The notes beneath the pieces were generated by a model that made no database searches, was not told where the DNA came from, and was given only the letters and a program-made list of their open reading frames with translations. A DNA stretch of 64,000 nt from Candidatus Frackibacter sp. WG13 (GTDB taxonomy: Bacteria; Bacillota; Halanaerobiia; Halobacteroidales; Acetohalobiaceae), in contig NZ_FOTT01000001.1 of assembly GCF_900114655.1 (NCBI RefSeq), forward strand, positions 6,973-70,972, in the 5' to 3' direction. Made by a program: the position numbers and the translations under genes. Position 1 is the stretch's first letter, and each line of letters starts with the position of its first letter. Shown one piece after another: positions 1-64,000 of this stretch.

Positions 1-91
1 TATCAACTATCAACTATCAACTATCAACTATCAACTATCAACTGTCAACTATCAACTGTCAACTGTCAACTGTCAACTGTCAACTGTCAAC
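1..91. repeat. Heptanucleotide tandem repeat
   Basis: Thirteen consecutive 7-bp units read TATCAAC or TGTCAAC. The first six are all TATCAAC, then the two forms alternate and the last five are TGTCAAC. The array starts at the window edge, so it may continue to the left. No ORF uses it. A unit length not divisible by three argues against a coding repeat; replication slippage is the likely source. Confidence 0.95.
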
Positions 92-217
92 TATAAATTG
101 CCCTCAACTTCAAATCGTGAAATATTTCACCATATTTTTACTTATATTTAACATATTCTCTTCTATTTAAGCAGGTAAATCACTAAAACATGTACAATTA
201 TATTTATATATGAGAGG

Positions 218-438
218 ATATCTGGTGGCAAGTTTTAACAGAAGACTAGCTTAAAAAATTCGAGCTTAGCCTACCTTCGTTTGTTTCAGCCTAGAAATAA
301 ACAACGAAGGAGGCTGAAAAGTTATGAAAAAGTTATGGATTGCTATTTTAACAGGTTTATTTACTATTCTTTCTAGTTTGTCTACATTTGCTAGCCTGAG
401 TAGATGGTAACAGATAAATAGACTCTGCCACCAGATAT
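218..438 (+). promoter_or_regulatory. Structured leader enclosed by a 13-bp inverted repeat
   Basis: ATATCTGGTGGCA at 218-230 is exactly complementary to TGCCACCAGATAT at 426-438, which is followed by a T run. Inside lies an imperfect hairpin, 268-286 with 299-315, about 17 bp with single-base bulges. Its 3' arm contains the AAGGAGG ribosome site of the 28-codon ORF at 324. A competing pairing joins TTCAGCCT (285-292) to AGGCTGAA (311-318). The HD-GYP gene starts 23 nt after the outer repeat. A switchable leader is inferred; it matches no riboswitch class I recognise. Confidence 0.5.
324..410 (+). CDS. 28-aa signal-peptide-like ORF in the HD-GYP leader
   Basis: A good Shine-Dalgarno (AAGGAGG, 307-313) precedes ATG by 10 nt. 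The peptide begins MKKLWIAILTGL, has a Lys-Lys start, one hydrophobic helix and ends in an Ala-Ser-Leu-Ser-Arg-Trp tail, so it looks like a cleavable signal peptide with almost nothing after the A-x-A-like site. It has no Cys and so lacks the AgrD-type signature. It could be a leader peptide, a small membrane protein or a signal peptide. The surrounding hairpin places its ribosome site in a stem, so its translation may control the gene downstream. Function unknown. Confidence 0.5.
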   Translation: MKKLWIAILTGLFTILSSLSTFASLSRW

Positions 439-461
439 TTTTAACAAAGGGGGGACCTCAA

Positions 462-1754
462 ATGAAATTAAGATTAAAATTATTTTTAACCTTAGAATAC
501 GTATTGTTCATTCTTTCCTTTGTTTTTTTATATAAATTTAATCAACAACCACTATCTATTAGTAAATTTATATTTTTTGCATTAACATTATTCATACTTA
601 GTAATCTAAGTGTTTTTATAAATACAAGCAATAAAATAACTACTCAAATTGGAATTCCAATAATAATTCCCGCTATTATAATTTTAGGTCCATTTTGGTC
701 GAGTTTAGTTACCCTAATAGGTACGATTCCAATTACCAAACTTAAAAATAATTTTGTATGGTATAAATTTATTTTTAATCAAACAATCTTTTTTCTAGCA
801 ACAGGATGTGCTGCCCTAACCTTTGAAATAACTAAATCTTTTTTATCCACTCCTTATTTTTTCTTACCATTATTAATTGCTAATGTAATATTTTTTGTAA
901 TTAATAATGGTTCAGTATTTTTAGTTATGTTAATTGAAAACTATAATCAAGACTTCTCAGTTTTATTATACTTTCTTAAATTAACAAAAAACATACCCAT
1001 TGTATATTTTCTTGGACTATTATTCTATTATACATACATCAACCTAGGACAAAGCTTCCTAATCTTAGGAATAGTCCTTATCTACTTTAGCAAAGACATA
1101 TTATACGCTCATATTAAACGGCTAAATCATTACACACAAATTATAGAAAGCTTTTTGAAAGTGATTGACTCCAAAGATAACTATACCAAGAAACATTGTG
1201 AACGAGTTTCTGAATATGCAGAAATCGTGTGTCGACAGATGCAGTTAAAGCCTTCGAAAACTAATCAAATTGTACAGATGGCTAAGATCCATGATATCGG
1301 AAAGATATGTATCCCCGATTCTATTTTAAAAGCTACCGGACATTTAACTGATGATCAGTATGAGAAGATGAAGGGTCATTCTAACTATGGCTATGAACTA
1401 TTACAAGATATCGAGTTAATAAGTAGTAACCTAGACCTTATCCGTTATCATCATGAACACTATGATGGAAAAGGATATCCCGAAGGGCTTATAGGCAAAG
1501 ATATCCCTCTAGGTGCTAGAATCTTAGCTACTTGTGATGCTTTTGAAGTTATGACTAACGGTCGACTCTATAAACCACCGATGACCAAAGAAAAAGTACT
1601 CGCCGAATTTAAAGAATGCTCTGGTACTCAGTTTGACCCTCAAATTAGCAAGTTAATGATTAACTTAATTAAAGCAGGAGAATTTGATTATATATTTAAA
1701 GATAATATTAAGAAATATGAAGAAGAATATGATGTAGCCGTTAATTTTAATTGA
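462..1754 (+). CDS. Membrane HD-GYP domain protein, probable c-di-GMP phosphodiesterase
   Basis: The protein is 430 aa. Residues 1-215 hold about six or seven hydrophobic segments with no recognised sensory fold. Residues 220-405 form an HD-GYP domain: HDIGK near 277, HHEHYDGKGYP near 328-338 and the later DAFEVMT motif near 359. The family hydrolyses cyclic di-GMP at a di- or tri-metal site, and all main metal ligands appear present. The ribosome site AAGGGGGG lies just upstream of ATG. The structured leader at 218-438 may regulate it. It probably links a membrane-sensed signal to c-di-GMP; the signal is unknown. Confidence 0.88.
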   Translation: MKLRLKLFLTLEYVLFILSFVFLYKFNQQPLSISKFIFFALTLFILSNLSVFINTSNKITTQIGIPIIIPAIIILGPFWSSLVTLIGTIPITKLKNNFVWYKFIFNQTIFFLATGCAALTFEITKSFLSTPYFFLPLLIANVIFFVINNGSVFLVMLIENYNQDFSVLLYFLKLTKNIPIVYFLGLLFYYTYINLGQSFLILGIVLIYFSKDILYAHIKRLNHYTQIIESFLKVIDSKDNYTKKHCERVSEYAEIVCRQMQLKPSKTNQIVQMAKIHDIGKICIPDSILKATGHLTDDQYEKMKGHSNYGYELLQDIELISSNLDLIRYHHEHYDGKGYPEGLIGKDIPLGARILATCDAFEVMTNGRLYKPPMTKEKVLAEFKECSGTQFDPQISKLMINLIKAGEFDYIFKDNIKKYEEEYDVAVNFN

Positions 1755-1829
1755 GGCTACAGTTAAGACTGAGGTTAAGATTATATTAATTTAGCAGATA
1801 ATATTCAAAATAATAGAGGAGGAAACTCA

Positions 1830-2438
1830 ATGTTTGATAAAATAGAAAAAGAAATTGAAGAGTTAGATGGAGTGATCTCATGTAAAGTTACTGGAAAAGA
1901 TGAAATTGATGAAATACATATTGTAGCTAGCAAAAGTAGAAAACCTAAACGCATTGTTCGTGATATAGAGACAATAACTTTAGTTAATGTCGATGAAAAG
2001 ATAGATCATAAAAAGATAAGTATTGCTCAAATTAATAATGGTAGTCCTGACCAAGCTAAAAATAGAGTTGAACTGATCTCTATCTATAAAGAGAATAATT
2101 CACCTACCTGTCATTTCAAATTAAAGATTAATGATAACTTAATTGAAGAAGATATCCAAGGTGAAACTGAAGCTGAGTTAAAGTTTATAGCTGCCGAAGG
2201 GATATTAAGAATTCTAGAACGTTATATAAACTTCAAAGGAAAGTTACGTATTGAGAATATCTTTACTACTGGTCTTAATGACGAATTAATCATCGTACAA
2301 ATCATCTTACATCAAGGTGGTAAATTTGGTAACCAACAACGTTTAGTAGGAGCTTCGTATGTCGATCATAACCTTCCTTTAGCTACAGGGAAAGCCTGTT
2401 TAAAGGCTTTAAATCGGCAATTTAGTAATTTGATTTAA
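1830..2438 (+). CDS. Conserved hypothetical protein, two-part
   Basis: The protein is 202 aa and soluble, with no signal or membrane segment. A strong GAGGAGG lies just before the ATG. Residues 1-75 read as an alpha/beta domain containing EIDEIHIVAS and a DHKKISIAQI motif. Residues 85-200 form a second beta-rich domain ending in a helix. The first half resembles conserved but uncharacterised clostridial proteins that I recall only by pattern. It is 75 bp after the HD-GYP gene on the same strand and may share a transcript. No function assigned. Confidence 0.7.
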   Translation: MFDKIEKEIEELDGVISCKVTGKDEIDEIHIVASKSRKPKRIVRDIETITLVNVDEKIDHKKISIAQINNGSPDQAKNRVELISIYKENNSPTCHFKLKINDNLIEEDIQGETEAELKFIAAEGILRILERYINFKGKLRIENIFTTGLNDELIIVQIILHQGGKFGNQQRLVGASYVDHNLPLATGKACLKALNRQFSNLI

Positions 2439-2461
2439 AGTATTCTATTATTTTCAAATAT

Positions 2462-3100
2462 CTATCTACTTTTAATACGACTAAAAATTCTATTCCTCCA
2501 CCTTTTATTAGGGAGTCTTCTAATAACCCGTAATATATATTTTGATTCTTTCGAAGACTGTTTAATACTAGCAGTTACCTTTGCCTCATAGGAAGTACCG
2601 TCAACATCTTGAAAGATGAATTTGATCGGTACTTCATCTTCTAAATCTAATTCTTCTTGATAATATAAATTAATTTCAAAGATAGCTGATTCTTGTGGTG
2701 CTAACGCAAACCAATGATTTTCAAACTGACTCTCACCTTTTAAATCAAATGGTACTTCTCCAAATGATATTAATCTAATATTTAAAGCTGGTCTACTTCC
2801 TACATTCTTGATAAATAACTTCAAAGGTTCTGCAATCGATCTTTGTGAATCTAAATTTGAATCATCCATACTCAAATTTACTGATGGTCTATGAATGAAT
2901 ATATCATTTTCTTCACTTCTAGCTTCTACTTTGGGATCTACTCCTATAATATATAAACAAGGCCTCAGTTGTGCTTTTCGACTCTTTTTCGTCTCATGAA
3001 CCGATAAAAAAGCGGCAATTACCGATAGAGCGATAGCAATTAAACTTAAAGTTGGTCCGATATTGAACTTCTCTAATATATCTATCCAATCTGTTAACAT
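2462..3100 (-). CDS. Membrane-anchored hypothetical protein
   Basis: The protein is 212 aa, with one N-terminal hydrophobic helix (about residues 14-34), a basic KKSRK stretch after it, and a beta-rich region (45-185) containing LKLFIKNVGSRPALNIRL. That phrase resembles the N-x-G-x-G-x-A-x-N pattern seen in Ig-like beta-sandwich domains of single-anchor membrane proteins. The C terminus is strongly basic. It converges on the gene ending at 2438 with only about 20 bp between. The protein at 53374 has the same architecture. Function unknown. Confidence 0.65.
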   Translation of the reverse strand: MLTDWIDILEKFNIGPTLSLIAIALSVIAAFLSVHETKKSRKAQLRPCLYIIGVDPKVEARSEENDIFIHRPSVNLSMDDSNLDSQRSIAEPLKLFIKNVGSRPALNIRLISFGEVPFDLKGESQFENHWFALAPQESAIFEINLYYQEELDLEDEVPIKFIFQDVDGTSYEAKVTASIKQSSKESKYILRVIRRLPNKRWRNRIFSRIKSR

Positions 3101-3170
3101 TATTTAAAACTCCCTGTTAGAATAGATTAATTACTATTAATTTAACTATCAACACTCTTTTTTATTCAAC

Positions 3171-3224
3171 AAAAAAATGTTCTCCCTGACACTCAACTAA
3201 GAGTGATAACAGGCAGAACATTTT
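3171..3224 (-). terminator. Rho-independent terminator of the 39-aa peptide gene
   Basis: On the minus strand the arm AAAATGTTCTGCCTG pairs with CAGGGAGAACATTTT around a short loop and is followed by a T run. It sits 30 bp past the stop of the small ORF at 3255-3374. Confidence 0.85.
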
Positions 3225-3254
3225 AATGTATTAAATTAGAAAGCTCTTATAATT

Positions 3255-3374
3255 TTAGACTTCAGGTGGAGTTAACACACCTCCAAGAGCTTCAAACAAG
3301 AATTGGATGATAAAGATAGTAATGATTAGATTGATAAGGTTGCCAAGAGAAGTTTCTTGAGAGATACCCGCCAT
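3255..3374 (-). CDS. 39-aa hydrophobic peptide, family A copy 1
   Basis: The peptide starts MAGISQETSLGNLINL, continues as a very hydrophobic helix with the signature FIIQFLFEAL, and ends GGVLTPPEV. The ribosome site AAAGGTGGTGA precedes the ATG. Copies with the same core lie at 6515, 7412 and 7871. A sigma-K-type promoter is 53 bp upstream and a terminator follows, so it is a complete one-gene unit. The layout (Ser-Gln-rich head, amphipathic helix, Pro tail) suggests a membrane- or assembly-associated spore peptide; that role is inferred. Confidence 0.85.
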   Translation of the reverse strand: MAGISQETSLGNLINLIITIFIIQFLFEALGGVLTPPEV

Positions 3375-3426
3375 AATATGTCACCACCTTTCATTAATTG
3401 ATTACCCAAATTAAGTAATATCACAA

Positions 3427-3453
3427 TATAATATGTGCTTAACAAAAAAATGT
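3427..3453 (-). promoter_or_regulatory. Sigma-K-like promoter for the 39-aa peptide
   Basis: Read on the minus strand: AC at 3453-3452, 16 bp, then CATATTATA at 3435-3427. This matches the Bacillus sigma-K consensus (AC, 16-17 bp, CATANNNTA). The surrounding bases, TTCACATTTTT and TATTGTGATATTA, are nearly repeated at the second peptide gene (6679-6706). Confidence 0.7.
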
Positions 3454-3524
3454 GAATACTTAAAGAAGTAAAACATAGAAATTAAGATTAATGAATAAAA
3501 TTTCAAAAAGGAGGGATTATTTTT

Positions 3525-4094
3525 ATGAAAGAAAGACTAAACAACAAAGGTTCTTCTAATAAAGATACCTCTATAGATGATGGATTAGAATCTACAACGG
3601 AACCAAACGAAAAATCAAATCAAACAGAACAAATTAAAAAAGAGAAAGATAATGATACAGATGATAAAATCAACCTACCTGAAGAACTAAATGAAAATGA
3701 GACAGATAAGGAAGATATTAATGATGAAGAAGCAAATAATAAAAAAGCCCATATTAGTCCTGTAATTTCAACCTGCTCTAGTCTAAAAGATACTGCTTGT
3801 ATGTTACGTACCTTTGCTGATGATCTCGACCAATTGGTAGATACTGTAGAGCCAATGATTCAACTCGCTAATAAAGATGCTACACCTTATTCTCAACAAG
3901 AAATAAGAGATAAATTAAAAGTTAGCTCTGATAATTCAACTAAAAAAGAGAATAATTCTAAGCAAAATAATAATTCGAATCTACAATCCTTAATTTCACA
4001 ATCTGGAAGCCTAGATAAATCATCTCTAAATAACATATTAATGCAAGTAGTAATGCAATCATTATTAAAACAATTAATGCCTAATAATGATTAA
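3525..4094 (+). CDS. Acidic disordered protein with conserved coiled core and C-terminal helix
   Basis: The protein is 189 aa with ribosome site AAGGAGGG. Residues 1-75 are rich in Asp, Glu, Asn and Lys, low complexity and net acidic. Residues 80-115 form a helical core (STCSSLKDTACMLRTFADDL). A Ser/Asn-rich linker leads to a C-terminal hydrophobic helix, NILMQVVMQSLLKQLMPNND. The gene at 5432 shares the core and the C-terminal helix but has a basic head, so the two are paralogues of opposite charge. The neighbouring subtilase begins with a similar LLKQLQPN helix. Function unknown; a spore-surface structural role is inferred from the island. Confidence 0.75.
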   Translation: MKERLNNKGSSNKDTSIDDGLESTTEPNEKSNQTEQIKKEKDNDTDDKINLPEELNENETDKEDINDEEANNKKAHISPVISTCSSLKDTACMLRTFADDLDQLVDTVEPMIQLANKDATPYSQQEIRDKLKVSSDNSTKKENNSKQNNNSNLQSLISQSGSLDKSSLNNILMQVVMQSLLKQLMPNND

Positions 4095-4112
4095 TATTAA
4101 ATTATGAGTTTT

Positions 4113-4145
4113 GCGGTAAGGTCAATTTCAACTTAACCTTACCGC
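4113..4145. terminator. Bidirectional terminator
   Basis: GCGGTAAGGT and ACCTTACCGC form a 10-bp stem between the convergent genes ending at 4094 and 4155. T-rich sequence flanks it on both strands. Confidence 0.7.
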
Positions 4146-4154
4146 CTTTGTTAT

Positions 4155-5306
4155 TTAATCTCTTTTATTAACTATCTTCTGAGCTAACTGCATTGTCTTC
4201 AACACATCTACTAAACCAGCTCCCTGCTTCTCTTTTGCTACCGAGGATAAAGGGGAAGCACCCTCTAATAATAATTTTTTAATTTCTTTAGGAGTCAGCC
4301 CTTTAAAAACGCTAAGCATTAAAGCAACAATTCCAGTCACATGAGCTGTAGCCATTGATGTGCCATCAAGAGTTCTTAATCTATTATTACGCCAAGTAGA
4401 TAGTATATTAACTCCTGGAGCCAAAATATCTAGCTCTTCACCATAGTTACTAAAGTCAGCTACTTCTTTACTCTTATCTATGGCACCTACCGCTATCACT
4501 TCTGGATATTTTGCCGGAAAATCTATTTTATTATTACTATTATTCCCTGCGGCTGCTATCATTGTAATCCCTGCTTCATAGGCTTTAGCAATCGCATCTT
4601 TCAAAGTAGAATTATCTTCGGTAGTTCCAAAACTCATATTTAAAATTTGGATATCATTATCAATACTCCACTCTATCCCTTCAACAATTGAAGACAAACG
4701 ACCATTACCTCTCCTATCAAAAGCTTTAATAGGATAAAGTTCAACGTCTGGCAGTATTCCTAATACCCCTTTACCATTCTTCCTACCTCCTATAGTTCCT
4801 GAAACATGAGTTCCATGTCCATGAAAATCATAGGGTAACCGTCTAGAATTAATCACATTGATTCCATTATGCACAGGCATAAGGTCATAATGGTCTAAAT
4901 CAACTCCTGTATCAATAACACCTACTTTTACTTTACGAAAGAACTCCCAAGCCTCTAACGCACTAGTCGCTTGTAAGCCCCAAGGTATTCTATCCTCGGA
5001 AGAACTAACTTTTAAAACTACATCTTCATCCACTCTTTCAATTTCAGAAATTGATTGGAGGTTAACCGTATCTCTATCTTCTTGAAATTGACATACATAT
5101 CCATTAACTAAATTTAATTTCTTTATTAGCCTTCCTCCTCTCTTTTCTATCTGCTGTTTAAATTTACTTTCATCAATCTTTTCATCAGCAAAAATAATAT
5201 ATTGAGTAATACTTTCATCCACAACATCATCCTTGCCCCGATTAGGTTGTAATTGCTTTAATAAGTTTGTCGCTAAAATTAATTCTAAAAGTTTGCCTAT
5301 ATTCAT
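4155..5306 (-). CDS. Subtilisin-like serine protease (S8) without a signal peptide
   Basis: The protein is 383 aa. Residues 33-100 look like an I9-type propeptide. The catalytic domain has Asp132 (VIDTGVD), His164 (HGHGTHVSG), oxyanion Asn255 (AAGNN) and Ser317 (GTSMATAHVTG), so it should be active. There is no signal peptide. Instead, residues 5-22 form a hydrophobic helix ending LLKQLQPN that resembles the C-terminal helix of the protein at 3525. AAGGAGG precedes ATG. A CATAGTATA box lies upstream. I infer processing or docking within the small-protein island; spore germination proteases (Csp) are also subtilases but are larger. Confidence 0.9.
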   Translation of the reverse strand: MNIGKLLELILATNLLKQLQPNRGKDDVVDESITQYIIFADEKIDESKFKQQIEKRGGRLIKKLNLVNGYVCQFQEDRDTVNLQSISEIERVDEDVVLKVSSSEDRIPWGLQATSALEAWEFFRKVKVGVIDTGVDLDHYDLMPVHNGINVINSRRLPYDFHGHGTHVSGTIGGRKNGKGVLGILPDVELYPIKAFDRRGNGRLSSIVEGIEWSIDNDIQILNMSFGTTEDNSTLKDAIAKAYEAGITMIAAAGNNSNNKIDFPAKYPEVIAVGAIDKSKEVADFSNYGEELDILAPGVNILSTWRNNRLRTLDGTSMATAHVTGIVALMLSVFKGLTPKEIKKLLLEGASPLSSVAKEKQGAGLVDVLKTMQLAQKIVNKRD

Positions 5307-5338
5307 AAACTTTACCTCCTTAAATCCCTAATCTAATA

Positions 5339-5365
5339 TATACTATGTAATCTATTGCTAAAATG
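5339..5365 (-). promoter_or_regulatory. Possible sigma-K-like promoter of the subtilase
   Basis: CATAGTATA on the minus strand (5347-5339) is a perfect CATANNNTA -10 box 33 bp before the subtilase start. The expected AC at -35 reads CA or CC, so only half of the promoter matches. Confidence 0.35.
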
Positions 5366-5431
5366 GGAATTTATTGATAGAACATATAACAAAAAATATA
5401 GACATAGAATTACAGCAAGGAGGTGCAATAT

Positions 5432-6085
5432 ATGGTTTCTGATGAATTTAAAAAAGGCAGGTCAAAAGTTAAATTTAGAAAGTCTAAATTTAAAAAATGG
5501 CGTGAAAAATATCATAACCAACATGATTCTTCCTCTCTTAAAATTCGAAATAAAGAAAAGAAAGAACTAAATAAGAAATTCCCAAAAGATGATTCACCAA
5601 CTAAGACTCTAACCGATGATTCTTCTAAAAAAGAGCCTATAGCTAAAACTAAATCTAAAGATAACCTTAATAAAATCAGCCCCCAAAATACTAACAAAGC
5701 TAAGAAAGAAAAATATTCACAAGAAAAAATCTTTAAACCAAGCGCAATTATGCAAACATGTTATAATCTAAAAAATTTAACCCCCGAATTAAGAAAAGTT
5801 GCTAATAATATAGAAGAACTAGTAAATAGTGTAGAGCAGTTATTAGCCCTTAAAAATAAAATTTCAAAAAGAAATTATAAATCCTCAAAATCCCACAACC
5901 CTAAATATAAAGCAAACTCTTTACCTAAATCTAATAAAGAAAATAATAATCAGAATAACTTTAACCAACTAATTTTAAAATCCTTAACCTCTACTAACTC
6001 CAAATCAAATGAATCCTCACCAAATAACATCTTAATGCAAGTAATAATGCAAATCTTATTGAATAAATCTAGAACTAATGATTAA
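5432..6085 (+). CDS. Basic disordered protein, paralogue of the acidic protein at 3525
   Basis: The protein is 217 aa from the ATG at 5432, chosen because AAGGAGG lies 8 bp before it; a GTG three codons earlier overlaps that site. Residues 1-90 are dominated by Lys and Arg. A helical core near 110-145 (TCYNLKNLTPELRKVANNIE) aligns with the core of the 3525 protein, and the C terminus NILMQVIMQILLNKSRTND aligns with its C-terminal helix. The charge of the head is reversed relative to the paralogue. No catalytic motif. An interacting structural pair is inferred. Confidence 0.75.
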   Translation: MVSDEFKKGRSKVKFRKSKFKKWREKYHNQHDSSSLKIRNKEKKELNKKFPKDDSPTKTLTDDSSKKEPIAKTKSKDNLNKISPQNTNKAKKEKYSQEKIFKPSAIMQTCYNLKNLTPELRKVANNIEELVNSVEQLLALKNKISKRNYKSSKSHNPKYKANSLPKSNKENNNQNNFNQLILKSLTSTNSKSNESSPNNILMQVIMQILLNKSRTND

Positions 6086-6163
6086 AACATAAAACTCCAT
6101 TTACACAAACTTCTCAATTAATTAATAGAATGAATTATAAAACAAGTATTAGAGGTGTCCCCC

Positions 6164-6440
6164 TTGTATAAAAGAAAAAATAATATACAATTATATTCCG
6201 GAAACGGAAATAATAATTTAAATTTACGTGAAATATTACGGTTAAGTATCTGTGGAGAGTTAGAAGCTATTAACCAATATGAAAGATACGCTAGAATAAC
6301 CGATAATTTTGAAGCACAAGAACTCTTTTTAGAAGTGGCTAACGATGAAAAACATCACGTAGCAGAATTCTTAGCCTTTTGACGAGGAATTAGAAGAGGA
6401 ACTTGAACGATATTTAAGAGATATTTTAGATCAACTATAA
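6164..6440 (+). CDS. Ferritin-like protein interrupted by a +1 frame change
   Basis: TTG at 6164 follows AGAGGTG by 6 nt. The frame encodes a ferritin-like helix pair with ligand-type residues: GELEAINQYERYAR and VANDEKHHVAEF. It stops at TGA (6380-6382) directly after a run of four Ts (6377-6380). In the +1 frame the protein continues DEELEEELERYLRDILDQL to TAA at 6440, completing a helix of the expected kind. The join is TTT TGA C, the context used in prfB autoregulatory frameshifting, though no upstream Shine-Dalgarno-like stimulator is seen. Alternatives are a real null mutation or a homopolymer read error. Confidence 0.6.
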
Positions 6441-6481
6441 AAACGTTCTCTCTAGTCATAAAGGTAGAGAGAACGTTTTTA
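6441..6481. terminator. Strong terminator after the ferritin-like gene
   Basis: ACGTTCTCTCT and AGAGAGAACGT form an 11-bp stem followed by TTTTTA on the plus strand. A run on the other side allows it to work in both directions, serving also the minus-strand peptide gene ending at 6515. Confidence 0.85.
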
Positions 6482-6514
6482 TAGTTTGTATAATATTTTT
6501 TGCTAGCCACATCT

Positions 6515-6634
6515 TTAAACTGTTGGTGGAGTTAAAATACCTTCAAGTGCTTCAAATAAGAACTGAATAATAAAGATAGTAATAATTAAGTTAATAAGGT
6601 TACCTAAAGAAGTTTGCTGAGAGATTCCCGCCAT
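6515..6634 (-). CDS. 39-aa hydrophobic peptide, family A copy 2
   Basis: Nearly identical to the peptide at 3255: MAGISQQTSLGNLINL start, FIIQFLFEAL core, and a GILTPPTV end. AAAGGAGG lies before the ATG. The DNA is also closely related, including the promoter region, so this is a recent-looking duplication of the whole transcription unit. The promoter starts just after the stop of the gene at 6718. Role unknown; see copy 1. Confidence 0.85.
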   Translation of the reverse strand: MAGISQQTSLGNLINLIITIFIIQFLFEALEGILTPPTV

Positions 6635-6678
6635 ATTCAACCCTCCTTTCCTTAATTACAAGAAAAGTAATATCATAA

Positions 6679-6706
6679 TATAATATGTATAACCTTGCAA
6701 AAATGT
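6679..6706 (-). promoter_or_regulatory. Sigma-K-like promoter for peptide copy 2
   Basis: On the minus strand: AC (6706-6705), 17 bp, CATATTATA (6687-6679). It shares TTCACATTTTT upstream and the following TATTRTGATATTA with the promoter at 3427. Confidence 0.7.
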
Positions 6707-6717
6707 GAACGTTCACC

Positions 6718-6978
6718 TCAATTATCCCCTAAATTATCCATAATAGATATTAGTTGAAGAAGAAGTAATATATCTAAAATATTACCTAAACGAGAGCTTC
6801 TTGCTATAGCAGCATTAATAGTCTCCTCAGAAACCGATGGCGTTCTAGTCAGCTCTTCAGCAGCACCAACAAAAAGACGGTAAGAATTAGTTAAAGAAGA
6901 GAAGCTTTGAGCTAAGAGATTAAAATCACTAGTCATTGAAGGCATTATACTCTCATCTTTAAACTGATCATCTGACAT
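6718..6978 (-). CDS. 86-aa protein with C-terminal hydrophobic helix
   Basis: The ribosome site AGGAGGGATC lies before the ATG. The head is polar, the middle helical (LLAQSFSSLTNSYRLFVGAA), and the C terminus a hydrophobic helix, ILDILLLLQLISIMDNLGDN, like the Leu/Ile/Gln helices of the neighbouring island proteins. It lies 24 bp after a 48-codon ORF on the same strand and both would be read from the promoter at 7205. No known domain recognised. Confidence 0.7.
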   Translation of the reverse strand: MSDDQFKDESIMPSMTSDFNLLAQSFSSLTNSYRLFVGAAEELTRTPSVSEETINAAIARSSRLGNILDILLLLQLISIMDNLGDN

Positions 6979-7002
6979 TTTGATCCCTCCTAAGCTTAGA
7001 TT

Positions 7003-7149
7003 CTATTTATTTTTAGGGTTAATATTGGATAAAGTCCTTACATCTGGATTAAGTTCTTTAATAGATTCTAAAAAAACCACTTCATCTATAACTTCAGTAG
7101 CTAAATTAGCAAAAGCCTCAGCTACCGTTCTCTCTGGTATAGTTACCAA
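7003..7149 (-). CDS. 48-aa small ORF upstream of the 86-aa protein
   Basis: TTG at 7149 with GAGGTGA 6 nt before it. The peptide starts MVTIPERTVAEAFANLATEV and ends KNK; it is soluble, helical and acidic. The plus-strand frame over the same DNA lacks a ribosome site, so the minus-strand reading is preferred. A sigma-K-like promoter starts 56 bp upstream. Unknown function; probably co-transcribed with the gene at 6718. Confidence 0.6.
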   Translation of the reverse strand: MVTIPERTVAEAFANLATEVIDEVVFLESIKELNPDVRTLSNINPKNK

Positions 7150-7204
7150 TTTAATCACCTCGTTTAAAAATGTTCTTTTTTATTAAAATTATTCCTTTAT
7201 AAAA

Positions 7205-7231
7205 TATTATATGTAGCTAAACTAATATAGT
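7205..7231 (-). promoter_or_regulatory. Sigma-K-like promoter of the 48-aa/86-aa operon
   Basis: On the minus strand: AC (7231-7230), 16 bp, CATATAATA (7213-7205). This is a full match to AC-N16-CATANNNTA, 56 bp ahead of the TTG start. Confidence 0.65.
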
Positions 7232-7289
7232 TAATAAAATTTATACGACCAAAATATAATCAAAAAGTTATTATTTGCAGAAATTCTTC

Positions 7290-7317
7290 ACACTTGCAAC
7301 GGTAAGAACATAATATA
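7290..7317 (+). promoter_or_regulatory. Sigma-K-like promoter of the three-gene plus-strand operon
   Basis: TTCAC with AC at 7290-7291, 17 bp, then CATAATATA at 7309-7317. It faces away from the promoter at 7205 and precedes the operon that begins at 7412. Confidence 0.7.
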
Positions 7318-7411
7318 ACTACAAATCACATATTAAGAAATACACCTTTGTGATTACTTAAATTAAATCTTTTATTAGAATTATGAATAATGAAAGGAGG
7401 CATAACTTAGA

Positions 7412-7603
7412 ATGTTAAACTTATCTAACCAAGATGCTAATGTTTCTCAAGAAACTGGTCTTACTGGGCTTATTGATGTAATCGTTACCATCTTTATAAT
7501 TCAGTTCTTATTCTCTGCTTTAGGTGGTGGAGATGGAATCTTTGGAGGTGGAAGTGGTAATGGAATCTTCGGTGGAATGTTCTCAACTTCTTCCGAAGAG
7601 TAA
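7412..7603 (+). CDS. 63-aa hydrophobic Gly-rich peptide, family A copy 3
   Basis: AAAGGAGG precedes the start. After a Asn/Gln head, residues 14-40 repeat the family A core (SQETGLTGLIDVIVTIFIIQ). In place of the Pro tail there is a glycine-rich repeat, GGGDGIFGGGSGNGIFGGMF, ending in Ser/Glu. Gly-Ile/Phe repeats are common in spore and surface assembly proteins, which supports an assembly role (inference). First gene of an operon with 7626 and 7871. Confidence 0.85.
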   Translation: MLNLSNQDANVSQETGLTGLIDVIVTIFIIQFLFSALGGGDGIFGGGSGNGIFGGMFSTSSEE

Positions 7604-7625
7604 CTAAGGAGGTTAATAAATAGTT

Positions 7626-7841
7626 ATGAATGGGATCCCAAAACCTAATTCTCTAAATGATATTAAGTTTCTTATTAATAACTTTGAAGGTGCATTATCA
7701 GAAGAAAATATTAAAGTATTTACAACGATTATAGATAAAATCGAATCCGCCGGCGGAATTAATCATGCAAACCCTAAGGAGTTAGAAGAATTAATATGCT
7801 TATTAGCCGAACAAAATGATATAGACCTATCAGAGTTATAG
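7626..7841 (+). CDS. 71-aa soluble hypothetical protein
   Basis: Start MNGIPKPNSLNDIKFL, then helices rich in Glu and Leu; no membrane segment, no Cys. AAGGAGG lies 13 bp before the ATG, a little far. It sits between two family A peptides on the same strand, 22 bp after the first and 29 bp before the second, so it is likely a soluble partner in the same operon. No family recognised. Confidence 0.75.
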   Translation: MNGIPKPNSLNDIKFLINNFEGALSEENIKVFTTIIDKIESAGGINHANPKELEELICLLAEQNDIDLSEL

Positions 7842-7870
7842 AAACTTAAAGCAAAAGCGAGGTGATTCTT

Positions 7871-7987
7871 ATGCCTAATATCTCTCAGCAAACACCAACT
7901 TCTCTTGAAAACTTAATTAATCTAATCATCACTATATTCATCATCCAATTCTTATTTGAAGCTCTTGATGGAATCTTACAACCTTAA
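7871..7987 (+). CDS. 38-aa hydrophobic peptide, family A copy 4
   Basis: Start MPNISQQTPTSLENLINL, core FIIQFLFEAL, end DGILQP. Ribosome site GAGGTGA precedes ATG. It keeps every core position of copies 1 and 2, but the DNA differs more, so it is an older copy. Last gene of the operon; a terminator follows at 8022. Confidence 0.85.
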   Translation: MPNISQQTPTSLENLINLIITIFIIQFLFEALDGILQP

Positions 7988-8021
7988 ATTTAAAATAAAA
8001 AGAATTAGGACTTAATCAGAA

Positions 8022-8063
8022 TAATCAAGGCTACTCTATTATAGCCTTGATTATTTTTGTTTT
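8022..8063 (+). terminator. Terminator of the peptide operon
   Basis: AATCAAGGCTA pairs with TAGCCTTGATT and is followed by ATTTTTGTTTT. Confidence 0.9.
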
Positions 8064-8118
8064 AAATTATCCTTCTTTATATTCTATTAAAAATTATTGA
8101 GAGGAGTGAAATCTAATT

Positions 8119-8268
8119 TTGATTAATAATAAAAACGAAATTATGAAAAATAAATCCTTAAACTTAGACTTACAAGCAAATATATCCAACATAAATAGTG
8201 TATTCGGATTTGGTGCTTTTGCATTAATAATTATCATCTTATTTGAAATAATAAATAATCAAGACTAA
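8119..8268 (+). CDS. 49-aa small membrane peptide, YjcZ-like pattern
   Basis: TTG at 8119 with GAGGAG 13 bp before it; an ATG 8 codons inside is an alternative start. A polar head is followed by FGFGAFALIIIILFEIINN. The Gly/Phe-Ala-Leu-Ile pattern resembles YjcZ-type small sporulation peptides (family knowledge), though the usual Tyr/Gly repeats are absent. Adjacent to the family A operon but separated from it by a terminator. Confidence 0.6.
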   Translation: MINNKNEIMKNKSLNLDLQANISNINSVFGFGAFALIIIILFEIINNQD

Positions 8269-8269
8269 T

Positions 8270-8316
8270 AATCTCCCCCTAATTTATTTATAGCTTAATA
8301 TCAATAGGGGGAGATT
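8270..8316. other. Stem-loop without a U tract
   Basis: AATCTCCCCCT pairs with AGGGGGAGATT (11 bp) immediately after the stop of the 49-aa ORF. There is no T run on the plus strand, so it is either an inefficient terminator or an RNA-stabilising end. Confidence 0.5.
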
Positions 8317-8358
8317 AAAAAAGCCCTATCTGTTACAAAATCTATAACAGATAAGGCT
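8317..8358 (-). terminator. Terminator of ileS
   Basis: On the minus strand AGCCTTATCTGTTA pairs with TAACAGATAGGGCT and is followed by six Ts. Confidence 0.9.
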
Positions 8359-8384
8359 TAAATTAATTGTTCATTCTATTTTCA

Positions 8385-11171
8385 TTACATAGTATTTACT
8401 ACTTCTAAACATTCAGCGCAAATTTCAGAGTGTTCCTCATCTTCTCCAACACTCTCTCTATATTTCCAGCACCGTTCACACTTTTTACCTGGTGCTGGCT
8501 TAACTACTACTTTAATAGCAGTCTCTTCTCCAGAATAAGCATCTTCTCCTACATCATCTTCTTGTTGAAATAATTCAACCTTAGAAACAATGAACAGATC
8601 AGATAGATTCTCAAATTGAGCTAAGAAGTCATAAATTTTCTCTGACGAATAGATCTCTACCGCTGCATCTAGAGAATGTCCCACAACTTTCTCACTTCTA
8701 GCTAGCTCTAATGCTTTAGAGACATCCTTTCTAATTGCTAATAATCTATCCCACTTAGCTTCTAATTCTTCATCTAAATAATCTTCAGTAATCTCTGGCC
8801 ATTCCGTTAAGAATACACTCGCTGCTTCTTTACCAACTTCTGGTAAGTGCTGCCACGCTTCCTCAGCTGTATGCACTAAGACTGGAGCTAAAAGCTTGAC
8901 CAATGTAGTAAAGATTTCATACATAGTTGATTGTGCTGCTCTTCTAATCTTAGACTTAGTACCCGAAGTATATAATCTATCTTTCAATACATCTAAATAA
9001 AAAGCACTCATCTCTACAGCACAGAAGTTATGAACTAGATGATATAATTTATGATATTCATATTCATCATAAGCATTAGTAACCTCATCTACTAATTTCT
9101 GTAGTTTGTGTAGCGCCCACTTATCAATCTCAAATAAGTCATCATAAGCAACCGAATGATCGATTGGATTAAAGTCTTCTAAATTACCTAAGATATATCT
9201 AAAGGTATTTCTAACTCGTCGATAAACTTCTGAATTCTGCTTTAAAATCTTATCAGAAATTCTTACATCTTCTTTAAAGTTAGAAGAAGCTACCCATAAC
9301 CTTAAAATATCAGCACCAAACTGATCGATTACTTCATGTGGAGATACCACATTCCCAACCGACTTAGACATCTTCTTACCTTTAGCATCAACAGTAAATC
9401 CGTTAGTAACAACCGCTTTATACGGCGCTTCTCCTTTATAAGCAATAGAAGTTAATAATGAAGAGTTAAACCAACCACGATACTGATCAGTACCTTCTAA
9501 ATATAGATCAGCAGGTCTCTCTAACTCATCATAGGTCTCTAATACAGCAGCATGACTAGCACCCGAATCGAACCATACATCCATAATATCCGATTCTTGT
9601 TCAAATTCTACTGCCCCACACTCTTCACAAGATATTCCTTCCGGTAAGATTTCAGATGCTGACTTCTCAAACCAAGCATTCGAACCTTCCGCAGCAAATA
9701 AGTCACGAACAACATCTAATGTCTCAGCAGTAGCTAAATCTGCTCCACAATCTTTACAATAGAAGATCGGAATTGGGACTCCCCAAACCTTCTGACGGGA
9801 AATACACCAGTCAGCACGATCTCTAATCATATTCGAAATTCGTTCTTCTCCCCATTCTGGATACCAATCTACGTCCTTAACTGCTTCCAAAGCATCATCT
9901 TTAATTGCATCAACCGAAGCAAACCACTGTTCAGTAGCTCTAAAGATAACCGGACTCTTACATCTCCAGCAGTGAGGATAAGAGTGATCAATAAAGCTTA
10001 AGTCCATAAGCAGATTATCTTCTTTTAACATTTCAGTTACTTTAATATTAGCATCATCATAATACATACCAGCAAATGGTCCAGCTTCCTCAGTAAAGAC
10101 TCCGTTGTCATCCATCGGTGCAAAGACCGGAATATCATATTTCTGTCCAATTACATAGTCTTCGTGACCATGTCCCGGAGCAGTATGCACACAACCAGTA
10201 CCTTGTTCTAATGTAACATGATCTCCTAGAATAAGTTGTGATTCTCTATCAAAGAAAGGATGATTTGTAACTAATCCTTCTAAATCTTCACCTTTTACTT
10301 CTTCAATAATTTCATATTCATCAATACCTACAGTCTCCATCATCTCATCCAATAGTTCTTTAGCAACTACTAATAAATCTCCTTCTGCTTCAACTACTAC
10401 ATACTCAAAATCAGGATGCACCGAAATCGCCATATTAGATGGAATCGTCCATGGAGTAGTAGTCCAAATAACAACATAACTTCTTTCATTAGTTAATTCA
10501 GTACTACCAATTGTAAAGGATTCTTTAACCGGGAACTTAACATAAATAGAAGGTCCTCGCGAATCATCATACTCTACTTCAGCCTCAGCTAAAGCAGTAC
10601 CACAGTCCGGACACCAATGTACTGGTTTTAATCCTTTATATAGGTAACCCTTCTTAATCATTTCACCAAATACTTCAATCTGTTTTGCCTCATACTCTGG
10701 TTTAAGAGTAATATAAGGATTATCCCAATCCCCCCAGATACCTAACCGCTTAAACTGTTCCTTCTGTCTATCTACATACTTTAACGCATACTCCTCACAC
10801 TGCTCTCTCAATTCGGCAGTACTTAACTCTTTTCGCTTTGCTCCTAACTCCTTAGTAACTTGGTGTTCAATCGGTAACCCGTGAGTGTCCCAACCAGGAA
10901 TATATGGCGATTGATAACCTTGTAAAGTTTTGTAACGAGTCACAATATCCTTCAAAATCTTGTTTAAAGCGTGACCAATATGAATATCTCCATTAGCATA
11001 CGGTGGCCCATCATGTAATATAAACTTTTCTGCTCCCTCTCTTTTCTTAAGTGCTGTTTCATAAACCTCATTCTCTCTCCAAAATTGCTGAAAATCCTCT
11101 TCCCGTTCTGATAAGTTAGCACGCATAGGAAATTCAGTCTGTGGTAAATTCAATGTTTCCTTATAATCCAT
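8385..11171 (-). CDS. ileS: Isoleucyl-tRNA synthetase
   Basis: Charges tRNA-Ile in the cytoplasm. The class I signature HIGH (NGDIHIGHA) is near residue 62 and KMSKSVGN near 604; the editing domain lies between. The C terminus carries a zinc site, CERCWKY and CAEC. About 928 aa, normal for the bacterial type. I start it at the ATG at 11171 ([10 protein letters not shown]), because GGAGGTG lies 9 bp before it; an upstream TTG frame start overlaps that site. A T-box leader (11216-11490) with an Ile-type specifier controls it. It stands next to the divIVA cluster, as in many Firmicutes. Confidence 0.98.
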
Positions 11172-11215
11172 TAACTTCTGCACCTCCAAATTAATATAAA
11201 TATAAACTTAAAACT

Positions 11216-11490
11216 AAAAAAACCTTGCCCCTGGTCAGGGGCAAGGTTTTTTACCTCACGATACCACCCTATTTTAGAAATATTAATTTGCTAATATTAC
11301 TCCTAACAATTAATATCTCTATCTCTAAAACAGATAACGGCTGTCAACCGGTCAATCCTACTTGAATATTTTTTCAGATTGACTACTAAGAGATGATCTT
11401 CAATAAGCTTTCGATTATCAGGCTTTCACCGCCCCTGACTCGCTAAAAATCTCCTGCTTACTTACTCTTCTCTGTCATCGTAGTTAAAAT
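11216..11490 (-). promoter_or_regulatory. T-box riboswitch upstream of ileS
   Basis: On the minus strand the T-box sequence AGGGTGGTATCGTGAGGT is at 11270-11253. A GC-rich terminator (11217-11252) of CCTTGCCCCTG with CAGGGGCAAGG and a T run follows. The stem I part contains a GGCGGTGAAAGCC-like element and an ATC codon near 11395-11397 (or 11392-11394), fitting an isoleucine specifier. Uncharged tRNA-Ile is expected to stabilise the antiterminator. Confidence 0.95.
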
Positions 11491-11610
11491 TATTATCTAT
11501 TTTAACATATTTAACTATAGTTCATCTAATACCGTATTATAATATAATATTGTACCCCCGTCAAGCTTAATTAGAAAATATTTGATTAATAATCAAATTT
11601 CAAGCATAAT

Positions 11611-12315
11611 CTAAATATTACGAAGCATTTCCTCAACTATCTCATAAGATCTATTAGCCGCTTTCTTCATAAAAGTAGGATAGTCAACTTCAGCACTACC
11701 ATCAGCCTTATCTGACATAGAACGAATAATAACAAACGGAGTATCATTCAAAAAGCAAGCATGTCCTACCGCTGCTCCTTCCATTTCTGCACAATAGCCA
11801 GCAAAAGTTTCTCGTAACCAAGCCACCTTCTCATAGTCCGCAATAAATTGATCTCCAGATAAAACTCTACCTTTCACAACCTTAATATCAGCACCATCTG
11901 CCACTAACTTCTTTCCTGCCTCTGCGGCTAAAAGAATTAATTCTTCATCGGCTGCAAAGACTATCTTATCCATATTAGGTACTTCACCTAATTCATGGCC
12001 TATTACCGAAGCATCAAGATCATGTTGGATAGCATCAGTAGAAACTACGATATCGCCTACATCTAAATCTTCATCTATAGCCCCTGCTACTCCAGTAAAG
12101 ATAACCTTATCTACTGCAAAATTATCAATTAATATCTGAGCACAAAGAGCTGCGTTCACCTTGCCAATACCACTTCTAACTAAGACTACATCTTTATTAT
12201 TTAATCTTCCTTCATAAAACTTCATATTAACCTTCTCAACTGTATTCTCTAATTCTAAATCCTCTTTTAATAGTTCAATCTCAACGTCCATAGCACCAAT
12301 AATACCAATCTTCAT
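11611..12315 (-). CDS. mtnN: 5'-Methylthioadenosine/S-adenosylhomocysteine nucleosidase
   Basis: Hydrolyses MTA and SAH to adenine and the thioribose, recycling SAM products. Recognised by MKIGIIGAMDVEIELL, the TGVAGA motif, MEGAAVGHAC and the late RSMSDKAD with catalytic Asp. About 234 aa from the ATG at 12315, which has GGAGAG 8 bp before it. Same strand as the TM1266-type gene 24 bp upstream. Confidence 0.96.
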   Translation of the reverse strand: MKIGIIGAMDVEIELLKEDLELENTVEKVNMKFYEGRLNNKDVVLVRSGIGKVNAALCAQILIDNFAVDKVIFTGVAGAIDEDLDVGDIVVSTDAIQHDLDASVIGHELGEVPNMDKIVFAADEELILLAAEAGKKLVADGADIKVVKGRVLSGDQFIADYEKVAWLRETFAGYCAEMEGAAVGHACFLNDTPFVIIRSMSDKADGSAEVDYPTFMKKAANRSYEIVEEMLRNI

Positions 12316-12339
12316 CTCTACCACTCTCCAACTATATTT

Positions 12340-12585
12340 TTACGCTGTAACTGCAGATTTAACCTTAACCCCAGACAGATTCCCTAACTTTCCAGCCAAA
12401 GAACCAAGTTGGTCATTAGTTCCATCTACAATTAAAGAAATAATACTGACCCCTTTCTCCTTATAGGGCACTCCCATCCTTCCTACAATAATCTCTCCAT
12501 GTTCTGCTAAGATATCATTTACCTGATGGGCAATCTCTTCTCTTTCTTCAATTAAAATACCTACTACTGCTATTCTATTTTCCAT
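12340..12585 (-). CDS. TM1266-type iron-only hydrogenase system regulator
   Basis: An 81-aa ACT-like protein: RIAVVGILIEER start, IIVGRMGVPYKEKGVSIISL middle, SGVKVKSA end. This pattern is the small putative regulator usually found with HydEFG maturases of [FeFe] hydrogenase. Here no hydrogenase gene is nearby; it is inserted between divIVA and mtnN. Ligand unknown. Its presence supports a fermentative anaerobe. Confidence 0.88.
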   Translation of the reverse strand: MENRIAVVGILIEEREEIAHQVNDILAEHGEIIVGRMGVPYKEKGVSIISLIVDGTNDQLGSLAGKLGNLSGVKVKSAVTA

Positions 12586-12605
12586 GCCATCTCCTCCTAT
12601 CCCAT

Positions 12606-13220
12606 CTAAGCTTCTTCAATAGTCGCAACCTCTTCTTGACTAAACTTAAGAGTCTGCAAATCATCTTCATCCAAATCTTCTTTTAGATTTGCTTCAAATT
12701 CTTCATTAAATTCTTCTTTTAAATCATCCATATCTTCTTTATCTTCTAGCATTGTTAAATAAGTATTTAAAAGAGTCTTAAACTTAATAGTAAATAACTG
12801 CTCATGTTCTATTAAGTTTTTATACTCTCTTCTTTTCTCTGCTATCTGTTTATCTGCTTCTTTCAGAACTTTTTCAGCTTGCACCTCTGCTTTTTCAATG
12901 ATTAATTCTGCTTTAGATTGAGCATTTCTGATTATGGCTTCAGCTTCCTGTTTAGCATTCTGTTGCTGATTATCAGCCGTAGTTTTAACTGTATCTATCG
13001 TCTTACTTAATGTTTCTTCTCTTTCTTTATAATCTCGCAACCGTTCTTTTAACTCAGTTAATTCTTTATTTAACTCTTCATTTTCTAAATATATATACTC
13101 ATAGGCCTCACCAACTAAATCTAAAAATTCGTCTACTTCATCCACATTATACGACCAAACAGAAAAAGTTTTATTAAACTCCTTATTATAGATATCTAAT
13201 GGAGTCATTAAATCTTCCAT
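12606..13220 (-). CDS. divIVA: DivIVA-family cell division/polarity protein
   Basis: About 204 aa. The N-terminal lipid-binding module reads MTPLDIYNKEFNKTFSVWS with VDEFLD following; then a long coiled coil (about 55-150) and an acidic C-terminal tail. Start chosen at 13220, 8 bp after AGGAGG. In the family it recognises curved membrane and organises division and, in spore formers, chromosome anchoring. It lies at its usual place after ylmH. Confidence 0.95.
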   Translation of the reverse strand: MEDLMTPLDIYNKEFNKTFSVWSYNVDEVDEFLDLVGEAYEYIYLENEELNKELTELKERLRDYKEREETLSKTIDTVKTTADNQQQNAKQEAEAIIRNAQSKAELIIEKAEVQAEKVLKEADKQIAEKRREYKNLIEHEQLFTIKFKTLLNTYLTMLEDKEDMDDLKEEFNEEFEANLKEDLDEDDLQTLKFSQEEVATIEEA

Positions 13221-13250
13221 ATCTAGCACCTCCTGTTTTTACTCCTCGAA

Positions 13251-14039
13251 CTAAATAAATCGTTTTAATATTAACTTAATCCTACCTTTATTTGATTTTC
13301 CTAACCTTTCATCTATCTCTACCCTGCCTTGGCCGCGAATAGAAATGATATCATCCATATCAACCATCTGTGCTGGGTCTGTCTCCACTTTCCAATTCAA
13401 CTTTACCTTACCCGACTTAATCTTCTTTGCCATCTTAGTTCGCGAAGTACAGAAACCAGAACTAGCTACTGAATCTAATCTTAAAGATGCTACAGTACTC
13501 TTTAACTCTTTTACCCTTTCTGGCTCTACATCTAATTCTTCAGCAGTAATCTCTTCAATTTGCACTGGCACTTGGTGTACTCGTTTGAAATTTAACATTA
13601 AATAATCCTTAATCTCTTCAGCAACAATGACTTGACAGCCATTCTTATTGACTACCAGATCACCAACCATCTCCCTTTTAATTCCCGTTCCTAAGATGGC
13701 CCCTAAAAAATCACGGTGGCTAACTGAAACAAAATCAAAATTACCGCTTATTTCTAAATAGACAAGCGGTTCCTCTACTATCTCTAACATATAGTAGTCC
13801 GGCATTAACCCAACCCTTTTACGTTCTGATTGTTTAAAACCACCATAAGAATGATACTTTAAGTCATAAATCTGATCTAACAGTGGTATTAACAAACTTC
13901 GTTGATATGGATTTAAAAAGTTAGTAAAAGTAGGTTCATGTCTCCTTAAAGCATACTCCGCTTTATCTAAAGCACTAGCCAAAGTTATCTCTTCTTCTTC
14001 ATCTTCTATATGTGACATCAATTTCTCTCGGTCAAACAA
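13251..14039 (-). CDS. ylmH: YlmH-type RNA-binding protein (S4 domain)
   Basis: 262 aa. An N-terminal alpha/beta region with LNPYQRSLL leads to a C-terminal S4 domain (about 185-262: LRLDSVASSGFCTSRTKMAK). The family is encoded between yggT and divIVA in many Firmicutes and is linked to septum placement and, in Bacillus, to rescue of stalled ribosomes. Co-oriented with its neighbours. Confidence 0.95.
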   Translation of the reverse strand: MFDREKLMSHIEDEEEEITLASALDKAEYALRRHEPTFTNFLNPYQRSLLIPLLDQIYDLKYHSYGGFKQSERKRVGLMPDYYMLEIVEEPLVYLEISGNFDFVSVSHRDFLGAILGTGIKREMVGDLVVNKNGCQVIVAEEIKDYLMLNFKRVHQVPVQIEEITAEELDVEPERVKELKSTVASLRLDSVASSGFCTSRTKMAKKIKSGKVKLNWKVETDPAQMVDMDDIISIRGQGRVEIDERLGKSNKGRIKLILKRFI

Positions 14040-14075
14040 AGAAATCCCTCCAAAGTCTAAAACAGAATTAATATA

Positions 14076-14354
14076 TTAAAGTAGTCTAACTAAGATATTA
14101 ATTACTGAGCTATGAATAATACTTAAAGCTATGAAAGCAACGATCGGTGAAAGGTCAATTCCCATACCACTAGTAGGCAACATTCTTCGAATCGGTCCTA
14201 ATACTGGTTCTGTCATCTCATAGATGAATCGCAAAATCTTTCGAGCTGTCTTATGGTGAGTTGGTGGCTGCACCCATGAAGCCACAACCCTAGCAATTAA
14301 AATATAGTTATAGACCGTAAACGCCATATCAATCAACCTAATTAACAAGTACAT
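14076..14354 (-). CDS. ylmG: YggT family membrane protein (YlmG)
   Basis: 92 aa with two hydrophobic segments, about 5-25 and 65-90, and the family motif EPVLGPIRRMLP between them. Role unclear in the family; linked to cell division and nucleoid/envelope organisation by context. Part of the cluster yggS-proC-ylmG-ylmH-divIVA. Confidence 0.95.
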   Translation of the reverse strand: MYLLIRLIDMAFTVYNYILIARVVASWVQPPTHHKTARKILRFIYEMTEPVLGPIRRMLPTSGMGIDLSPIVAFIALSIIHSSVINILVRLL

Positions 14355-14374
14355 TAAACCACTCCTTCTCTCAG

Positions 14375-15181
14375 TTATAACTCTTTTGATCTCTCTGTGG
14401 CAGCAATTACTGCTTCTATTAGTCCAGTTCGTACTCCATTCTTTTCTAATTCATATAATCCCTCTACCGTAGTCCCAGCCGGTGAGGTAACCTGGTCTCT
14501 TAAAGCGGCTAGATGTTGATCGCTTTCCGCAGCCAATTTAGCAGTACCAAGTAGAGTCTGAGTTGCTAATTCTTTAGCTTCTTTTTGAGCAAGCCCCATC
14601 TTGACCCCACCAGCTACTAAAGCTTCAAGTACCAATAATATATAAGCTGGACCACTACCACTCAATCCAGTTACAGCATCCATTAACTTTTCTTTAACCT
14701 GAACTACACTTCCAATCGGACTTAAAAGTGATTCTATCTCGATTCCTAATTCGTCTTTAGCATAACTTCCTAGAGCATAAGCAATAGCTCCTTCATTAAC
14801 TAAAGCAGGCGTATTAGGCATCACCCGTACTACTGGTACCTGCTTAGCTTCAATTGCTTCTTCAATCTTAATCGTACTTACTCCCGCAGCAATAGAGACC
14901 ACCTTCTGTATTTCAGTAATAGAATCACTAACTTCTGCTAACACTTCATCTATTATCTGTGGTTTAACCGCTAAAAAGATATAATTACTCTCTTTTATTA
15001 CCTGAAGATTATCATCTGTTACCTTAATTTCATATTCTTCATTTAGTAAATTTCTTCTTCCTTCAGAAATATCGCTAGCAATAATCTCATCTTGACTCAA
15101 CTTACCACTAGCAATCAAACCACTAATTAAAGCCTCCGCCATCGCCCCAGCGCCAATAAATCCTATCTTCACTTCAGCCAT
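14375..15181 (-). CDS. proC: Pyrroline-5-carboxylate reductase
   Basis: 268 aa. NAD(P)-binding motif GFIGAGAMAEALI at the start, VRVMPNTPALV in the middle, and the signature SPAGTTVEGLYELE near the C terminus. Catalyses the last step of proline synthesis. It takes the place where sepF often sits in related clusters; no sepF is seen here. Confidence 0.97.
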   Translation of the reverse strand: MAEVKIGFIGAGAMAEALISGLIASGKLSQDEIIASDISEGRRNLLNEEYEIKVTDDNLQVIKESNYIFLAVKPQIIDEVLAEVSDSITEIQKVVSIAAGVSTIKIEEAIEAKQVPVVRVMPNTPALVNEGAIAYALGSYAKDELGIEIESLLSPIGSVVQVKEKLMDAVTGLSGSGPAYILLVLEALVAGGVKMGLAQKEAKELATQTLLGTAKLAAESDQHLAALRDQVTSPAGTTVEGLYELEKNGVRTGLIEAVIAATERSKEL

Positions 15182-15245
15182 CTATCATCTCACCTCATAC
15201 TCTCTATTATTAACTACAGTTTATTACCGAATACATCAATCTCTC

Positions 15246-15944
15246 TTAATATTGCCGCGGACCAAAGATAGCTGAACCGATTCTAACTATAGTTGCCCCT
15301 TCTTCTATTGCTACTTCATAATCATTAGTAATTCCCATAGAAAGTTCTTCCATCTCAATATTAGGAATCACCTCTTCCTTAGCTCTATCAAATAACTTCT
15401 TTAACTTTCTAAAATAAGGACGCACTTCTTCAGTATCCTCTACATAAGGAACCATGGTCATTAGCCCTTTAACCTTAATATTTTCGAAACTTGAAACCTT
15501 CTCTAAATATTCGATCGTCTCTTCCGGTTTTAAGCCAAACTTATTATCATCTCCAGCAACATTAATCTGCACTAAAATATTCATAACTCGACCATTCTTA
15601 CCAGCCCGCTTATTAATTTCCTTAGCTAACCGTAGACTATCAACCGAATGAATCAAATTACATCTATCCATACGCATAATATACTTAACCTTATTACGCT
15701 GTAAATGGCCAATCATATGCCAATTAACTCTCGAACTTACTTCTCCATATTTATCCTGCATCTCTTGGACCCTATTCTCTCCTAAATTGATTATCCCCGC
15801 ATCTACAACTTCATTAATCTCTCCTAAACCTCGTGTCTTAGTAACAGCCACTAATTTTACTTCATCACTATCACGACCTGCTCGCTTTGCTGCTACCGCA
15901 ATATTATGCTTTACTTGTTGTAAGTCCTCAACTATTTCAGACAT
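15246..15944 (-). CDS. YggS/PLPBP family pyridoxal phosphate homeostasis protein
   Basis: 232 aa. The PLP lysine lies in VKLVAVTKTR; later motifs GENRVQEMQDK, WHMIGHLQRNK and LSMGITNDYEVAIEEG are typical. A non-enzymatic PLP carrier that buffers free PLP and affects amino acid pools. First gene of the division cluster, with GGAGG before the start. Confidence 0.96.
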   Translation of the reverse strand: MSEIVEDLQQVKHNIAVAAKRAGRDSDEVKLVAVTKTRGLGEINEVVDAGIINLGENRVQEMQDKYGEVSSRVNWHMIGHLQRNKVKYIMRMDRCNLIHSVDSLRLAKEINKRAGKNGRVMNILVQINVAGDDNKFGLKPEETIEYLEKVSSFENIKVKGLMTMVPYVEDTEEVRPYFRKLKKLFDRAKEEVIPNIEMEELSMGITNDYEVAIEEGATIVRIGSAIFGPRQY

Positions 15945-16021
15945 ATTACAAACCTCCTTACTTTATTAAATTCGTGATATAGATTAACTATCCTTCTTCT
16001 TTTATTCTCTCTTTAATGATT

Positions 16022-16056
16022 AAAAAAGGAACACAACCCCAAGGCTGTATTCCTTA
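16022..16056 (-). terminator. Terminator of the PhoH gene
   Basis: On the minus strand AAGGAATACAGCC pairs with GGTTGTGTTCCTT through two G-U pairs, followed by a T run. Confidence 0.8.
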
Positions 16057-16062
16057 AAAAAT

Positions 16063-17376
16063 CTATAAAACTGATGCCGCCAACTCTGCTAAAGTAGAAC
16101 GTTCTCCTTTATGCAGTGTGATGTGACCAGCAATCTTCTCTTCTTTAAATCGTTCTACTAAGTAGGTCAAGCCATTGCTATTACTATCTAAATAAGGATG
16201 ATCAATCTGATAAGGATCCCCAGTTAAGATTATCTTAGTATCCTCTCCTACTCGAGTTATGATTGTCTTAATCTCATGAGGAGTTAAATTTTGAGCCTCA
16301 TCAACTATAATAAATTGCTGTGGAATACTTCGCCCTCTAATATAGGTTAAGGCCTCCATCTCTATTAGATTCATATCTTGTAAATCTTGAATTATATCAG
16401 AGGCATCTTCATCTCTTTGCCCCCCAACTAAGAACTCCATATTATCAAAGATTGGTTGCATCCAAGGTCGTAGTTTTTCATCTTTATCTCCTGGTAAATA
16501 ACCTAGATCATTACCCATTGGTACAATTGGTCTAGTTACTAATAATCTCTTAAACGATTTCTCCTCTACAACCTTCTCTAAACCTGCTGCCAATGCTAAT
16601 AATGTCTTCCCTGTTCCTGCTTTACCCACCAAAGTAATTAACTTAATCTCATCATTTAATAACAGATCAAAAGCACATTGTTGCTCCTTATTTCTAGGCT
16701 TAATTCCCCAGCACTCTGGCTTCTGAAAGATTAAAGGTTTAACTACACCGCTTTTATCGTCATATCTACATAATGCTGACTGAGAACTACCTAAATTATC
16801 TTCTAACAATATAAACTCATTAGGATAAAAATCTTGTTCTAAATTTATTTCTTTCTCAGAATATAACTTATCTATTAGTTTAGAATCAACCTTTAAATTA
16901 GTTAAGCCAACATATAATTCATCAATATTTACTTTGTTAGTTTCATAATCTTCAGCTTCTAACCCTAAAGCATCTGATTTAACACGCATATTAATATCTT
17001 TAGTTACTAATATTACAGGCTTCTCTATTTCAGGATCACGACTTAACCCAATAGCTGTAGCTAAAATTCGATTATCAGGTTTTTTCTTATCTAAACCTAA
17101 AGGAAGCAAGTCTCCATCTTGATGATTTAACTCTACTCTAAGCGTGCCACCTTTTTCTAAAGCAACACCTTCATAAAGCTTCCCTTTATCTCTTAAATCA
17201 TCTAGATAACGAGAAACTTAACGAGCATTTCTCCCTACTGAGTCCTGTCTTTTCTTCTGTGAGTCTATCTCCTCTATAACTACAATCGGAATTATAACAT
17301 GATTATCATCAAAGGCAAAGATAGCTGTAGGGTCATGAAGCAAAACATTAGTATCTAAAACATAAGTCTTTTTCAT
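16063..17376 (-). pseudogene. PIN-PhoH ATPase (YlaK-type) with an in-frame TAA
   Basis: The full frame from the ATG at 17376 (GGGAGG before it) is 437 codons, the usual family size. It encodes a PIN domain (MKKTYVLDTNVLLHDP), then at codon 53 a TAA (17220-17218) sits inside VGRNAR-stop-VSRYLDDL, where the family normally has Glu, Lys or Gln. After it the frame runs open through LVGKAGTGKTLLALAAG (Walker A) and FIIVDEAQN (Walker B). One base change would restore it. Either a nonsense mutation, a sequence error, or separate translation of the PhoH part. Family role: putative RNA helicase/nuclease. Confidence 0.8.
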
Positions 17377-17378
17377 AG

Positions 17379-18341
17379 TTAGCCTCCCATCTTTTCTTTA
17401 GGTTCCTTAAGAACTTTAACTCCTAAGCTTATTCCTTTTACTATAGCTCTTTCTTGGTTCTTACTTAAAACCTTTACTTCATTAAATGTGAAAGTATCAT
17501 TCTTACTGACTAAAACACCTGTTTTAGAATTCTTGTTGACTAGTGCTGAAACAGGAACTACAATACCATTATATGAAGAACGAATTAATTTTACATCTAT
17601 TTTACGTAATTTAGCAAAGAGAGGTATAAACTTTTTAACCTGTAAAACTAATAAATTCTTATCTTGACTGGTAATAATCTCCTTCACATGAGCATTAAAT
17701 TTATTATTGCTGTATTCAGTCAATTTAAAATTAACCCCCATACCAGATTCAAATAAATAAGTCTTAGTTTTAGAAATAGGCATTACTAGATATAAGGAAA
17801 AATTATTGATTACTTTAAATACTGGTCTACCACTATTTAATTTATCTCCATTCTGAACTTGATTAATTTTATATCGTATCTTTTGAAAATATCTATAAGT
17901 TAATTGTTCCAATTCTTTAGGATTTAAAGTTGATTCTAAACCATCTACATAGTAACTAATCAAACCACTTTCGTGATTATATAATTTATATTCTCGATTA
18001 TTATTCTCTACTTTAGCTACCAAAGTACTAGCTTTAACTTTTTTACCTTCAGGCACTTCAATCTTTAATAGACCAGATATAGGGGTAATCACTGTCGTTT
18101 CATCCCTGATAAATAATCCTTCTCCTTCTAATGACTTTGTAACCTGACCATATTCAGTTAATACCGTTTTACTGGTAGTATGAATGAACAGATTAAACAA
18201 AAATGATAAAGCAAAAATAATAAGAATAAAGATAATTATACCTTTAGTAAATTTAAAGTTTTTATTTTTCTTATTCTTAGATTTAGAAGATCTATCCCGC
18301 TTCCGTCTCCTCTTCTGTCTCTGCATTGAATTCATTGTCAT
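17379..18341 (-). CDS. HlyD-like membrane fusion/adaptor protein
   Basis: 320 aa. A very basic head (RQKRRRKRDR), one membrane segment about 34-55, then a biotinyl-lipoyl-like hairpin (ITPISGLLKIEVPEGKKVKA), and a beta-rich end with GIVVPVSALV. This is the HlyD-type fold used as an adaptor in export systems and found as a stand-alone gene near the divIVA region in clostridia. No coiled-coil hairpin of full length is seen, and no transporter lies adjacent. Its stop almost touches the PhoH start. Confidence 0.75.
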   Translation of the reverse strand: MTMNSMQRQKRRRKRDRSSKSKNKKNKNFKFTKGIIIFILIIFALSFLFNLFIHTTSKTVLTEYGQVTKSLEGEGLFIRDETTVITPISGLLKIEVPEGKKVKASTLVAKVENNNREYKLYNHESGLISYYVDGLESTLNPKELEQLTYRYFQKIRYKINQVQNGDKLNSGRPVFKVINNFSLYLVMPISKTKTYLFESGMGVNFKLTEYSNNKFNAHVKEIITSQDKNLLVLQVKKFIPLFAKLRKIDVKLIRSSYNGIVVPVSALVNKNSKTGVLVSKNDTFTFNEVKVLSKNQERAIVKGISLGVKVLKEPKEKMGG

Positions 18342-18458
18342 TACTTAATCATTCCTCTTAACAACACATTAATAATAGAAGCTATTCATTATTATATAGC
18401 ATCAATAGCCTATATGTGTAACATTCTATATACAGTAACTAAATTCCTTTATAATAGC

Positions 18459-18493
18459 CACTAAACCTCCTAAATATTTAGGAGGTTTAGTGT
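18459..18493. other. Perfect 16-bp stem-loop after phoU
   Basis: CACTAAACCTCCTAAA and TTTAGGAGGTTTAGTG form a perfect stem with a tiny loop. No T run follows on the minus strand, so it may be an end-protecting structure rather than an intrinsic terminator. Confidence 0.6.
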
Positions 18494-18509
18494 TTAAATC
18501 TCTATTTAA

Positions 18510-19160
18510 TTATAAGCTAACTCTTTCCCCTGTTACCATATACACAATTCGTTCACAGATATTAGTAGCATGGTCAGCAATTCTTTCTAAATATCTACCA
18601 GCAAACATCAGACGAGTAGCCTGAGTAATTGTTGAAGCATCCTCCATCATATAAGTTAATAGTTCCCTTAAAATCTGGTCATTAATCCTATCTACTTCTT
18701 CATCCATTGCTGCTACTTCTTTAGCTTTCTCTATATCTAAATTAACAAACGCATCCAAACACTCTCGTACCATCTCTTGTGTAATCTTAGTCATCCGTGG
18801 AATATCTACTAATGGTTTAATTAACGGCTCATTGGCTATCTCTGTAGTAATACGAGCAATATTATAAGCATAATCACCCATTCGTTCTAAATCAGTAATT
18901 ATTTTAGAAATCATCCCAATAGTTCTAAGATCTTTAGCTACCGGTTGCTGTAAAGCAATTAGTCTAATACATTTTTTTTCGATATCAACTTCAAAATCAT
19001 CAATCGCATCATCATTTTCTTTTACTTCTTTAGCTAACTCTACATCACTCTCTGCTAACGAAGTAACTGCCTTATGAATTGCTTCTTCTACCATACTACC
19101 CATCTTTAATAGTTCTTGATTAAGCTTCTCTAGCTCTTGATCAAAGTTTTTTCTTACCAT
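18510..19160 (-). CDS. phoU: Phosphate transport system regulator PhoU
   Basis: 216 aa, all helical, with two repeats carrying the metal-binding type motif (DDAIDDFEVDIEKKCIRL and DEEVDRINDQILRELL). It modulates PstSCAB uptake and signals phosphate sufficiency to the PhoR/PhoB system. Placed last in the first pst operon, 30 bp after pstB. Confidence 0.97.
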   Translation of the reverse strand: MVRKNFDQELEKLNQELLKMGSMVEEAIHKAVTSLAESDVELAKEVKENDDAIDDFEVDIEKKCIRLIALQQPVAKDLRTIGMISKIITDLERMGDYAYNIARITTEIANEPLIKPLVDIPRMTKITQEMVRECLDAFVNLDIEKAKEVAAMDEEVDRINDQILRELLTYMMEDASTITQATRLMFAGRYLERIADHATNICERIVYMVTGERVSL

Positions 19161-19190
19161 CTACTCTCCACTCCTCTCTTCATTTATAAA

Positions 19191-19955
19191 TTATCCAAAC
19201 CGTCCAGTAATATAATCTTCTGTCCTTTGATCCTCAGGTCTTTCAAAGATTTTTTCAGTCGGTCCTGCTTCTACTATTTCCCCAGTTAAGAAAAAGGCTG
19301 TATAATCTGAAATTCTTGCTGCTTGCTGCATACTATGGGTCACAATTATAATTGTATAATTCTCCTTTAACTCTTCAACTAACTCTTCAATCTTTGCAGT
19401 AGCCACTGGATCTAAGGCTGAAGTAGGCTCATCCATCAAAATAACATCAGGATTAACTGCTAAAGCTCTAGCGATACATAACCTCTGTTGCTGACCACCA
19501 GAAATCCCAATTGCCGATTTATCCAATCTATCATGAACTTCATCCCATAAAGCCGCTCTCTTTAAACTCTTTTCCACAATATCATCTAGCTTATCTTTAT
19601 CTTTTATTCCATGAGCTTTAGGTCCATAAGCCACATTGTCATAGATAGACTTTGGAAATGGGTTAGGATCTTGAAAGACCATCCCTACTCGCTTACGAAG
19701 ACTAACTACATCTAAATCATCTTGGTATATATCTTCGTTATCGATTAATACTTTCCCCTCTACCTGTGTACCCTCAATTAAGTCGTTCATACGATTTAGT
19801 GTCCGTAAAAAAGTCGATTTCCCACAACCAGAAGGCCCAATTAAAGCAGTTACCTGATTAGCTGGTGCTTTTAGAGAAACTTTCTCTAATGCTTGAAAAT
19901 CATCATAATAAAAGTCTAAATCTTCTACTATAATCTTATGTGTACTGTTAGTCAT
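19191..19955 (-). CDS. pstB: Phosphate ABC transporter ATP-binding protein
   Basis: 254 aa. Walker [10 protein letters not shown], signature [20 protein letters not shown], Walker [14 protein letters not shown] and H-loop THSMQQ. Powers phosphate import with PstA and PstC. It is the only pstB in the window, although there are two PstSCA sets, so it may serve both. Confidence 0.98.
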
Positions 19956-19991
19956 TCTTTCTACCTCCTGCTCCCAATTAAAAATAATAAG

Positions 19992-20843
19992 TTATTTATT
20001 CTTCTTTCTTAACCAAGAACGCAACAATATAGCGATTAGATTCATAGATAATACTAAAACTATCAAGACTAAAGCAGTCCCATAAGCTAAAGGTCTCACC
20101 TTAGCTATATCATGGTGCTGAGTTGACATAATATATAAGTGATACGGCAAAGCCATAAACTGACTAGAAAGTGACTGTGGCAAAAACGGTAAGAAGAAGG
20201 CTGCCCCTGTAAATAAGATCGGTGCCGTTTCTCCTGCTGCCCTTGCTAAGCCTAAAATAGTACCGGTCAAGATTCCTGGAATCGCATACGGCAAGACATT
20301 AGTCCGAATACTATGCCACTTAGAAACTCCTAAAGCTAAAGAACCATGGCGATAAGAATTAGGCACTGCCTTTAATGCCTCTTCACTAGCTGTGATAGTT
20401 ACTGGTAAAGTCATTAAGCCTAAAGTTAAACCAGCCGATAAGATAGAAGTTCCAAAACCTAATACATTAACAAATAAAGCCAAGCCAAATAGACCATATA
20501 CAATCGATGGTACCCCAGCTAAATTTCGAATAGCCATCCGAATTAATCTCGTTATCTTTCCTTGTCTAGCATATTCATTTAAATAAATAGCTGCAAAGAC
20601 TCCTAAAGGAACTGCAACTACCGCTGTGATTACTGTTACATAAAACGTTCCAACAATTGCTGGCCAAATACCACCCTCTGTCATTCCATTCTTAGGTGCG
20701 GCAGTAATAAACTGCCAGTTAATTACTCCAATCCCTTTACTAATAATATCATATAGAATAACACCTAAAATTAGTAGGATTACTAACATTGATAACCGTA
20801 ATATATTAAAACCTATCTTCTGTTTAAGATTACTAGATTCCAT
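19992..20843 (-). CDS. pstA: Phosphate ABC transporter permease PstA (set 1)
   Basis: 283 aa with about six membrane segments and the EAA-type loop near EEALKAVPNSYRHGSLALGVSKW. Overlaps the stop of pstC by one base, so the two permeases are translationally coupled. Imports phosphate across the cytoplasmic membrane with PstC and PstB. Confidence 0.96.
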   Translation of the reverse strand: MESSNLKQKIGFNILRLSMLVILLILGVILYDIISKGIGVINWQFITAAPKNGMTEGGIWPAIVGTFYVTVITAVVAVPLGVFAAIYLNEYARQGKITRLIRMAIRNLAGVPSIVYGLFGLALFVNVLGFGTSILSAGLTLGLMTLPVTITASEEALKAVPNSYRHGSLALGVSKWHSIRTNVLPYAIPGILTGTILGLARAAGETAPILFTGAAFFLPFLPQSLSSQFMALPYHLYIMSTQHHDIAKVRPLAYGTALVLIVLVLSMNLIAILLRSWLRKKNK

Positions 20844-21736
20844 TATTCACCCTCCCCATACTTATGGAGAACTAAATCAGAGATTAAATTCACTACGAAA
20901 GTCATTAAGAATAGTACTAATCCAATCGCAAATAAAGAATAGTAGTGAGTAGTATTATAAGGAACCTCTCCTAATTCAACAGCTATAGTAGCTGTCATAG
21001 TTCTCACAGAATCAAAGATGCTTTCTGGAAAAGCTGGTGCATTTCCTGTAGCCATTAAAACCGCCATCGTTTCACCAATAGCTCGTCCCATTCCTAACAT
21101 AACTGCTGCTATAATTCCTGATAAAGCCGCGGGTAAAGTAACTGTAATTAAAGTATGCCACTCATTCGTTCCTAAAGCCAAAGACGCTTGTTTATACTCT
21201 TCTGGAACAGCAGAAATAGCATCTTCAGAAATACTAATAATCGTTGGCAAAGCCATAACACCTAATAAAATCGAACCATTAATTGCATTAAGACCATTAC
21301 TTAAATTAAAAACCTTAGCAATCATTGGTCCAACTAAAACAATTCCTAAAAACCCAATAACTACCGATGGAATTCCCGCTAATATCTCAACAGTCGGCTT
21401 TAGAATTTCTCTCATTCTAGGATGAGCCACCTCTGCTAAATAAGCAGCACAAGCTATTCCTAGCGGTACCGCAAATATTAAAGAACCAACAGTCACTAAT
21501 AAAGTACTATAAACCAAGCTTACAATCCCATAACTACGATTAGAATAAGAAGTAGGATTCCAATCAGTGGAAGTTAGGAACTCTTTAATACTAACTTCTT
21601 GGAAAGTTGGCAATCCTTCTTTTAATAATAAGGTAAAGATTCCAATTAAAATTATAATAGCTAGAATACCGTTACCGAAGAAGAACCATTCGATAGCCTT
21701 TTCTTTAAACTTCGACAATTTGCCCCGCTTCTGCAA
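20843..21736 (-). CDS. pstC: Phosphate ABC transporter permease PstC (set 1)
   Basis: 297 aa, about six membrane segments, EAA loop at EDAISAVPEEYKQASLALGTNEW. Starts 155 bp after pstS, behind an intergenic hairpin that probably lowers its expression relative to pstS. Confidence 0.96.
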   Translation of the reverse strand: MQKRGKLSKFKEKAIEWFFFGNGILAIIILIGIFTLLLKEGLPTFQEVSIKEFLTSTDWNPTSYSNRSYGIVSLVYSTLLVTVGSLIFAVPLGIACAAYLAEVAHPRMREILKPTVEILAGIPSVVIGFLGIVLVGPMIAKVFNLSNGLNAINGSILLGVMALPTIISISEDAISAVPEEYKQASLALGTNEWHTLITVTLPAALSGIIAAVMLGMGRAIGETMAVLMATGNAPAFPESIFDSVRTMTATIAVELGEVPYNTTHYYSLFAIGLVLFLMTFVVNLISDLVLHKYGEGE

Positions 21737-21763
21737 TTAAAACCCTCCTGTCAATAAATTAAC

Positions 21764-21826
21764 CAAAAAACAACCGGAGATTCCTTATGATTATTTTCGA
21801 TAAAATTTAAGAATCTCCAGTTATTT
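21764..21826 (-). terminator. Intergenic attenuator between pstS and pstC
   Basis: On the minus strand AACTGGAGATTCTTA pairs with TAAGGAATCTCCGGTT through one G-U and small offsets, followed by a T run. It probably ends most pstS transcripts, giving more binding protein than permease. Confidence 0.8.
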
Positions 21827-21891
21827 ATTATCTTCATATTTTACTCTATTTTTAACTATATTTATAATTAATGTATTAGCTAAATAGCAAC

Positions 21892-22824
21892 TTACTTACC
21901 TAAATTTTTCTCATTAATCTTTTTAAACTTAGGACTTACAGGATAGAAACCCTGTTCAACGGCAATTGCTTGTCCTTCATCACTTAACTCATACTTAATA
22001 AATTCTAATTCTTGTCCTGTTGGTACTCCATTAGTATATTGATTTAACGGTCTAGCTAGTGGATAATCTCCCGTTTTAACATTTTCTGGCTTAAGAGGAC
22101 TAGCTGGCTTTGAATTAGCATCCTTAGCTACATTAAGTATATTTAATCCCTCTATTTCTTTATCATTATCATTTACTACATAACCAATTCCCACATAACC
22201 GATTCCGGCTTCGTCTGCTTTAATTCCTTCTACAATTTGAGCGTTACCATTCATACGCTTCATATTAGCAGAATAATCACCTTTTAATACATTATTTCTA
22301 AAATAAACAAATGTTCCAGAGTTGCTTTGACGCCCATAAAGAGATATCTCTTTATCTAGCCCTCCAACCTCTTTCCAATTAGTAATTTCACCTTTGAAAA
22401 TATCACCAATCTGGTCAACCGTTAGATTTTCTACTGGATTACTTTCATGAACGATAACTGATAATCCATCCATAGCAACTACAAATCGTTTAACATCTAC
22501 TCCATTTGCTTCTGCCTGTTTAATCTCTTCTTCTTTCATCACTCGTGAAGAGTTAGCAATATCTACTTTATCATTAATTAAAGCTGCAATTCCTGTTCCG
22601 GATCCTCCTCCGGTTACAGAAAGAGAGACTCCTTCATTTTGTGCCATATACTCTTCTGCTAAGACTTGTACCATATTAACCATTGTATCAGAACCCTTAA
22701 CTTGTACATAACCTTGCTGTCCTTCTCCCTGGTTTTGAGCTCCCCCACAACCTACGAGAAATAGACCTGCCATTGTTAAAATACTTACTAAAATAATTGC
22801 TCTTTTGTTAAGTAACCTTCCCAT
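21892..22824 (-). CDS. pstS: Phosphate-binding lipoprotein PstS (set 1)
   Basis: 310 aa. A lipoprotein signal with lipobox LFLVGC places it on the outer face of the membrane. Phosphate-site motifs: VKGSDTMVN, GGGSGTGIAAL and RQSNSGTF. Delivers phosphate to PstCA. A four-repeat Pho box and a TATAAT -10 lie upstream. Confidence 0.97.
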   Translation of the reverse strand: MGRLLNKRAIILVSILTMAGLFLVGCGGAQNQGEGQQGYVQVKGSDTMVNMVQVLAEEYMAQNEGVSLSVTGGGSGTGIAALINDKVDIANSSRVMKEEEIKQAEANGVDVKRFVVAMDGLSVIVHESNPVENLTVDQIGDIFKGEITNWKEVGGLDKEISLYGRQSNSGTFVYFRNNVLKGDYSANMKRMNGNAQIVEGIKADEAGIGYVGIGYVVNDNDKEIEGLNILNVAKDANSKPASPLKPENVKTGDYPLARPLNQYTNGVPTGQELEFIKYELSDEGQAIAVEQGFYPVSPKFKKINEKNLGK

Positions 22825-22875
22825 TATCCAACCTCCTAAAATTTTGTTAATTAAGTCACATCTGTATCCACTTTT

Positions 22876-22929
22876 ATTATAACAAGCAAATGTTAAAGCT
22901 ATATTACAAGAATGTTAAATTTATGTTAA
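22876..22929 (-). promoter_or_regulatory. Pho box promoter of pstS (set 1)
   Basis: TGTTAA, TATTAC, TGTTAA and TGTTAA begin at 22891, 22902, 22913 and 22924 (plus strand), an exact 11-bp period; on the minus strand they read TTAACA-like. The -10 TATAAT is at 22881-22876, 9 bp from the last repeat. This is the layout of PhoP binding sites in Bacillus. Confidence 0.85.
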
Positions 22930-22951
22930 CAAATGTCGACTTAAGCTTTAA

Positions 22952-23662
22952 TTATCCTTCCCGGTTATAAATTAATTTATAACCGACACCTCGTACAGTC
23001 TCAATTGTTAACGCTTTAATATCATAATTGTTAAACTTTTTACGCAGCATTCTAATATGAACGTCCACTGTCCGAATACTACTTAAAGTCTCATAACCCC
23101 AAATTTTTGCTAACAATTCATCTCTTGAGCATGCTTTACCTAATTTATTAATTAAATAAGTCAGTAGACTAAACTCTTTATTTGTCATCTCTACTTCTTG
23201 TTCATCGATTAAGACCCTATACCCTTCTAAATCTAAAGTTAATCTTCCGTACTCAATAAAAGACCCCTTAAGTACTGAATTATTTAAATCTAATCTCCTA
23301 AAGATTGCTCGAACTCTAGAAGTTAATTCCCGCGGGCTAAAAGGTTTAGTTAAGTAATCTGTAGCTCCTAATTCTAACCCTCGTACTTTATTCTCTATTT
23401 CAGTCTTAGCACTCAAAAATACAATTGGAACCTTTTGTATCAGATTCTTGTCTTGTAAAAGTCTACAAATTTCAAACCCATCTAATCCCGGTAACATAAT
23501 ATCTAAAATAATTAAATCAGGAAGACCTTCTTTTAACTTTTCTAGAACCTGCTGCCCATCAGAAGCTAAAGAGACTTGATATCCATCTTGAGTTAAATTA
23601 TATTTAATTAATTCCAAAATATTCTCTTCATCATCTACTACTAGAATTTTTTCTTCACTCAT
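22952..23662 (-). CDS. OmpR/PhoB-family response regulator, likely phosphate regulator
   Basis: 236 aa. Receiver domain 1-120 with acidic pocket (VDDEEN), phospho-Asp in LIILDIMLPGLDG, and Lys in TKPFSP. C-terminal winged helix 135-232 (RTVDVHIRMLRKKF). No kinase is adjacent. Its own promoter has the same four-repeat Pho box as both pstS genes, so it probably is the PhoB/PhoP of this organism and autoregulates (inference). Confidence 0.9.
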   Translation of the reverse strand: MSEEKILVVDDEENILELIKYNLTQDGYQVSLASDGQQVLEKLKEGLPDLIILDIMLPGLDGFEICRLLQDKNLIQKVPIVFLSAKTEIENKVRGLELGATDYLTKPFSPRELTSRVRAIFRRLDLNNSVLKGSFIEYGRLTLDLEGYRVLIDEQEVEMTNKEFSLLTYLINKLGKACSRDELLAKIWGYETLSSIRTVDVHIRMLRKKFNNYDIKALTIETVRGVGYKLIYNREG

Positions 23663-23694
23663 CTATTTAACCTCCCTACCTACTTCTTAATAGA

Positions 23695-23748
23695 ATTATC
23701 TCATATTTATGTTACAAAAACTTTAGATAAATGTTAATATTCCGTTAA
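23695..23748 (-). promoter_or_regulatory. Pho box promoter of the response regulator gene
   Basis: Repeats TGTTAC, CTTTAG, TGTTAA and CGTTAA begin at 23710, 23721, 23732 and 23743. A GATAAT -10 (minus strand) lies at 23700-23695. The distance from repeats to -10 is identical to that at both pstS promoters. The second repeat is degenerate. Confidence 0.7.
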
Positions 23749-23768
23749 AATTTTAAGACATAGATAAA

Positions 23769-23793
23769 CCCAGCCTATCTATTGATAGCTGGG
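23769..23793. other. Stem-loop upstream of the Pho regulator
   Basis: CCCAG and CTATC pair with GATAG and CTGGG around TATT with one bulged base. It stands between the Pho box and the structured RNA region, without a clear T run. Confidence 0.4.
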
Positions 23794-23900
23794 CCTACCA
23801 ATCTATTTAACCTCAGGGAGGGAAGTAACTATTATCTCTTACATCTTAATCATATCAAATTTAGATTACGAAAATATTAAATAATTATTAATGATTAGAA

Positions 23901-24104
23901 CACAAAAAGGTCATATTGAGCAAATTATACATTTTTCGGTCAACATCTTGGTGAGTAGGAGCCGAAAATATGGCCGAACCACAGGACGTGGTGAGCTAAT
24001 CTCAGGACAGGACGGCCTATAGATTAGGAAGCCTTATTTTTGGCGGATACGAACCTTAGATGTTTCGAAAAATGTATTCTGCCGCGAAAGGTGACCTTTT
24101 TGTG
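23901..24104. ncRNA. Candidate structured RNA, about 204 nt
   Basis: Three nested stems close it: CACAAAAAGGTCA (23901-23913) with 24092-24104; ATACATTTTTCG (23927-23938) with 24066-24077; AACATCT (23942-23948) with 24058-24064. Inside, GCCGAAAATA (23961-23970) pairs with 24035-24044, CCAC-AGGAC-GTGG forms a hairpin (23979-23991), and CTAATCT (23996-24002) pairs with AGATTAG (24021-24027). GGCC in that last loop (24014-24017) can also pair with 23972-23975, giving a pseudoknot. AGGAC occurs three times. No ORF. GC content is above the surroundings. Strand unresolved. I do not recognise the class. Confidence 0.6.
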
Positions 24105-24169
24105 GTTGTACCATTAATATTTTGTTAACAGTTAGCTAGCTAAGACTCTTACATAATTATAAAATTCGA

Positions 24170-26488
24170 TTAACTATTAATTAAATAATTACTACCTTCA
24201 ATTTTCTTTACTTTATCCTTTAGCTGAGCTGCTAATCTACCTACTTCAAATCTTGTCTTTAAATCATAATCCTGATTAGTAATTACAGCAACAGATATAG
24301 TCGGTTGATGCAAAAGTAAAGCTTGATTCTGTGAAGTATTGACTGAAGATCTAGTTGTTAAGTTTTCATTAACCATTAATTCTTGAGCAACTTCTCTTTC
24401 ATAACGTTTAATTATTCTTTTAGATAATTCTTCTCCCTTCTTAGGAGTCGTTACTATTAAGAAGTCATCACCACCAATATGACCTATAAAATCTTCACCA
24501 TCAGCTACTTCGTTTAAAATATTAGCTGTTAATTTAATTAATTGATCTCCGTTTTCAAAACCATAATGATCATTAAAAGCTTTAAAATTATCAAGGTCGA
24601 TATAAAGTATGGCAAATGGTTGTTTTTTCTTTAAAATCTTATCTAATCGTTGTTGAATTAAAGTATTACCTGGCAGCCCAGTTAATGGATTTAAATTTTG
24701 TGCTATATCTACTTGTAATTTTGTCATACTCTCCAGTAACCTTCTTACTGATAAAGTACCTATATATTTCTCATCTTTAGTCACTATAATATAATGATAC
24801 AGTTTATTTTCATCTCTACTCATAGCCTTTTTAGAAACTCGTTCAATTGAATCATTGGCTTCTACAATTAATGGATGCTTATCCATTACTGATTTAATAG
24901 GCTTTTTTATAAATAATGAAACACCAAATCTCTTACCTAAACGATAATACAGCTCATCTTTCATTACTAAACCAATAGGATAATCCTTTTCATCAACAAT
25001 TACTATTCCATTTAAATAGGGATCTTCTTCAAAATATTTCACTGCCTCTTCTACCAAATCTTCTTTCTGTAAAGTAGCATCATGTCGAACAATATCTTCT
25101 ATATTTAACTCATTAATACTGAATCTACTTTCTAATCTATTATTCTTCCAAGTAATAAATCTTCTTAATTTATCAGTTATCGGTTCAGGATGTCCTACAG
25201 GATGTTGAATTAAATAACCTTGACCATAATCTACGCCTAATTCGATTAATTTCTCCAATTCATCGTAAGTTTCTATCCCTTCAGCTACCACTTTAGTATT
25301 AACTTGATGAGCAAAATCAATTAGTGCTCTTATTAAAGCCTCTTTAGTGGAATTTAAATTAATATTTCTAATTAATGACATATCTAATTTAATATATTGG
25401 GGGTGTAATTTAGATATAGTCTGTAGGTTAGCATATCCACTTCCTACATCATCTACTGCTATCTGATAGCCTTGTTCATAATAATGCTTAAGTGTCTTAT
25501 GGAAAATATCAAAATTATTAATAGCCGTCTTTTCAGTAATTTCAAAAATTATATTCTGCTTCTCGATCCCTAACTTAGAAATTATCTCCTGAGTAACACC
25601 TTTTTTAAAATCATTTGCTTCGATTACTTCTGGACTAACATTTAAAGATAGTTTCTTCCCTGCTAAAAATGATTCTGCCTTCACTAAAGCTTGTTTACGA
25701 CAAAGTCGTTCTAAGTCTAATAATAGATTCGTTTCTTTGGCAAAATCAAATAATTGATCTGGTCTCTCAAAGTAACTATCTTTAGGACCACGAGTCAAAG
25801 CTTCATACCCAACTATTTCTCCTGACTGCAAAGAAATTAAAGGCTGAAATAAGATTCTTATTTCCTCATTAGCAATTATTTCAGCTAAAATATCTCTTTT
25901 GCGTCGCCATTTATTATATTCTTTATCTTTAGCTACTTGTGCTGCTTCTTTAATTGTTTTATAGACTGAATTTTCTACTCTTTTTACTTTTTTACCTACA
26001 ATTACTGCATGACCTAAATGTAAATCTAAGACTTCTTGAACATGAAGTTGCTTATTTAACCTAGTTACTACTGCAGATTTAATACGATTAGCTATAACTA
26101 TCAATTCTTTTTCTGCCCTCAAAAATTCATCATCTAATCCCGCTAGAAAAATAACGAAATCATCTCCACCCTGATTACTAATCCCTATCTTGTCTTCTTT
26201 CCTCAATGTATTTGTAGATATATTTCGTAAAATTTTACTTAAACTAGCTAATATCTTTTCACAGATTTCTTCGCCATATTCTAATTCAATTTGACTAAAG
26301 TCAACAATATCTAAATAAATAACCCCAATATTTTTCTCTTCTTCTTTCAAATACTTACGTAATTGACCATAAAATGCAGGAATCACGGGAAAACCTGTTA
26401 ATTCATTAGTTAAACTTTTTTGTGAACAGACACAAACTTCATCATCTAGGAACCACTTTAATATATTTTTGGTTCTATTTAACATCAC
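24170..26488 (-). CDS. GGDEF-EAL-CBS-GGDEF cyclic di-GMP protein
   Basis: 772 aa. Order: a first GGDEF-type domain (residues 30-195, site GGDDF), an EAL domain (205-445, starting FQPLISLQSGEIVGYEALTR, with DDVGSGYANL), two CBS-like motifs (about 455-580), and a second GGDEF domain (590-765, LTGLPGN start, GHIGGDDF site). Both active-site loops are GGDDF, an allowed variant. The EAL signature residues look intact. It makes or breaks c-di-GMP, perhaps gated by nucleotide binding to the CBS pair. No membrane segment. Confidence 0.9.
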   Translation of the reverse strand: MMLNRTKNILKWFLDDEVCVCSQKSLTNELTGFPVIPAFYGQLRKYLKEEEKNIGVIYLDIVDFSQIELEYGEEICEKILASLSKILRNISTNTLRKEDKIGISNQGGDDFVIFLAGLDDEFLRAEKELIVIANRIKSAVVTRLNKQLHVQEVLDLHLGHAVIVGKKVKRVENSVYKTIKEAAQVAKDKEYNKWRRKRDILAEIIANEEIRILFQPLISLQSGEIVGYEALTRGPKDSYFERPDQLFDFAKETNLLLDLERLCRKQALVKAESFLAGKKLSLNVSPEVIEANDFKKGVTQEIISKLGIEKQNIIFEITEKTAINNFDIFHKTLKHYYEQGYQIAVDDVGSGYANLQTISKLHPQYIKLDMSLIRNINLNSTKEALIRALIDFAHQVNTKVVAEGIETYDELEKLIELGVDYGQGYLIQHPVGHPEPITDKLRRFITWKNNRLESRFSINELNIEDIVRHDATLQKEDLVEEAVKYFEEDPYLNGIVIVDEKDYPIGLVMKDELYYRLGKRFGVSLFIKKPIKSVMDKHPLIVEANDSIERVSKKAMSRDENKLYHYIIVTKDEKYIGTLSVRRLLESMTKLQVDIAQNLNPLTGLPGNTLIQQRLDKILKKKQPFAILYIDLDNFKAFNDHYGFENGDQLIKLTANILNEVADGEDFIGHIGGDDFLIVTTPKKGEELSKRIIKRYEREVAQELMVNENLTTRSSVNTSQNQALLLHQPTISVAVITNQDYDLKTRFEVGRLAAQLKDKVKKIEGSNYLINS

Positions 26489-26528
26489 TTGTGCCTCCTA
26501 ATCTCTTAGATTTATCTAATCGCCTCTA

Positions 26529-26624
26529 TTAAAGATTGAATTCTTGAATTAATTCATTCAAATTGTCAGCCATTTTAACTAATTTATTTGCTAATATAGT
26601 AACTTCTTGTGAAATAAAAGTCAC
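26529..26624 (-). CDS. 31-aa ORF resembling the C-terminal tail of a chemotaxis receptor
   Basis: GTG at 26624 with GGAAGGAG upstream. The peptide reads helical, with LVKMADNLNELIQEF near the end, like the conserved C-terminal helix of methyl-accepting chemotaxis proteins. There is no upstream receptor coding sequence in this frame. Either a small ORF or the leftover 3' end of a deleted receptor gene between pstA2 and the GGDEF-EAL gene. Confidence 0.35.
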   Translation of the reverse strand: MTFISQEVTILANKLVKMADNLNELIQEFNL

Positions 26625-26670
26625 TACTATGGTCTCCTTCCCACTTTGAAATGACCTTTAATATTTAATT

Positions 26671-27579
26671 TTATCGTTGATATTTATTTCTTAAAAAGAT
26701 TGCAAATCCATTAGTTGATAATAGTATGACTAATAAGACAATAATTCCTGCTGCTGCAACATTTTGAAACTCAGCCTGTGGTCTTGAAACCCAATTGAAA
26801 ATTTGGATCGGTAATACTGTGAAAGTATCCATAGGACCTCGAGGTAAGAAAGGTACATAACCTACTGCTCCTACCAAAATCAATGGTGCCGCTTCACCCA
26901 TTGCTCTTGAAACAGCTAAGATAACACCCGTAAATATTCCTGGTGCCGCATATGGTAAGATAATTCCTTTAATCACTTGCCATCTTGTTGCTCCTAAAGC
27001 ATAAGCTCCTTCTTTAATATTGCTCGGCACTGACCTAATTGCTTCCTGAGCAGCAACAATAATTACCGGCAAGATAAGTAGACTCAAAGTAGCTGCTCCT
27101 GCTAATATACTCCTCCCAAAACCTAAAAATTCAACAAATACTGCTAACCCTAACATACCATAAACAACCGAAGGAACACCAGCCAAATTAGCTATATTTA
27201 ATTTTAAAATTCGAAAAAACCAAGAATTTTTATCCGCATACTCTTCCAAATAGATGGCAGTTCCTACACCTAATGGAAATGAAATTAATGTAACAAGTCC
27301 AATAACCCAGATGCTACCAACAAGCGCTGACTTAAGCCCTGCATTTTTAGGAAAACGAGAAGGAAAACTATTAATAAAGTCTGCATCTAACCAACTAAAT
27401 CCTGTCCGGAAGACATCAAATAACAAGATTACTAGCACAACAACTCCAAAAATTGTACATAAAAATAGAATCTTTTCAAATAACATTCCTTTTAATCTTC
27501 TTCGTTTTTCTGATTTATCTATCTGAAACTTAGTTATATTTGGTTCATCAACTTGTTTTTGTTTTATTTGCTCTTCCAT
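26671..27579 (-). CDS. pstA: Phosphate ABC transporter permease PstA (set 2)
   Basis: 302 aa; polar head of 30 residues, then about six membrane segments, with EEAA-type loop AQEAIRSVPSNIKEGAYALGATRW. Its start overlaps the stop of pstC2. No pstB follows; the next gene is the MCP-like fragment and the GGDEF-EAL protein, so the ATPase is probably supplied from 19191. Confidence 0.93.
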   Translation of the reverse strand: MEEQIKQKQVDEPNITKFQIDKSEKRRRLKGMLFEKILFLCTIFGVVVLVILLFDVFRTGFSWLDADFINSFPSRFPKNAGLKSALVGSIWVIGLVTLISFPLGVGTAIYLEEYADKNSWFFRILKLNIANLAGVPSVVYGMLGLAVFVEFLGFGRSILAGAATLSLLILPVIIVAAQEAIRSVPSNIKEGAYALGATRWQVIKGIILPYAAPGIFTGVILAVSRAMGEAAPLILVGAVGYVPFLPRGPMDTFTVLPIQIFNWVSRPQAEFQNVAAAGIIVLLVILLSTNGFAIFLRNKYQR

Positions 27580-28478
27580 TAATACCCCTCCTCATGAGCC
27601 TGCACAATTAACTTGGCAAATAGATTCATAATTAAAGTCATAACAAAGAGTAAGGCACCAACGACAAAAAGTGTTTTATATTCAATCGTTCCTCTAGGAG
27701 TTTCCCCTAAACTAGCATTAACCATAAAACCAGTCATCGTCTGTATACTCTGTAATGGATTTAAATTTAGTTCACTACTAGCCCCCGCAGCAATAGCAAC
27801 AATCATGGTTTCACCAATAGCCCGCGAAATCCCTAGAATAAATGAAGATATAATCCCCGAAAATGCCGCTGGAATAACAGTCTTAACTACCACTTGAAAC
27901 TTAGTAGCTCCCAAAGCATACGCCCCATGGCGAATAGAATCAGGAACCGAACGCATAGCATCTTCACTTAAAGAAGCAACCATCGGAATAATCATAATTC
28001 CTACGGCAATGCTTGCACTCGCTGCATTAAATACTCCAGTCTGAGGAAGTATCTTTTGAATTAAAGGAGTAATAAAGGTTAAAGCAAAAAAACCATATAC
28101 AACCGAAGGAATCCCAGCTAGAATCTCTAATATCGGTTTAATAACCTTACTCCATTCCTTAGAAGCATACTCACTTAAATAGATTGCACTTCCTAATCCA
28201 ATAGGGATAGAAATAATACTCGAACCAACAGCAATCATTAATGTTCCTACCACTAAAGGTAGAATTCCGAAACTTCTTGGTTTAATCATTGGAGCCCAAG
28301 TAGCACTAGTAAAAAATTCAATAATAGATACTTCATTAAAAAAGGCAAAAGTTTCTTTAAATAAGATTATAATAATGCCTAATGTTGTTAAAATAGAAAC
28401 AGATGCAAAAAATCGAAGAATCCATTTTATTATTTCTTCTTTTGCATATAATAAACTCTTATCTTGTGAATTGAGCAA
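27579..28478 (-). CDS. pstC: Phosphate ABC transporter permease PstC (set 2)
   Basis: 299 aa, about six membrane segments, loop motif EDAMRSVPDSIRHGAYALGATKF. Arranged after pstS2 with an 83-bp gap that holds a stem-loop. More like PstC from extremophile-type pst operons than like set 1, by eye only. Confidence 0.93.
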   Translation of the reverse strand: MLNSQDKSLLYAKEEIIKWILRFFASVSILTTLGIIIILFKETFAFFNEVSIIEFFTSATWAPMIKPRSFGILPLVVGTLMIAVGSSIISIPIGLGSAIYLSEYASKEWSKVIKPILEILAGIPSVVYGFFALTFITPLIQKILPQTGVFNAASASIAVGIMIIPMVASLSEDAMRSVPDSIRHGAYALGATKFQVVVKTVIPAAFSGIISSFILGISRAIGETMIVAIAAGASSELNLNPLQSIQTMTGFMVNASLGETPRGTIEYKTLFVVGALLFVMTLIMNLFAKLIVQAHEEGY

Positions 28479-28510
28479 TTAAATTCCTCCCTCTCAAATT
28501 AATTCAATTA

Positions 28511-28556
28511 TATATACATAAGCGCCCCCAATCTTTGGAAGGCGCCTACATATACA
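28511..28556 (-). other. Intergenic stem-loop between pstS2 and pstC2
   Basis: On the minus strand TATATGTAGGCGCC pairs with GGCGCTTATGTATATA with small offsets. No T run. Likely a processing or stabilising element that favours pstS2 mRNA, the counterpart of the attenuator in set 1. Confidence 0.55.
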
Positions 28557-28561
28557 GTATG

Positions 28562-29527
28562 TTATTGGGTTATTGACTCTATATTTTTAAGTTGTTCTTG
28601 ATACTTGCTACTTGATAAGGGAACATACCCTACTTGTGGCACGATTACTTTTGCATTATTTAAATAAAATTTTACAAACTTCTCTACTGCTGGTCTCTTT
28701 AAAGATGCTTGATTGAGATAAAAGAATAGTGGTCTTGCTAATGGTTTATAAGTCCCATTGCCAATAGTCTCCATTGAAGGTTTAACTGGACCATTACCAC
28801 TATCTATTCCTACAACATTTAATTTATCTTTATTCTCTTCATAATAAGCATAGCCAAAGTAACCTAAAGCATACTTGTTCCCGGCAATTCCTTGTACTAA
28901 TACATTATCATTTTCACTTGGTGTATAGTCAGTCCGACTAGCGCCCTCTTCGCCAACGATTGCCTCAGTAAAGTAATCAAAAGTTCCAGAATCAGCTCCA
29001 GGTCCATATAGGTCTATCTTCTTATCCGGCCATGAAGGTCGAATGTCACTCCAAGTTTCAACATTACTTCCTGGCTGCCAAAGTTTACGTAATTCATCTA
29101 CAGTCATACTTTTAGCCCATGTGTTCTCCGGATTAACAACTACAGAAATTCCATCATAAGCTACCGTTACGGGAATAGATTCAATACCATTCTGCTCTGC
29201 TAACTTACGTTCTTCGGGTTTAATTCGTCGTGAAGCATCATTAATATCAGTCTCACCTACTACATACTTCTCAAATCCACCACCAGTTCCAGATACCCCA
29301 ACAGAAACTCGTACATCTGGATACGGCTTTCTAAACTCTTCTGCGATTGCTGCTGTAATCGGATAAACAGTGGAAGAACCATCTATTTTAACTTCTCCTG
29401 ATACTGTATCCCCTTTCTTATCATCACCAAAGATCCACCACGCATCTGCTTGTCCAGTCGCAGCAAATACAACTCCCACCGCTAAGAATAATACTAAAGT
29501 TAATGCAATTCCTTTCTTTTTAAACAT
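28562..29527 (-). CDS. pstS: Phosphate-binding protein PstS (set 2)
   Basis: 321 aa. Cleavable signal peptide (hydrophobic residues 8-24, ATGQADA cleavage region) but no lipobox Cys, unlike set 1. Motifs IDGSSTVYPIT, GVSGTGGGFEKY and GPGADSGTFDYF fit phosphate binding. How it stays at the cell surface is unclear without a lipid anchor. A Pho box promoter lies upstream. Confidence 0.93.
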   Translation of the reverse strand: MFKKKGIALTLVLFLAVGVVFAATGQADAWWIFGDDKKGDTVSGEVKIDGSSTVYPITAAIAEEFRKPYPDVRVSVGVSGTGGGFEKYVVGETDINDASRRIKPEERKLAEQNGIESIPVTVAYDGISVVVNPENTWAKSMTVDELRKLWQPGSNVETWSDIRPSWPDKKIDLYGPGADSGTFDYFTEAIVGEEGASRTDYTPSENDNVLVQGIAGNKYALGYFGYAYYEENKDKLNVVGIDSGNGPVKPSMETIGNGTYKPLARPLFFYLNQASLKRPAVEKFVKFYLNNAKVIVPQVGYVPLSSSKYQEQLKNIESITQ

Positions 29528-29605
29528 TTAATCTCCTCCTTAGAATGTTAAAAATATTATTTAGCCGAGACATCTAACCTGTCTCACTATTTTAACTTTA
29601 AATAA

Positions 29606-29659
29606 AGTATAGCATAGCTTTTTTACAAAGAGATTAAATCTTTATTAAATCCATGTTAA
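29606..29659 (-). promoter_or_regulatory. Pho box promoter of pstS (set 2)
   Basis: TTTTAC, GATTAA, TATTAA and TGTTAA begin at 29621, 29632, 29643 and 29654, exactly 11 bp apart. The -10 TATACT (minus strand) lies at 29611-29606, the same distance as in the other two Pho promoters. Confidence 0.8.
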
Positions 29660-29754
29660 AAAATATGAAGCTGATAATATAGTGCATATGCCCTATCGAC
29701 ACTCTGTTTTGAGTAGGACATTTGTCACAAAGTTATTTATTTCACTTACACATA

Positions 29755-29887
29755 TTTACAACTAGCTTAAAATATAGTATAATAAATTTGTGAGTTAAAA
29801 ACTTGTTAATAATTTTTCCTCTCCCTCTCTTCTTCATAAGTAAAGGTATCTGTCTATCTATTATAAGGCAGATACCCTCTTTTTTTA
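29755..29887 (+). ncRNA. Candidate small RNA with its own promoter and terminator
   Basis: A strong vegetative promoter is visible: TTTACA (29755-29760), 17 bp, TATAAT (29778-29783). Transcription would start near 29790. It ends at a terminator, GGTATCTG (29845-29852) with CAGATACC (29869-29876) and a T run to 29886. The RNA would be about 97 nt, has no ORF, and carries a single-stranded CU-rich stretch TTTTTCCTCTCCCTCTCTTC, complementary to Shine-Dalgarno sequences. Placed between phosphate and tungstate genes. Confidence 0.6.
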
Positions 29888-29890
29888 TGC

Positions 29891-29925
29891 AAAAAAGCTT
29901 GCTATGATATCATAGCAAGCTTTTA
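29891..29925 (-). terminator. Terminator of the tungstate/molybdate operon
   Basis: AAAAGCTTGCTATGA and TCATAGCAAGCTTTT form a perfect stem with T runs at both ends, just after the stop at 29934. Confidence 0.9.
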
Positions 29926-29933
29926 TTATATAA

Positions 29934-31019
29934 TTAAATAATTATATGCATACTTTCTTTTGGCAGATTAACCACTACCTCTTCATTTAACTTTAGTTTT
30001 TCTGCTAATAGAGTAGGAATATCCACAATTAAATCAAAGTCTTTCTGATTAAAAAGGTTGATAAATAACCTAGTAACTGCTCCTTTACAAAGCTCTCTTC
30101 TTAAAATGCCAGAATAGATATTATCTCCTTTAAAATTAGAATCTTCAATTAAAAGATCAATAAATTCAGGTCTTATAGTTGCTATCACCTTATCTCCAAC
30201 ATTTAAATCCTGTTTTGTCTCTACTGTCAACTTTAATTTATCATTCTTTACTTCAACTGTTGAATCAGAACATTTACTTACTACTAAATCAAATATATTC
30301 TTGGTCTCAACAAAGCGAGCCGTATTTCTAGTCTGCGGTCGATAAAAGACATCATCTTTAGAACCAAACTGCTCTATCTTTCCTTCATTATAAATTGCTA
30401 CTTTATCAGCCAACTCAAAAACATCTGTTAGATTATGAGTAACATAAATGATGGGAATTTTAAACTCAGCGTGAACCCTTAATAAATCCTGCCTAAGCTT
30501 TTCTCGCACTAAAGTATCTAAGGCTGAAAAAGGCTCATCTAATAATAATATATCCGGTTCCACAATTAATGCCCTAGCAATTGCTACTCTCTGTTGTTGT
30601 CCTCCAGATAACTCACAAGGATAATGATCAGCTAATCCTTTTAACCTTAACTCGCTTAACAGTTGATCAACTTTTCCTTCAATCTTTTTTTCTGAATATA
30701 TGCTATCCTGAATACCGTAAGCTATATTTTCAAAAGCAGTCATATGCGGAAAAAGACTGTAATCTTGAAACACATAACCGATCCTTCTTCTGTTAATAGG
30801 TAGATTTACTTTAATATCTTTCCCGACCTTATGAAAAAAGGTAGAATCTTGATTAAATATTCTTCCTCTATCCGGCTCTTTTAGACCAGCAATTAACTCT
30901 AAAGTAGTACTCTTACCACAACCACTAGGTCCAAATAAGACTAAGATTTCATTATCCAATTCAAACTTTACATCAAGTTCAAAGTCACCCAACCTCTTAT
31001 ATACGTCAACCTGTAACAT
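29934..31019 (-). CDS. wtpC: Tungstate/molybdate ABC transporter ATPase
   Basis: 361 aa. Walker [10 protein letters not shown], signature LSGGQQQRVAIARAL, Walker B ILLLDEPFSALD; a C-terminal TOBE/MOP-type oxyanion-binding region (about 285-355). This is the ModC/WtpC layout. Last gene of a three-gene operon with the permease and binding protein. Confidence 0.88.
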   Translation of the reverse strand: MLQVDVYKRLGDFELDVKFELDNEILVLFGPSGCGKSTTLELIAGLKEPDRGRIFNQDSTFFHKVGKDIKVNLPINRRRIGYVFQDYSLFPHMTAFENIAYGIQDSIYSEKKIEGKVDQLLSELRLKGLADHYPCELSGGQQQRVAIARALIVEPDILLLDEPFSALDTLVREKLRQDLLRVHAEFKIPIIYVTHNLTDVFELADKVAIYNEGKIEQFGSKDDVFYRPQTRNTARFVETKNIFDLVVSKCSDSTVEVKNDKLKLTVETKQDLNVGDKVIATIRPEFIDLLIEDSNFKGDNIYSGILRRELCKGAVTRLFINLFNQKDFDLIVDIPTLLAEKLKLNEEVVVNLPKESMHIII

Positions 31020-31043
31020 ATGACCACCTACCTTATAGTTGCT

Positions 31044-31835
31044 TTAAAATGCCTTTAGTCTTAATTCCCCAATTATTAATCTTAAAATAATTAAGATAAA
31101 AATTACAACTAAGATTAAACCAATTACTAATGGCAAAGCCGTCTGTAAACCTCCACTAGTGAATTGTACCCAAATTTTAATCGGTAAAGAATATGGATGA
31201 TAAGCCAGAATTATAGTAGCCCCAAACTCACCAATAGCTCTAATCCAAGTTAATAAGATGCCAGCAATAATCCCTTTCTTTGCTAAGGGGAGGGTTACTT
31301 GCCAAAAAGTCTGTCCTTGACTCTTACCTAATAATAATGAAACATTTTCTAGCTTCTTATCTACTTTTTCAAAAGCTACCTTAGTAGTAATAATTAAGTA
31401 AGGGGCAGTAATAAAAGTTTGCGCTAAGATCGTACCCCAAATAGTGCCGGTAAAACGCAAACCATGACTAGCTAATACTCCTCCGATTATAGTCCGCGGT
31501 CCAAAAATCATCAATAATAAGATACCACTAACAATTGGAGGAATAACTATTGGAAAGAAAATTAAAGCTTGTACAACTCCTTTACCTGGAAATTCCTTTC
31601 TAGCCAATAGATAAGCCACTGGAATCCCCCACAAAATATTAATTGTTAAGGTTATTAAAGAAGCAATTAACGAAACTCGAATGGCATTATAAAAATCAGA
31701 AGTTAAAATATTAGTCAATATATCTAAAGATAAACTTCTTAAGATTAGATTAAATAAAGGTAAACTAATAAATAATAAAGCTATAGTTGCCAAAACATAA
31801 AGAAAAATTTCAAATAAGCTATTATCTCTACTCAA
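31044..31835 (-). CDS. wtpB: Tungstate/molybdate ABC transporter permease
   Basis: 263 aa, about six membrane segments and the ABC loop FWQVTLPLAKKGIIAGILLTW. Overlaps the end of the binding-protein gene by 8 bp, so translation is coupled. ModB/WtpB type by neighbour and motif. Confidence 0.88.
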   Translation of the reverse strand: MSRDNSLFEIFLYVLATIALLFISLPLFNLILRSLSLDILTNILTSDFYNAIRVSLIASLITLTINILWGIPVAYLLARKEFPGKGVVQALIFFPIVIPPIVSGILLLMIFGPRTIIGGVLASHGLRFTGTIWGTILAQTFITAPYLIITTKVAFEKVDKKLENVSLLLGKSQGQTFWQVTLPLAKKGIIAGILLTWIRAIGEFGATIILAYHPYSLPIKIWVQFTSGGLQTALPLVIGLILVVIFILIILRLIIGELRLKAF

Positions 31836-32814
31836 AGTCTATTTCTCCTTCGATATATTTTTTTAATTTTGTTGGAAGTACTTTCTTTTTCCCCTTAAGT
31901 TGAATAGGAACCAAATTAAAGCCATTCTCTTTAAATAATTTTCGCCCTTCTTGAGATAAGGTATATTCTACTGCCTTAACTGCTTCCGACTTATTCTCTA
32001 CTTTATTCAAAATGGTAATCGTATATAAAATTGGTCTCCCCTTAAAGACTTCTCCTTTGTCAGTCTTATAACTAACTTGATTGTATAATTCTGCAAACTT
32101 CGGATTACTTAAATTAACCTGGTCTGGCAAGCTAATATACGATAAGTTTCTCTCAATTGCCTCATTCCTATAAGTTACAGCTGCATCAATCTGTCCAGTC
32201 TCTAGCATAGCCATTAATTCAGTTTCAGGAAAGATTAACTGTTGATTATTGGTATTCAAAACTCGTCTTTTTAAATTTGGCTCATTATAATATTTAGCTG
32301 CTAAATCAAGCATAAATAAGGTTCGGTATCCTTTCGGGTCTAAATTAGGATCAGTTCTACCTAAACGAAATTCGTCATTTAATAATAATTTATACCATGC
32401 TATATCTCCTGATTCAACTTGTTTGATTTCATCTCCAAATTTGTTACCTGAATTATAAGCAATCACTAATTCATTACTCAAAAATGATATATACCAATCG
32501 ATTAAGTTATCATTCTTATCACCAAATAAAAGCTGTTCATTTACAGTTGGGTCAGCACTTAAATAAATATCTGGGTAACGTAATCCCTCCTTGATCATTC
32601 TAGCCCCACTAACCGAACCATGACTCTCCCCAACAACCTTCAAATTCAAATTCTGCTCCAACGCTGGATTAACCTTATTCTCCATTACGTTTAGTAGTGA
32701 ACCAGCATATATCTCTTTCAAATTTTGTTCTGTAATAAATAGACTAATGTTAGTTATCGAAGTAATAAGTACTAAGCCGATTAAAATTAATATAAGAACC
32801 CATAATTTCTTCAT
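31828..32814 (-). CDS. wtpA: Tungstate/molybdate-binding protein
   Basis: About 328 aa from the ATG at 32814 (GGAGGAG before it); an upstream in-frame ATG lacks such a site. A hydrophobic signal-anchor (residues 4-25) carries no lipobox Cys. The mature part begins EIYAGSLLNVMENKVNPALE and has oxyanion-site residues of the ModA/WtpA family, including SHGSVSGARMI. WtpA prefers tungstate, and this genome window has a tungsten-type aldehyde oxidoreductase, which favours tungstate here (inference). Confidence 0.88.
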   Translation of the reverse strand: MKKLWVLILILIGLVLITSITNISLFITEQNLKEIYAGSLLNVMENKVNPALEQNLNLKVVGESHGSVSGARMIKEGLRYPDIYLSADPTVNEQLLFGDKNDNLIDWYISFLSNELVIAYNSGNKFGDEIKQVESGDIAWYKLLLNDEFRLGRTDPNLDPKGYRTLFMLDLAAKYYNEPNLKRRVLNTNNQQLIFPETELMAMLETGQIDAAVTYRNEAIERNLSYISLPDQVNLSNPKFAELYNQVSYKTDKGEVFKGRPILYTITILNKVENKSEAVKAVEYTLSQEGRKLFKENGFNLVPIQLKGKKKVLPTKLKKYIEGEIDFE

Positions 32815-32829
32815 AAAATTTCTCCTCCT

Positions 32830-32960
32830 AAAATAGGAAATACTCCTTACTGAAAAGGAGCATAGATATACCATGATATCTCCTTTCCAAGTAGGGAGGC
32901 ATAATCCTTTCGAATTATACCCTATCGCATTTAAGATACCATAGCCATTAAATTCTTTAG
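32830..32960 (-). promoter_or_regulatory. Structured leader of the tungstate operon; possible molybdenum/tungsten cofactor-type element
   Basis: Minus-strand leader with GCCTCCC (32901-32895) and GGAAAGGAG (32890-32882), plus hairpin CTCCTTTTC-AGT-AAGGAG near the start. These short strings recall the Moco RNA motif, but I cannot align its full core, so the identity is tentative. Function would be cofactor-responsive control of oxyanion import. Confidence 0.3.
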
Positions 32961-33076
32961 GTTATCTTAATTCGAAGATAAATAAAGTAAGTGCTATTTA
33001 TTTTTTAATTATTAACTCAATTACTATTATAAAACATTTCAAATACATCGTCAAGATATGTCGAAAAATATCTTTT

Positions 33077-34843
33077 TTATTTAGGAAGAGAAAAAATAAA
33101 TTTAGTTCCTTCTTCAACTTCACTTTCTACTTCAATTTTACCGTTATGCCCTTCTAGAATATGCTTTACTATAGATAATCCTAGACCAGTTCCACCCAAT
33201 TTACGAGACCTAGCTTTATCAACCCGATAGAAACGTTCAAATATTCGTTCTAAATCTTTCTTAGGAATCCCCATGCCTGTATCAATAATCTCAGTCCAAA
33301 CCTCTTCTTCGTCTTCATTGACCTTAATTTCAACTTTGCCACCATCAGGGGTATACTTAATAGCATTATCGACTAAATTAATGTATAGTTGTCTAACCTG
33401 ACTTCCATTACCAATAATTGTAGATAACTCTTCTGGTACATTAACCTTCAATGAAATATCTTTATCCATGGCTTTAGGAATCATAATTGTTAATACCTCT
33501 TCAATAACCTCATTTAAATTAATCTCTTCCTTATCTAAACCATCACTCATAGCTTCAATCTGTGATAAATCTAACAGGTCAACAATTAATTGTTCTAATC
33601 TATCGGCCTCATCCTTAATAATCTGCAAAAATCTTTTTAAAATATATGGTTCATAATCATCACTATCTAATAATGTTTCCACATAACCTTTAATTGAAGT
33701 TAATGGAGTTCTTAATTCATGAGAAACATTACCTACAAATTCAGTTCTCATCTGTTCTAACTTTCTCAATTCTGTAACATCACGTAAAACGGCTACTGCA
33801 CCTTGTTTATCGTTATCTTTACTCTTAATTGGGGTTACATGAATGCGAATAATTCTTTCATTTGGATAAATAACCTCAACTTCTTCCAAAACCTCTTGTT
33901 CATTATTGAAGGAACTCATAATCACCTCATCCAGCCTATGATTTCGAGTCACTTCCATAGTATACTTCCCTAAAGTATCTTCCTCATTAACTCTAAACAT
34001 CTTCTCAGCTGTTGGATTAAAAAGAATAATCTTACCAGTTTGGTCTACTGCAATCACTCCATCAGCCATATTACTTAAAATAGCCTCAATTTTATTCTTT
34101 TCACTAGAAATCTCATTAATCTTATTCTTTAATTTATCAGCCATATTATTAAATGCTTGACTTAATCTCCCTAATTCATCTTGGGAATTAATTCTGATTC
34201 TTTGGTCTAAAAACCCTTGTGCCATCTGTCCAGCTACATAAGTTATCTTTTCAATAGGACTACTAATTCTTTTAGTCAATATCAAGACTAATAATGAAGA
34301 AATAGAAATTGCTATTAAACCTGACTTAATTAGCTTCCATAATATTTGTGAAAGAACTTTTTGCACCTGACTTAAAGACAACGCTAATCTAACTATACCA
34401 ACTACTTTATTCCGGTCTGTAATTGGTAAAGCTACATATTTCATATCTATTTGCAAGGTTTCACTGTATCGAGTCGATTTGCCTACTCCATCCTTTAAAG
34501 CTTCCTGTACCTCAGGACGCTGAAGGTGATTTTCCATCTGCATTGGATCTTTAGCCGAATCTCCTAATACTCTTCCATTTACTTTAATAATAGTTATCCG
34601 AGCTGAAATATCTTTACTGTATTCACCTGCCAATCTATCAATAACTTCAACCTTTTCATCATTGAACACTTCATCTTCTAACAACCTTCTAACTAACTTC
34701 GTCTCTCTAATTAAATTAGTTTCAAATTTATTTATAAAATAATTTTCTAAAAAACCTTTTAAAGTAAAGCTAAATAGTATCAAAGCAGCTAGTATCAGAA
34801 TTAAATATAAAGCAGTAATCTTCCACCTAATACTCTTAAACAT
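33077..34843 (-). CDS. Sensor histidine kinase, PhoR/WalK type
   Basis: 588 aa. Two membrane helices (about 10-30 and 165-187) flank an extracellular Cache-like domain; then HAMP (about 190-245), PAS (255-360), HisKA with phospho-His in FVGNVSHELRTPLTSIKGY, and HATPase with NAIKYTPDGG and GGTGLGLSIVKHI. Stop of the regulator gene upstream is 3 bp from its start, so they form a pair. It could also phosphorylate the orphan Pho regulator at 22952 (inference). Confidence 0.95.
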   Translation of the reverse strand: MFKSIRWKITALYLILILAALILFSFTLKGFLENYFINKFETNLIRETKLVRRLLEDEVFNDEKVEVIDRLAGEYSKDISARITIIKVNGRVLGDSAKDPMQMENHLQRPEVQEALKDGVGKSTRYSETLQIDMKYVALPITDRNKVVGIVRLALSLSQVQKVLSQILWKLIKSGLIAISISSLLVLILTKRISSPIEKITYVAGQMAQGFLDQRIRINSQDELGRLSQAFNNMADKLKNKINEISSEKNKIEAILSNMADGVIAVDQTGKIILFNPTAEKMFRVNEEDTLGKYTMEVTRNHRLDEVIMSSFNNEQEVLEEVEVIYPNERIIRIHVTPIKSKDNDKQGAVAVLRDVTELRKLEQMRTEFVGNVSHELRTPLTSIKGYVETLLDSDDYEPYILKRFLQIIKDEADRLEQLIVDLLDLSQIEAMSDGLDKEEINLNEVIEEVLTIMIPKAMDKDISLKVNVPEELSTIIGNGSQVRQLYINLVDNAIKYTPDGGKVEIKVNEDEEEVWTEIIDTGMGIPKKDLERIFERFYRVDKARSRKLGGTGLGLSIVKHILEGHNGKIEVESEVEEGTKFIFSLPK

Positions 34844-34846
34844 AGC

Positions 34847-35554
34847 TTAGTCCAACTCCTTAAACCGATATCCAACTCCCCTAACGGTCTCAATATATTT
34901 GTGCCCCTCACTAATATTACTCTTTAGTTTTTGTCTCAAACGTCTAATATGAACATCTACCGTTCTTGTATCACCACTATACTCATATCCCCAAATTCTT
35001 TTTAATAAAGAACCACGAGTTAATACTTTCCCTGAAGCAGCAGCTAATAATTTGAGTAATTCAAATTCCTTTGGTGTAAAACTCACTTTCTTACCTGCTA
35101 ATAAGACCTCATGTTTATTTAAGTCTATCTTAATCTCTCCCACTTTGATCTGTCTATCATTTTTCTTCTTTGACCGAAAATTAGCCCGCCTCAAAATCGC
35201 TTTAACTCTTGCTACCAATTCACGAGGACTAAATGGTTTTGTAACATAATCATCTGCACCTAATTCTAACCCTAAAACACGGTCCACTTCTTTCTCTTTA
35301 GCAGTCAACATAATAATAGGAAGTTCATTCAATTCTTCATCATTCCTAATCTCCTTACAAACATCTAAACCACCCATCTTAGGCAGCATTAAATCAAGGA
35401 CCAATAGATTAACTCCTCTTTCCCGAACCTTATTTAATGCAGTTTGTCCATCATAAGCCACTAAAACTTCGTATCCTTCTTTCTCTAAGTTAAACTTAAT
35501 TAATTCTACAATATTCTCTTCATCATCTACAACTAAGATCTTCTGTCCCTCCAT
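34847..35554 (-). CDS. OmpR-family response regulator paired with the kinase
   Basis: 235 aa. Receiver with VDDEEN, phospho-Asp in LLVLDLMLPKMGG and TKPFSPREL; winged-helix C terminus with TRTVDVHIRRLRQKL. Co-transcribed with the kinase at 33077; 20 bp after pgeF. Resembles PhoP/WalR; no Pho box upstream. Confidence 0.93.
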   Translation of the reverse strand: MEGQKILVVDDEENIVELIKFNLEKEGYEVLVAYDGQTALNKVRERGVNLLVLDLMLPKMGGLDVCKEIRNDEELNELPIIMLTAKEKEVDRVLGLELGADDYVTKPFSPRELVARVKAILRRANFRSKKKNDRQIKVGEIKIDLNKHEVLLAGKKVSFTPKEFELLKLLAAASGKVLTRGSLLKRIWGYEYSGDTRTVDVHIRRLRQKLKSNISEGHKYIETVRGVGYRFKELD

Positions 35555-35574
35555 AATGACACCCCATCATTAAT

Positions 35575-36390
35575 TTATTTTAACTGAATTAGACTAGCCA
35601 TTCTGCCAGTAGTCCCATCTTCCTTACGATAAGAATAAAATTGATCTACATTACAGAAAGTGCAAAGCTCACTTAGTATAATATTCTCTTCTAAAACCCC
35701 TATATCCTGCAACTGTCGACTATTCGTCTGCCATAAATCTAACTTCCACTTGCCTTTTTCGTCAGTTTTAGCCACTAAATCCTGCCAATAATCAAAATTA
35801 TTACTTAAAGGTTCTACCACATATTCATCAACTTCATAACAACAAGGACCTATTGAAGGACCTATCCCTACTAGAATATCTTTCGGCTTCGAGTTAAACT
35901 CTTTTTCTATCTTTTTTACCGTCTTCTGTCCAATTTTTTTAACTGTTCCCTTCCAACCACCATGAGCTAATGCCACCACTTCTTGCTTAGGGTCTAAAAT
36001 AATTATAGGTACACAATCAGCATAATAAGAAGTTAAAGCTACTCCCTTTTCTGCAGTGATTAAGGCATCTGTACCTGAAATTGAGCTTTCATAATCTAAA
36101 GCTCCTTTCCCTATGTCTGCTTTAGTTACTATCTTAATAGCATCAGAATGTATCTGTTCACCAGCCACTATCTCTTTGTAATTTATTCTTAATTCATCAC
36201 ATATCAATTTGCGATTTTCTACTACTCTTTCTTGATCATCTCCTGTATGAAAACCTAAATTTAAAGTAGCAAAATCCCCTTCACTTACTCCTCCTTTTCG
36301 TGTCGAAAAAGCATGATTAACTAAATCAGTCGCTTTAAACTCCTCTATAATATAATACTCTAACTCTTGATTAGTTGCTAATTTGAACAT
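35575..36390 (-). CDS. pgeF: Multicopper polyphenol oxidase/PgeF family purine nucleoside enzyme
   Basis: 271 aa from the ATG at 36390 (GGAGGAG before it). The family signature HAFSTRKGGVS, LGFHTGDD, DCVPIIILDP, ALAHGGWKGT and GPSIGPCCYEV is complete, with metal ligands Cys and His. YfiH/YlmD proteins act as purine nucleoside phosphorylases or peptidoglycan-editing factors. In Bacillus the gene sits in the ylm cluster; here it heads the two-component operon. Confidence 0.94.
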   Translation of the reverse strand: MFKLATNQELEYYIIEEFKATDLVNHAFSTRKGGVSEGDFATLNLGFHTGDDQERVVENRKLICDELRINYKEIVAGEQIHSDAIKIVTKADIGKGALDYESSISGTDALITAEKGVALTSYYADCVPIIILDPKQEVVALAHGGWKGTVKKIGQKTVKKIEKEFNSKPKDILVGIGPSIGPCCYEVDEYVVEPLSNNFDYWQDLVAKTDEKGKWKLDLWQTNSRQLQDIGVLEENIILSELCTFCNVDQFYSYRKEDGTTGRMASLIQLK

Positions 36391-36488
36391 TAATACTCCT
36401 CCTTTTAATTTAAATAACAATAAATGATAAATATCATTGTTAATTATTCCATTTAAGATATAATATTACTACAGAAAGGAGTGATTCG

Positions 36489-37037
36489 ATGCTTGAAAAA
36501 GATTTATCATTGACCAATTCTTCGAAAAATACATTTAATAAATTATATAATACAATGATTTCTAAACTAGAGATTAACATAATTAATACTAAACTATTAG
36601 ATCTTTTTTGGTCGTTCTTAGGAGCCTTTTTAGGAATTGGAGCCATTACCTATCTAACCTATACCCATAATATTACTCTACTGGCCCCTTCATTTGGAGC
36701 CTCAGCGGTATTAATTTATGGTGCGTGTGAAGTTCCTATGGCCCAACCTAAAAATGTAATTGGCGGTCATTTAATTTCTGCTCTTGTAGGAGTAATAGTC
36801 TATCAATTATTTGGTCTAAATTGGTTAACTATTACCTTAGCCGTCTCTTTAGCTATTACATTGATGCTAAGTACTAATACAGCACATCCACCTGGAGGTG
36901 CTACTGCTTTTATAGCTGTTTATACAGAACAAAATTTCGCTTTTATCTTTAAACCAATCTTAATTGGAGCACTAATTTTAGTCTTAATAGGACTATTAAC
37001 TAATTACATTAGTGAAGATCGAAAATACCCTAATTAA
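36489..37037 (+). CDS. HPP family membrane protein
   Basis: 182 aa. A polar head (1-35), then four to five membrane segments and the family motif NTAHPPGGATAFIAV with the His-Pro-Pro triad. Ribosome site AAAGGAG. HPP proteins are integral membrane proteins with proposed nitrite-transport function in chloroplasts; function in bacteria unknown. Sits alone on the plus strand, with a terminator after it. Confidence 0.9.
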   Translation: MLEKDLSLTNSSKNTFNKLYNTMISKLEINIINTKLLDLFWSFLGAFLGIGAITYLTYTHNITLLAPSFGASAVLIYGACEVPMAQPKNVIGGHLISALVGVIVYQLFGLNWLTITLAVSLAITLMLSTNTAHPPGGATAFIAVYTEQNFAFIFKPILIGALILVLIGLLTNYISEDRKYPN

Positions 37038-37066
37038 TACTATTTCATAATTAATTATGAATAAAA

Positions 37067-37111
37067 TTTACAAAAGCCTTGTAGAAGGTATTCCTACAAG
37101 GCTTTTGTAAA
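37067..37111. terminator. Bidirectional terminator between the HPP gene and nikR
   Basis: TTTACAAAAGCCTTGTAG and CTACAAGGCTTTTGTAAA form an 18-bp perfect stem with a short loop, in the gap between convergent genes. Confidence 0.9.
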
Positions 37112-37117
37112 TGAAAA

Positions 37118-37549
37118 TTATGACAAATCTTTCCCAGTCGAAGTGATAGTTAACTTCCCATGCTTTACTCCTTTAATTCCAATTAATCTTTCAGCTACTT
37201 CTCTAGTTTCACCTGCTTTACCCTTAACTACTAAGACCTCCAAACAATTATGATGGTCTAAATGGACATGGGTTGTAGACAAGAATAGATCATGATAATC
37301 ATGTTGTAGTTCATTAAGTTCATCACTTAAACCACGCACATGATGATCATAAATTAAAGTAATTGTCCCAGCTACTTCTCTTTCTTCATCCTCCCATTCA
37401 TTCTCTACTAGCCTGTTTCTGATTAAATCTCTAATTGCTTCCGATCGATTTGAATATCCTTTTTTTACTATTAAATCATCGAATGTATCTAATAAATCTT
37501 CGTTCATAGAGATACCAAATCTAACTAAGTTATTACTCACATTAATCAC
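37118..37549 (-). CDS. nikR: Nickel-responsive regulator NikR
   Basis: 143 aa. Ribbon-helix-helix N terminus ([18 protein letters not shown]), then the ACT-like nickel domain with [17 protein letters not shown]: the His and Cys ligands are present. Represses nickel uptake genes when nickel is abundant; also nickel-linked enzymes. Downstream of the FmdE-like gene in the same direction, 46 bp apart. Confidence 0.95.
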
Positions 37550-37594
37550 CTATCTTTATTAAAATTAGTTTCAGGATTAAATTTTAAACCTAAT

Positions 37595-38128
37595 TTAACT
37601 ACCTTCTTTAAAACAAGAAATACATAGCACTTCTCCTTCTTTTAGCCTTGCTTTAGTTTCCATAACTGGTTCTGAACAATTGGCACACTGTACTGAATCC
37701 CGAATAGCAGCTTTAGGAGGAAGTTCAATATCTAATTTCTCTACTGTAAATATATCTTCAGCTGGCTTATTATATAATTCCTTTACTCTAACCTCTTTAT
37801 CCACATTTTCCTCAAAATCTAAAGCACCATACTTTAAAGCTACTCTAATTGCTTGTCCATTATTACGATTACCAACTGTAAAGGCCTGTTTACCATAATT
37901 TTTTATTAAAAAGTTACCTTTCCCAGCTGTACAACCGGTTAATGTCTGAATAGCATCTATACTACATGCATCTGTTTCTACAATAGCTACTAGTTCCTCA
38001 TCCGCTGACCTCGCTACTCCTAGTTCCTCCAATGCTACTTGCCCAGCTTTAAAGCCAATCATTAGACCTGGACAGAGATGCCCATGAAAATCGACCGCTT
38101 GCTTTAATTTAGCGTCATTCAATTCCAT
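37595..38128 (-). CDS. FmdE-like (FwdE/FmdE domain) protein
   Basis: 177 aa from ATG 38128 (AAAGGAGG 7 bp before). FmdE domain 5-110 with VDFHGHLCPGLMIG and a Cys pair ahead (TDACSIDAIQTLTGCT). The C terminus has a zinc ribbon, CANCSEPV and CISCF. In methanogens FwdE/FmdE belongs to formylmethanofuran dehydrogenase; in Firmicutes these stand-alone forms are of unclear function, perhaps metal or molybdenum/tungsten enzyme linked. Paired here with NikR. Confidence 0.88.
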   Translation of the reverse strand: MELNDAKLKQAVDFHGHLCPGLMIGFKAGQVALEELGVARSADEELVAIVETDACSIDAIQTLTGCTAGKGNFLIKNYGKQAFTVGNRNNGQAIRVALKYGALDFEENVDKEVRVKELYNKPAEDIFTVEKLDIELPPKAAIRDSVQCANCSEPVMETKARLKEGEVLCISCFKEGS

Positions 38129-38245
38129 TCTATTGCCTCCTTTCATATTTAACTGATGGACTTCAACCTTAGTTACTCATAATTGCTTTTAGTTACTAAT
38201 ATAGAATTCACGAAATTAATAAAAAATTCCTGTAAATATAGTAAT

Positions 38246-38512
38246 TTATTCAATTTGATTATTATCTGGATGAATAAAATCATTTAAATCAACTAAAATT
38301 ACATCCTGTCCTATCTTCTCAATCTGTCTCCAATTAATAACTAAATCATTCTTACCCGAGAAGATGCTCAAGAACTTTCTCTCACCTGGTACAACGATTG
38401 ATTTAATCTTTCCCTTTGCTAAATCCAACTCTATATCTTTAATCATTCCTAATCTCTGCCCATCATTAATATTAATCACTTCTTTTGCTTGTAATTCTGA
38501 AGTCTTAATCAT
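38246..38512 (-). CDS. ylmC: YlmC/YmxH family PRC-barrel sporulation protein
   Basis: 88 aa. PRC-barrel fold: TSELQAKEVININDGQRLG, DIELDLAKGKIKSIVVPG and GQDVILVDL. The family is sporulation linked (sigma-E/-G regulon context). Ribosome site GGAGGG. Stands just before sigG/spoIIR on the same strand in order but separated by a terminator. Confidence 0.92.
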   Translation of the reverse strand: MIKTSELQAKEVININDGQRLGMIKDIELDLAKGKIKSIVVPGERKFLSIFSGKNDLVINWRQIEKIGQDVILVDLNDFIHPDNNQIE

Positions 38513-38591
38513 TTTAGGTCCCTCCTCTATAAAGAAGCTTGTTCATTATATATATATGTTTTAAAGATTAATTATGTTACTGACTCCGAAT

Positions 38592-38620
38592 AAAAAAAGC
38601 TCCTATTAATAGGAGCTTTA
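38592..38620. terminator. Terminator after spoIIR
   Basis: AAAGCTCCTATTAATAGGAGCTTT forms a compact hairpin; the minus strand then reads a T run, so it ends the sigG-spoIIR transcript. Confidence 0.85.
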
Positions 38621-38679
38621 AAACTGAATATATAATTTAAACGTAAAAGCTTATCTTAAGTTCAATATAACTCTTTATC

Positions 38680-39378
38680 TTAATCATTTGGGACATTGTT
38701 AGCAAACAGATTATTTAAATTAGTAATTGAAACTCTTAATAGGCGTTTTATTTTTTCTTTCTTTTTAATTAACTGCTGATTACTCTCTATATATTCCAAT
38801 AATTTGGACTCCACTTTAATTTCTATATCCTCAGCTTCAACATCTGCTACTTTCTGTTTCTTACTCTCATTATTAACTGCATCTATATAACAGAGCGGAG
38901 GAAATAGAACGCACCACCAGTTTTCCCCTTTTCCTTCGCCAAGAACCACTCTTAAAGCATCATAATCTCCGGTTGGTAAAGTTACATTACCGTAAGTTCT
39001 TTTAGGGAAATGAAAATTATCTAGATTTAATCTAACTTTATACTCACTATTCATCTTATCCAATTCAGATTCTACAACCTTTTTTATGTAGCCCAAATTC
39101 TTTTTAACTACTTCCTGGGCTCGCTTTGCACTATTAACTTCTTTAAATAATCCCTCAGTTTGAGCAATAATTTTATCCCTAATTCGTCGTTTTAGCTTTT
39201 GGTCTTCTAATGAGTTACTATTAGCAATCACATGCAATCTTAATAGGTTACCACTATTATAAGCAGTAGTCTTTAACTCTTTATTAACTACTATTGCCGA
39301 GGAAGACCCTAAGCCTGCTAAAATAACTAACGCTACCACTGTAACCGTTATCAATCTAATTCGTTCTCTACATTGCAT
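38680..39378 (-). CDS. spoIIR: Stage II sporulation protein R
   Basis: About 232 aa from the ATG at 39378 (MQCRERIRLIT), with GGAGAGGG upstream; the earlier ATG lies within sigG. Signal-anchor helix (8-30), then RLHVIANSNSLEDQ and a beta-rich body with WWCVLFPPLCYID. SpoIIR is secreted from the forespore and triggers SpoIIGA to activate sigma-E. Direct linkage to sigG suggests both are transcribed together. Confidence 0.95.
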   Translation of the reverse strand: MQCRERIRLITVTVVALVILAGLGSSSAIVVNKELKTTAYNSGNLLRLHVIANSNSLEDQKLKRRIRDKIIAQTEGLFKEVNSAKRAQEVVKKNLGYIKKVVESELDKMNSEYKVRLNLDNFHFPKRTYGNVTLPTGDYDALRVVLGEGKGENWWCVLFPPLCYIDAVNNESKKQKVADVEAEDIEIKVESKLLEYIESNQQLIKKKEKIKRLLRVSITNLNNLFANNVPND

Positions 39379-39397
39379 ATTCGAATCATCCCTCTCC

Positions 39398-40174
39398 TTA
39401 TTCACTAACATGCTTCTTTAAATTCTTTAAAGCTGCTTTTTCTAAACGTGATACTTGTGCCTGTGAAATACCTATATTATCTGCAACTTCCATCTGGGTC
39501 TTACCCTTATAAAATCTCAAACTTAAGATTAACTTTTCCCTATCTTCTAATTGGCATAATGCTTCTCTAACTGCAATGCCTTCTAGCCACGATTCATCTT
39601 CACTTTCATCATCACTAATCTGGTCCATAACATAAATAGGATCACCACCGTCATGATAGATAGGTTCAAAGAGAGAGATAGGATCTTGAATTGCATCTAA
39701 CGCATAAACAATATCTTCGCGAGGGATACCTAATTCTTTTGCTATATCTGTTAAAGTTGGTTCTTCCGATTTCTTATTTAATAATGTTTCTTTCATTTGC
39801 AATGCTTTATAAGCTGTATCTCTTAAGGAACGACTTACTCGAATTGGGTTGTTATCTCTTAAGTGCCGACGAATTTCACCGATAATCATTGGTACCGCAT
39901 AAGTAGAGAACTTAACATTCTTACTTAAATCAAAGTTATCAATTGACTTCATTAACCCAATACAACCTACCTGAAATAGATCATCAATTGGTTCGCCTCG
40001 ATTATTAAACCGCTGCAAAACACTTAATACTAATCTTAGATTGCCGCCTACTATAGTCTGTCTTGCTTGTCGGTCACCATTTTGCATCTTCTTAAATAAT
40101 TCTCGCATTTCTTCATTAGATAATACTGGTAGTTCTGATGTATTGACGCCGCAAATATCTACTTTATTTCCCAA
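39398..40174 (-). CDS. sigG: Sporulation RNA polymerase sigma-G factor
   Basis: 258 aa from TTG at 40174, 5 bp after GGAGGGG. Head NKVDICGVNTSELPVL is diagnostic for sigma-G. Region 2 (VGCIGLMKSIDNFDL, FSTYAVPMIIGEIRR) and region 4 (TQMEVADNIGISQAQVSRLE) are intact. It drives late forespore genes. Confidence 0.97.
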   Translation of the reverse strand: MGNKVDICGVNTSELPVLSNEEMRELFKKMQNGDRQARQTIVGGNLRLVLSVLQRFNNRGEPIDDLFQVGCIGLMKSIDNFDLSKNVKFSTYAVPMIIGEIRRHLRDNNPIRVSRSLRDTAYKALQMKETLLNKKSEEPTLTDIAKELGIPREDIVYALDAIQDPISLFEPIYHDGGDPIYVMDQISDDESEDESWLEGIAVREALCQLEDREKLILSLRFYKGKTQMEVADNIGISQAQVSRLEKAALKNLKKHVSE

Positions 40175-40301
40175 TTCAACCCCTCCATTTATTGCCAAGT
40201 GTTATCTTCTATTATCATTATTACCGTGCTAAAGTGGATTTATACATACAATATTTAGAATACTTTGGGATTAAATTGCTTTATGTAATATTAAAGTAAA
40301 G

Positions 40302-40331
40302 AAAAAACCGCACCCAATTTTTAGGTGCGGC
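40302..40331 (-). terminator. Terminator of the 88-aa gene
   Basis: On the minus strand CCGCACCTAAAAATTGGGTGCGG closes a stem followed by a run of six Ts. Confidence 0.85.
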
Positions 40332-40349
40332 AAGTACTTTTATTTTGTT

Positions 40350-40616
40350 TTAGTGGACAATCCCACTATCATTAATATCATCAAAACTATACCAAATTTC
40401 AGTTGATAAAGCTCCATCACCATTGTTAACATTAAATTCTAAAGCTAACTCTCCGTTAGAATTACAATATATAAAAGTACATTTACGCCAACAATCACTA
40501 CACTTTTTAAAATTTTTATTAGAATTAAATTTAAACTTCTGCTGCCTTTTATTACTTTCATTTTTACATATAACTAAGCTATCACCTGAATCAAGCTTTT
40601 CATGAAATAAGATCAA
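40350..40616 (-). CDS. 88-aa Cys-containing hypothetical protein
   Basis: TTG at 40616 after GGGGGAG. Acidic and basic mixed, with CSDCWRKC (residues about 38-45) suggesting a small metal or disulfide site, and a beta-like tail ending STEIWYSFDDINDSGIVH. No signal peptide. Own terminator. No family recognised. Confidence 0.65.
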   Translation of the reverse strand: MILFHEKLDSGDSLVICKNESNKRQQKFKFNSNKNFKKCSDCWRKCTFIYCNSNGELALEFNVNNGDGALSTEIWYSFDDINDSGIVH

Positions 40617-40796
40617 GTAAAACTCCCCCTTTTTTTAATTTGTATAACTATTAATTGATACATAATACTTGACCACAATCACAACATAGCACTTGATTAC
40701 GTACAAAAATTAAAAATTTTCTACCAACTATATAAATATTTCTACAACACTACCTAATTCCCTGCATAATACTAAATTTCACAAGTTTGTTAAGAA

Positions 40797-40838
40797 CAAA
40801 AAAACGGTGTATATCGTAATCATCCGATATACACCGGT
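40797..40838 (-). terminator. Terminator of the aldehyde oxidoreductase operon
   Basis: GGTGTATATCG and CGATATACACC form an 11-bp stem around TAATCATC, with seven Ts downstream on the minus strand. Confidence 0.9.
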
Positions 40839-40852
40839 CCTCCTTAATCATA

Positions 40853-41119
40853 TTATCCTCCAGCAACCTGTGGGAAGATAGTCACTTTATCATCACTATT
40901 TAATTCTGTTTCTAACCCATCAAGATAGAGAATATTTCTACCATTAATTAATATAGTTATTGTCTCATCTAACTCTCCATCTTCTAACAGTTCATCTTCC
41001 ATATCTTTACCATAATTGTCGATTAGAATATCTATTACTTGCTGTAAATTTTCTGCTTCTAACTCTACTCCTTTACAATCAGTTATATTACGTAGCGTTG
41101 CTAATAATCGCACCTTCAT
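40853..41119 (-). CDS. MoaD/ThiS-like sulfur carrier
   Basis: 88 aa, ubiquitin-like, ending PQVAGG: the C-terminal Gly-Gly that is adenylated and thiolated. Supplies sulfur for the pyranopterin cofactor or an AOR-dedicated carrier. Located 10 bp after the aldehyde oxidoreductase gene, an arrangement common for tungsten AORs. Confidence 0.9.
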   Translation of the reverse strand: MKVRLLATLRNITDCKGVELEAENLQQVIDILIDNYGKDMEDELLEDGELDETITILINGRNILYLDGLETELNSDDKVTIFPQVAGG

Positions 41120-41129
41120 TTTTGATCAC

Positions 41130-42929
41130 CTAAATTCCTAATTCAGCAATCTTTTCCTCTGTAACTTCACCATTAGAACTCCAGCCGCGCAATTCATAAT
41201 ACTCATCTAACATAGTCTCTAAATCTACTACTTTACCTTCGGCTGGTCCCTCTGGCATCGGTTTTTCTACTAATCGCTTGGCTAATTTATCTTCATCAGG
41301 TTCTATACCTGCTTTAGCATTAAATACTCGTTCTAAGTTCCAAATTCTTTCGCCAGCCTGCATCATCTCTTCCTCTGTATAACCAGCTCCCGTTACTGAT
41401 TCTAATAATTTATAAATATCCTCAGCATCTAAAGCAAAAGTGGTAAATAGACAAATTCCACTAGCATCGACCACTCCAGTTAAATCTTGGAATATCTTTG
41501 TCCATTCTGCTTTACCTTCAACTGTAAATGGATCGAGAGATTCTGGGACGCCTAATATTTCAGGAGAAGTCATATAACCTCTTACGTGACACCCACCTCG
41601 ATTAGAAGTAGCATACTCTAACCCCATACCTTGTGAACCACGCGGGTCATAAGCTGGATACTCTTGTTTCTTAGTACTCATTGAGTATTCTGGCTTACCA
41701 TACCTTTCAGCTAATCGATATGAACCTTCAGCTAATAAATCACCTATTCCTTCTCGCTTTCCGGTTAGTCCTACAGCTTCTACCATTGCTTGCGCATTCC
41801 CAAACTCTAAATTTAATCCTATTTCTTCATCTGTAAGCACTCCATCTTCATACATTTCCATTGCACAAGCGATGGTCGTTCCCATCGTAATAGTATCTAA
41901 GCCTAATTCGTTACAGATAAAGTTAGCTTTAGTTATTGCTTTTAAATTATCAATATCACAGTCTGCACCAAAGGCCCAGATTGTCTCATACTCTGGTCCT
42001 TCACCAAAGCCTTCATATTCACCATCTGGAACTAAGGAAACTCTACCACAACCTATAGGACATCCTGCACAAGCCTTATTCTTAACTAATAATTCATCAG
42101 CTAAGCTTTCACCACTAATCTGCTCTGCTTCTTTAAAAATCCCTTCTTGAAAGTTACGAGTCGGTAGATTCCCATGTTCATTTACAATATTGACCAATAC
42201 CGCAGTCCCTAATGCTGGTAATCCTTCATTAGTTACTCCTGATTCTTTAATCTTATCTAAAGATTTTTTTAATACTTGCTTAAATTTATCCTTATTAGCT
42301 ACTTGTACTCCTTGTGTTCCTCTAACCATAACTGCTTTTAGATTTTTAGAACCCATTACAGCTCCTACGCCAGAACGACCAGCGGCTCGCTCACGATCAT
42401 TCATAATACAAGCAAACTTAACTAAATTTTCTCCCGCCGGACCAATGGTAGCAGTCTTAAATTTATCGCTATACTCAGACCTTAAATAATTATCAGTTTC
42501 TAGAGTAGTCTTACCCCATAAATTATCTGCAGACTTAATTTCAACTTGATCATCATCAATCACTATGTAAACTGGTTTCTCTGCTTTCCCTTCAAAGACA
42601 ATTGCATCATAGCCTGCATATTTTAATTCACTCGGAAAGTAACCACCTGAATTAGAAGCAGCAATTGTACCAGTTAAAGGTGACTTAGTTACTACATTAT
42701 ATCTACTTCCGGATACAGCTGCTGTACCAGTTAGAGGGCCGGTAGCAAAGATAAGCTTATTCTCCGGAGCTAAAGGTTCAACTTTTGGGTCAACTTCGTC
42801 ATAAAAGAGTTTAGTACCTAATCCTCGTGCACCAATATAATCTTTTGCTAACTGTCGGTCTAGTCTTTCTACGGTCACTTGCTCATTATCTAAATCGATT
42901 CTTAAAATTTGTCCCATCCAGCCACTCAT
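41130..42929 (-). CDS. aor: Tungsten aldehyde:ferredoxin oxidoreductase
   Basis: 599 aa. AOR family hallmarks: [30 protein letters not shown], the [4Fe-4S] motif CAGCPIGC with a far C-terminal Cys (DASGICLFT), and [10 protein letters not shown]. Oxidises aldehydes to acids with ferredoxin as acceptor. Start overlaps the ferredoxin stop by one base. Needs tungsten pterin, matching the tungstate importer in the window. Confidence 0.96.
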
Positions 42930-43414
42930 TATATCGCCTCCTCTAGTAAGTTGCGTAAGTGTTTAGCCATCTTTTTCTTTCTTTCCCATAACACTTCATC
43001 AGGACGACCATACTCTAAAGCACCACCTGGACAGAAGTCAACACACTCTGGCTCTCCATCACAAAGATTACATTTAGCATGATGAGATTTAGAACTACTG
43101 CCAGCCATACTAATTACACCAATCGGGCAGACCATAAGACACATATTACAACCGATACATTGATTGTCATCAATCACTACTGCGCCAATTTCATCATCCT
43201 TCTCAATTGCACCTACTGGACAAGCCTGTCGACAGCTTGGTTCTTGACAATGAAAACAAGTTACGGGAATAGTAACTATCTCCTCTGGGAAGTTAATCAT
43301 AGTCACTCGTGATAAACTAGGATTAAATTCCCCTTCATGCTCTAAAGAACAGACTAATTCACACGTTCTACAACCAGTACATTTCTTGGGATTAATTAAT
43401 AAAGTTTTTTGCAC
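42929..43414 (-). CDS. Polyferredoxin partner of the aldehyde oxidoreductase
   Basis: 161 aa with four 4Fe-4S cluster motifs: [20 protein letters not shown] with [18 protein letters not shown], and [10 protein letters not shown]. The last has a Cys-Pro end. This type carries electrons between AOR and other partners. GGAGG before the start; immediately upstream of aor. Confidence 0.93.
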
Positions 43415-43526
43415 AGAAACTCCTCCTTTTTTGTTTTAGACCCAACTCACCCACATTTATACATTTATGTATTTTTTCTATAACAAATTACAATTACCTC
43501 CTAGATGCGATATGTCAATTTAGACA

Positions 43527-43566
43527 TAAAAAAAGTGGGCTGTAATTTTATCTACAACCCACTTCA
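43527..43566 (-). terminator. Terminator of the FtsH-like gene
   Basis: On the minus strand GTGGGTTGTAGA pairs with TACAGCCCAC and a T run follows. Confidence 0.85.
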
Positions 43567-43585
43567 CTTAGATTTATTTATTCTT

Positions 43586-45085
43586 TTATGCAGCTTCTTC
43601 ACCTGCTTTGATTCCAAGTTTTCTTCTAAAGTCTTCTCCTTCTATACTTTCTTTATCTAATAGCTCTTCTACTACCTCAGTCATAAAATCTTGATTATTA
43701 GTAATTATCTCTTCTACTCTTCTTTCTTCCGCTTCAATGATCTTATTAATCTCTTCATGAACTTTCTGTTTTGGTAGATCATCTTTACTTACAATTCCTA
43801 ATTCAGACATACCAGAAAAGATAATCTTTTTAGCTAATTTAGTAGCCTTTTCAAAGTCATTAGCGGCTCCAGTACTACGGTTTCCTAAGATAATCTCTTC
43901 AGTAATAGCCCCAGCAATACATACCGCAATTTGACCTTCAAGATAGTCTAGTGTCTGTAGATAGAAGTCATCTTCTGGATTATGACGAACATAACCTAAT
44001 GCTTTACCACGAGAAGTAATAGTAATTGTAGACACAGAACCTGGCTTTACTTTTTCTGCAATTAAGGCATGACCTGTCTCATGATAAGCAACCCGCTTTA
44101 GTTCTTCATCTTTTGGGCGACGATTTAGTTTTTCACCCATCATCACTTTATCGATGGCTTCTTTAAAATGCTTTGCCATAACCTTAGTAGACTCTTCACG
44201 CATAGCCATAATAGCCGCTTCGTTAGCTAAATTCTCTAAATGTGCTCCAGAAAAACGGAAAGTCTCTCTAGCAATCTTATTTAAGTCTACCTCTTCAGCT
44301 AACGGCTTATTATTAGTATGAATCTCTAGAATTTTCTTTCTACCATCTTTATCTGGCAAGTCTACTTTAACAATTCTATCAAAACGCCCTGGTCGTAAAA
44401 GAGCTTCATCTAAAATATCAATTCGGTTAGTCGCACCAACTACTAATACATTAACATCATCATCAATAGACATTCCGTCTAATTCTACTAATAATTGGTT
44501 TAACGTTTGGTCATATTCTAAATGACTAGAATGTTGTCCACGCTTACCTCCTAAAATATCAATCTCATCAATGAAGATAACCGCATTAGACTTATTAGCT
44601 TTCTTAGCTTGGTCTTTAGCTTTTTTGAAAAGCTCTCTTACTCTTTTAGCTCCTACTCCAGCATACATTTCAATAAATTCACTCCCGGAAGTAGAAATAA
44701 AGACTGAATCTATATAACGAGCAGCAGCTTTAGCCATTAAAGTCTTTCCAGTTCCTGGCGGACCACTAAGCATAATGCCTTTTAACGGTCTAATCCCAAG
44801 TTCTTTAACAGTTCTTACATCTTTTACAAACTCTAATGCTTCTAACAATTCATTCTTAGCTGTATCTTGTCCACCAATATCTTCAAACTTAACCTCCGGA
44901 ACATCATCTTTTTTACCACTATAGGTATTAAAACTTTTATTATTCCCTATTCCTTGTTTCCCTACAACTTCAAAAAGAACATAACCCAAAATTCCGAAGA
45001 AGAAGATAGGGGCTACATTAATACCTTGAAAAGCTAAAAAGATAACTAACGCAAGTCCAATACCTAAACTAAGTTCTTTAACCAT
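43586..45085 (-). CDS. Short FtsH-like AAA+ metalloprotease
   Basis: About 499 aa from ATG 45085 (AAGGAGG before it). Two membrane helices within the first 45 residues, almost no outside domain, then Walker A SGPPGTGKT, arginine-finger region of AAA, and zinc motif YHETGHALIAEK (M41). Classic FtsH has a larger extracytoplasmic part of about 70 residues. A membrane quality-control protease; the short head suggests a specialised form. Start overlaps the stop of the preceding gene. Confidence 0.92.
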   Translation of the reverse strand: MVKELSLGIGLALVIFLAFQGINVAPIFFFGILGYVLFEVVGKQGIGNNKSFNTYSGKKDDVPEVKFEDIGGQDTAKNELLEALEFVKDVRTVKELGIRPLKGIMLSGPPGTGKTLMAKAAARYIDSVFISTSGSEFIEMYAGVGAKRVRELFKKAKDQAKKANKSNAVIFIDEIDILGGKRGQHSSHLEYDQTLNQLLVELDGMSIDDDVNVLVVGATNRIDILDEALLRPGRFDRIVKVDLPDKDGRKKILEIHTNNKPLAEEVDLNKIARETFRFSGAHLENLANEAAIMAMREESTKVMAKHFKEAIDKVMMGEKLNRRPKDEELKRVAYHETGHALIAEKVKPGSVSTITITSRGKALGYVRHNPEDDFYLQTLDYLEGQIAVCIAGAITEEIILGNRSTGAANDFEKATKLAKKIIFSGMSELGIVSKDDLPKQKVHEEINKIIEAEERRVEEIITNNQDFMTEVVEELLDKESIEGEDFRRKLGIKAGEEAA

Positions 45086-45638
45086 TAACCCCACCTCCTT
45101 GGAAAGTAACCTTGTTTAATCCAGGATATTCACGTTCAATTACTTTATAGAAATAATCTTGATTATCACTTAATTGCAAGTAGATATTATTCTGATCAAC
45201 ACTAACTTCAGCTTTCTTTACCCTTAATTTATTACTAATGGTATCTAATCGACTAGCCATCTTTGTAAATTCACCAGTCATCATTGATTCATAAATAGAT
45301 AAATGCATTCTACGATATAAGCTATTCAATTTTTCATTATTAGAATTATTTAATTTAACGCTATAATTATTCTTACCAATAGAATTAATTAGAACTTCAT
45401 TTATCTGTTGATAAGTCTTTTGTAAATCATCAACTGCTACTAAAGTTAGATTAATCTCTTTACCCTTATTTGCATCTTCAATCTTTACTTTCTCCACTCC
45501 GTTGATTACTGTTAACTTTTCTGTCAATGAGTTTTCTAATCGATAATTGTTTAAATAGTACTGAGTACCAAAGAATAATCCTAAAGAAATAATCAGTACT
45601 ATAACGACTAATTCTACTTTAACTCCTTTAATCTTCAT
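45078..45638 (-). CDS. Membrane-anchored hypothetical protein coupled to the FtsH-like protease
   Basis: 186 aa from ATG 45638 (GAGGAG before it). One N-terminal membrane helix (6-28), then an alpha/beta exterior region with ANKGKEINLTLVAVDDLQ and a C terminus YPGLNKVTFQGGG. It overlaps the protease start by 8 bp, so is coupled in translation. It may be a partner that supplies the outside domain the short FtsH lacks (inference). Confidence 0.75.
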   Translation of the reverse strand: MKIKGVKVELVVIVLIISLGLFFGTQYYLNNYRLENSLTEKLTVINGVEKVKIEDANKGKEINLTLVAVDDLQKTYQQINEVLINSIGKNNYSVKLNNSNNEKLNSLYRRMHLSIYESMMTGEFTKMASRLDTISNKLRVKKAEVSVDQNNIYLQLSDNQDYFYKVIEREYPGLNKVTFQGGGVNG

Positions 45639-45916
45639 CTCTTTCCACTCCTCTCTAGTATGATTTATTACTAAATATATATGACTTTTAGTTTTTACTC
45701 TCCCGTTTTCTGTAGCACTGATTATTATAGCATACCTTCTTGCAGGTAACAACTGTTATAAATATGTAAATAGTGGTAGTTGATTAATGGATGAAGGAGT
45801 TCAGGAGTTGGTGTTGAAGTATTAAGGTTGAGACTAAGGCTGAGGAAAGATTAGATATAGACTAACACAGACCAAACTAAAAAATAAAAAAGAATAATTA
45901 AGGAGGAAACTATAAA

Positions 45917-46627
45917 ATGTCAGTAACTAAAAAGAGGTTTAATGAATTAAAGAAATTAGCAGAAGAATTAGGAGTCGATTTAGTAAGTAGTACTTCTTTA
46001 CATGAAGCTAAAGATTTCATTGCCAAACAAGGAGATAAAAATTTAGTCCAATTACCTTATGCTATTAGCATTGCTATCCATTTACCTGAGCCAGTGGTTA
46101 ATGAGTTATCAAATACTGAAAATGTACAGAACTTACTCACCTATGATTACATAGTCTATAATATGGTCAACCCTACTTTAGATAGAATCACTACTAGATT
46201 AGCACAGAAGATTCAAAGCTATGGCTTTAATGCACTACCAATCCCTAGTTCTCATCGTACAGATGAAACTAACCTTAAAGGAATATTCTCTCATAAGTTA
46301 GCTGCTCATTTATCGGGATTAGGCTGGATTGGTAAAAGCTGTTTATTAGTTACTCCCGACTTTGGACCACGATTGCGTTTAGGTACAGTGCTAACTGACT
46401 TACCGTTACCTAATAATGAGCCACTACGAGATAATTGTGGTCAATGTAGTATTTGTGTTGATAACTGTCCATCTAAAGCATTTACTGGCAAAAGCTTTAA
46501 TATAAATGAACCCCGAGAAGTAAGATATAAATTCCAAAAATGTGAAAAATATAGAAATAAGATCAAAGATAAGATTGGCTGTCGTAGCTGCGGCATTTGT
46601 GTGCAGATTTGTCCTAGAGGTAGGTAA
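45917..46627 (+). CDS. QueG-like iron-sulfur protein
   Basis: 236 aa. Domain shared with epoxyqueuosine reductase: HLSGLGWIGKSCLLVTPDFG, LRLGTVLTDLPL, then two [4Fe-4S] motifs, CGQCSICVDNCPSKAF and CRSCGICVQICPRGR. It lacks the C-terminal HEAT repeats of QueG and is short, so it is a paralogue of unknown substrate. GGAGG before ATG; head SVTKKRFNELKKLAEELGVD. Confidence 0.85.
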   Translation: MSVTKKRFNELKKLAEELGVDLVSSTSLHEAKDFIAKQGDKNLVQLPYAISIAIHLPEPVVNELSNTENVQNLLTYDYIVYNMVNPTLDRITTRLAQKIQSYGFNALPIPSSHRTDETNLKGIFSHKLAAHLSGLGWIGKSCLLVTPDFGPRLRLGTVLTDLPLPNNEPLRDNCGQCSICVDNCPSKAFTGKSFNINEPREVRYKFQKCEKYRNKIKDKIGCRSCGICVQICPRGR

Positions 46628-46633
46628 AGACCT

Positions 46634-47008
46634 TTACTTGCCTAGACTCTTCCAATGGTTCTTTGTCTCACTCAATTCTATTAAAGATGACAATTTATCT
46701 TTGGCTTCAATTGCCCCTTCTAAGCGAGCTAAATTATTACTTAAGTCTTCAATCTCGCCATTACTTGCAGCAAATTGTATTCTACTACGCACTTTCTTCC
46801 ATGCTTCTTTAAGTCTTTTAAAATTCTCATCAGCTTGATTCCATTTCTTAGCTTTTATATCGCTTTTAATTAATTTTACATACTGCATCATATCATCTGA
46901 TTTAGCTAAAGGCTGCTTCAAATAAGAGATTGAAAGCATTAAAACAGCAAAGATAATAAGAATAATAACTGGAACCATATATCCTGTAATATTTCTCATT
47001 AATTTCAC
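46634..47008 (-). CDS. DUF4363 family protein
   Basis: 124 aa: one membrane helix (10-30) and a helical outside part KKWNQADENFKRLKEAWKKV. The pair DUF421 followed by DUF4363 is conserved in spore-forming clostridia. Four bp after the DUF421 gene. Confidence 0.85.
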   Translation of the reverse strand: MKLMRNITGYMVPVIILIIFAVLMLSISYLKQPLAKSDDMMQYVKLIKSDIKAKKWNQADENFKRLKEAWKKVRSRIQFAASNGEIEDLSNNLARLEGAIEAKDKLSSLIELSETKNHWKSLGK

Positions 47009-47011
47009 CCC

Positions 47012-47752
47012 TTAATTTGCTCCTGGATAGTCACTAACATTGACTGGAATTTCTACCTCTTCATCATACTTATCAACGTATAACTTTCCTTGTGTATCTA
47101 ATAAAGCTAAATTAACCTCTGAAGGATCCTCAATATTAAGTAAATTCTTTAACTGAGATTTTAACCATTCTTCATCAAGTCCAACTTGAGCAAGATTCTG
47201 TTCAAGAATTATACCATCATAAATTAATTCAACAGGTAAACCTTTATACTTAGTATCTAGGTTCATATCTTTAGGAGTTAAATTTTGATACTGAGACTTT
47301 TTGAGCACTGATAACTTACCATTAGTCTCCAAAATAGCAAATTCAACTTGAGATGGGCTGAAGACTCCTTTAATTCTTAATTGTTCTAAAAGATCCGTGA
47401 TTCTATAACGCATATTACGCATAGCATCCTCCATTATTTTACCGTTCATAATGACTATTGTTGGCTCACCATCAAAATATTTGGAAACTTTTCTTGATTT
47501 TAATGTAATAACTTGTAATATTATAGCTGCTAAAAACCAGATGAATAAGCCAACCCAGTGAGCCCAAGGCCGAATACTTAAATCTGTGGTCAATGAAGAT
47601 GCTGTTGAACCAATCGTAATTCCTAAAATATAATCAAAATAAGTTAATTGACTTATTTGCTGTTTTCCTAATATTCGAGTAAAAATTAATAAAGTAGTAA
47701 AAGCAACTATTCCTCTAAATATTACCACTAGAGTTTCATTCACCCTTATCAC
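47012..47752 (-). CDS. DUF421 (YetF-type) membrane protein
   Basis: 246 aa. Three membrane helices (about 8-28, 38-55, 65-85) and a cytoplasmic domain with FDGEPTIVIMNGKIMEDAMR, typical for YetF. In Bacillus YetF paralogues affect spore traits. Coupled with the DUF4363 gene downstream; ribosome site TAGGAGGTGATAAGG. Confidence 0.9.
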   Translation of the reverse strand: MIRVNETLVVIFRGIVAFTTLLIFTRILGKQQISQLTYFDYILGITIGSTASSLTTDLSIRPWAHWVGLFIWFLAAIILQVITLKSRKVSKYFDGEPTIVIMNGKIMEDAMRNMRYRITDLLEQLRIKGVFSPSQVEFAILETNGKLSVLKKSQYQNLTPKDMNLDTKYKGLPVELIYDGIILEQNLAQVGLDEEWLKSQLKNLLNIEDPSEVNLALLDTQGKLYVDKYDEEVEIPVNVSDYPGAN

Positions 47753-47794
47753 CTCCTAAATGCTATTATATCCAGTAGTAAAATTAACATTCAT

Positions 47795-47826
47795 AAAAAA
47801 AAGAACCTAGTCTCCTAGGTTCTTTT
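47795..47826. terminator. Terminator between pgpA and the DUF421 gene
   Basis: AAGAACCTAG and CTAGGTTCTT form a 10-bp stem, with T run on the minus side (pgpA transcript). Confidence 0.85.
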
Positions 47827-47827
47827 A

Positions 47828-48271
47828 TCACGTAAAAAATAGTATTAAATTTATTAATAGATTCGCCATAATTCCAGCTACAATATCATCTAACATAATG
47901 CCTAAACCACCATGAAACTCCTGGAAGTTTTTAATTGGAGGTGGTTTTGCTATATCGAAGATACGAAACAGAATAAAAGCAGGAATTAACATATTAATCC
48001 CTAACCCGAACATAGCCACAAAATAACCAGCCCACTCATCAATCACTATCTTAGGACAGTCCTTTTCTCCATAAATATCTTCCGCCCAGTGAGAAATTAC
48101 TATCCCTACCACCGTTAAAATTACTACTATAGGTAAACCTATCGTATATTTTTGCAGCCAAATTAAAGCTAAAATCATAGCAACTATAGTTCCAATAGTC
48201 CCCGGAGCAACAGGACTCAATCCACTATAGAATCCCGTAGCTAAAAATTTAATTACTTTATCCTTCTCCAT
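47828..48271 (-). CDS. pgpA: Phosphatidylglycerophosphatase A
   Basis: 147 aa, two to three membrane segments, and the family motif YGEKDCPKIVIDEWAGY with catalytic acids. Converts phosphatidylglycerophosphate to phosphatidylglycerol, the step after PgsA. Overlaps pgsA by 14 bp. Confidence 0.95.
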   Translation of the reverse strand: MEKDKVIKFLATGFYSGLSPVAPGTIGTIVAMILALIWLQKYTIGLPIVVILTVVGIVISHWAEDIYGEKDCPKIVIDEWAGYFVAMFGLGINMLIPAFILFRIFDIAKPPPIKNFQEFHGGLGIMLDDIVAGIMANLLINLILFFT

Positions 48272-48797
48272 CTGCTTTTATCACCTGCTTAGACTTCCAC
48301 AAATAATCCAATCCAGAAGCAATAGTTAGTAATACTGCTAGCCAAAGTAGTTTCATACTATACGGTAGATTAATAATTACCGCAATAATAGCTATAATCT
48401 GTAAAGTAGTCTTATACTTACCTAACTTACTAGCAGCAATTACAATCCCTTCGGAAGCAGCTACCACTCGTAAACCAGTAATAGCAAACTCGCGTCCAAT
48501 AATAATAATAGCCGGCCAAGCTGTAATTTCGCCCATATCTACTAAAGCAATTAACGCTGCAGAAATGAGTAGCTTATCAGCTAATGGATCAATAAACTTC
48601 CCTAATTTAGTAATTAACCCTTGTTTGCGAGCAATATAACCATCTAAACCATCAGTAACCGCTGCTAAAATAAACGTACCTACAGCAAAATATCGAGTAT
48701 AACTTGAATACTCACCTTCTGGTCTAAATAATAAGAAGAACATAAAGATAGGTACTAATAAAATTCTTAAAAGCGTTAATTTATTAGGTAAATTCAT
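48258..48797 (-). CDS. pgsA: CDP-diacylglycerol-glycerol-3-phosphate 3-phosphatidyltransferase
   Basis: 179 aa, about five membrane segments. The CDP-alcohol motif lies at TDGLDGYIARKQGLITKLGK (D-G-x2-A-R-x8-G-x3-D, with FIDPLADK). Makes phosphatidylglycerophosphate. Overlaps rimO by 4 bp and pgpA by 14. Confidence 0.96.
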   Translation of the reverse strand: MNLPNKLTLLRILLVPIFMFFLLFRPEGEYSSYTRYFAVGTFILAAVTDGLDGYIARKQGLITKLGKFIDPLADKLLISAALIALVDMGEITAWPAIIIIGREFAITGLRVVAASEGIVIAASKLGKYKTTLQIIAIIAVIINLPYSMKLLWLAVLLTIASGLDYLWKSKQVIKADGEG

Positions 48798-50122
48798 TCT
48801 AATTTCTCTCCTATTAAATCATATTCATATGCATCTGTTACTTGAACCTTTATCAAATCACCTGACTTAGCATCTACATCCTTAATATAAATAAAACCAT
48901 CAATTTCAGGAGCATCCCGTTCAGTCCTACCGATAACTAAAGTCTCCCCTGCTTCCTTTTGTATCTCTTCGACTAAAACATCTACTTCTTCACCAATCCA
49001 AGCTTGATTTCTTTCTAAAGCAATCTCTTTTTGCAGCTCCATAACCCTTTCGTATCTTTCTTCCTTAACATCTTCCTCAACTTGATTAGGCATCTTAGCT
49101 GCTAAAGTACCCTCTTCCTGAGAATATTTAAAAGTTCCTAAACGATCAAACTGCGCCTCCTGAACAAAATCTAATAAATTTTTAAACTCTTTTTCTGTTT
49201 CACCAGGAAAGCCAACAATCAAAGAGGTTCTAATCGTCATTTTAGGAATTCTATCTCTTAACTTCGAGATTAAAGTTAGAATCTCCTCTTTAGTTCCTCG
49301 TCTATCCATCTCTTCTCTTATTCTATCATCAGCATGTTGAATTGGGAGATCAATATAATTGCAGATTCGTTCATGTTTAGCTATCATTTCTATTAGCTCA
49401 TCACTAAAATCATTAGGATAAGCATATAATAATCTGAACCATTTAACATCTTCTATCTTAACCAATTCTTTTAATAATTCTACTAATTTAGACTCACCGT
49501 ATAGATCAATTCCGTATTTAGTAATATCCTGAGCAATAATATTTACCTCTTTTACTCCTTGCTTAGCTAACCCTTTCACTTCTTTAACTATATTATCAAT
49601 CTTTCTACTACGCAAATCGCCTCTTAGCTTGGGAATCACACAATAACTACAACGGTTATTGCATCCTTCAGCTATCTTAACATAAGTAGTATATCCTACA
49701 TCTAACCTCTTCCTAGGTAACTCTTTTTGATAATCAAAATTAGGATCAGTAACTTCAAATTTATTCCTACCATCTAAACCCTCATTAATTACCTCTACAA
49801 TTTCATCAAAATTACCTGTTCCTAAAATAGCATCTATTTCTGGAATCTCTTCTTTTAACTCTTCAGGATAACGCTGAGTTAGACATCCGGTTACAATTAA
49901 GACTTCACAATTATCTTCTTTATATTTAGCTAACTGTAAAATAGCCTCTATTGACTCTTCTTTGGCATCACCAATGAAGCCACAAGTATTTACAATTAAA
50001 ACCTCTGCTTCTTCATAATCATCAACCAACTCTAAACCTGCCTCTTCTACCAAGCCAATCATAATTTCTGAATCAACTTGATTCTTAGGACAGCCTAAAC
50101 TTACTAAACCGACACTTGACAT
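48794..50122 (-). CDS. rimO: Ribosomal protein S12 methylthiotransferase
   Basis: 442 aa. MiaB-type layout: N-terminal domain with Cys motifs (VGLVSLGCPKN, LIVNTCGFI, VTGCLTQRYPE), radical-SAM CNNRCSYCVIPKLRG near 150, and a C-terminal TRAM domain. Adds a methylthio group to an aspartate of S12. Head of the pgsA-pgpA operon. Confidence 0.96.
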   Translation of the reverse strand: MSSVGLVSLGCPKNQVDSEIMIGLVEEAGLELVDDYEEAEVLIVNTCGFIGDAKEESIEAILQLAKYKEDNCEVLIVTGCLTQRYPEELKEEIPEIDAILGTGNFDEIVEVINEGLDGRNKFEVTDPNFDYQKELPRKRLDVGYTTYVKIAEGCNNRCSYCVIPKLRGDLRSRKIDNIVKEVKGLAKQGVKEVNIIAQDITKYGIDLYGESKLVELLKELVKIEDVKWFRLLYAYPNDFSDELIEMIAKHERICNYIDLPIQHADDRIREEMDRRGTKEEILTLISKLRDRIPKMTIRTSLIVGFPGETEKEFKNLLDFVQEAQFDRLGTFKYSQEEGTLAAKMPNQVEEDVKEERYERVMELQKEIALERNQAWIGEEVDVLVEEIQKEAGETLVIGRTERDAPEIDGFIYIKDVDAKSGDLIKVQVTDAYEYDLIGEKLE

Positions 50123-50340
50123 TAATTAATTTCTCTCCTTTCACAACTACTTCAGATATTACAATAATGACTATCTCATGTACGTTAATTTAATACATAT
50201 TCTTCTAGTTAACTACTATTAATATTTAAATTATCCATATACTTATTATTTATCAGTAAGACTATTATATTCTAAAGAGCCTATCTATCTTTCTTTATAA
50301 TTAATTCAATATACCGTTTGAAAGTCCTTTATTAAAACGA

Positions 50341-50395
50341 AAATAGTCAATATATCTCATGACTCATTAAAATTTCAGAGATATATTGACTATTT
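50341..50395. other. Long stem-loop in a 340-bp gene-free gap
   Basis: AAATAGTCAATATATCTC and GAGATATATTGACTATTT form a perfect 18-bp stem. After the DUF362 gene (minus) the T content is modest. The rest of the gap 50123-50462 holds only AT-rich sequence; I see no other element in it. Confidence 0.65.
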
Positions 50396-50462
50396 ATTAA
50401 TAATTTTAAATATTTTATAATTAGATTTGAAACTCAATTATGTTTAGAATTTGATAATTAAT

Positions 50463-51569
50463 CTAATCAATCTTAATCAATTCGTAGTCTCTACTTCCTA
50501 AACCTATTCTTTCACCGTGAGCTAATTGAGCTGTCCAATCAACATTAGGGTGAACACCTCTAAATTTATCTTCACCAGGCTTAAAATTCTTCTGTAGTGC
50601 GCTATTCTTACGCCCTAATTGTTCATTAACTAAATCAGCTGATGCTTGGTCAATTGCTACTGGGTCTTTTGAAGCTAAAATCCCGATATCATCGACTATC
50701 GGTCGGTCACTCCAACCGCAACAATCACAAAGCGGACTAATATCCATAACAAAGTTAATAAATCCTACTTTATCTTTTTTATCTTTCAAAATTCCTAATG
50801 TATACTCAGCCATTCTTTCCTGTACTGCTACCGGGGCATCGTCCCACTGTACTGTAATAGCATCGGTTGGACAAGTAACCATACATTCACCACAGCCTAT
50901 ACATTTTTCAGAATCTAATTGACTAACATCTCCAATAACAAATGCGTCTGCTGGACACCATTCACTACACTTTCCACAAGCAACACACTCTTCATCAACT
51001 ACTTCTGGACTAACCGTAGCGTGCATCATCTGTTTACCACTTCTACTACCTAATCCCATACCTACATTCTTGATAGCGCCACCAAAACCAGTTAATTCAT
51101 GGCCTTTAAAATGAGCTATACCAAACATACCATCAGCACTATAAATTTCACTACCAATTCTTACTTGCTCAAAATGCTTTTGGTTAATCTCAATCTCTCT
51201 ATAGTTCTTCCCTTTTAAACCATCAGCAATAACTAAAGGAGCCTGTACTGTCGAATAACCAAATCCATTAGCAATTGCAGTATTTAAATGGTCTACCGTA
51301 TTAGACCTTGTTCCAGAATAAAGAGTATTAGCATCAGTTAAAAAAGGTTTTCCTTGGGCCTTCTTAATCTCTTCAACTAACCTTCTAATAAATACTGGTC
51401 TAATAAAACCTGTATTTCCTTCCTCACCAAAATGAAGTTTGATTCCAAATAGTTCATCCTCTTCAATCAGTTTATCAAAGCCAGCTTCATTAAATAACTT
51501 AGATAACTTATTAATTAAATTACTATCCTTATCTTTTGCTTTCATATCTGTGTAATATACTTTACTCAT
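50463..51569 (-). CDS. DUF362 family ferredoxin-like protein
   Basis: 368 aa from ATG 51569 (AAGGAGG before it). DUF362 region with TDANTLYSGTR and HFKGHELTGFGGAIKNVGMG, then a 2x[4Fe-4S] pair CVACGKCSEWCPADAF and CIGCGECMVTCPTDAI. A late CDCCGW also present. Function unsettled in the family; proposed redox role. Confidence 0.9.
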   Translation of the reverse strand: MSKVYYTDMKAKDKDSNLINKLSKLFNEAGFDKLIEEDELFGIKLHFGEEGNTGFIRPVFIRRLVEEIKKAQGKPFLTDANTLYSGTRSNTVDHLNTAIANGFGYSTVQAPLVIADGLKGKNYREIEINQKHFEQVRIGSEIYSADGMFGIAHFKGHELTGFGGAIKNVGMGLGSRSGKQMMHATVSPEVVDEECVACGKCSEWCPADAFVIGDVSQLDSEKCIGCGECMVTCPTDAITVQWDDAPVAVQERMAEYTLGILKDKKDKVGFINFVMDISPLCDCCGWSDRPIVDDIGILASKDPVAIDQASADLVNEQLGRKNSALQKNFKPGEDKFRGVHPNVDWTAQLAHGERIGLGSRDYELIKID

Positions 51570-51671
51570 TAAAAAAATTCCTCCTTCAACGACTGAAATA
51601 ATTGATGCTCTCACTAAATAGAATGCATTATTTAATAAAAATTTATTAATGAAACTAGATTATACCAAAAA

Positions 51672-52232
51672 TTAATCCTTAATTAACTTTAAGGCCTCAG
51701 CTCTAACAGCTTGGTCTTTATGTAAGATTCCTCTTACAGCTGAAGTAGTAGTAAATGAACCAGGCTTCTTAATCCCTCTCATAGTCATACACATATGTTC
51801 GGCCTCGATCACAACAATTACGCCACGAGCATCTATATTATCCATTATAAGGTCTGCAACTTGGCTTGTCAACCTTTCTTGTAATTGTGGTCGTTTAGCA
51901 AACGAATCAACAACTCGTGCTAACTTACTTAAGCCAGTCACCTTACCACTTTTAGGAATGTAACCGACATGTGCCTTCCCATAGAATGGTAAAAGATGAT
52001 GTTCACACATAGAATAAAAAGAAATATCTTTAACCAAAACTAATTCTTCATGCTCCTCGGTAAAGAATATCTGTAAATCATCTGATGGGTCTTTGTGTAA
52101 TCCGCTAAATACTTCTTCATACATTCGAGCTACTCTATCTGGTGTCTCCTGTAGTCCTTCTCTTTTTGGATCTTCTCCAATAGCTTCTAAAATCATTTCT
52201 ACTGCTTCTCTAATTTTATCTCTATCTACCAT
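51672..52232 (-). CDS. folE: GTP cyclohydrolase I
   Basis: 186 aa from ATG 52232 (GGAGGGAG before it). Motifs [20 protein letters not shown] with zinc Cys/His, [19 protein letters not shown], and the C-terminal [16 protein letters not shown]. First step of folate (and queuosine) precursor synthesis from GTP. Confidence 0.97.
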
Positions 52233-52479
52233 AATTAATTCTCCCTCCGCAATTATCTTTTTATAGTATTTCATATACTGAATATCCTTAATAATATATT
52301 TCCCCATTAATCTAGAATTTCCTGCTCAAAATCAATTTTATTACTAAATTATGGTTCTATTATTCAGATATTTTTAAAAATTAATTCTCTTTCAACAAGG
52401 AAATTCATTAACAATAGATAATTATATATAATATAACTATTAATTGGAAGAATAATAACTCTAAGGAGGCTTTTAATTT

Positions 52480-53133
52480 ATGGAAACCCCGAATTTAAAA
52501 GAACTTGCTAAAGAATATGAACAGGATAATGATATTATAGCATACCAAAAGGCACAAGAAAAATTAAGTAAGTTAAATCCAGAAGAAGTAGCAGATAAAA
52601 CTGGTGCTAAATTTAACTCAGAAAAAAGTAGATTTGAATTAAATATGATGGGCAAAAAGCATTTCATAAGTTATCCTGATGGAGAAATACGAACAGCAGA
52701 AGGTAAGGACGTACACTTCCCAATTAACGTCTTAATTCTTCATTACTTAACTGAAGCCAGTGGACAACCATTAGAAGATAAGCTAATATCCTATCGTGAA
52801 ATTCCAGAAGGTGGAGAAATTTACTACGGCCCTTTTAAACGAAGAGCAATCGACCCCCTAGTTAAAACTTTTGGTGAACGACCAAAGACTTTAATTGAGG
52901 CTAGCAAACATTTAAACGGAGAAATAGCAGAAGTTGGCGATTATAGTGTTTCTATTCCTGTCTTCCCTAATATCCCTGTTACCTTTGTTATTTGGGAAGG
53001 AGATGATGAATTTCCCCCATCAGGAAATGTATTATTTGATGCTTCAGTAGCATCTTATTTATCAGCGGAAGATTTAGCATTCGTAGGTAGTGTTCCTCTA
53101 TGGAGCTTAAGTGGAATTGCTAAAGAACTGTAA
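52480..53133 (+). CDS. DUF3786 domain protein
   Basis: 217 aa, soluble. Sequence pattern ILHYLTEASGQPLEDKLISY, GEIYYGPFKRRAIDPL and the C-terminal VLFDASVASYLSAEDL matches the DUF3786 family, often near corrinoid or Fe-S methyltransferase genes, none of which is adjacent. AGGAGG before ATG. Function unknown. Confidence 0.8.
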   Translation: METPNLKELAKEYEQDNDIIAYQKAQEKLSKLNPEEVADKTGAKFNSEKSRFELNMMGKKHFISYPDGEIRTAEGKDVHFPINVLILHYLTEASGQPLEDKLISYREIPEGGEIYYGPFKRRAIDPLVKTFGERPKTLIEASKHLNGEIAEVGDYSVSIPVFPNIPVTFVIWEGDDEFPPSGNVLFDASVASYLSAEDLAFVGSVPLWSLSGIAKEL

Positions 53134-53207
53134 ACTAGATGTATTAATTCTACTACTTTATATGATAATAAATAAAAACTATTAATAACTAGAGGGGGTA
53201 GTAGATA

Positions 53208-53363
53208 TTGAGAAAACATAGCAAACTATACTTACAAGAAGCGACTAAACTACTAAGAGAAATAAAGATGCATAAGTCTAAAAAATTAAGTAAAAATTGT
53301 GGAATTTCCAACATTATTGCTGGGTTTTACTTGTTGATTGGAAGAATTCAAAGAACAAAATAA
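53208..53363 (+). CDS. 51-aa basic hypothetical peptide
   Basis: TTG at 53208 with AGAGGGGG upstream. Highly basic and partly hydrophobic: RKHSKLYLQEATKLLREIK head and IIAGFYLLIGRIQRTK end with one Cys. Ends inside a bidirectional terminator. Not recognised; plausible as a small gene by start, stop and terminator. Confidence 0.55.
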   Translation: MRKHSKLYLQEATKLLREIKMHKSKKLSKNCGISNIIAGFYLLIGRIQRTK

Positions 53364-53390
53364 GTCCGTGAATTCACGGACTTATTAAAT
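53361..53390. terminator. Bidirectional terminator
   Basis: TAAGTCCGTGAATTCACGGACTTA is an inverted repeat of 24 bp closing on itself, between genes that converge. The first bases are the stop of the 51-aa ORF, and the minus gene's stop lies inside its other arm at 53374. Confidence 0.85.
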
Positions 53391-54045
53391 TTTTATTCTT
53401 ATACTTTAAACTCTTTTTAGGTGAATTAAATAGTTGTTCTTTCCCTAATCCATTAAAACTTCGTAATGATTTAATGATTATCTCAACCTCAGGAAACTCT
53501 CTTATATAAACTAAAGGATAAGAAATGTAGTCATTAGGCTGAATAGTTGCTGGAATGACTACTTTAAATTGATAAGTATTATATACTGATTCAGTTCTAG
53601 GATTAATAATATTAACTTCATAATTAAGCTGGATGTGGGAGATTAGTCGTCTTCCTGAATTAAAAAGATTGATATATAGATAAGTTTCATCCGGAGCTAC
53701 TGACATAAATTGTTTATCATTATCAAATTCACCGACTAATAAATCTTCGTTTTCTATAAACTCCTCTTTAACCTCATCCCTTTTTCTTTCAATAAACATA
53801 AATTTAATATCCTCTTCATATTCTTTTTCAAAGGATTCTTTCATAAAATTTAATGTCTTCTCCCCCATTTTTACATACTTCCAGGTAGCATAAGCTAATA
53901 TCAAACTAGTTAAAATAGACAATAACCCTGCATAACGATTTCCAAGCTTCATAGTCGTTATCAAAGCTAATTTTAAATTACTAAATTCATAAATCCCTAA
54001 TATAAATACTACTAATAATAAAATAATGACTTCTAAAATTTTCAT
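53374..54045 (-). CDS. Membrane-anchored hypothetical protein, architecture like 2462
   Basis: 223 aa with two membrane segments (about 3-20 and 36-56), then a beta-rich part with ETYLYINLFNSGRRLISHIQ and NDYISYPLVYI. The N-x-G-R-x-h pattern matches that of the 2462 protein in position. Starts GTGAGGTGAATGAAAATT-like with a weak ribosome site. Stop lies within the terminator stem. Unknown function. Confidence 0.65.
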   Translation of the reverse strand: MKILEVIILLLVVFILGIYEFSNLKLALITTMKLGNRYAGLLSILTSLILAYATWKYVKMGEKTLNFMKESFEKEYEEDIKFMFIERKRDEVKEEFIENEDLLVGEFDNDKQFMSVAPDETYLYINLFNSGRRLISHIQLNYEVNIINPRTESVYNTYQFKVVIPATIQPNDYISYPLVYIREFPEVEIIIKSLRSFNGLGKEQLFNSPKKSLKYKNKNLISP

Positions 54046-54213
54046 TCACCTCTTAGTGAGATTATCTAGTTAATAATATTCGCAGCTAAAACTAAGATTA
54101 TACTATCATATTATTCTTTACAAGTTATATATTTTCTTAAGAATTGTACATGATTATCTCTTATGCTGGAAACAATAGAAATATAACTTGAATCCTTAGT
54201 TGGGAGGTGAAAT

Positions 54214-54438
54214 ATGGAATATAAAGATGAACTTCAGGCTAGAATTAAAGAAGTAAAGAAAAGATTAACAGATAAAGACATCAACCAACATACAGAGAAG
54301 AAATTAAAAGAAGAGTTACAGACCTTGCTTTTAGACTATAATGAACTACAAGCACCACAAAAAGTTACTGTTGAGGATACTAATCATATCCCCTATGCTG
54401 TTTTTGACGCTGAAGATGTTAATAAATATTATGAATAA
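54214..54438 (+). CDS. 74-aa coiled-coil hypothetical protein
   Basis: Start after GGGAGGTGA. Highly charged helix DELQARIKEVKKRLTDKDIN and EKKLKEELQTLLLDYNEL, then a short acidic end. No membrane segment. Unknown, possibly a small spore or phage-type helper; no support for either. Confidence 0.7.
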   Translation: MEYKDELQARIKEVKKRLTDKDINQHTEKKLKEELQTLLLDYNELQAPQKVTVEDTNHIPYAVFDAEDVNKYYE

Positions 54439-54517
54439 CTCTTATCTAAATACATTATTTTAAATATTTAGGATATTATATTCATAACAAGATAATCAAA
54501 GGAGTGAAGTATTAGAT

Positions 54518-54772
54518 ATGTTAGAATCTTTTAAAAGTTTTCGTAACTTCCTTGCTAAACAGGTGGGTATGGCAGAAAAGATGGGAGTTTCTGATAACTC
54601 ATTAAGTAAAGCGACTAATCGACTTGCTGATTTTCTAGCCGACAATGTAGAACCTCGTAATAAAGAAGAAAAGATTTTAAAAGAATTATGGGCAGTAGCT
54701 TCAGAAGAAGAACAATCTACTTTGGCCAAATTAATTTTAAGAATGATTGAAGATACCGAACAGAAACATTAA
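54518..54772 (+). CDS. DUF3243 family protein (YmfJ-like)
   Basis: 84 aa. ESFKSFRNFLAKQVGMAEKM, SDNSLSKATNRLADFLADNV and LWAVASEEEQSTLAKLILRM match the DUF3243 family of spore formers. Ribosome site AAGGAGTGA. Ends 17 bp before a terminator. Probable sporulation-time expression, inferred from family. Confidence 0.88.
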   Translation: MLESFKSFRNFLAKQVGMAEKMGVSDNSLSKATNRLADFLADNVEPRNKEEKILKELWAVASEEEQSTLAKLILRMIEDTEQKH

Positions 54773-54789
54773 AGAAGTTAAATTTAAGC

Positions 54790-54827
54790 GAAGGGTGGAT
54801 ATTCATATAATATTCATCCTTCTTTTT
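54790..54827 (+). terminator. Terminator of the DUF3243 gene
   Basis: GAAGGGTGGATATT pairs with AATATTCATCCTTC (one G-U), followed by TTTTT. Confidence 0.8.
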
Positions 54828-54835
54828 ATTCAATT

Positions 54836-55012
54836 TTATTTATTCTTAGTTAGCCTTTGATAAGCAATTATCTTTTCATCTAAAGTCCTACTTAAGTCAA
54901 TTACTTTTTCTTTCAAATTAGCAGTCGTAAAATTGGCTTCGTATTGATTTAATTTACTGCGTAACTCTGAAATCTCCTGGCTTAGCCTCTGTTTCTTTAT
55001 TTGCTCAAGCAT
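54836..55012 (-). CDS. Spo0E-like aspartyl-phosphate phosphatase
   Basis: 58 aa from ATG 55012 (AGGAGG 10 bp before). Helical hairpin with the signature VIDLSRTLDEKIIAYQRL, matching Spo0E family SQ-x-LD-x-LI-x-x-Y (here with Ser-Arg). Removes phosphate from Spo0A or related regulators, delaying sporulation. Confidence 0.75.
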   Translation of the reverse strand: MLEQIKKQRLSQEISELRSKLNQYEANFTTANLKEKVIDLSRTLDEKIIAYQRLTKNK

Positions 55013-55235
55013 CTTTGCTTTTCCTCCTACAATATAATTCACTATCTATTCATTCTATAGGCTCTATTGTATAAAGTCTAATACAAGATTACAATGATAA
55101 TTATCACAATTATTGCTATTATTCACTAGTATGACTAATTAGCAAAATAATTGCAAATAAAAGAAGGATTTCAACCTCTTCTCCTTAAAGTTTATCTTAT
55201 ATAGACTAATATACTTCAAATGGAGTGAAAAGCAA

Positions 55236-55472
55236 ATGAAATTAATCTTTTTAGTATTAATTACGATATTAATTAATCTACCTTTCGGTGCTTATCGAAC
55301 TAAGACTAAAAAATTCTCATTAAAATGGTTTTTATCTATTCACATTCCAATACCTTTTATTTATTTAATGAGAATTAAATCTGGATATGGACTCAAAATT
55401 ATTCCACTTATGGTTCTAGCAGCATTTACTGGACAATTATTAGGAGGAAAAATAATAAAAAAGAGGGATTAA
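55236..55472 (+). CDS. 78-aa membrane hypothetical protein
   Basis: Two to three membrane segments: LIFLVLITILINLPFGAYR, then WFLSIHIPIPFIYLMRI, and a last segment IIPLMVLAAFTGQLLGG. Basic ends. Ribosome site TGGAGTGA. Overlaps the stop of the minus gene at 55469 by four bases at their ends. Known as a conserved small clostridial membrane protein by pattern only; function unknown. Confidence 0.75.
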   Translation: MKLIFLVLITILINLPFGAYRTKTKKFSLKWFLSIHIPIPFIYLMRIKSGYGLKIIPLMVLAAFTGQLLGGKIIKKRD

Positions 55473-55693
55473 TCTATGTGATTATCATAGTTCTCATCTG
55501 TTAATTGAATACTTAAAATATCTTCTATATTAAACATCTTTTCTTGTTTACGTAAATGACAGTAACCATATAATTTTTTATCTGTCATTTTATATGGATC
55601 TACTTGTTGATAGCGAATATCGCCTTGTGTATTCTTGTAAACCATCTTTACAGTCCGCTTCTCCCTAATACCAGTCTGTAGATCCTTCAACAT
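55469..55693 (-). CDS. WYL-domain-like small protein
   Basis: 74 aa. The pattern VKMVYKNTQGDIRYQQVDPY, LYGYCHLRKQEKMFNIEDI resembles the beta-sheet core of WYL ligand-binding domains, but with no helix-turn-helix. Ribosome site GGAGGG. Such stand-alone cores are rare; it may bind nucleotide or peptide signals. Inference from pattern. Confidence 0.6.
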   Translation of the reverse strand: MLKDLQTGIREKRTVKMVYKNTQGDIRYQQVDPYKMTDKKLYGYCHLRKQEKMFNIEDILSIQLTDENYDNHID

Positions 55694-55719
55694 AAGTCCT
55701 CCCTCCTATATCCTAATTT

Positions 55720-56022
55720 CTATTTTACCATTTTCTCCTCTTTCATTAAATGCATAGTTTTATCAGGATGATCCGTAACAACAAAGACTTCTTGGACCGA
55801 AGAACTAGTCTTAGCCAAGACTTTAATTCCTGTTGGTGTATTATATTTTAATTGTAAATAAGGCTCCATTCCACTACCACTACGTCGATTAATACGTCCT
55901 GGAATAATACTTTTAATTGTTTTTAAAGTCGCTAAATCTTCTAATAAAGGTAGTATATCTTCAATTATAGTATGTTCTTGTTTTATCTTATTAATTCGGT
56001 ACTTCCCACCCAAAATTATCAC
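55720..56022 (-). CDS. DUF2103-like small protein
   Basis: 100 aa. HTIIEDILPLLEDLATLK and IKSIIPGRINRRSG resemble DUF2103 proteins, annotated as possible metal-binding. Soluble. Starts with GTG/ATG after AAAGGAGTG, 27 bp upstream of the WYL-like gene on the same strand. Assignment tentative. Confidence 0.55.
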   Translation of the reverse strand: MIILGGKYRINKIKQEHTIIEDILPLLEDLATLKTIKSIIPGRINRRSGSGMEPYLQLKYNTPTGIKVLAKTSSSVQEVFVVTDHPDKTMHLMKEEKMVK

Positions 56023-56270
56023 TCCTTTCGCAATAGTCTCCTAACCAATAATTTTATTTATACTAAATTTTATCATATATAACTAGTATGATAAAGCTTT
56101 CACATAATTAATTATACTTAAATTAACGCACATGATACCTAGCATATGTATATTTCTATATATAATAAACAATTACCTGCTTAATTTTGTCGAAAAATTA
56201 CCAGTATTAATTTTATTAACTCTCCAAAGAATAATGTTAGAATATCAATAAAAAAGGAGTTGAAAATTTT

Positions 56271-56987
56271 ATGTTTAATCATGACAAGGAATTACTACAC
56301 GAAGTTAAAGTAGACCAACCTAACCCTGCTTATGCTGCTATGTTACAGGAGCAGTTAGGAGGCGCAAATGGAGAACTAAAAGCGGGCTTACAGTATTTCT
56401 CACAAAGTTTCCGTATTCAAGACCCAGAGATTAAAGATGTTTTCTTAGATATTGCTGCTGAAGAGTTCAGTCATGCTGAAATGGTTGCTCAAATGATTAC
56501 TATGCTAAATGGACATGATGTGGCTAATACTAATGATACCGTTGGCCAAATCGAATCACAAGTTCTTGGTGGTCTTTCCCCAATGCTAGCTAATGCTTCT
56601 GGAACCCCTTTTACTGGCAACTTCATTAACGTTACTGGTGACATTGCTGCTGATATTTTATCTAATATTGCAGCTGAGCAGCGTGCTAAAGTTGTTTATG
56701 AGTACCTCTATCGCCAAATTGACGATCAAGGAGTAAGAGAGACTATTGATTTCTTGCTTAATCGTGAAGAGGCTCATAATGCTTTATTTAGAGAAGCACT
56801 AAATAAAGTACAACAGAATCAAAATTCATCTAACTATGACTTTGGAGTTACTGAAGACTCTAGGCTTTACTTTGACTTATCTACCCCAGGTAGATATTTT
56901 GATAATCCTAACCCTACTCCTCCGTCTTTCAGTGACCCACAAGGCGATACTCAAACCCATACTTTTAATGACCCTGGCATGCATTAA
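56271..56987 (+). CDS. cotJC: Manganese catalase-type spore coat protein (CotJC family)
   Basis: 238 aa. Di-manganese four-helix bundle with ligands in NGELKAGLQYFSQSF, DIAAEEFSHAEMVAQMI and NIAAEQRAKVVYEYLYRQ with EEAHNALFREAL. The length exceeds minimal CotJC and has a Pro-rich tail (PNPTPPSFSDPQGD). Inner-coat proteins of this type detoxify peroxide. AAAGGAG before ATG; terminator follows. No cotJA/JB found nearby. Confidence 0.9.
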   Translation: MFNHDKELLHEVKVDQPNPAYAAMLQEQLGGANGELKAGLQYFSQSFRIQDPEIKDVFLDIAAEEFSHAEMVAQMITMLNGHDVANTNDTVGQIESQVLGGLSPMLANASGTPFTGNFINVTGDIAADILSNIAAEQRAKVVYEYLYRQIDDQGVRETIDFLLNREEAHNALFREALNKVQQNQNSSNYDFGVTEDSRLYFDLSTPGRYFDNPNPTPPSFSDPQGDTQTHTFNDPGMH

Positions 56988-57006
56988 AAGGAGTATAATA
57001 AAAACA

Positions 57007-57050
57007 AATCAAGGGCGATATGCTTAATTGAGCATATCTACCCTTGATTA
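57007..57050. terminator. Bidirectional terminator between cotJC and argH
   Basis: AATCAAGGG and GATATGCT pair with AGCATATC and CCCTTGATT; T-rich flank on both sides. Confidence 0.85.
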
Positions 57051-58424
57051 ATCTAATCCTAAAGCTTCTTTTTCATTTGTAATCACTCGTAAAACTTCTT
57101 CTTTTGCCGGACCACCTATAGAACTTCTTGCATCTACAACAGCCTCTAAAGCAATCTTATCATAAATATCACTAGTAAACTGATTTGAAAATTGCTGCCA
57201 TTCATCTAATCTTAAATCAGATAACTTCTTCTCTTTTTTTACACAATGGAGAACCGTCTTCCCTACCACTTCATGGGCTTCTCTAAATGGTAGACCTTTT
57301 TCAACTAAATAATCAGCTACATCAGTTGCATTAGTAAATCCATCTTCAGCTGTTGCTTCTACTCTTTCTTTCTTAAATGTTGTTTTAGATAACATCCGAG
57401 CAAATAATTCTAACGCTCCGGTTAAGGTATCTACAGTATCAAATAATCCTTCTTTATCTTCCTGCATATCTTTATTATAAGCTAGTGGTAATCCTTTCAT
57501 CACGGTTAAAAGTTGCATTAAATGACCGTAAACTCGCCCCGTCTTACCTCGAATTAGCTCAGGAACATCGGGGTTCTTCTTTTGTGGCATAATACTACTA
57601 CCTGTACAGAATGCATCATCAATATTAACGAAATTAAACTCCTGTGAAGTCCATAAAACTAATTCTTCACTAAACCTACTTAAATGCATCATCAATATTG
57701 AAGATGCAGATAAAAATTCAATTACAAAGTCTCGGTCACTAACTGTATCCAAACTATTCTGACTCACTCCATCAAATCCTAGTTCATCAGCTACAAATTG
57801 ACGGTCAATATCAAAAGTTGTTCCAGCTAAAGCACCTGCTCCTAAGGGTAAAACATTAGTCCTTTTATAACAGTCAATAAAACGTTCATAATCTCGTTTT
57901 AATTTGCTATAATAAGCTAATAAATGATGTGCTACTCTAACTGGCTGGGCTCGTTGTAAATGAGTATAGCCTGGCATTATAACATCAACATTCTCTTCAG
58001 CTAAGTTCAATAATACTTTTTGTAATTTCTCAATTAATCCTTTAATATCCTCAATTCGATCTTTAAGATAAAGACGCATATCGAGAGCTACTTGGTCATT
58101 TCTACTCCGAGCAGTATGTAACTTTCCTCCTACCGCGCCAATCTTATCAGTTAACCTCTTTTCAATATTCATATGAATATCTTCTAAAGCAACTTCAAAC
58201 TCAAATTCACCGGCTTCAATCTCTTCTAAAATTTCTTTTAATCCAGCGATAATTTGGTCTTTTTCTTCTTCAGTCAAGATGTCACAATGGGCTAACATCT
58301 TTACATGAGCAATGCTTCCTTGAATATCATATCTATATAATCGTTTATCAAACCCAATTGAGGAAGTGTACTCTTCTACTAATTGGTCTGTTTCTGCTTC
58401 AAATCTACCTCCCCATAATTTCAT
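57048..58424 (-). CDS. argH: Argininosuccinate lyase
   Basis: About 458 aa from ATG 58424 (MKLWGGRFE), with GGAGG 9 bp before it. Signature [20 protein letters not shown] with catalytic Ser. Splits argininosuccinate to arginine and fumarate. The start lies inside the end of the GNAT gene (20-bp overlap), so they are coupled. Confidence 0.97.
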
Positions 58425-58926
58425 ATCCTTCTTCCTCCTTATCATCTTCGGAACCTTCAGTATTCAATTCTTTACTAATTACTGCTCTTGTGTAATCAGC
58501 ATCTTCTTTTAAATCAACAACCTTATAACCTAAACTTTTATAAAAATCAAGTAAACCTTTTAATCTATAAGCAGAGTATAGAGTAACTCGCTTGCCGCCT
58601 TTAGCTTTAACTCTTGCTTCTACTTCATTAATTAACCTCTGACCAACATTTCGATTTTGATATTTAGCTAATACACCTAGCCTACTTAAATAAAATGTCT
58701 CTCCATCTGATGAATGATAACGAACTGAACCAACAGGTTTATTATTTAAATAAGCAATTAATATCTCTTTCTTTTTAATCTCTCTTTTTACATCTTCTCT
58801 AGTTTCCAATAAAGCTGGCGTAGTCGGAAAGAGAGATGGATCATTATAATGTTGAAAAGCTCGTTTAGTTAAGTTAAATACCAAATCGCTATCAGCTAGC
58901 TCTGCTTTCTTAATTTTAATATCCAT
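58405..58926 (-). CDS. GNAT acetyltransferase overlapping argH, candidate N-acetylglutamate synthase
   Basis: 173 aa from ATG 58926 (AGGAGGG 8 bp before). GNAT pattern: [20 protein letters not shown], then the acetyl-CoA loop [20 protein letters not shown] and [16 protein letters not shown]. Its place between argG and argH, overlapping argH, suggests arginine biosynthesis, perhaps the glutamate N-acetyltransferase step that an ArgH-ArgA fusion does in some bacteria (known precedent). Substrate not proven. Confidence 0.8.
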
Positions 58927-58960
58927 GCTCTCTTCCCTCCTTATTTTAAAGTTTAAACTA

Positions 58961-60169
58961 TTATTCATTATTGACTTTACCATGCACCTTTAATGGCAAC
59001 CCAAATAATTCAATAAAACCGATTGCCGCATCGTGATTAAATGTATCTGATTTCTCATAAGTAGCTAAGTTCTCTTGGTATAATGAGTTATCAGATTTTC
59101 TACCAACTACTGTAGCATTTCCTTTATATAATTTTACTCTAATAGTACCGTTTACATACTGCTGAGTGCTATCAATAAATGCATCTAATGCTTCTCGTAA
59201 AGGTGAGAACCACTGACCATAATATGTTAACTCTGCATACTTTTCAGAAATTAATTCTTTATAATGATAAGTCTCTCGATCTAAAACTAAGTCTTCTAAA
59301 TGTCTATGAGCATCTAATAAAACCTCTGCCGCTGGTGCTTCATAGATTTCACGCGACTTAATTCCTACTAATCTATTTTCAACCATATCTACTCGACCAA
59401 CACCATGTTTAGCAGCAATCTCATTTAACTCATTTACTAATTCAACTGGCCCTAACTCTTCGCCATTAAGTGCTATTGGCTCACCATTTGCAAACGTAAC
59501 CTCTATGTATTCTGCTTCATCTGGAGCATCTTCTGGAGCAGCCGTAATCTGATAAACCTCTGCAGGTGGCTCAGCCCATGGATCTTCTAAAATTCCACAT
59601 TCAATACTAATCCCCCATAAATTACGATCAATACTATATGGATTTTCTTTCGTAGCTCCTACTGGAATATCATTCTCATTAGCATAATCGATCTCTTCTT
59701 CTCTAGAGCCAAATTCCCATTCTCGTAATGGAGCAACAATCTTGATATCTGGATCTAAAGCATGATATGACACATCAAACCTAACCTGGTCATTACCCTT
59801 TCCTGTACAGCCGTGAGCAACAGCATCTGCACCTTCCTTCTTAGCAATCTCAATCATCTTCTTAGCAATTAATGGTCGTGAATAAGCTGTAGCTAATGGA
59901 TATTTCCCTTCATACTTAGCTCCTGCTTTAAGCCCTTTAAAAGCATAGTCCTTCAAAAACTCTTCTTTTAAATCTTCAATATATATCTTGCTGGCACCTG
60001 TAGCCAATGCCTTCTCTTCTAAAGGCTCTAAATCTTCATTCTGTCCTACATCAGCGGCAAATGCAATTACTTCGGCATCATATTCATCTTTAATCCATTT
60101 AATTGCTACCGATGTATCTAACCCTCCTGAATACGCTAAAACAATCTTATTAATATCTTTCTTACTCAT
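58961..60169 (-). CDS. argG: Argininosuccinate synthase
   Basis: 402 aa. ATP-binding start [17 protein letters not shown], citrulline/aspartate motifs [13 protein letters not shown] and [11 protein letters not shown]. Joins citrulline and aspartate. Follows argF with a 58-bp gap. Confidence 0.98.
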
Positions 60170-60227
60170 TATGACTCCTCCTTGAATATTATTATATTTT
60201 ATCTATCTCTTCTAATCTATTCATTAA

Positions 60228-61169
60228 TTATAGATCTTTTCCTTCATTATCTGCCATTAATTTTGCCATTATTGCCTTTTGTACATGCATTCTATTCTCT
60301 GCTTCATCAAAAACAACTGATTGTGGTCCGTCGATAACTTCATCAGTCATTTCCTGTCCTCTATAAGCAGGTAAACAATGCAAGAATATAGCATCATCTT
60401 TAGCTGTACTCATTAACTCTGTAGTTACTTGATAGCCATCAAAATCCTTCATTCTAGCTTCCTTCTCATCTTCATCCCCCATACTAGCCCAAGTATCGGT
60501 ATAGACTGCATCAGCATCTTTAACTGCTGCCTCTGGATCGTCAATAATCTCTACTTTACTACCACTTTTCTCTGCTTGTTTCTTCGCTTTAGCGATTATT
60601 TCTGAATTAGGCTTATAATCATCTGGAGTTGCTATGGCAACATCCATTCCTACTTTAGTAGTTCCTAATAATAATGAATTAGCTATATTATTTCCATCGC
60701 CAAGATAAGCTAGCTTCTTGCCTTCTAAATTCCCTTTCTTCTCTTGAATAGTATATAAATCAGCTAAAATCTGACAAGGATGTAAGAGATCAGTCAATCC
60801 ATTGATAACTGGAACTGTTCCCTCTTCAGCTAACTCCTCTACATCACTATGGTCATAAGTTCTAATCATAATCCCATCAATATATCTAGATAGAGTCTTA
60901 GCCGTATCACTAATTGACTCTCCTCTTCCTAACTGAATATCGTTAGAACTTAAGAATAAAGCATGCCCCCCTAATTGAAACATACCTGTTTCAAAAGAAA
61001 CTCTAGTTCTTGTTGATGATTTTTGGAAGATCATCCCTAAAGCCTTACCTGCTAAGATTGGATGATCAACTCCATTCTTTACTTCTTCCTTTAGTTTATC
61101 TGTCAATTCAAATATTCCCTCTATATCCTCAACTGTCAAATCCGCAACTGTTAATAAATGATTCTTCAT
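60228..61169 (-). CDS. argF: Ornithine carbamoyltransferase
   Basis: 313 aa. Carbamoyl-phosphate motif FQKSSTRTRVSFE, ornithine motif FLHCLPAYRGQEMTDEV, and HPCQILADLYT. Makes citrulline. First gene of the arginine operon, with an inverted-repeat leader and Arg-box-like DNA upstream. Confidence 0.97.
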   Translation of the reverse strand: MKNHLLTVADLTVEDIEGIFELTDKLKEEVKNGVDHPILAGKALGMIFQKSSTRTRVSFETGMFQLGGHALFLSSNDIQLGRGESISDTAKTLSRYIDGIMIRTYDHSDVEELAEEGTVPVINGLTDLLHPCQILADLYTIQEKKGNLEGKKLAYLGDGNNIANSLLLGTTKVGMDVAIATPDDYKPNSEIIAKAKKQAEKSGSKVEIIDDPEAAVKDADAVYTDTWASMGDEDEKEARMKDFDGYQVTTELMSTAKDDAIFLHCLPAYRGQEMTDEVIDGPQSVVFDEAENRMHVQKAIMAKLMADNEGKDL

Positions 61170-61185
61170 TACCTTTCACCCCTTG

Positions 61186-61240
61186 CATCTAGCTTTTTTA
61201 TAATTATACATGCTATAGAATAATTATGCAAGGGGTTTTA
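61186..61240 (-). promoter_or_regulatory. Arg-box-like operator and 11-bp inverted repeat before argF
   Basis: ACCCCTTGCAT and ATGCAAGGGGT (11 bp) flank AT-rich DNA with GCATAATTATTCT and GCATGTATAATTAT, which resemble tandem ArgR/AhrC boxes (TGAATAATTATTCA core). The outer repeat could also form an mRNA stem ahead of the argF ribosome site. Confidence 0.45.
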
Positions 61241-61245
61241 TGATT

Positions 61246-62124
61246 TTATTTGAAATTATATTCATTAATAAAATTTTCAACTCCAATTCTTGTTTTTGGG
61301 AAATCAATACCCTGCCTCTTTACTTTGCTACAATCTAACCTAAGGTCTCTTGGCTTATTAGCACTATATTTTTCATAATCAGGAATCAATATTCTTTCAG
61401 TCTTCTCTTCTGGCATTTGCAACTCTTCAAAAATCAACTTAGTAGTTTCATATCTACTTAATTCATTTTCACTGCCAAAGTGGTAGGCACCATAAGGTAA
61501 TTTAAAAACTTCTTCAATATTCCCAATCAAATCGTATACATACGTCATTCCTCGATATTCATTAACAGCAACCTTAATCCCTTCATTCCTCAAGATAGCA
61601 TTGAAGACTTGACTAAATATATTACTCCCCATCGGCATCTTACGTTCATAAGCACCATAAACCCAATTAAATCTTAAAATCCATAATTCATCTATAACTT
61701 CACGTAGTTTTTCTTCTGCTTTTAATTTTGTTTTTCCATATGTAGTATTAGGCACAGGATTATCCTCTTCTATATAAGGGCCAGTCTTTTGATTACCATT
61801 AAAGACTTGCTCTGTCGAGTAGAATACTAATTTAGCACCAATTTCTGCTGCTATCCTACCGATATGAACCGCACTTTTGGTATTAACTCGATAAGCTAAA
61901 TCAGGATTCTCTTCACAGGTATCAGTAGCCGCTATTGCTGCCCCATGTAAAATAATATCTGGATTCTCTTTTTTCAAAATTCTTTCTATCTTTTTGAAAT
62001 CAGTAATATCGGCATCTTTCCTAGTTAAACCAACTATCTCATACTTATCTTCATAATATCGTTGTAAACGAGAATTAATAAATCCTGTTGCCCCGGTTAA
62101 AAGTAACTTTGTCTTTTGCTTCAT
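61246..62124 (-). CDS. SDR-type reductase/epimerase (RfbD-like)
   Basis: 292 aa from ATG 62124; AAGGAG lies 12 bp before it, and the two earlier ATGs lack a site. Rossmann start LLLTGATGFINSRL (one Gly of the usual G-x-x-G-x-x-G changed), NAD-site HGAAIAATDTCEENPD, catalytic TTYGKTKLKAEE. Similar to dTDP-4-dehydrorhamnose reductase. No sugar cluster adjacent. Confidence 0.8.
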   Translation of the reverse strand: MKQKTKLLLTGATGFINSRLQRYYEDKYEIVGLTRKDADITDFKKIERILKKENPDIILHGAAIAATDTCEENPDLAYRVNTKSAVHIGRIAAEIGAKLVFYSTEQVFNGNQKTGPYIEEDNPVPNTTYGKTKLKAEEKLREVIDELWILRFNWVYGAYERKMPMGSNIFSQVFNAILRNEGIKVAVNEYRGMTYVYDLIGNIEEVFKLPYGAYHFGSENELSRYETTKLIFEELQMPEEKTERILIPDYEKYSANKPRDLRLDCSKVKRQGIDFPKTRIGVENFINEYNFK

Positions 62125-62218
62125 TGTTTGTTTCAACTCCTTATTATTCATCATTCAAGTTGCTTGCATCTTCAATTGATTATACTTATAAACTAATTAT
62201 TTAACTGATATTACTCTA

Positions 62219-64000
62219 TTATTTTGAAACTACATCAATTTCTTCTGTTGTTAATTCATAAATATTATAAACCATTCGTTCTATCTGTTGCTCAATCTTC
62301 TCAATACTAAATTCTAATTCTTTAATCTTCTCTTGGGTCTCATTCCAGTCACTAACTATTCTTTTTACTATCTCATCTTGATTATAGTTAGATATTTCAA
62401 TCTGTAAAATTTTTTGAATTAAACCCCCACTAAATCTATTCACTTCTTCTAGCTTCTCATCACTCAAGTTCTCAAAATAATACTTAATATACTGTTGTTT
62501 AGCTTCATCTTGAACTTCAAATTTTATCAGCTCATACTTCCTATTACTCGTTTTATCAGCATAAAGCGTTAAAATAGAATCTTCAATATTAATCGTCATT
62601 GCTCTAACTTTACTTGCCCGACCAGAATAAACTTTATCATAAAACGAATTATCCTTTCCTACTATATCTGCTAATTGCAAACCACCTTTAGAAATGTGTC
62701 CATTAATTAAATCTATAAAGCTGGTATTCTTTAATTTATTTAATACCTCATATAGCTCTAATAACCTATTAACTAAATTAACAAACTCTTCTTGCTTCTC
62801 TTTTTCCAATTCCAAAATAGGAAACTTCTCTAAATGATGATTCTTTAACTGTGGCATTGACTCTAAATTAGTAACTAATCGGGTTGTATAGTAAAAACTG
62901 AATAATCTACTATTCATTAAAGCTAATATATATTTTAAGTCATATTCTTGTTTAGGCTCATAAAGAAAATATAGAGACTGTTCAGGGAAAACCCCACTAT
63001 CATCATAAGTAGCAATAATACTTCTCCCTGTCTTTCTTAAGAGTACCTTTTCTGGAAATGATAATTTTTCTTCATCTCTTGTTCTTCCAGTAATATTTTC
63101 ATCTTTAAATTCAAAATAATGACATCCTTTAATCTGATATCGACCTATATCTTCTCCTTTATAAACTTTAAGCTGTTCTTTAGATTCTTTTGTTTCAGCT
63201 ATTTTAAAGGCTTTTCCTCCGAAACCAGAAGTAGATTTAACAATAGAACTTAACAAGATGCTTTTTTTATTCTCTTCCATTTTACAGATAATATTATAAG
63301 CTTCTTGGTTATCAAAATAATCAAACGTAAAATTATCATGACATAAATAATCTTGCTGTTGAATCTTTAAGTAATCATTTCCGTATGATTTTACTTCAAT
63401 TATATGATCTTTTTCAGGTTTTGACTTTTTAATAGTATAAACCATTGTATCAGTCGTAATCCTTGGGAAGTCAACCCTATACATTAATTTCATTAAAGTA
63501 TAATTCTTTAATATTTTTTCTCGCAAATTAACAAATTGTTGGTTAAACCCTAGTCGATCTGGCACAATAAAAGAATGAACTCCCCCATCTTTTGTTAACT
63601 GTAGTGATAATTTAACAAAGTACTCATATAAATTCGGCATATAAGTATTAGATTCATATCTGTTTATTAAGTAATCTATTTCACCTTCAGAAATTTGATT
63701 AGCAAATTTTCCAGTTAGAGAGACCCAAGGTGGATTCCCTAAAACTATGTCAAAGCCTCCATTATCCATAATTTGAGGAAATTCCTGATTCCATTTAAAA
63801 GCTTTATCTCCAGCTATCTCTTCATCTTCAATTAGCGAATTCCCAACCTTAATATTGCTATCAAGACTAGCTAAAGATTGATTTTGGCTTGCTGTTTTTA
63901 ACCATAAGGATAACTTAGTAATCTCTACTGCTTCTTCATTAAGGTCTACACCATAAATATTATTCTGTAAAACTTCTTTCTGTAAAGGAGTTAAACTAAA
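62219..64000 (-). CDS. Type IIG restriction-modification protein, 5' end cut by window edge
   Basis: The frame is open to the right edge, so the N-terminal nuclease and part of the methylase lie outside. Visible residues contain YGVDLNEEAVEITKLSLWL, then the adenine-methylase motif IVLGNPPWVSL, LTKDGGVHSFIVPDRLGFN, and a long target-recognition and coiled end. This is the Eco57I-like pattern. Modifies adenine and cleaves at a distance. Confidence 0.85.
   Translation of the reverse strand, partial: FSLTPLQKEVLQNNIYGVDLNEEAVEITKLSLWLKTASQNQSLASLDSNIKVGNSLIEDEEIAGDKAFKWNQEFPQIMDNGGFDIVLGNPPWVSLTGKFANQISEGEIDYLINRYESNTYMPNLYEYFVKLSLQLTKDGGVHSFIVPDRLGFNQQFVNLREKILKNYTLMKLMYRVDFPRITTDTMVYTIKKSKPEKDHIIEVKSYGNDYLKIQQQDYLCHDNFTFDYFDNQEAYNIICKMEENKKSILLSSIVKSTSGFGGKAFKIAETKESKEQLKVYKGEDIGRYQIKGCHYFEFKDENITGRTRDEEKLSFPEKVLLRKTGRSIIATYDDSGVFPEQSLYFLYEPKQEYDLKYILALMNSRLFSFYYTTRLVTNLESMPQLKNHHLEKFPILELEKEKQEEFVNLVNRLLELYEVLNKLKNTSFIDLINGHISKGGLQLADIVGKDNSFYDKVYSGRASKVRAMTINIEDSILTLYADKTSNRKYELIKFEVQDEAKQQYIKYYFENLSDEKLEEVNRFSGGLIQKILQIEISNYNQDEIVKRIVSDWNETQEKIKELEFSIEKIEQQIERMVYNIYELTTEEIDVVSK

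Follow-up and report, generated by a model that had tools for sequence, protein, structure and literature searches.

The Locus and Its Neighborhood

The window analyzed here is a 64,000-nt stretch of the genome of Candidatus Frackibacter sp. WG13 (contig NZ_FOTT01000001.1). Two phosphate-transport-like gene sets (a binding protein and two permeases) flank a gene for an EAL/GGDEF protein and a response regulator gene within positions 18510-29527. Elsewhere in the window, a T-box leader (11234-11487, minus strand) and a molybdenum/tungsten cofactor riboswitch (32865-32989, minus strand) score above their Rfam cut-offs. Between the EAL/GGDEF and response regulator genes, a 204-nt stretch (23901-24104) had been predicted to form an unassigned structured RNA, and the sequence does contain the nested stems and inner hairpins ascribed to it, together with the three AGGAC motifs. 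The fold is real, but the unit that carries it is 222 nt long, and the predicted limits cut 9 nt from each of its ends. The features of this unit are collected in Table 1.

Table 1. Features of the element in the window
Feature	Positions	Strand	Basis or remark
Left TTAA target-site duplication	23888..23891		Identical to 24114-24117
Complete 222-bp mobile element, MITE type	23892..24113	+	Copies share their ends and differ in their flanks
Left terminal inverted repeat TGATTAGAACACAAAAAGGT	23892..23911	+	Found in full and deleted copies
Conserved structured core, 151 nt	23927..24077	+	Basis of covariance model R1
Hairpin 1, loop AGGAC at 23983-23987	23978..23992	+	Loop survey of 102 copies
Weak Bacillaceae-1 (RF01690) match, whole model	23978..24039	-	20.9 bits; cut-off, 35 bits
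Hairpin 2, loop AGGAC at 24009-24013	23996..24027	+	Loop survey of 102 copies
Right terminal inverted repeat TGGTACAACCACAAAAAGGT, read inwards	24094..24113	-	Copy alignment
Right TTAA target-site duplication	24114..24117		Identical to 23888-23891

A Mobile Element with Many Copies

The host genome (G000) contains nine full-length copies of the element, with 88 to 100% identity to the window copy, plus many partial ones, and three further 222-bp copies are found in genome G025. Most copies in the alignment carry the ends TGATTAGAACACAAAAAGG...CCTTTTTGTGGTTRTACCA, and divergence begins immediately outside them. Exact duplications of 4 to 5 bp flank 8 of these 12 full copies, as the TTAA duplication does in the window, whereas pairing the left and right flanks of different copies gave exact duplications of at least 4 bp in only 6 of 132 combinations. 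Shortened and extended derivatives in the host genome, ranging from 42 to 336 bp, likewise show exact duplications of 4 to 6 bp in six of seven cases. Three host derivatives have in common a module of approximately 55 bp (TTTCGCTACAAGCACTCCGTATTGAAACAAAACGTACAAGAACAGTTTAAGTTTGTA) that is absent from the 222-bp form.

The element is short, noncoding, and multicopy, its copies have common ends, and it is bounded by inverted repeats and target-site duplications. It represents a single copy of a nonautonomous, MITE-type transposable element and not a lone RNA gene. The original prediction had itself named copies flanked by target duplications (a MITE) as the finding that would count against it, and this is what the genome holds.

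A Candidate IS1182-Related Partner

The left end of an IS1182-related element occurs at two sites in the host genome, on contigs C1 and C41. Both copies are broken by contig ends, as is expected for a multicopy element, and the host transposase gene is cut in this way. The end of the transposase-bearing element (TGATTCCAACACAAAAAG) shares 16 of its first 18 bases with the end of the short element and differs at 2. Complete IS1182-related relatives with ends such as TGATTGTACCACAAAAA are present in G056. A strict end pattern had no matches among genome contigs, and a degenerate pattern recovered 15 stretches, of which Halanaerobiaceae or Halobacteroidaceae bins contributed 10. In a bin of uncultured Clostridia, the degenerate pattern also located an end that directly precedes a transposase gene; this transposase matches the IS1182 family model with an E value of 4.5e-41, yet falls under the equivalog cut-off. 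In G025, a one-contig assembly that carries copies, no such transposase was found at E <= 1e-10. The classical IS1182 elements of G019 were considered as a partner and rejected, as their ends differ. A search of plasmids, phages, and viral contigs gave no convincing copies. An IS1182-related transposase would move the element in trans.

At C41:28100-30450 of the host genome, the IS1182-related element seems to be inserted into another transposase-like gene, a 348-amino-acid open reading frame that by eye we take to be UPF0236/ISLre2-like. Genomes G049, G050, G056, and G029 hold other short elements with similar CACAAAAAGGT ends and different interiors that lack GGA hairpins, and a single genome can hold several kinds of such short elements.

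Ordinary MITEs are the decaying remains of an insertion sequence. The element resembles IS1182-related MITEs in its inverted ends, short target duplications, noncoding nature, and the presence in the same genome of a transposase-bearing element with similar ends. Unlike ordinary MITEs, however, its interior is unrelated to the insertion sequence, is conserved across families of the class, and shows strong covariation. The bcr1 repeats of the Bacillus cereus group are also short mobile repeats with a conserved secondary structure, a likeness at the level of general description.

Conserved Fold of the Interior

The predicted 204 nt fold on the plus strand at -83.1 kcal/mol (z score of -8.0) and on the minus strand at -74.2 kcal/mol (z score of -9.4), and neither value was reached by any of 200 shuffled sequences. 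Among the 12 full copies of the same length, whose alignment is nearly gapless, 99.2% of the cells pair, and double changes occur in 16 of 71 pairs, compared with at most 3 pairs when the partners were slid as a control. In 30 diverse copies, 94.9% of the cells pair, and compensatory changes are found in 41 of 53 pairs, amounting to 315 cells and exceeding all 500 shuffles; this larger alignment was fitted to R1 and so leans towards the model, and the 12-copy alignment agrees with it. Arm-to-arm correction of palindromes can yield compensatory changes in the absence of selection, but it does not account for the conserved tips and internal loops. The interior fold is very likely under selection.

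The covariation check put forward with the original prediction, in which a lack of covariation would have spoken against a structured RNA, returned very strong covariation instead. The suggested pseudoknot found no support. Two of the three AGGAC motifs are conserved hairpin loops, but the third (24004-24008) is a stem segment that covaries with its partner and is not itself conserved.

GGA Loops and the Likely RNA Strand

In a survey of 102 copies from across the class, the loop of hairpin 1 contains GGA in 87 copies, CGA in 13, and another sequence in 2, and the loop of hairpin 2 contains GGA in 101. Any of the four bases can follow GGA, and this variation provides an internal control. In some homologues the loop is extended to six bases (ACGGAU, AUGGAU, or AGGGAU), but the GGA is kept. 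Most copies have GGA at both tips, and paired GGA hairpin loops are a feature of CsrA-binding RNAs.

Several observations concern the strand. The plus-strand fold is lower in energy than the minus-strand fold in every copy, helix mismatches on the plus strand are A.G in 36 cells against C.U in 4, and several symmetric internal loops are purine-on-purine on that strand. A count of G.U against A.C pairs initially gave 9 to 1, but this was biased by use of the plus-strand fold; with the pairs of both folds it became 8 to 6, which favors neither strand clearly. The plus strand is probably the one that functions as RNA. No internal promoter-like site starts inside the window copy, and both genes that flank it read on the minus strand.

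Distribution across the Class

Of the 59 genomes of the class, 17 were positive for the family with covariance model R1. The E values were approximately 1e-34 or lower outside the seed genomes, and G019 and G043 each gave at least 52 matches. The palindromic nature of the core means that R1 also scores 31 to 52 bits on the wrong strand, and weak matches were therefore judged by reading the sequences and not by score alone. In two of the 17 genomes (G003 and G009), the stem is kept but the GGA hairpins are not.

None of the 102 surveyed copies was called inside an open reading frame, and both orientations occur. These copies are not independent, as G019 contributes 35 of them and G043 another 27. 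The neighbors are codirectional in 77 of the 99 copies with two called neighbors, and the element lies at a median distance of 57 nt from the stop codon of the upstream gene. An orientation bias relative to the flanking genes, apparent in 45 copies (24 versus 10), faded in the full set (44 versus 33) and was rejected; the ratio of 28 to 7 in low-copy genomes only was obtained post hoc and is not used as evidence.

Two repeat arrangements were seen in passing. In G019 (C1:1941000-1981000), C-terminal fragments of Rhs/YD-repeat proteins follow one another at intervals of approximately 2 kb, and many of the gaps between them contain a copy of the element, with these copies oriented alike. The arrangement looks like a segmental duplication that carried the element along. 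G001 contains another repeat family with two AGGAC-tipped hairpins, which R1 did not detect and which matches Bacillaceae-1 below the cut-off at four places.

Probable Kinship with TwoAYGGAY and Resemblance to Bacillaceae-1

The Rfam search suggested with the original prediction gave no match on the element at gathering thresholds. TwoAYGGAY (RF01731) is not listed for the window copy even up to an E value of 10 and has no match anywhere in the host genome. The description as unassigned holds for the window copy, which falls below every Rfam cut-off, but its family is linked to TwoAYGGAY through a homologue. A single copy in G019 (C1:3463418-3463572), which with 131 bits to R1 is a clear homologue, matches the full TwoAYGGAY model on the same strand with 51.7 bits, above the cut-off of 43. 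Copies in G037 and G028 give full-length TwoAYGGAY matches near 30 bits. The loops of the family are mostly AGGAN rather than AYGGAY, with AUGGAU found in G036 and G053.

Like TwoAYGGAY, which belongs to clan CL00106, the element has a long interrupted stem and two adjoining GGA hairpins in a similar order and of similar size. Unlike TwoAYGGAY, its loops are mostly of five bases, and it has IS1182-like ends with target duplications. We consider it highly probable that the two are akin. Rfam classes TwoAYGGAY as cis-regulatory and not as mobile. In an Agathobacter rectalis record (NZ_CP143948.1), four full TwoAYGGAY copies and a fragment lie within 250 kb, so that TwoAYGGAY behaves as a dispersed intergenic repeat there too. 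We saw no IS1182-like ends with target duplications on these A. rectalis copies, whose ends differ. Their outer stems are near-perfect palindromes of approximately 40 bp, and the sequence of these stems is almost wholly different between copies. The A. rectalis record is labeled as a plasmid, yet has ribosomal protein and RNA polymerase genes.

At a permissive Rfam threshold, Bacillaceae-1 is the best match of the window copy by E value, and the other copies of the host genome score 24 to 29 bits against it, all under the cut-off of 35. Bacillaceae-1 is characterized by two RUCCU terminal loops, and the tips of the element on the minus strand read GUCCU. The reverse complement of Bacillaceae-1 resembles the element in its two hairpins in the same order, its AGGAY tips, and a similar linker and tail, a kinship that is seen at the tip only. 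In Bacillus velezensis (NZ_CP059498.1, positions 512-577 of the stretch examined), Bacillaceae-1 scores 59 bits in the 16S-23S rRNA spacer, where the rRNA sense corresponds to the UCCU strand, opposite to the GGA sense. This record is also labeled as a plasmid, yet holds rRNA genes. A match to the CsrA-binding motif has been reported both for TwoAYGGAY and for Bacillaceae-1 read in reverse complement, and both were proposed to bind CsrA; according to the same paper, the discoverers of Bacillaceae-1 were not confident of its strand (PMC4333381).

CsrA in the Host and Its Relatives

The host encodes CsrA on contig C22 (34179-34334), with L4 and R44 intact, and the gene adjoins what by eye we take to be fliW and flagellin genes. 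Among the 15 genomes that carry GGA-loop elements, 14 have csrA, compared with 27 of the 44 others (Fisher p = 0.024, with phylogeny ignored). The exception is G021, whose elements have GGA in hairpin 2 and in whose 95% complete draft no csrA was found. No csrA was found in G049, G050, and G056, in which elements with the same ends lack GGA hairpins, a small but consistent contrast.

In Bacillus subtilis, CsrA represses hag via its leader. The flagellin leader of the host, also on C22, contains a perfect GGA hairpin (CAACACGGATGTTG / TTTTTCAACACGGATGTTGAAAAA) just upstream of the ribosome-binding site and a short distance from the start codon, and corresponding hairpins are found in the flagellin leaders of G004 (CAATAAGGATGTTG) and G006 (CAACAAGGATGTTG). 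The host hairpin is likely a CsrA target. GGA hairpin loops that carry the CsrA motif have been described previously (PMC4383904). With the decoy RNAs CsrB, CsrC, and RsmX/Y/Z, the element has in common a structured form and paired GGA hairpin loops; unlike them, it has two loops per unit distributed over many mobile copies and no sequence relation.

Given the conservation of the GGA loops, the co-occurrence with csrA, and the flagellin-leader hairpins, CsrA binding is the one hypothesis that best accounts for these loops. The guess that a hairpin of the element recalls a CsrA site thus gains support, also from the published proposal for the two Rfam families (PMC4333381), but the CGA in hairpin 1 of 13 of the 102 copies and the failure to find csrA in G021 count against it. 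The chance that the GGA loops bind CsrA is close to even, if slightly short of it, and an effect of the element on the physiological pool of CsrA is doubtful.

Alternative Explanations

The place of the window copy, between the EAL/GGDEF gene and a response regulator gene that adjoins phosphate transport genes, had pointed to a single regulatory RNA gene tied to c-di-GMP and phosphate. This reading is refuted by the many copies with target duplications elsewhere; they sit between many different genes, and the feature is therefore not a lone sRNA gene with such ties, a reading to which we assign virtually no probability. A second alternative is a purely DNA-level MITE. Its fold would act as a cruciform or single-stranded hairpin in replication or transposition, and the GGA loops would mark it for a transposition protein or a host protein without any functional RNA. 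The ends and target duplications agree with this, as do the good folding of both strands and the absence of an internal promoter-like site, and arm-to-arm correction alone could have given the compensatory changes. However, derivatives of 42 to 96 bp without the GGA core keep intact ends and target duplications of their own, and movement may thus not require the core, provided that these derivatives did not lose it once they had inserted. The conservation of asymmetric internal loops and GGA tips is also unlike the outcome of arm correction, and the purine-purine mismatches favor one strand. We regard a function confined to DNA as rather unlikely.

The codirectional neighbors and the short distance to the upstream stop codon would suit an mRNA 3'-end element, that is, a terminator or anti-decay hairpin retained between codirectional genes, in which the loops are of little importance. 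Yet the GGA loops are conserved while the stems vary, the U runs are part of the stem, and a terminator scan finds none; codirectional spacing is common anyway, and purifying selection leaves intergenic insertions. Such a role is improbable. It is very improbable that the GGA or UCCU loops pair with rRNA or Shine-Dalgarno sites and act on translation without CsrA. AGGA resembles the Shine-Dalgarno core, and Bacillaceae-1 lies in a Bacillus rRNA operon with the UCCU strand in the rRNA sense, but the five- and six-base loops, their varied flanks, and the likeness to the flagellin leaders fit CsrA better.

Interpretation and Implications

The best explanation is that the element is a transposable, TwoAYGGAY-like candidate CsrA-binding RNA, a composite reading that we hold to be about evenly balanced between right and wrong. 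Its mobility and its fold have good support, whereas we infer that it is transcribed and that it binds CsrA. Besides the points raised above on CsrA, the minus-strand neighbors of the window copy, its lack of a promoter-like site, the UCCU sense of Bacillaceae-1 in Bacillus, and the presence of copies in G025 without this transposase at E <= 1e-10 count against the reading. Transcription of the plus strand would come from read-through or start at a promoter still to be recognized, and the pair of GGA loops in the resulting RNA would bind a CsrA dimer. The dispersed copies may in this way serve as decoys for CsrA or furnish host transcripts with CsrA sites. More broadly, and only tentatively, a high-copy mobile element may be spreading CsrA-binding hairpins across the class, with transposition setting the decoy pool or CsrA control and with TwoAYGGAY as one branch of this type of mobile repeat. 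Our literature search found no paper that ties CsrA sites to a MITE.

The element joins MITEs, which are seen as inert leftovers, with GGA-hairpin RNAs that lack a known function. It supplies more than 100 natural variants with conserved tips and opens the published CsrA hypothesis on two orphan Rfam families to testing. It also serves as a warning that such families can be mobile repeats and not sRNA genes. If CsrA does bind these hairpins, transposition would be a route to rewiring a global regulon.
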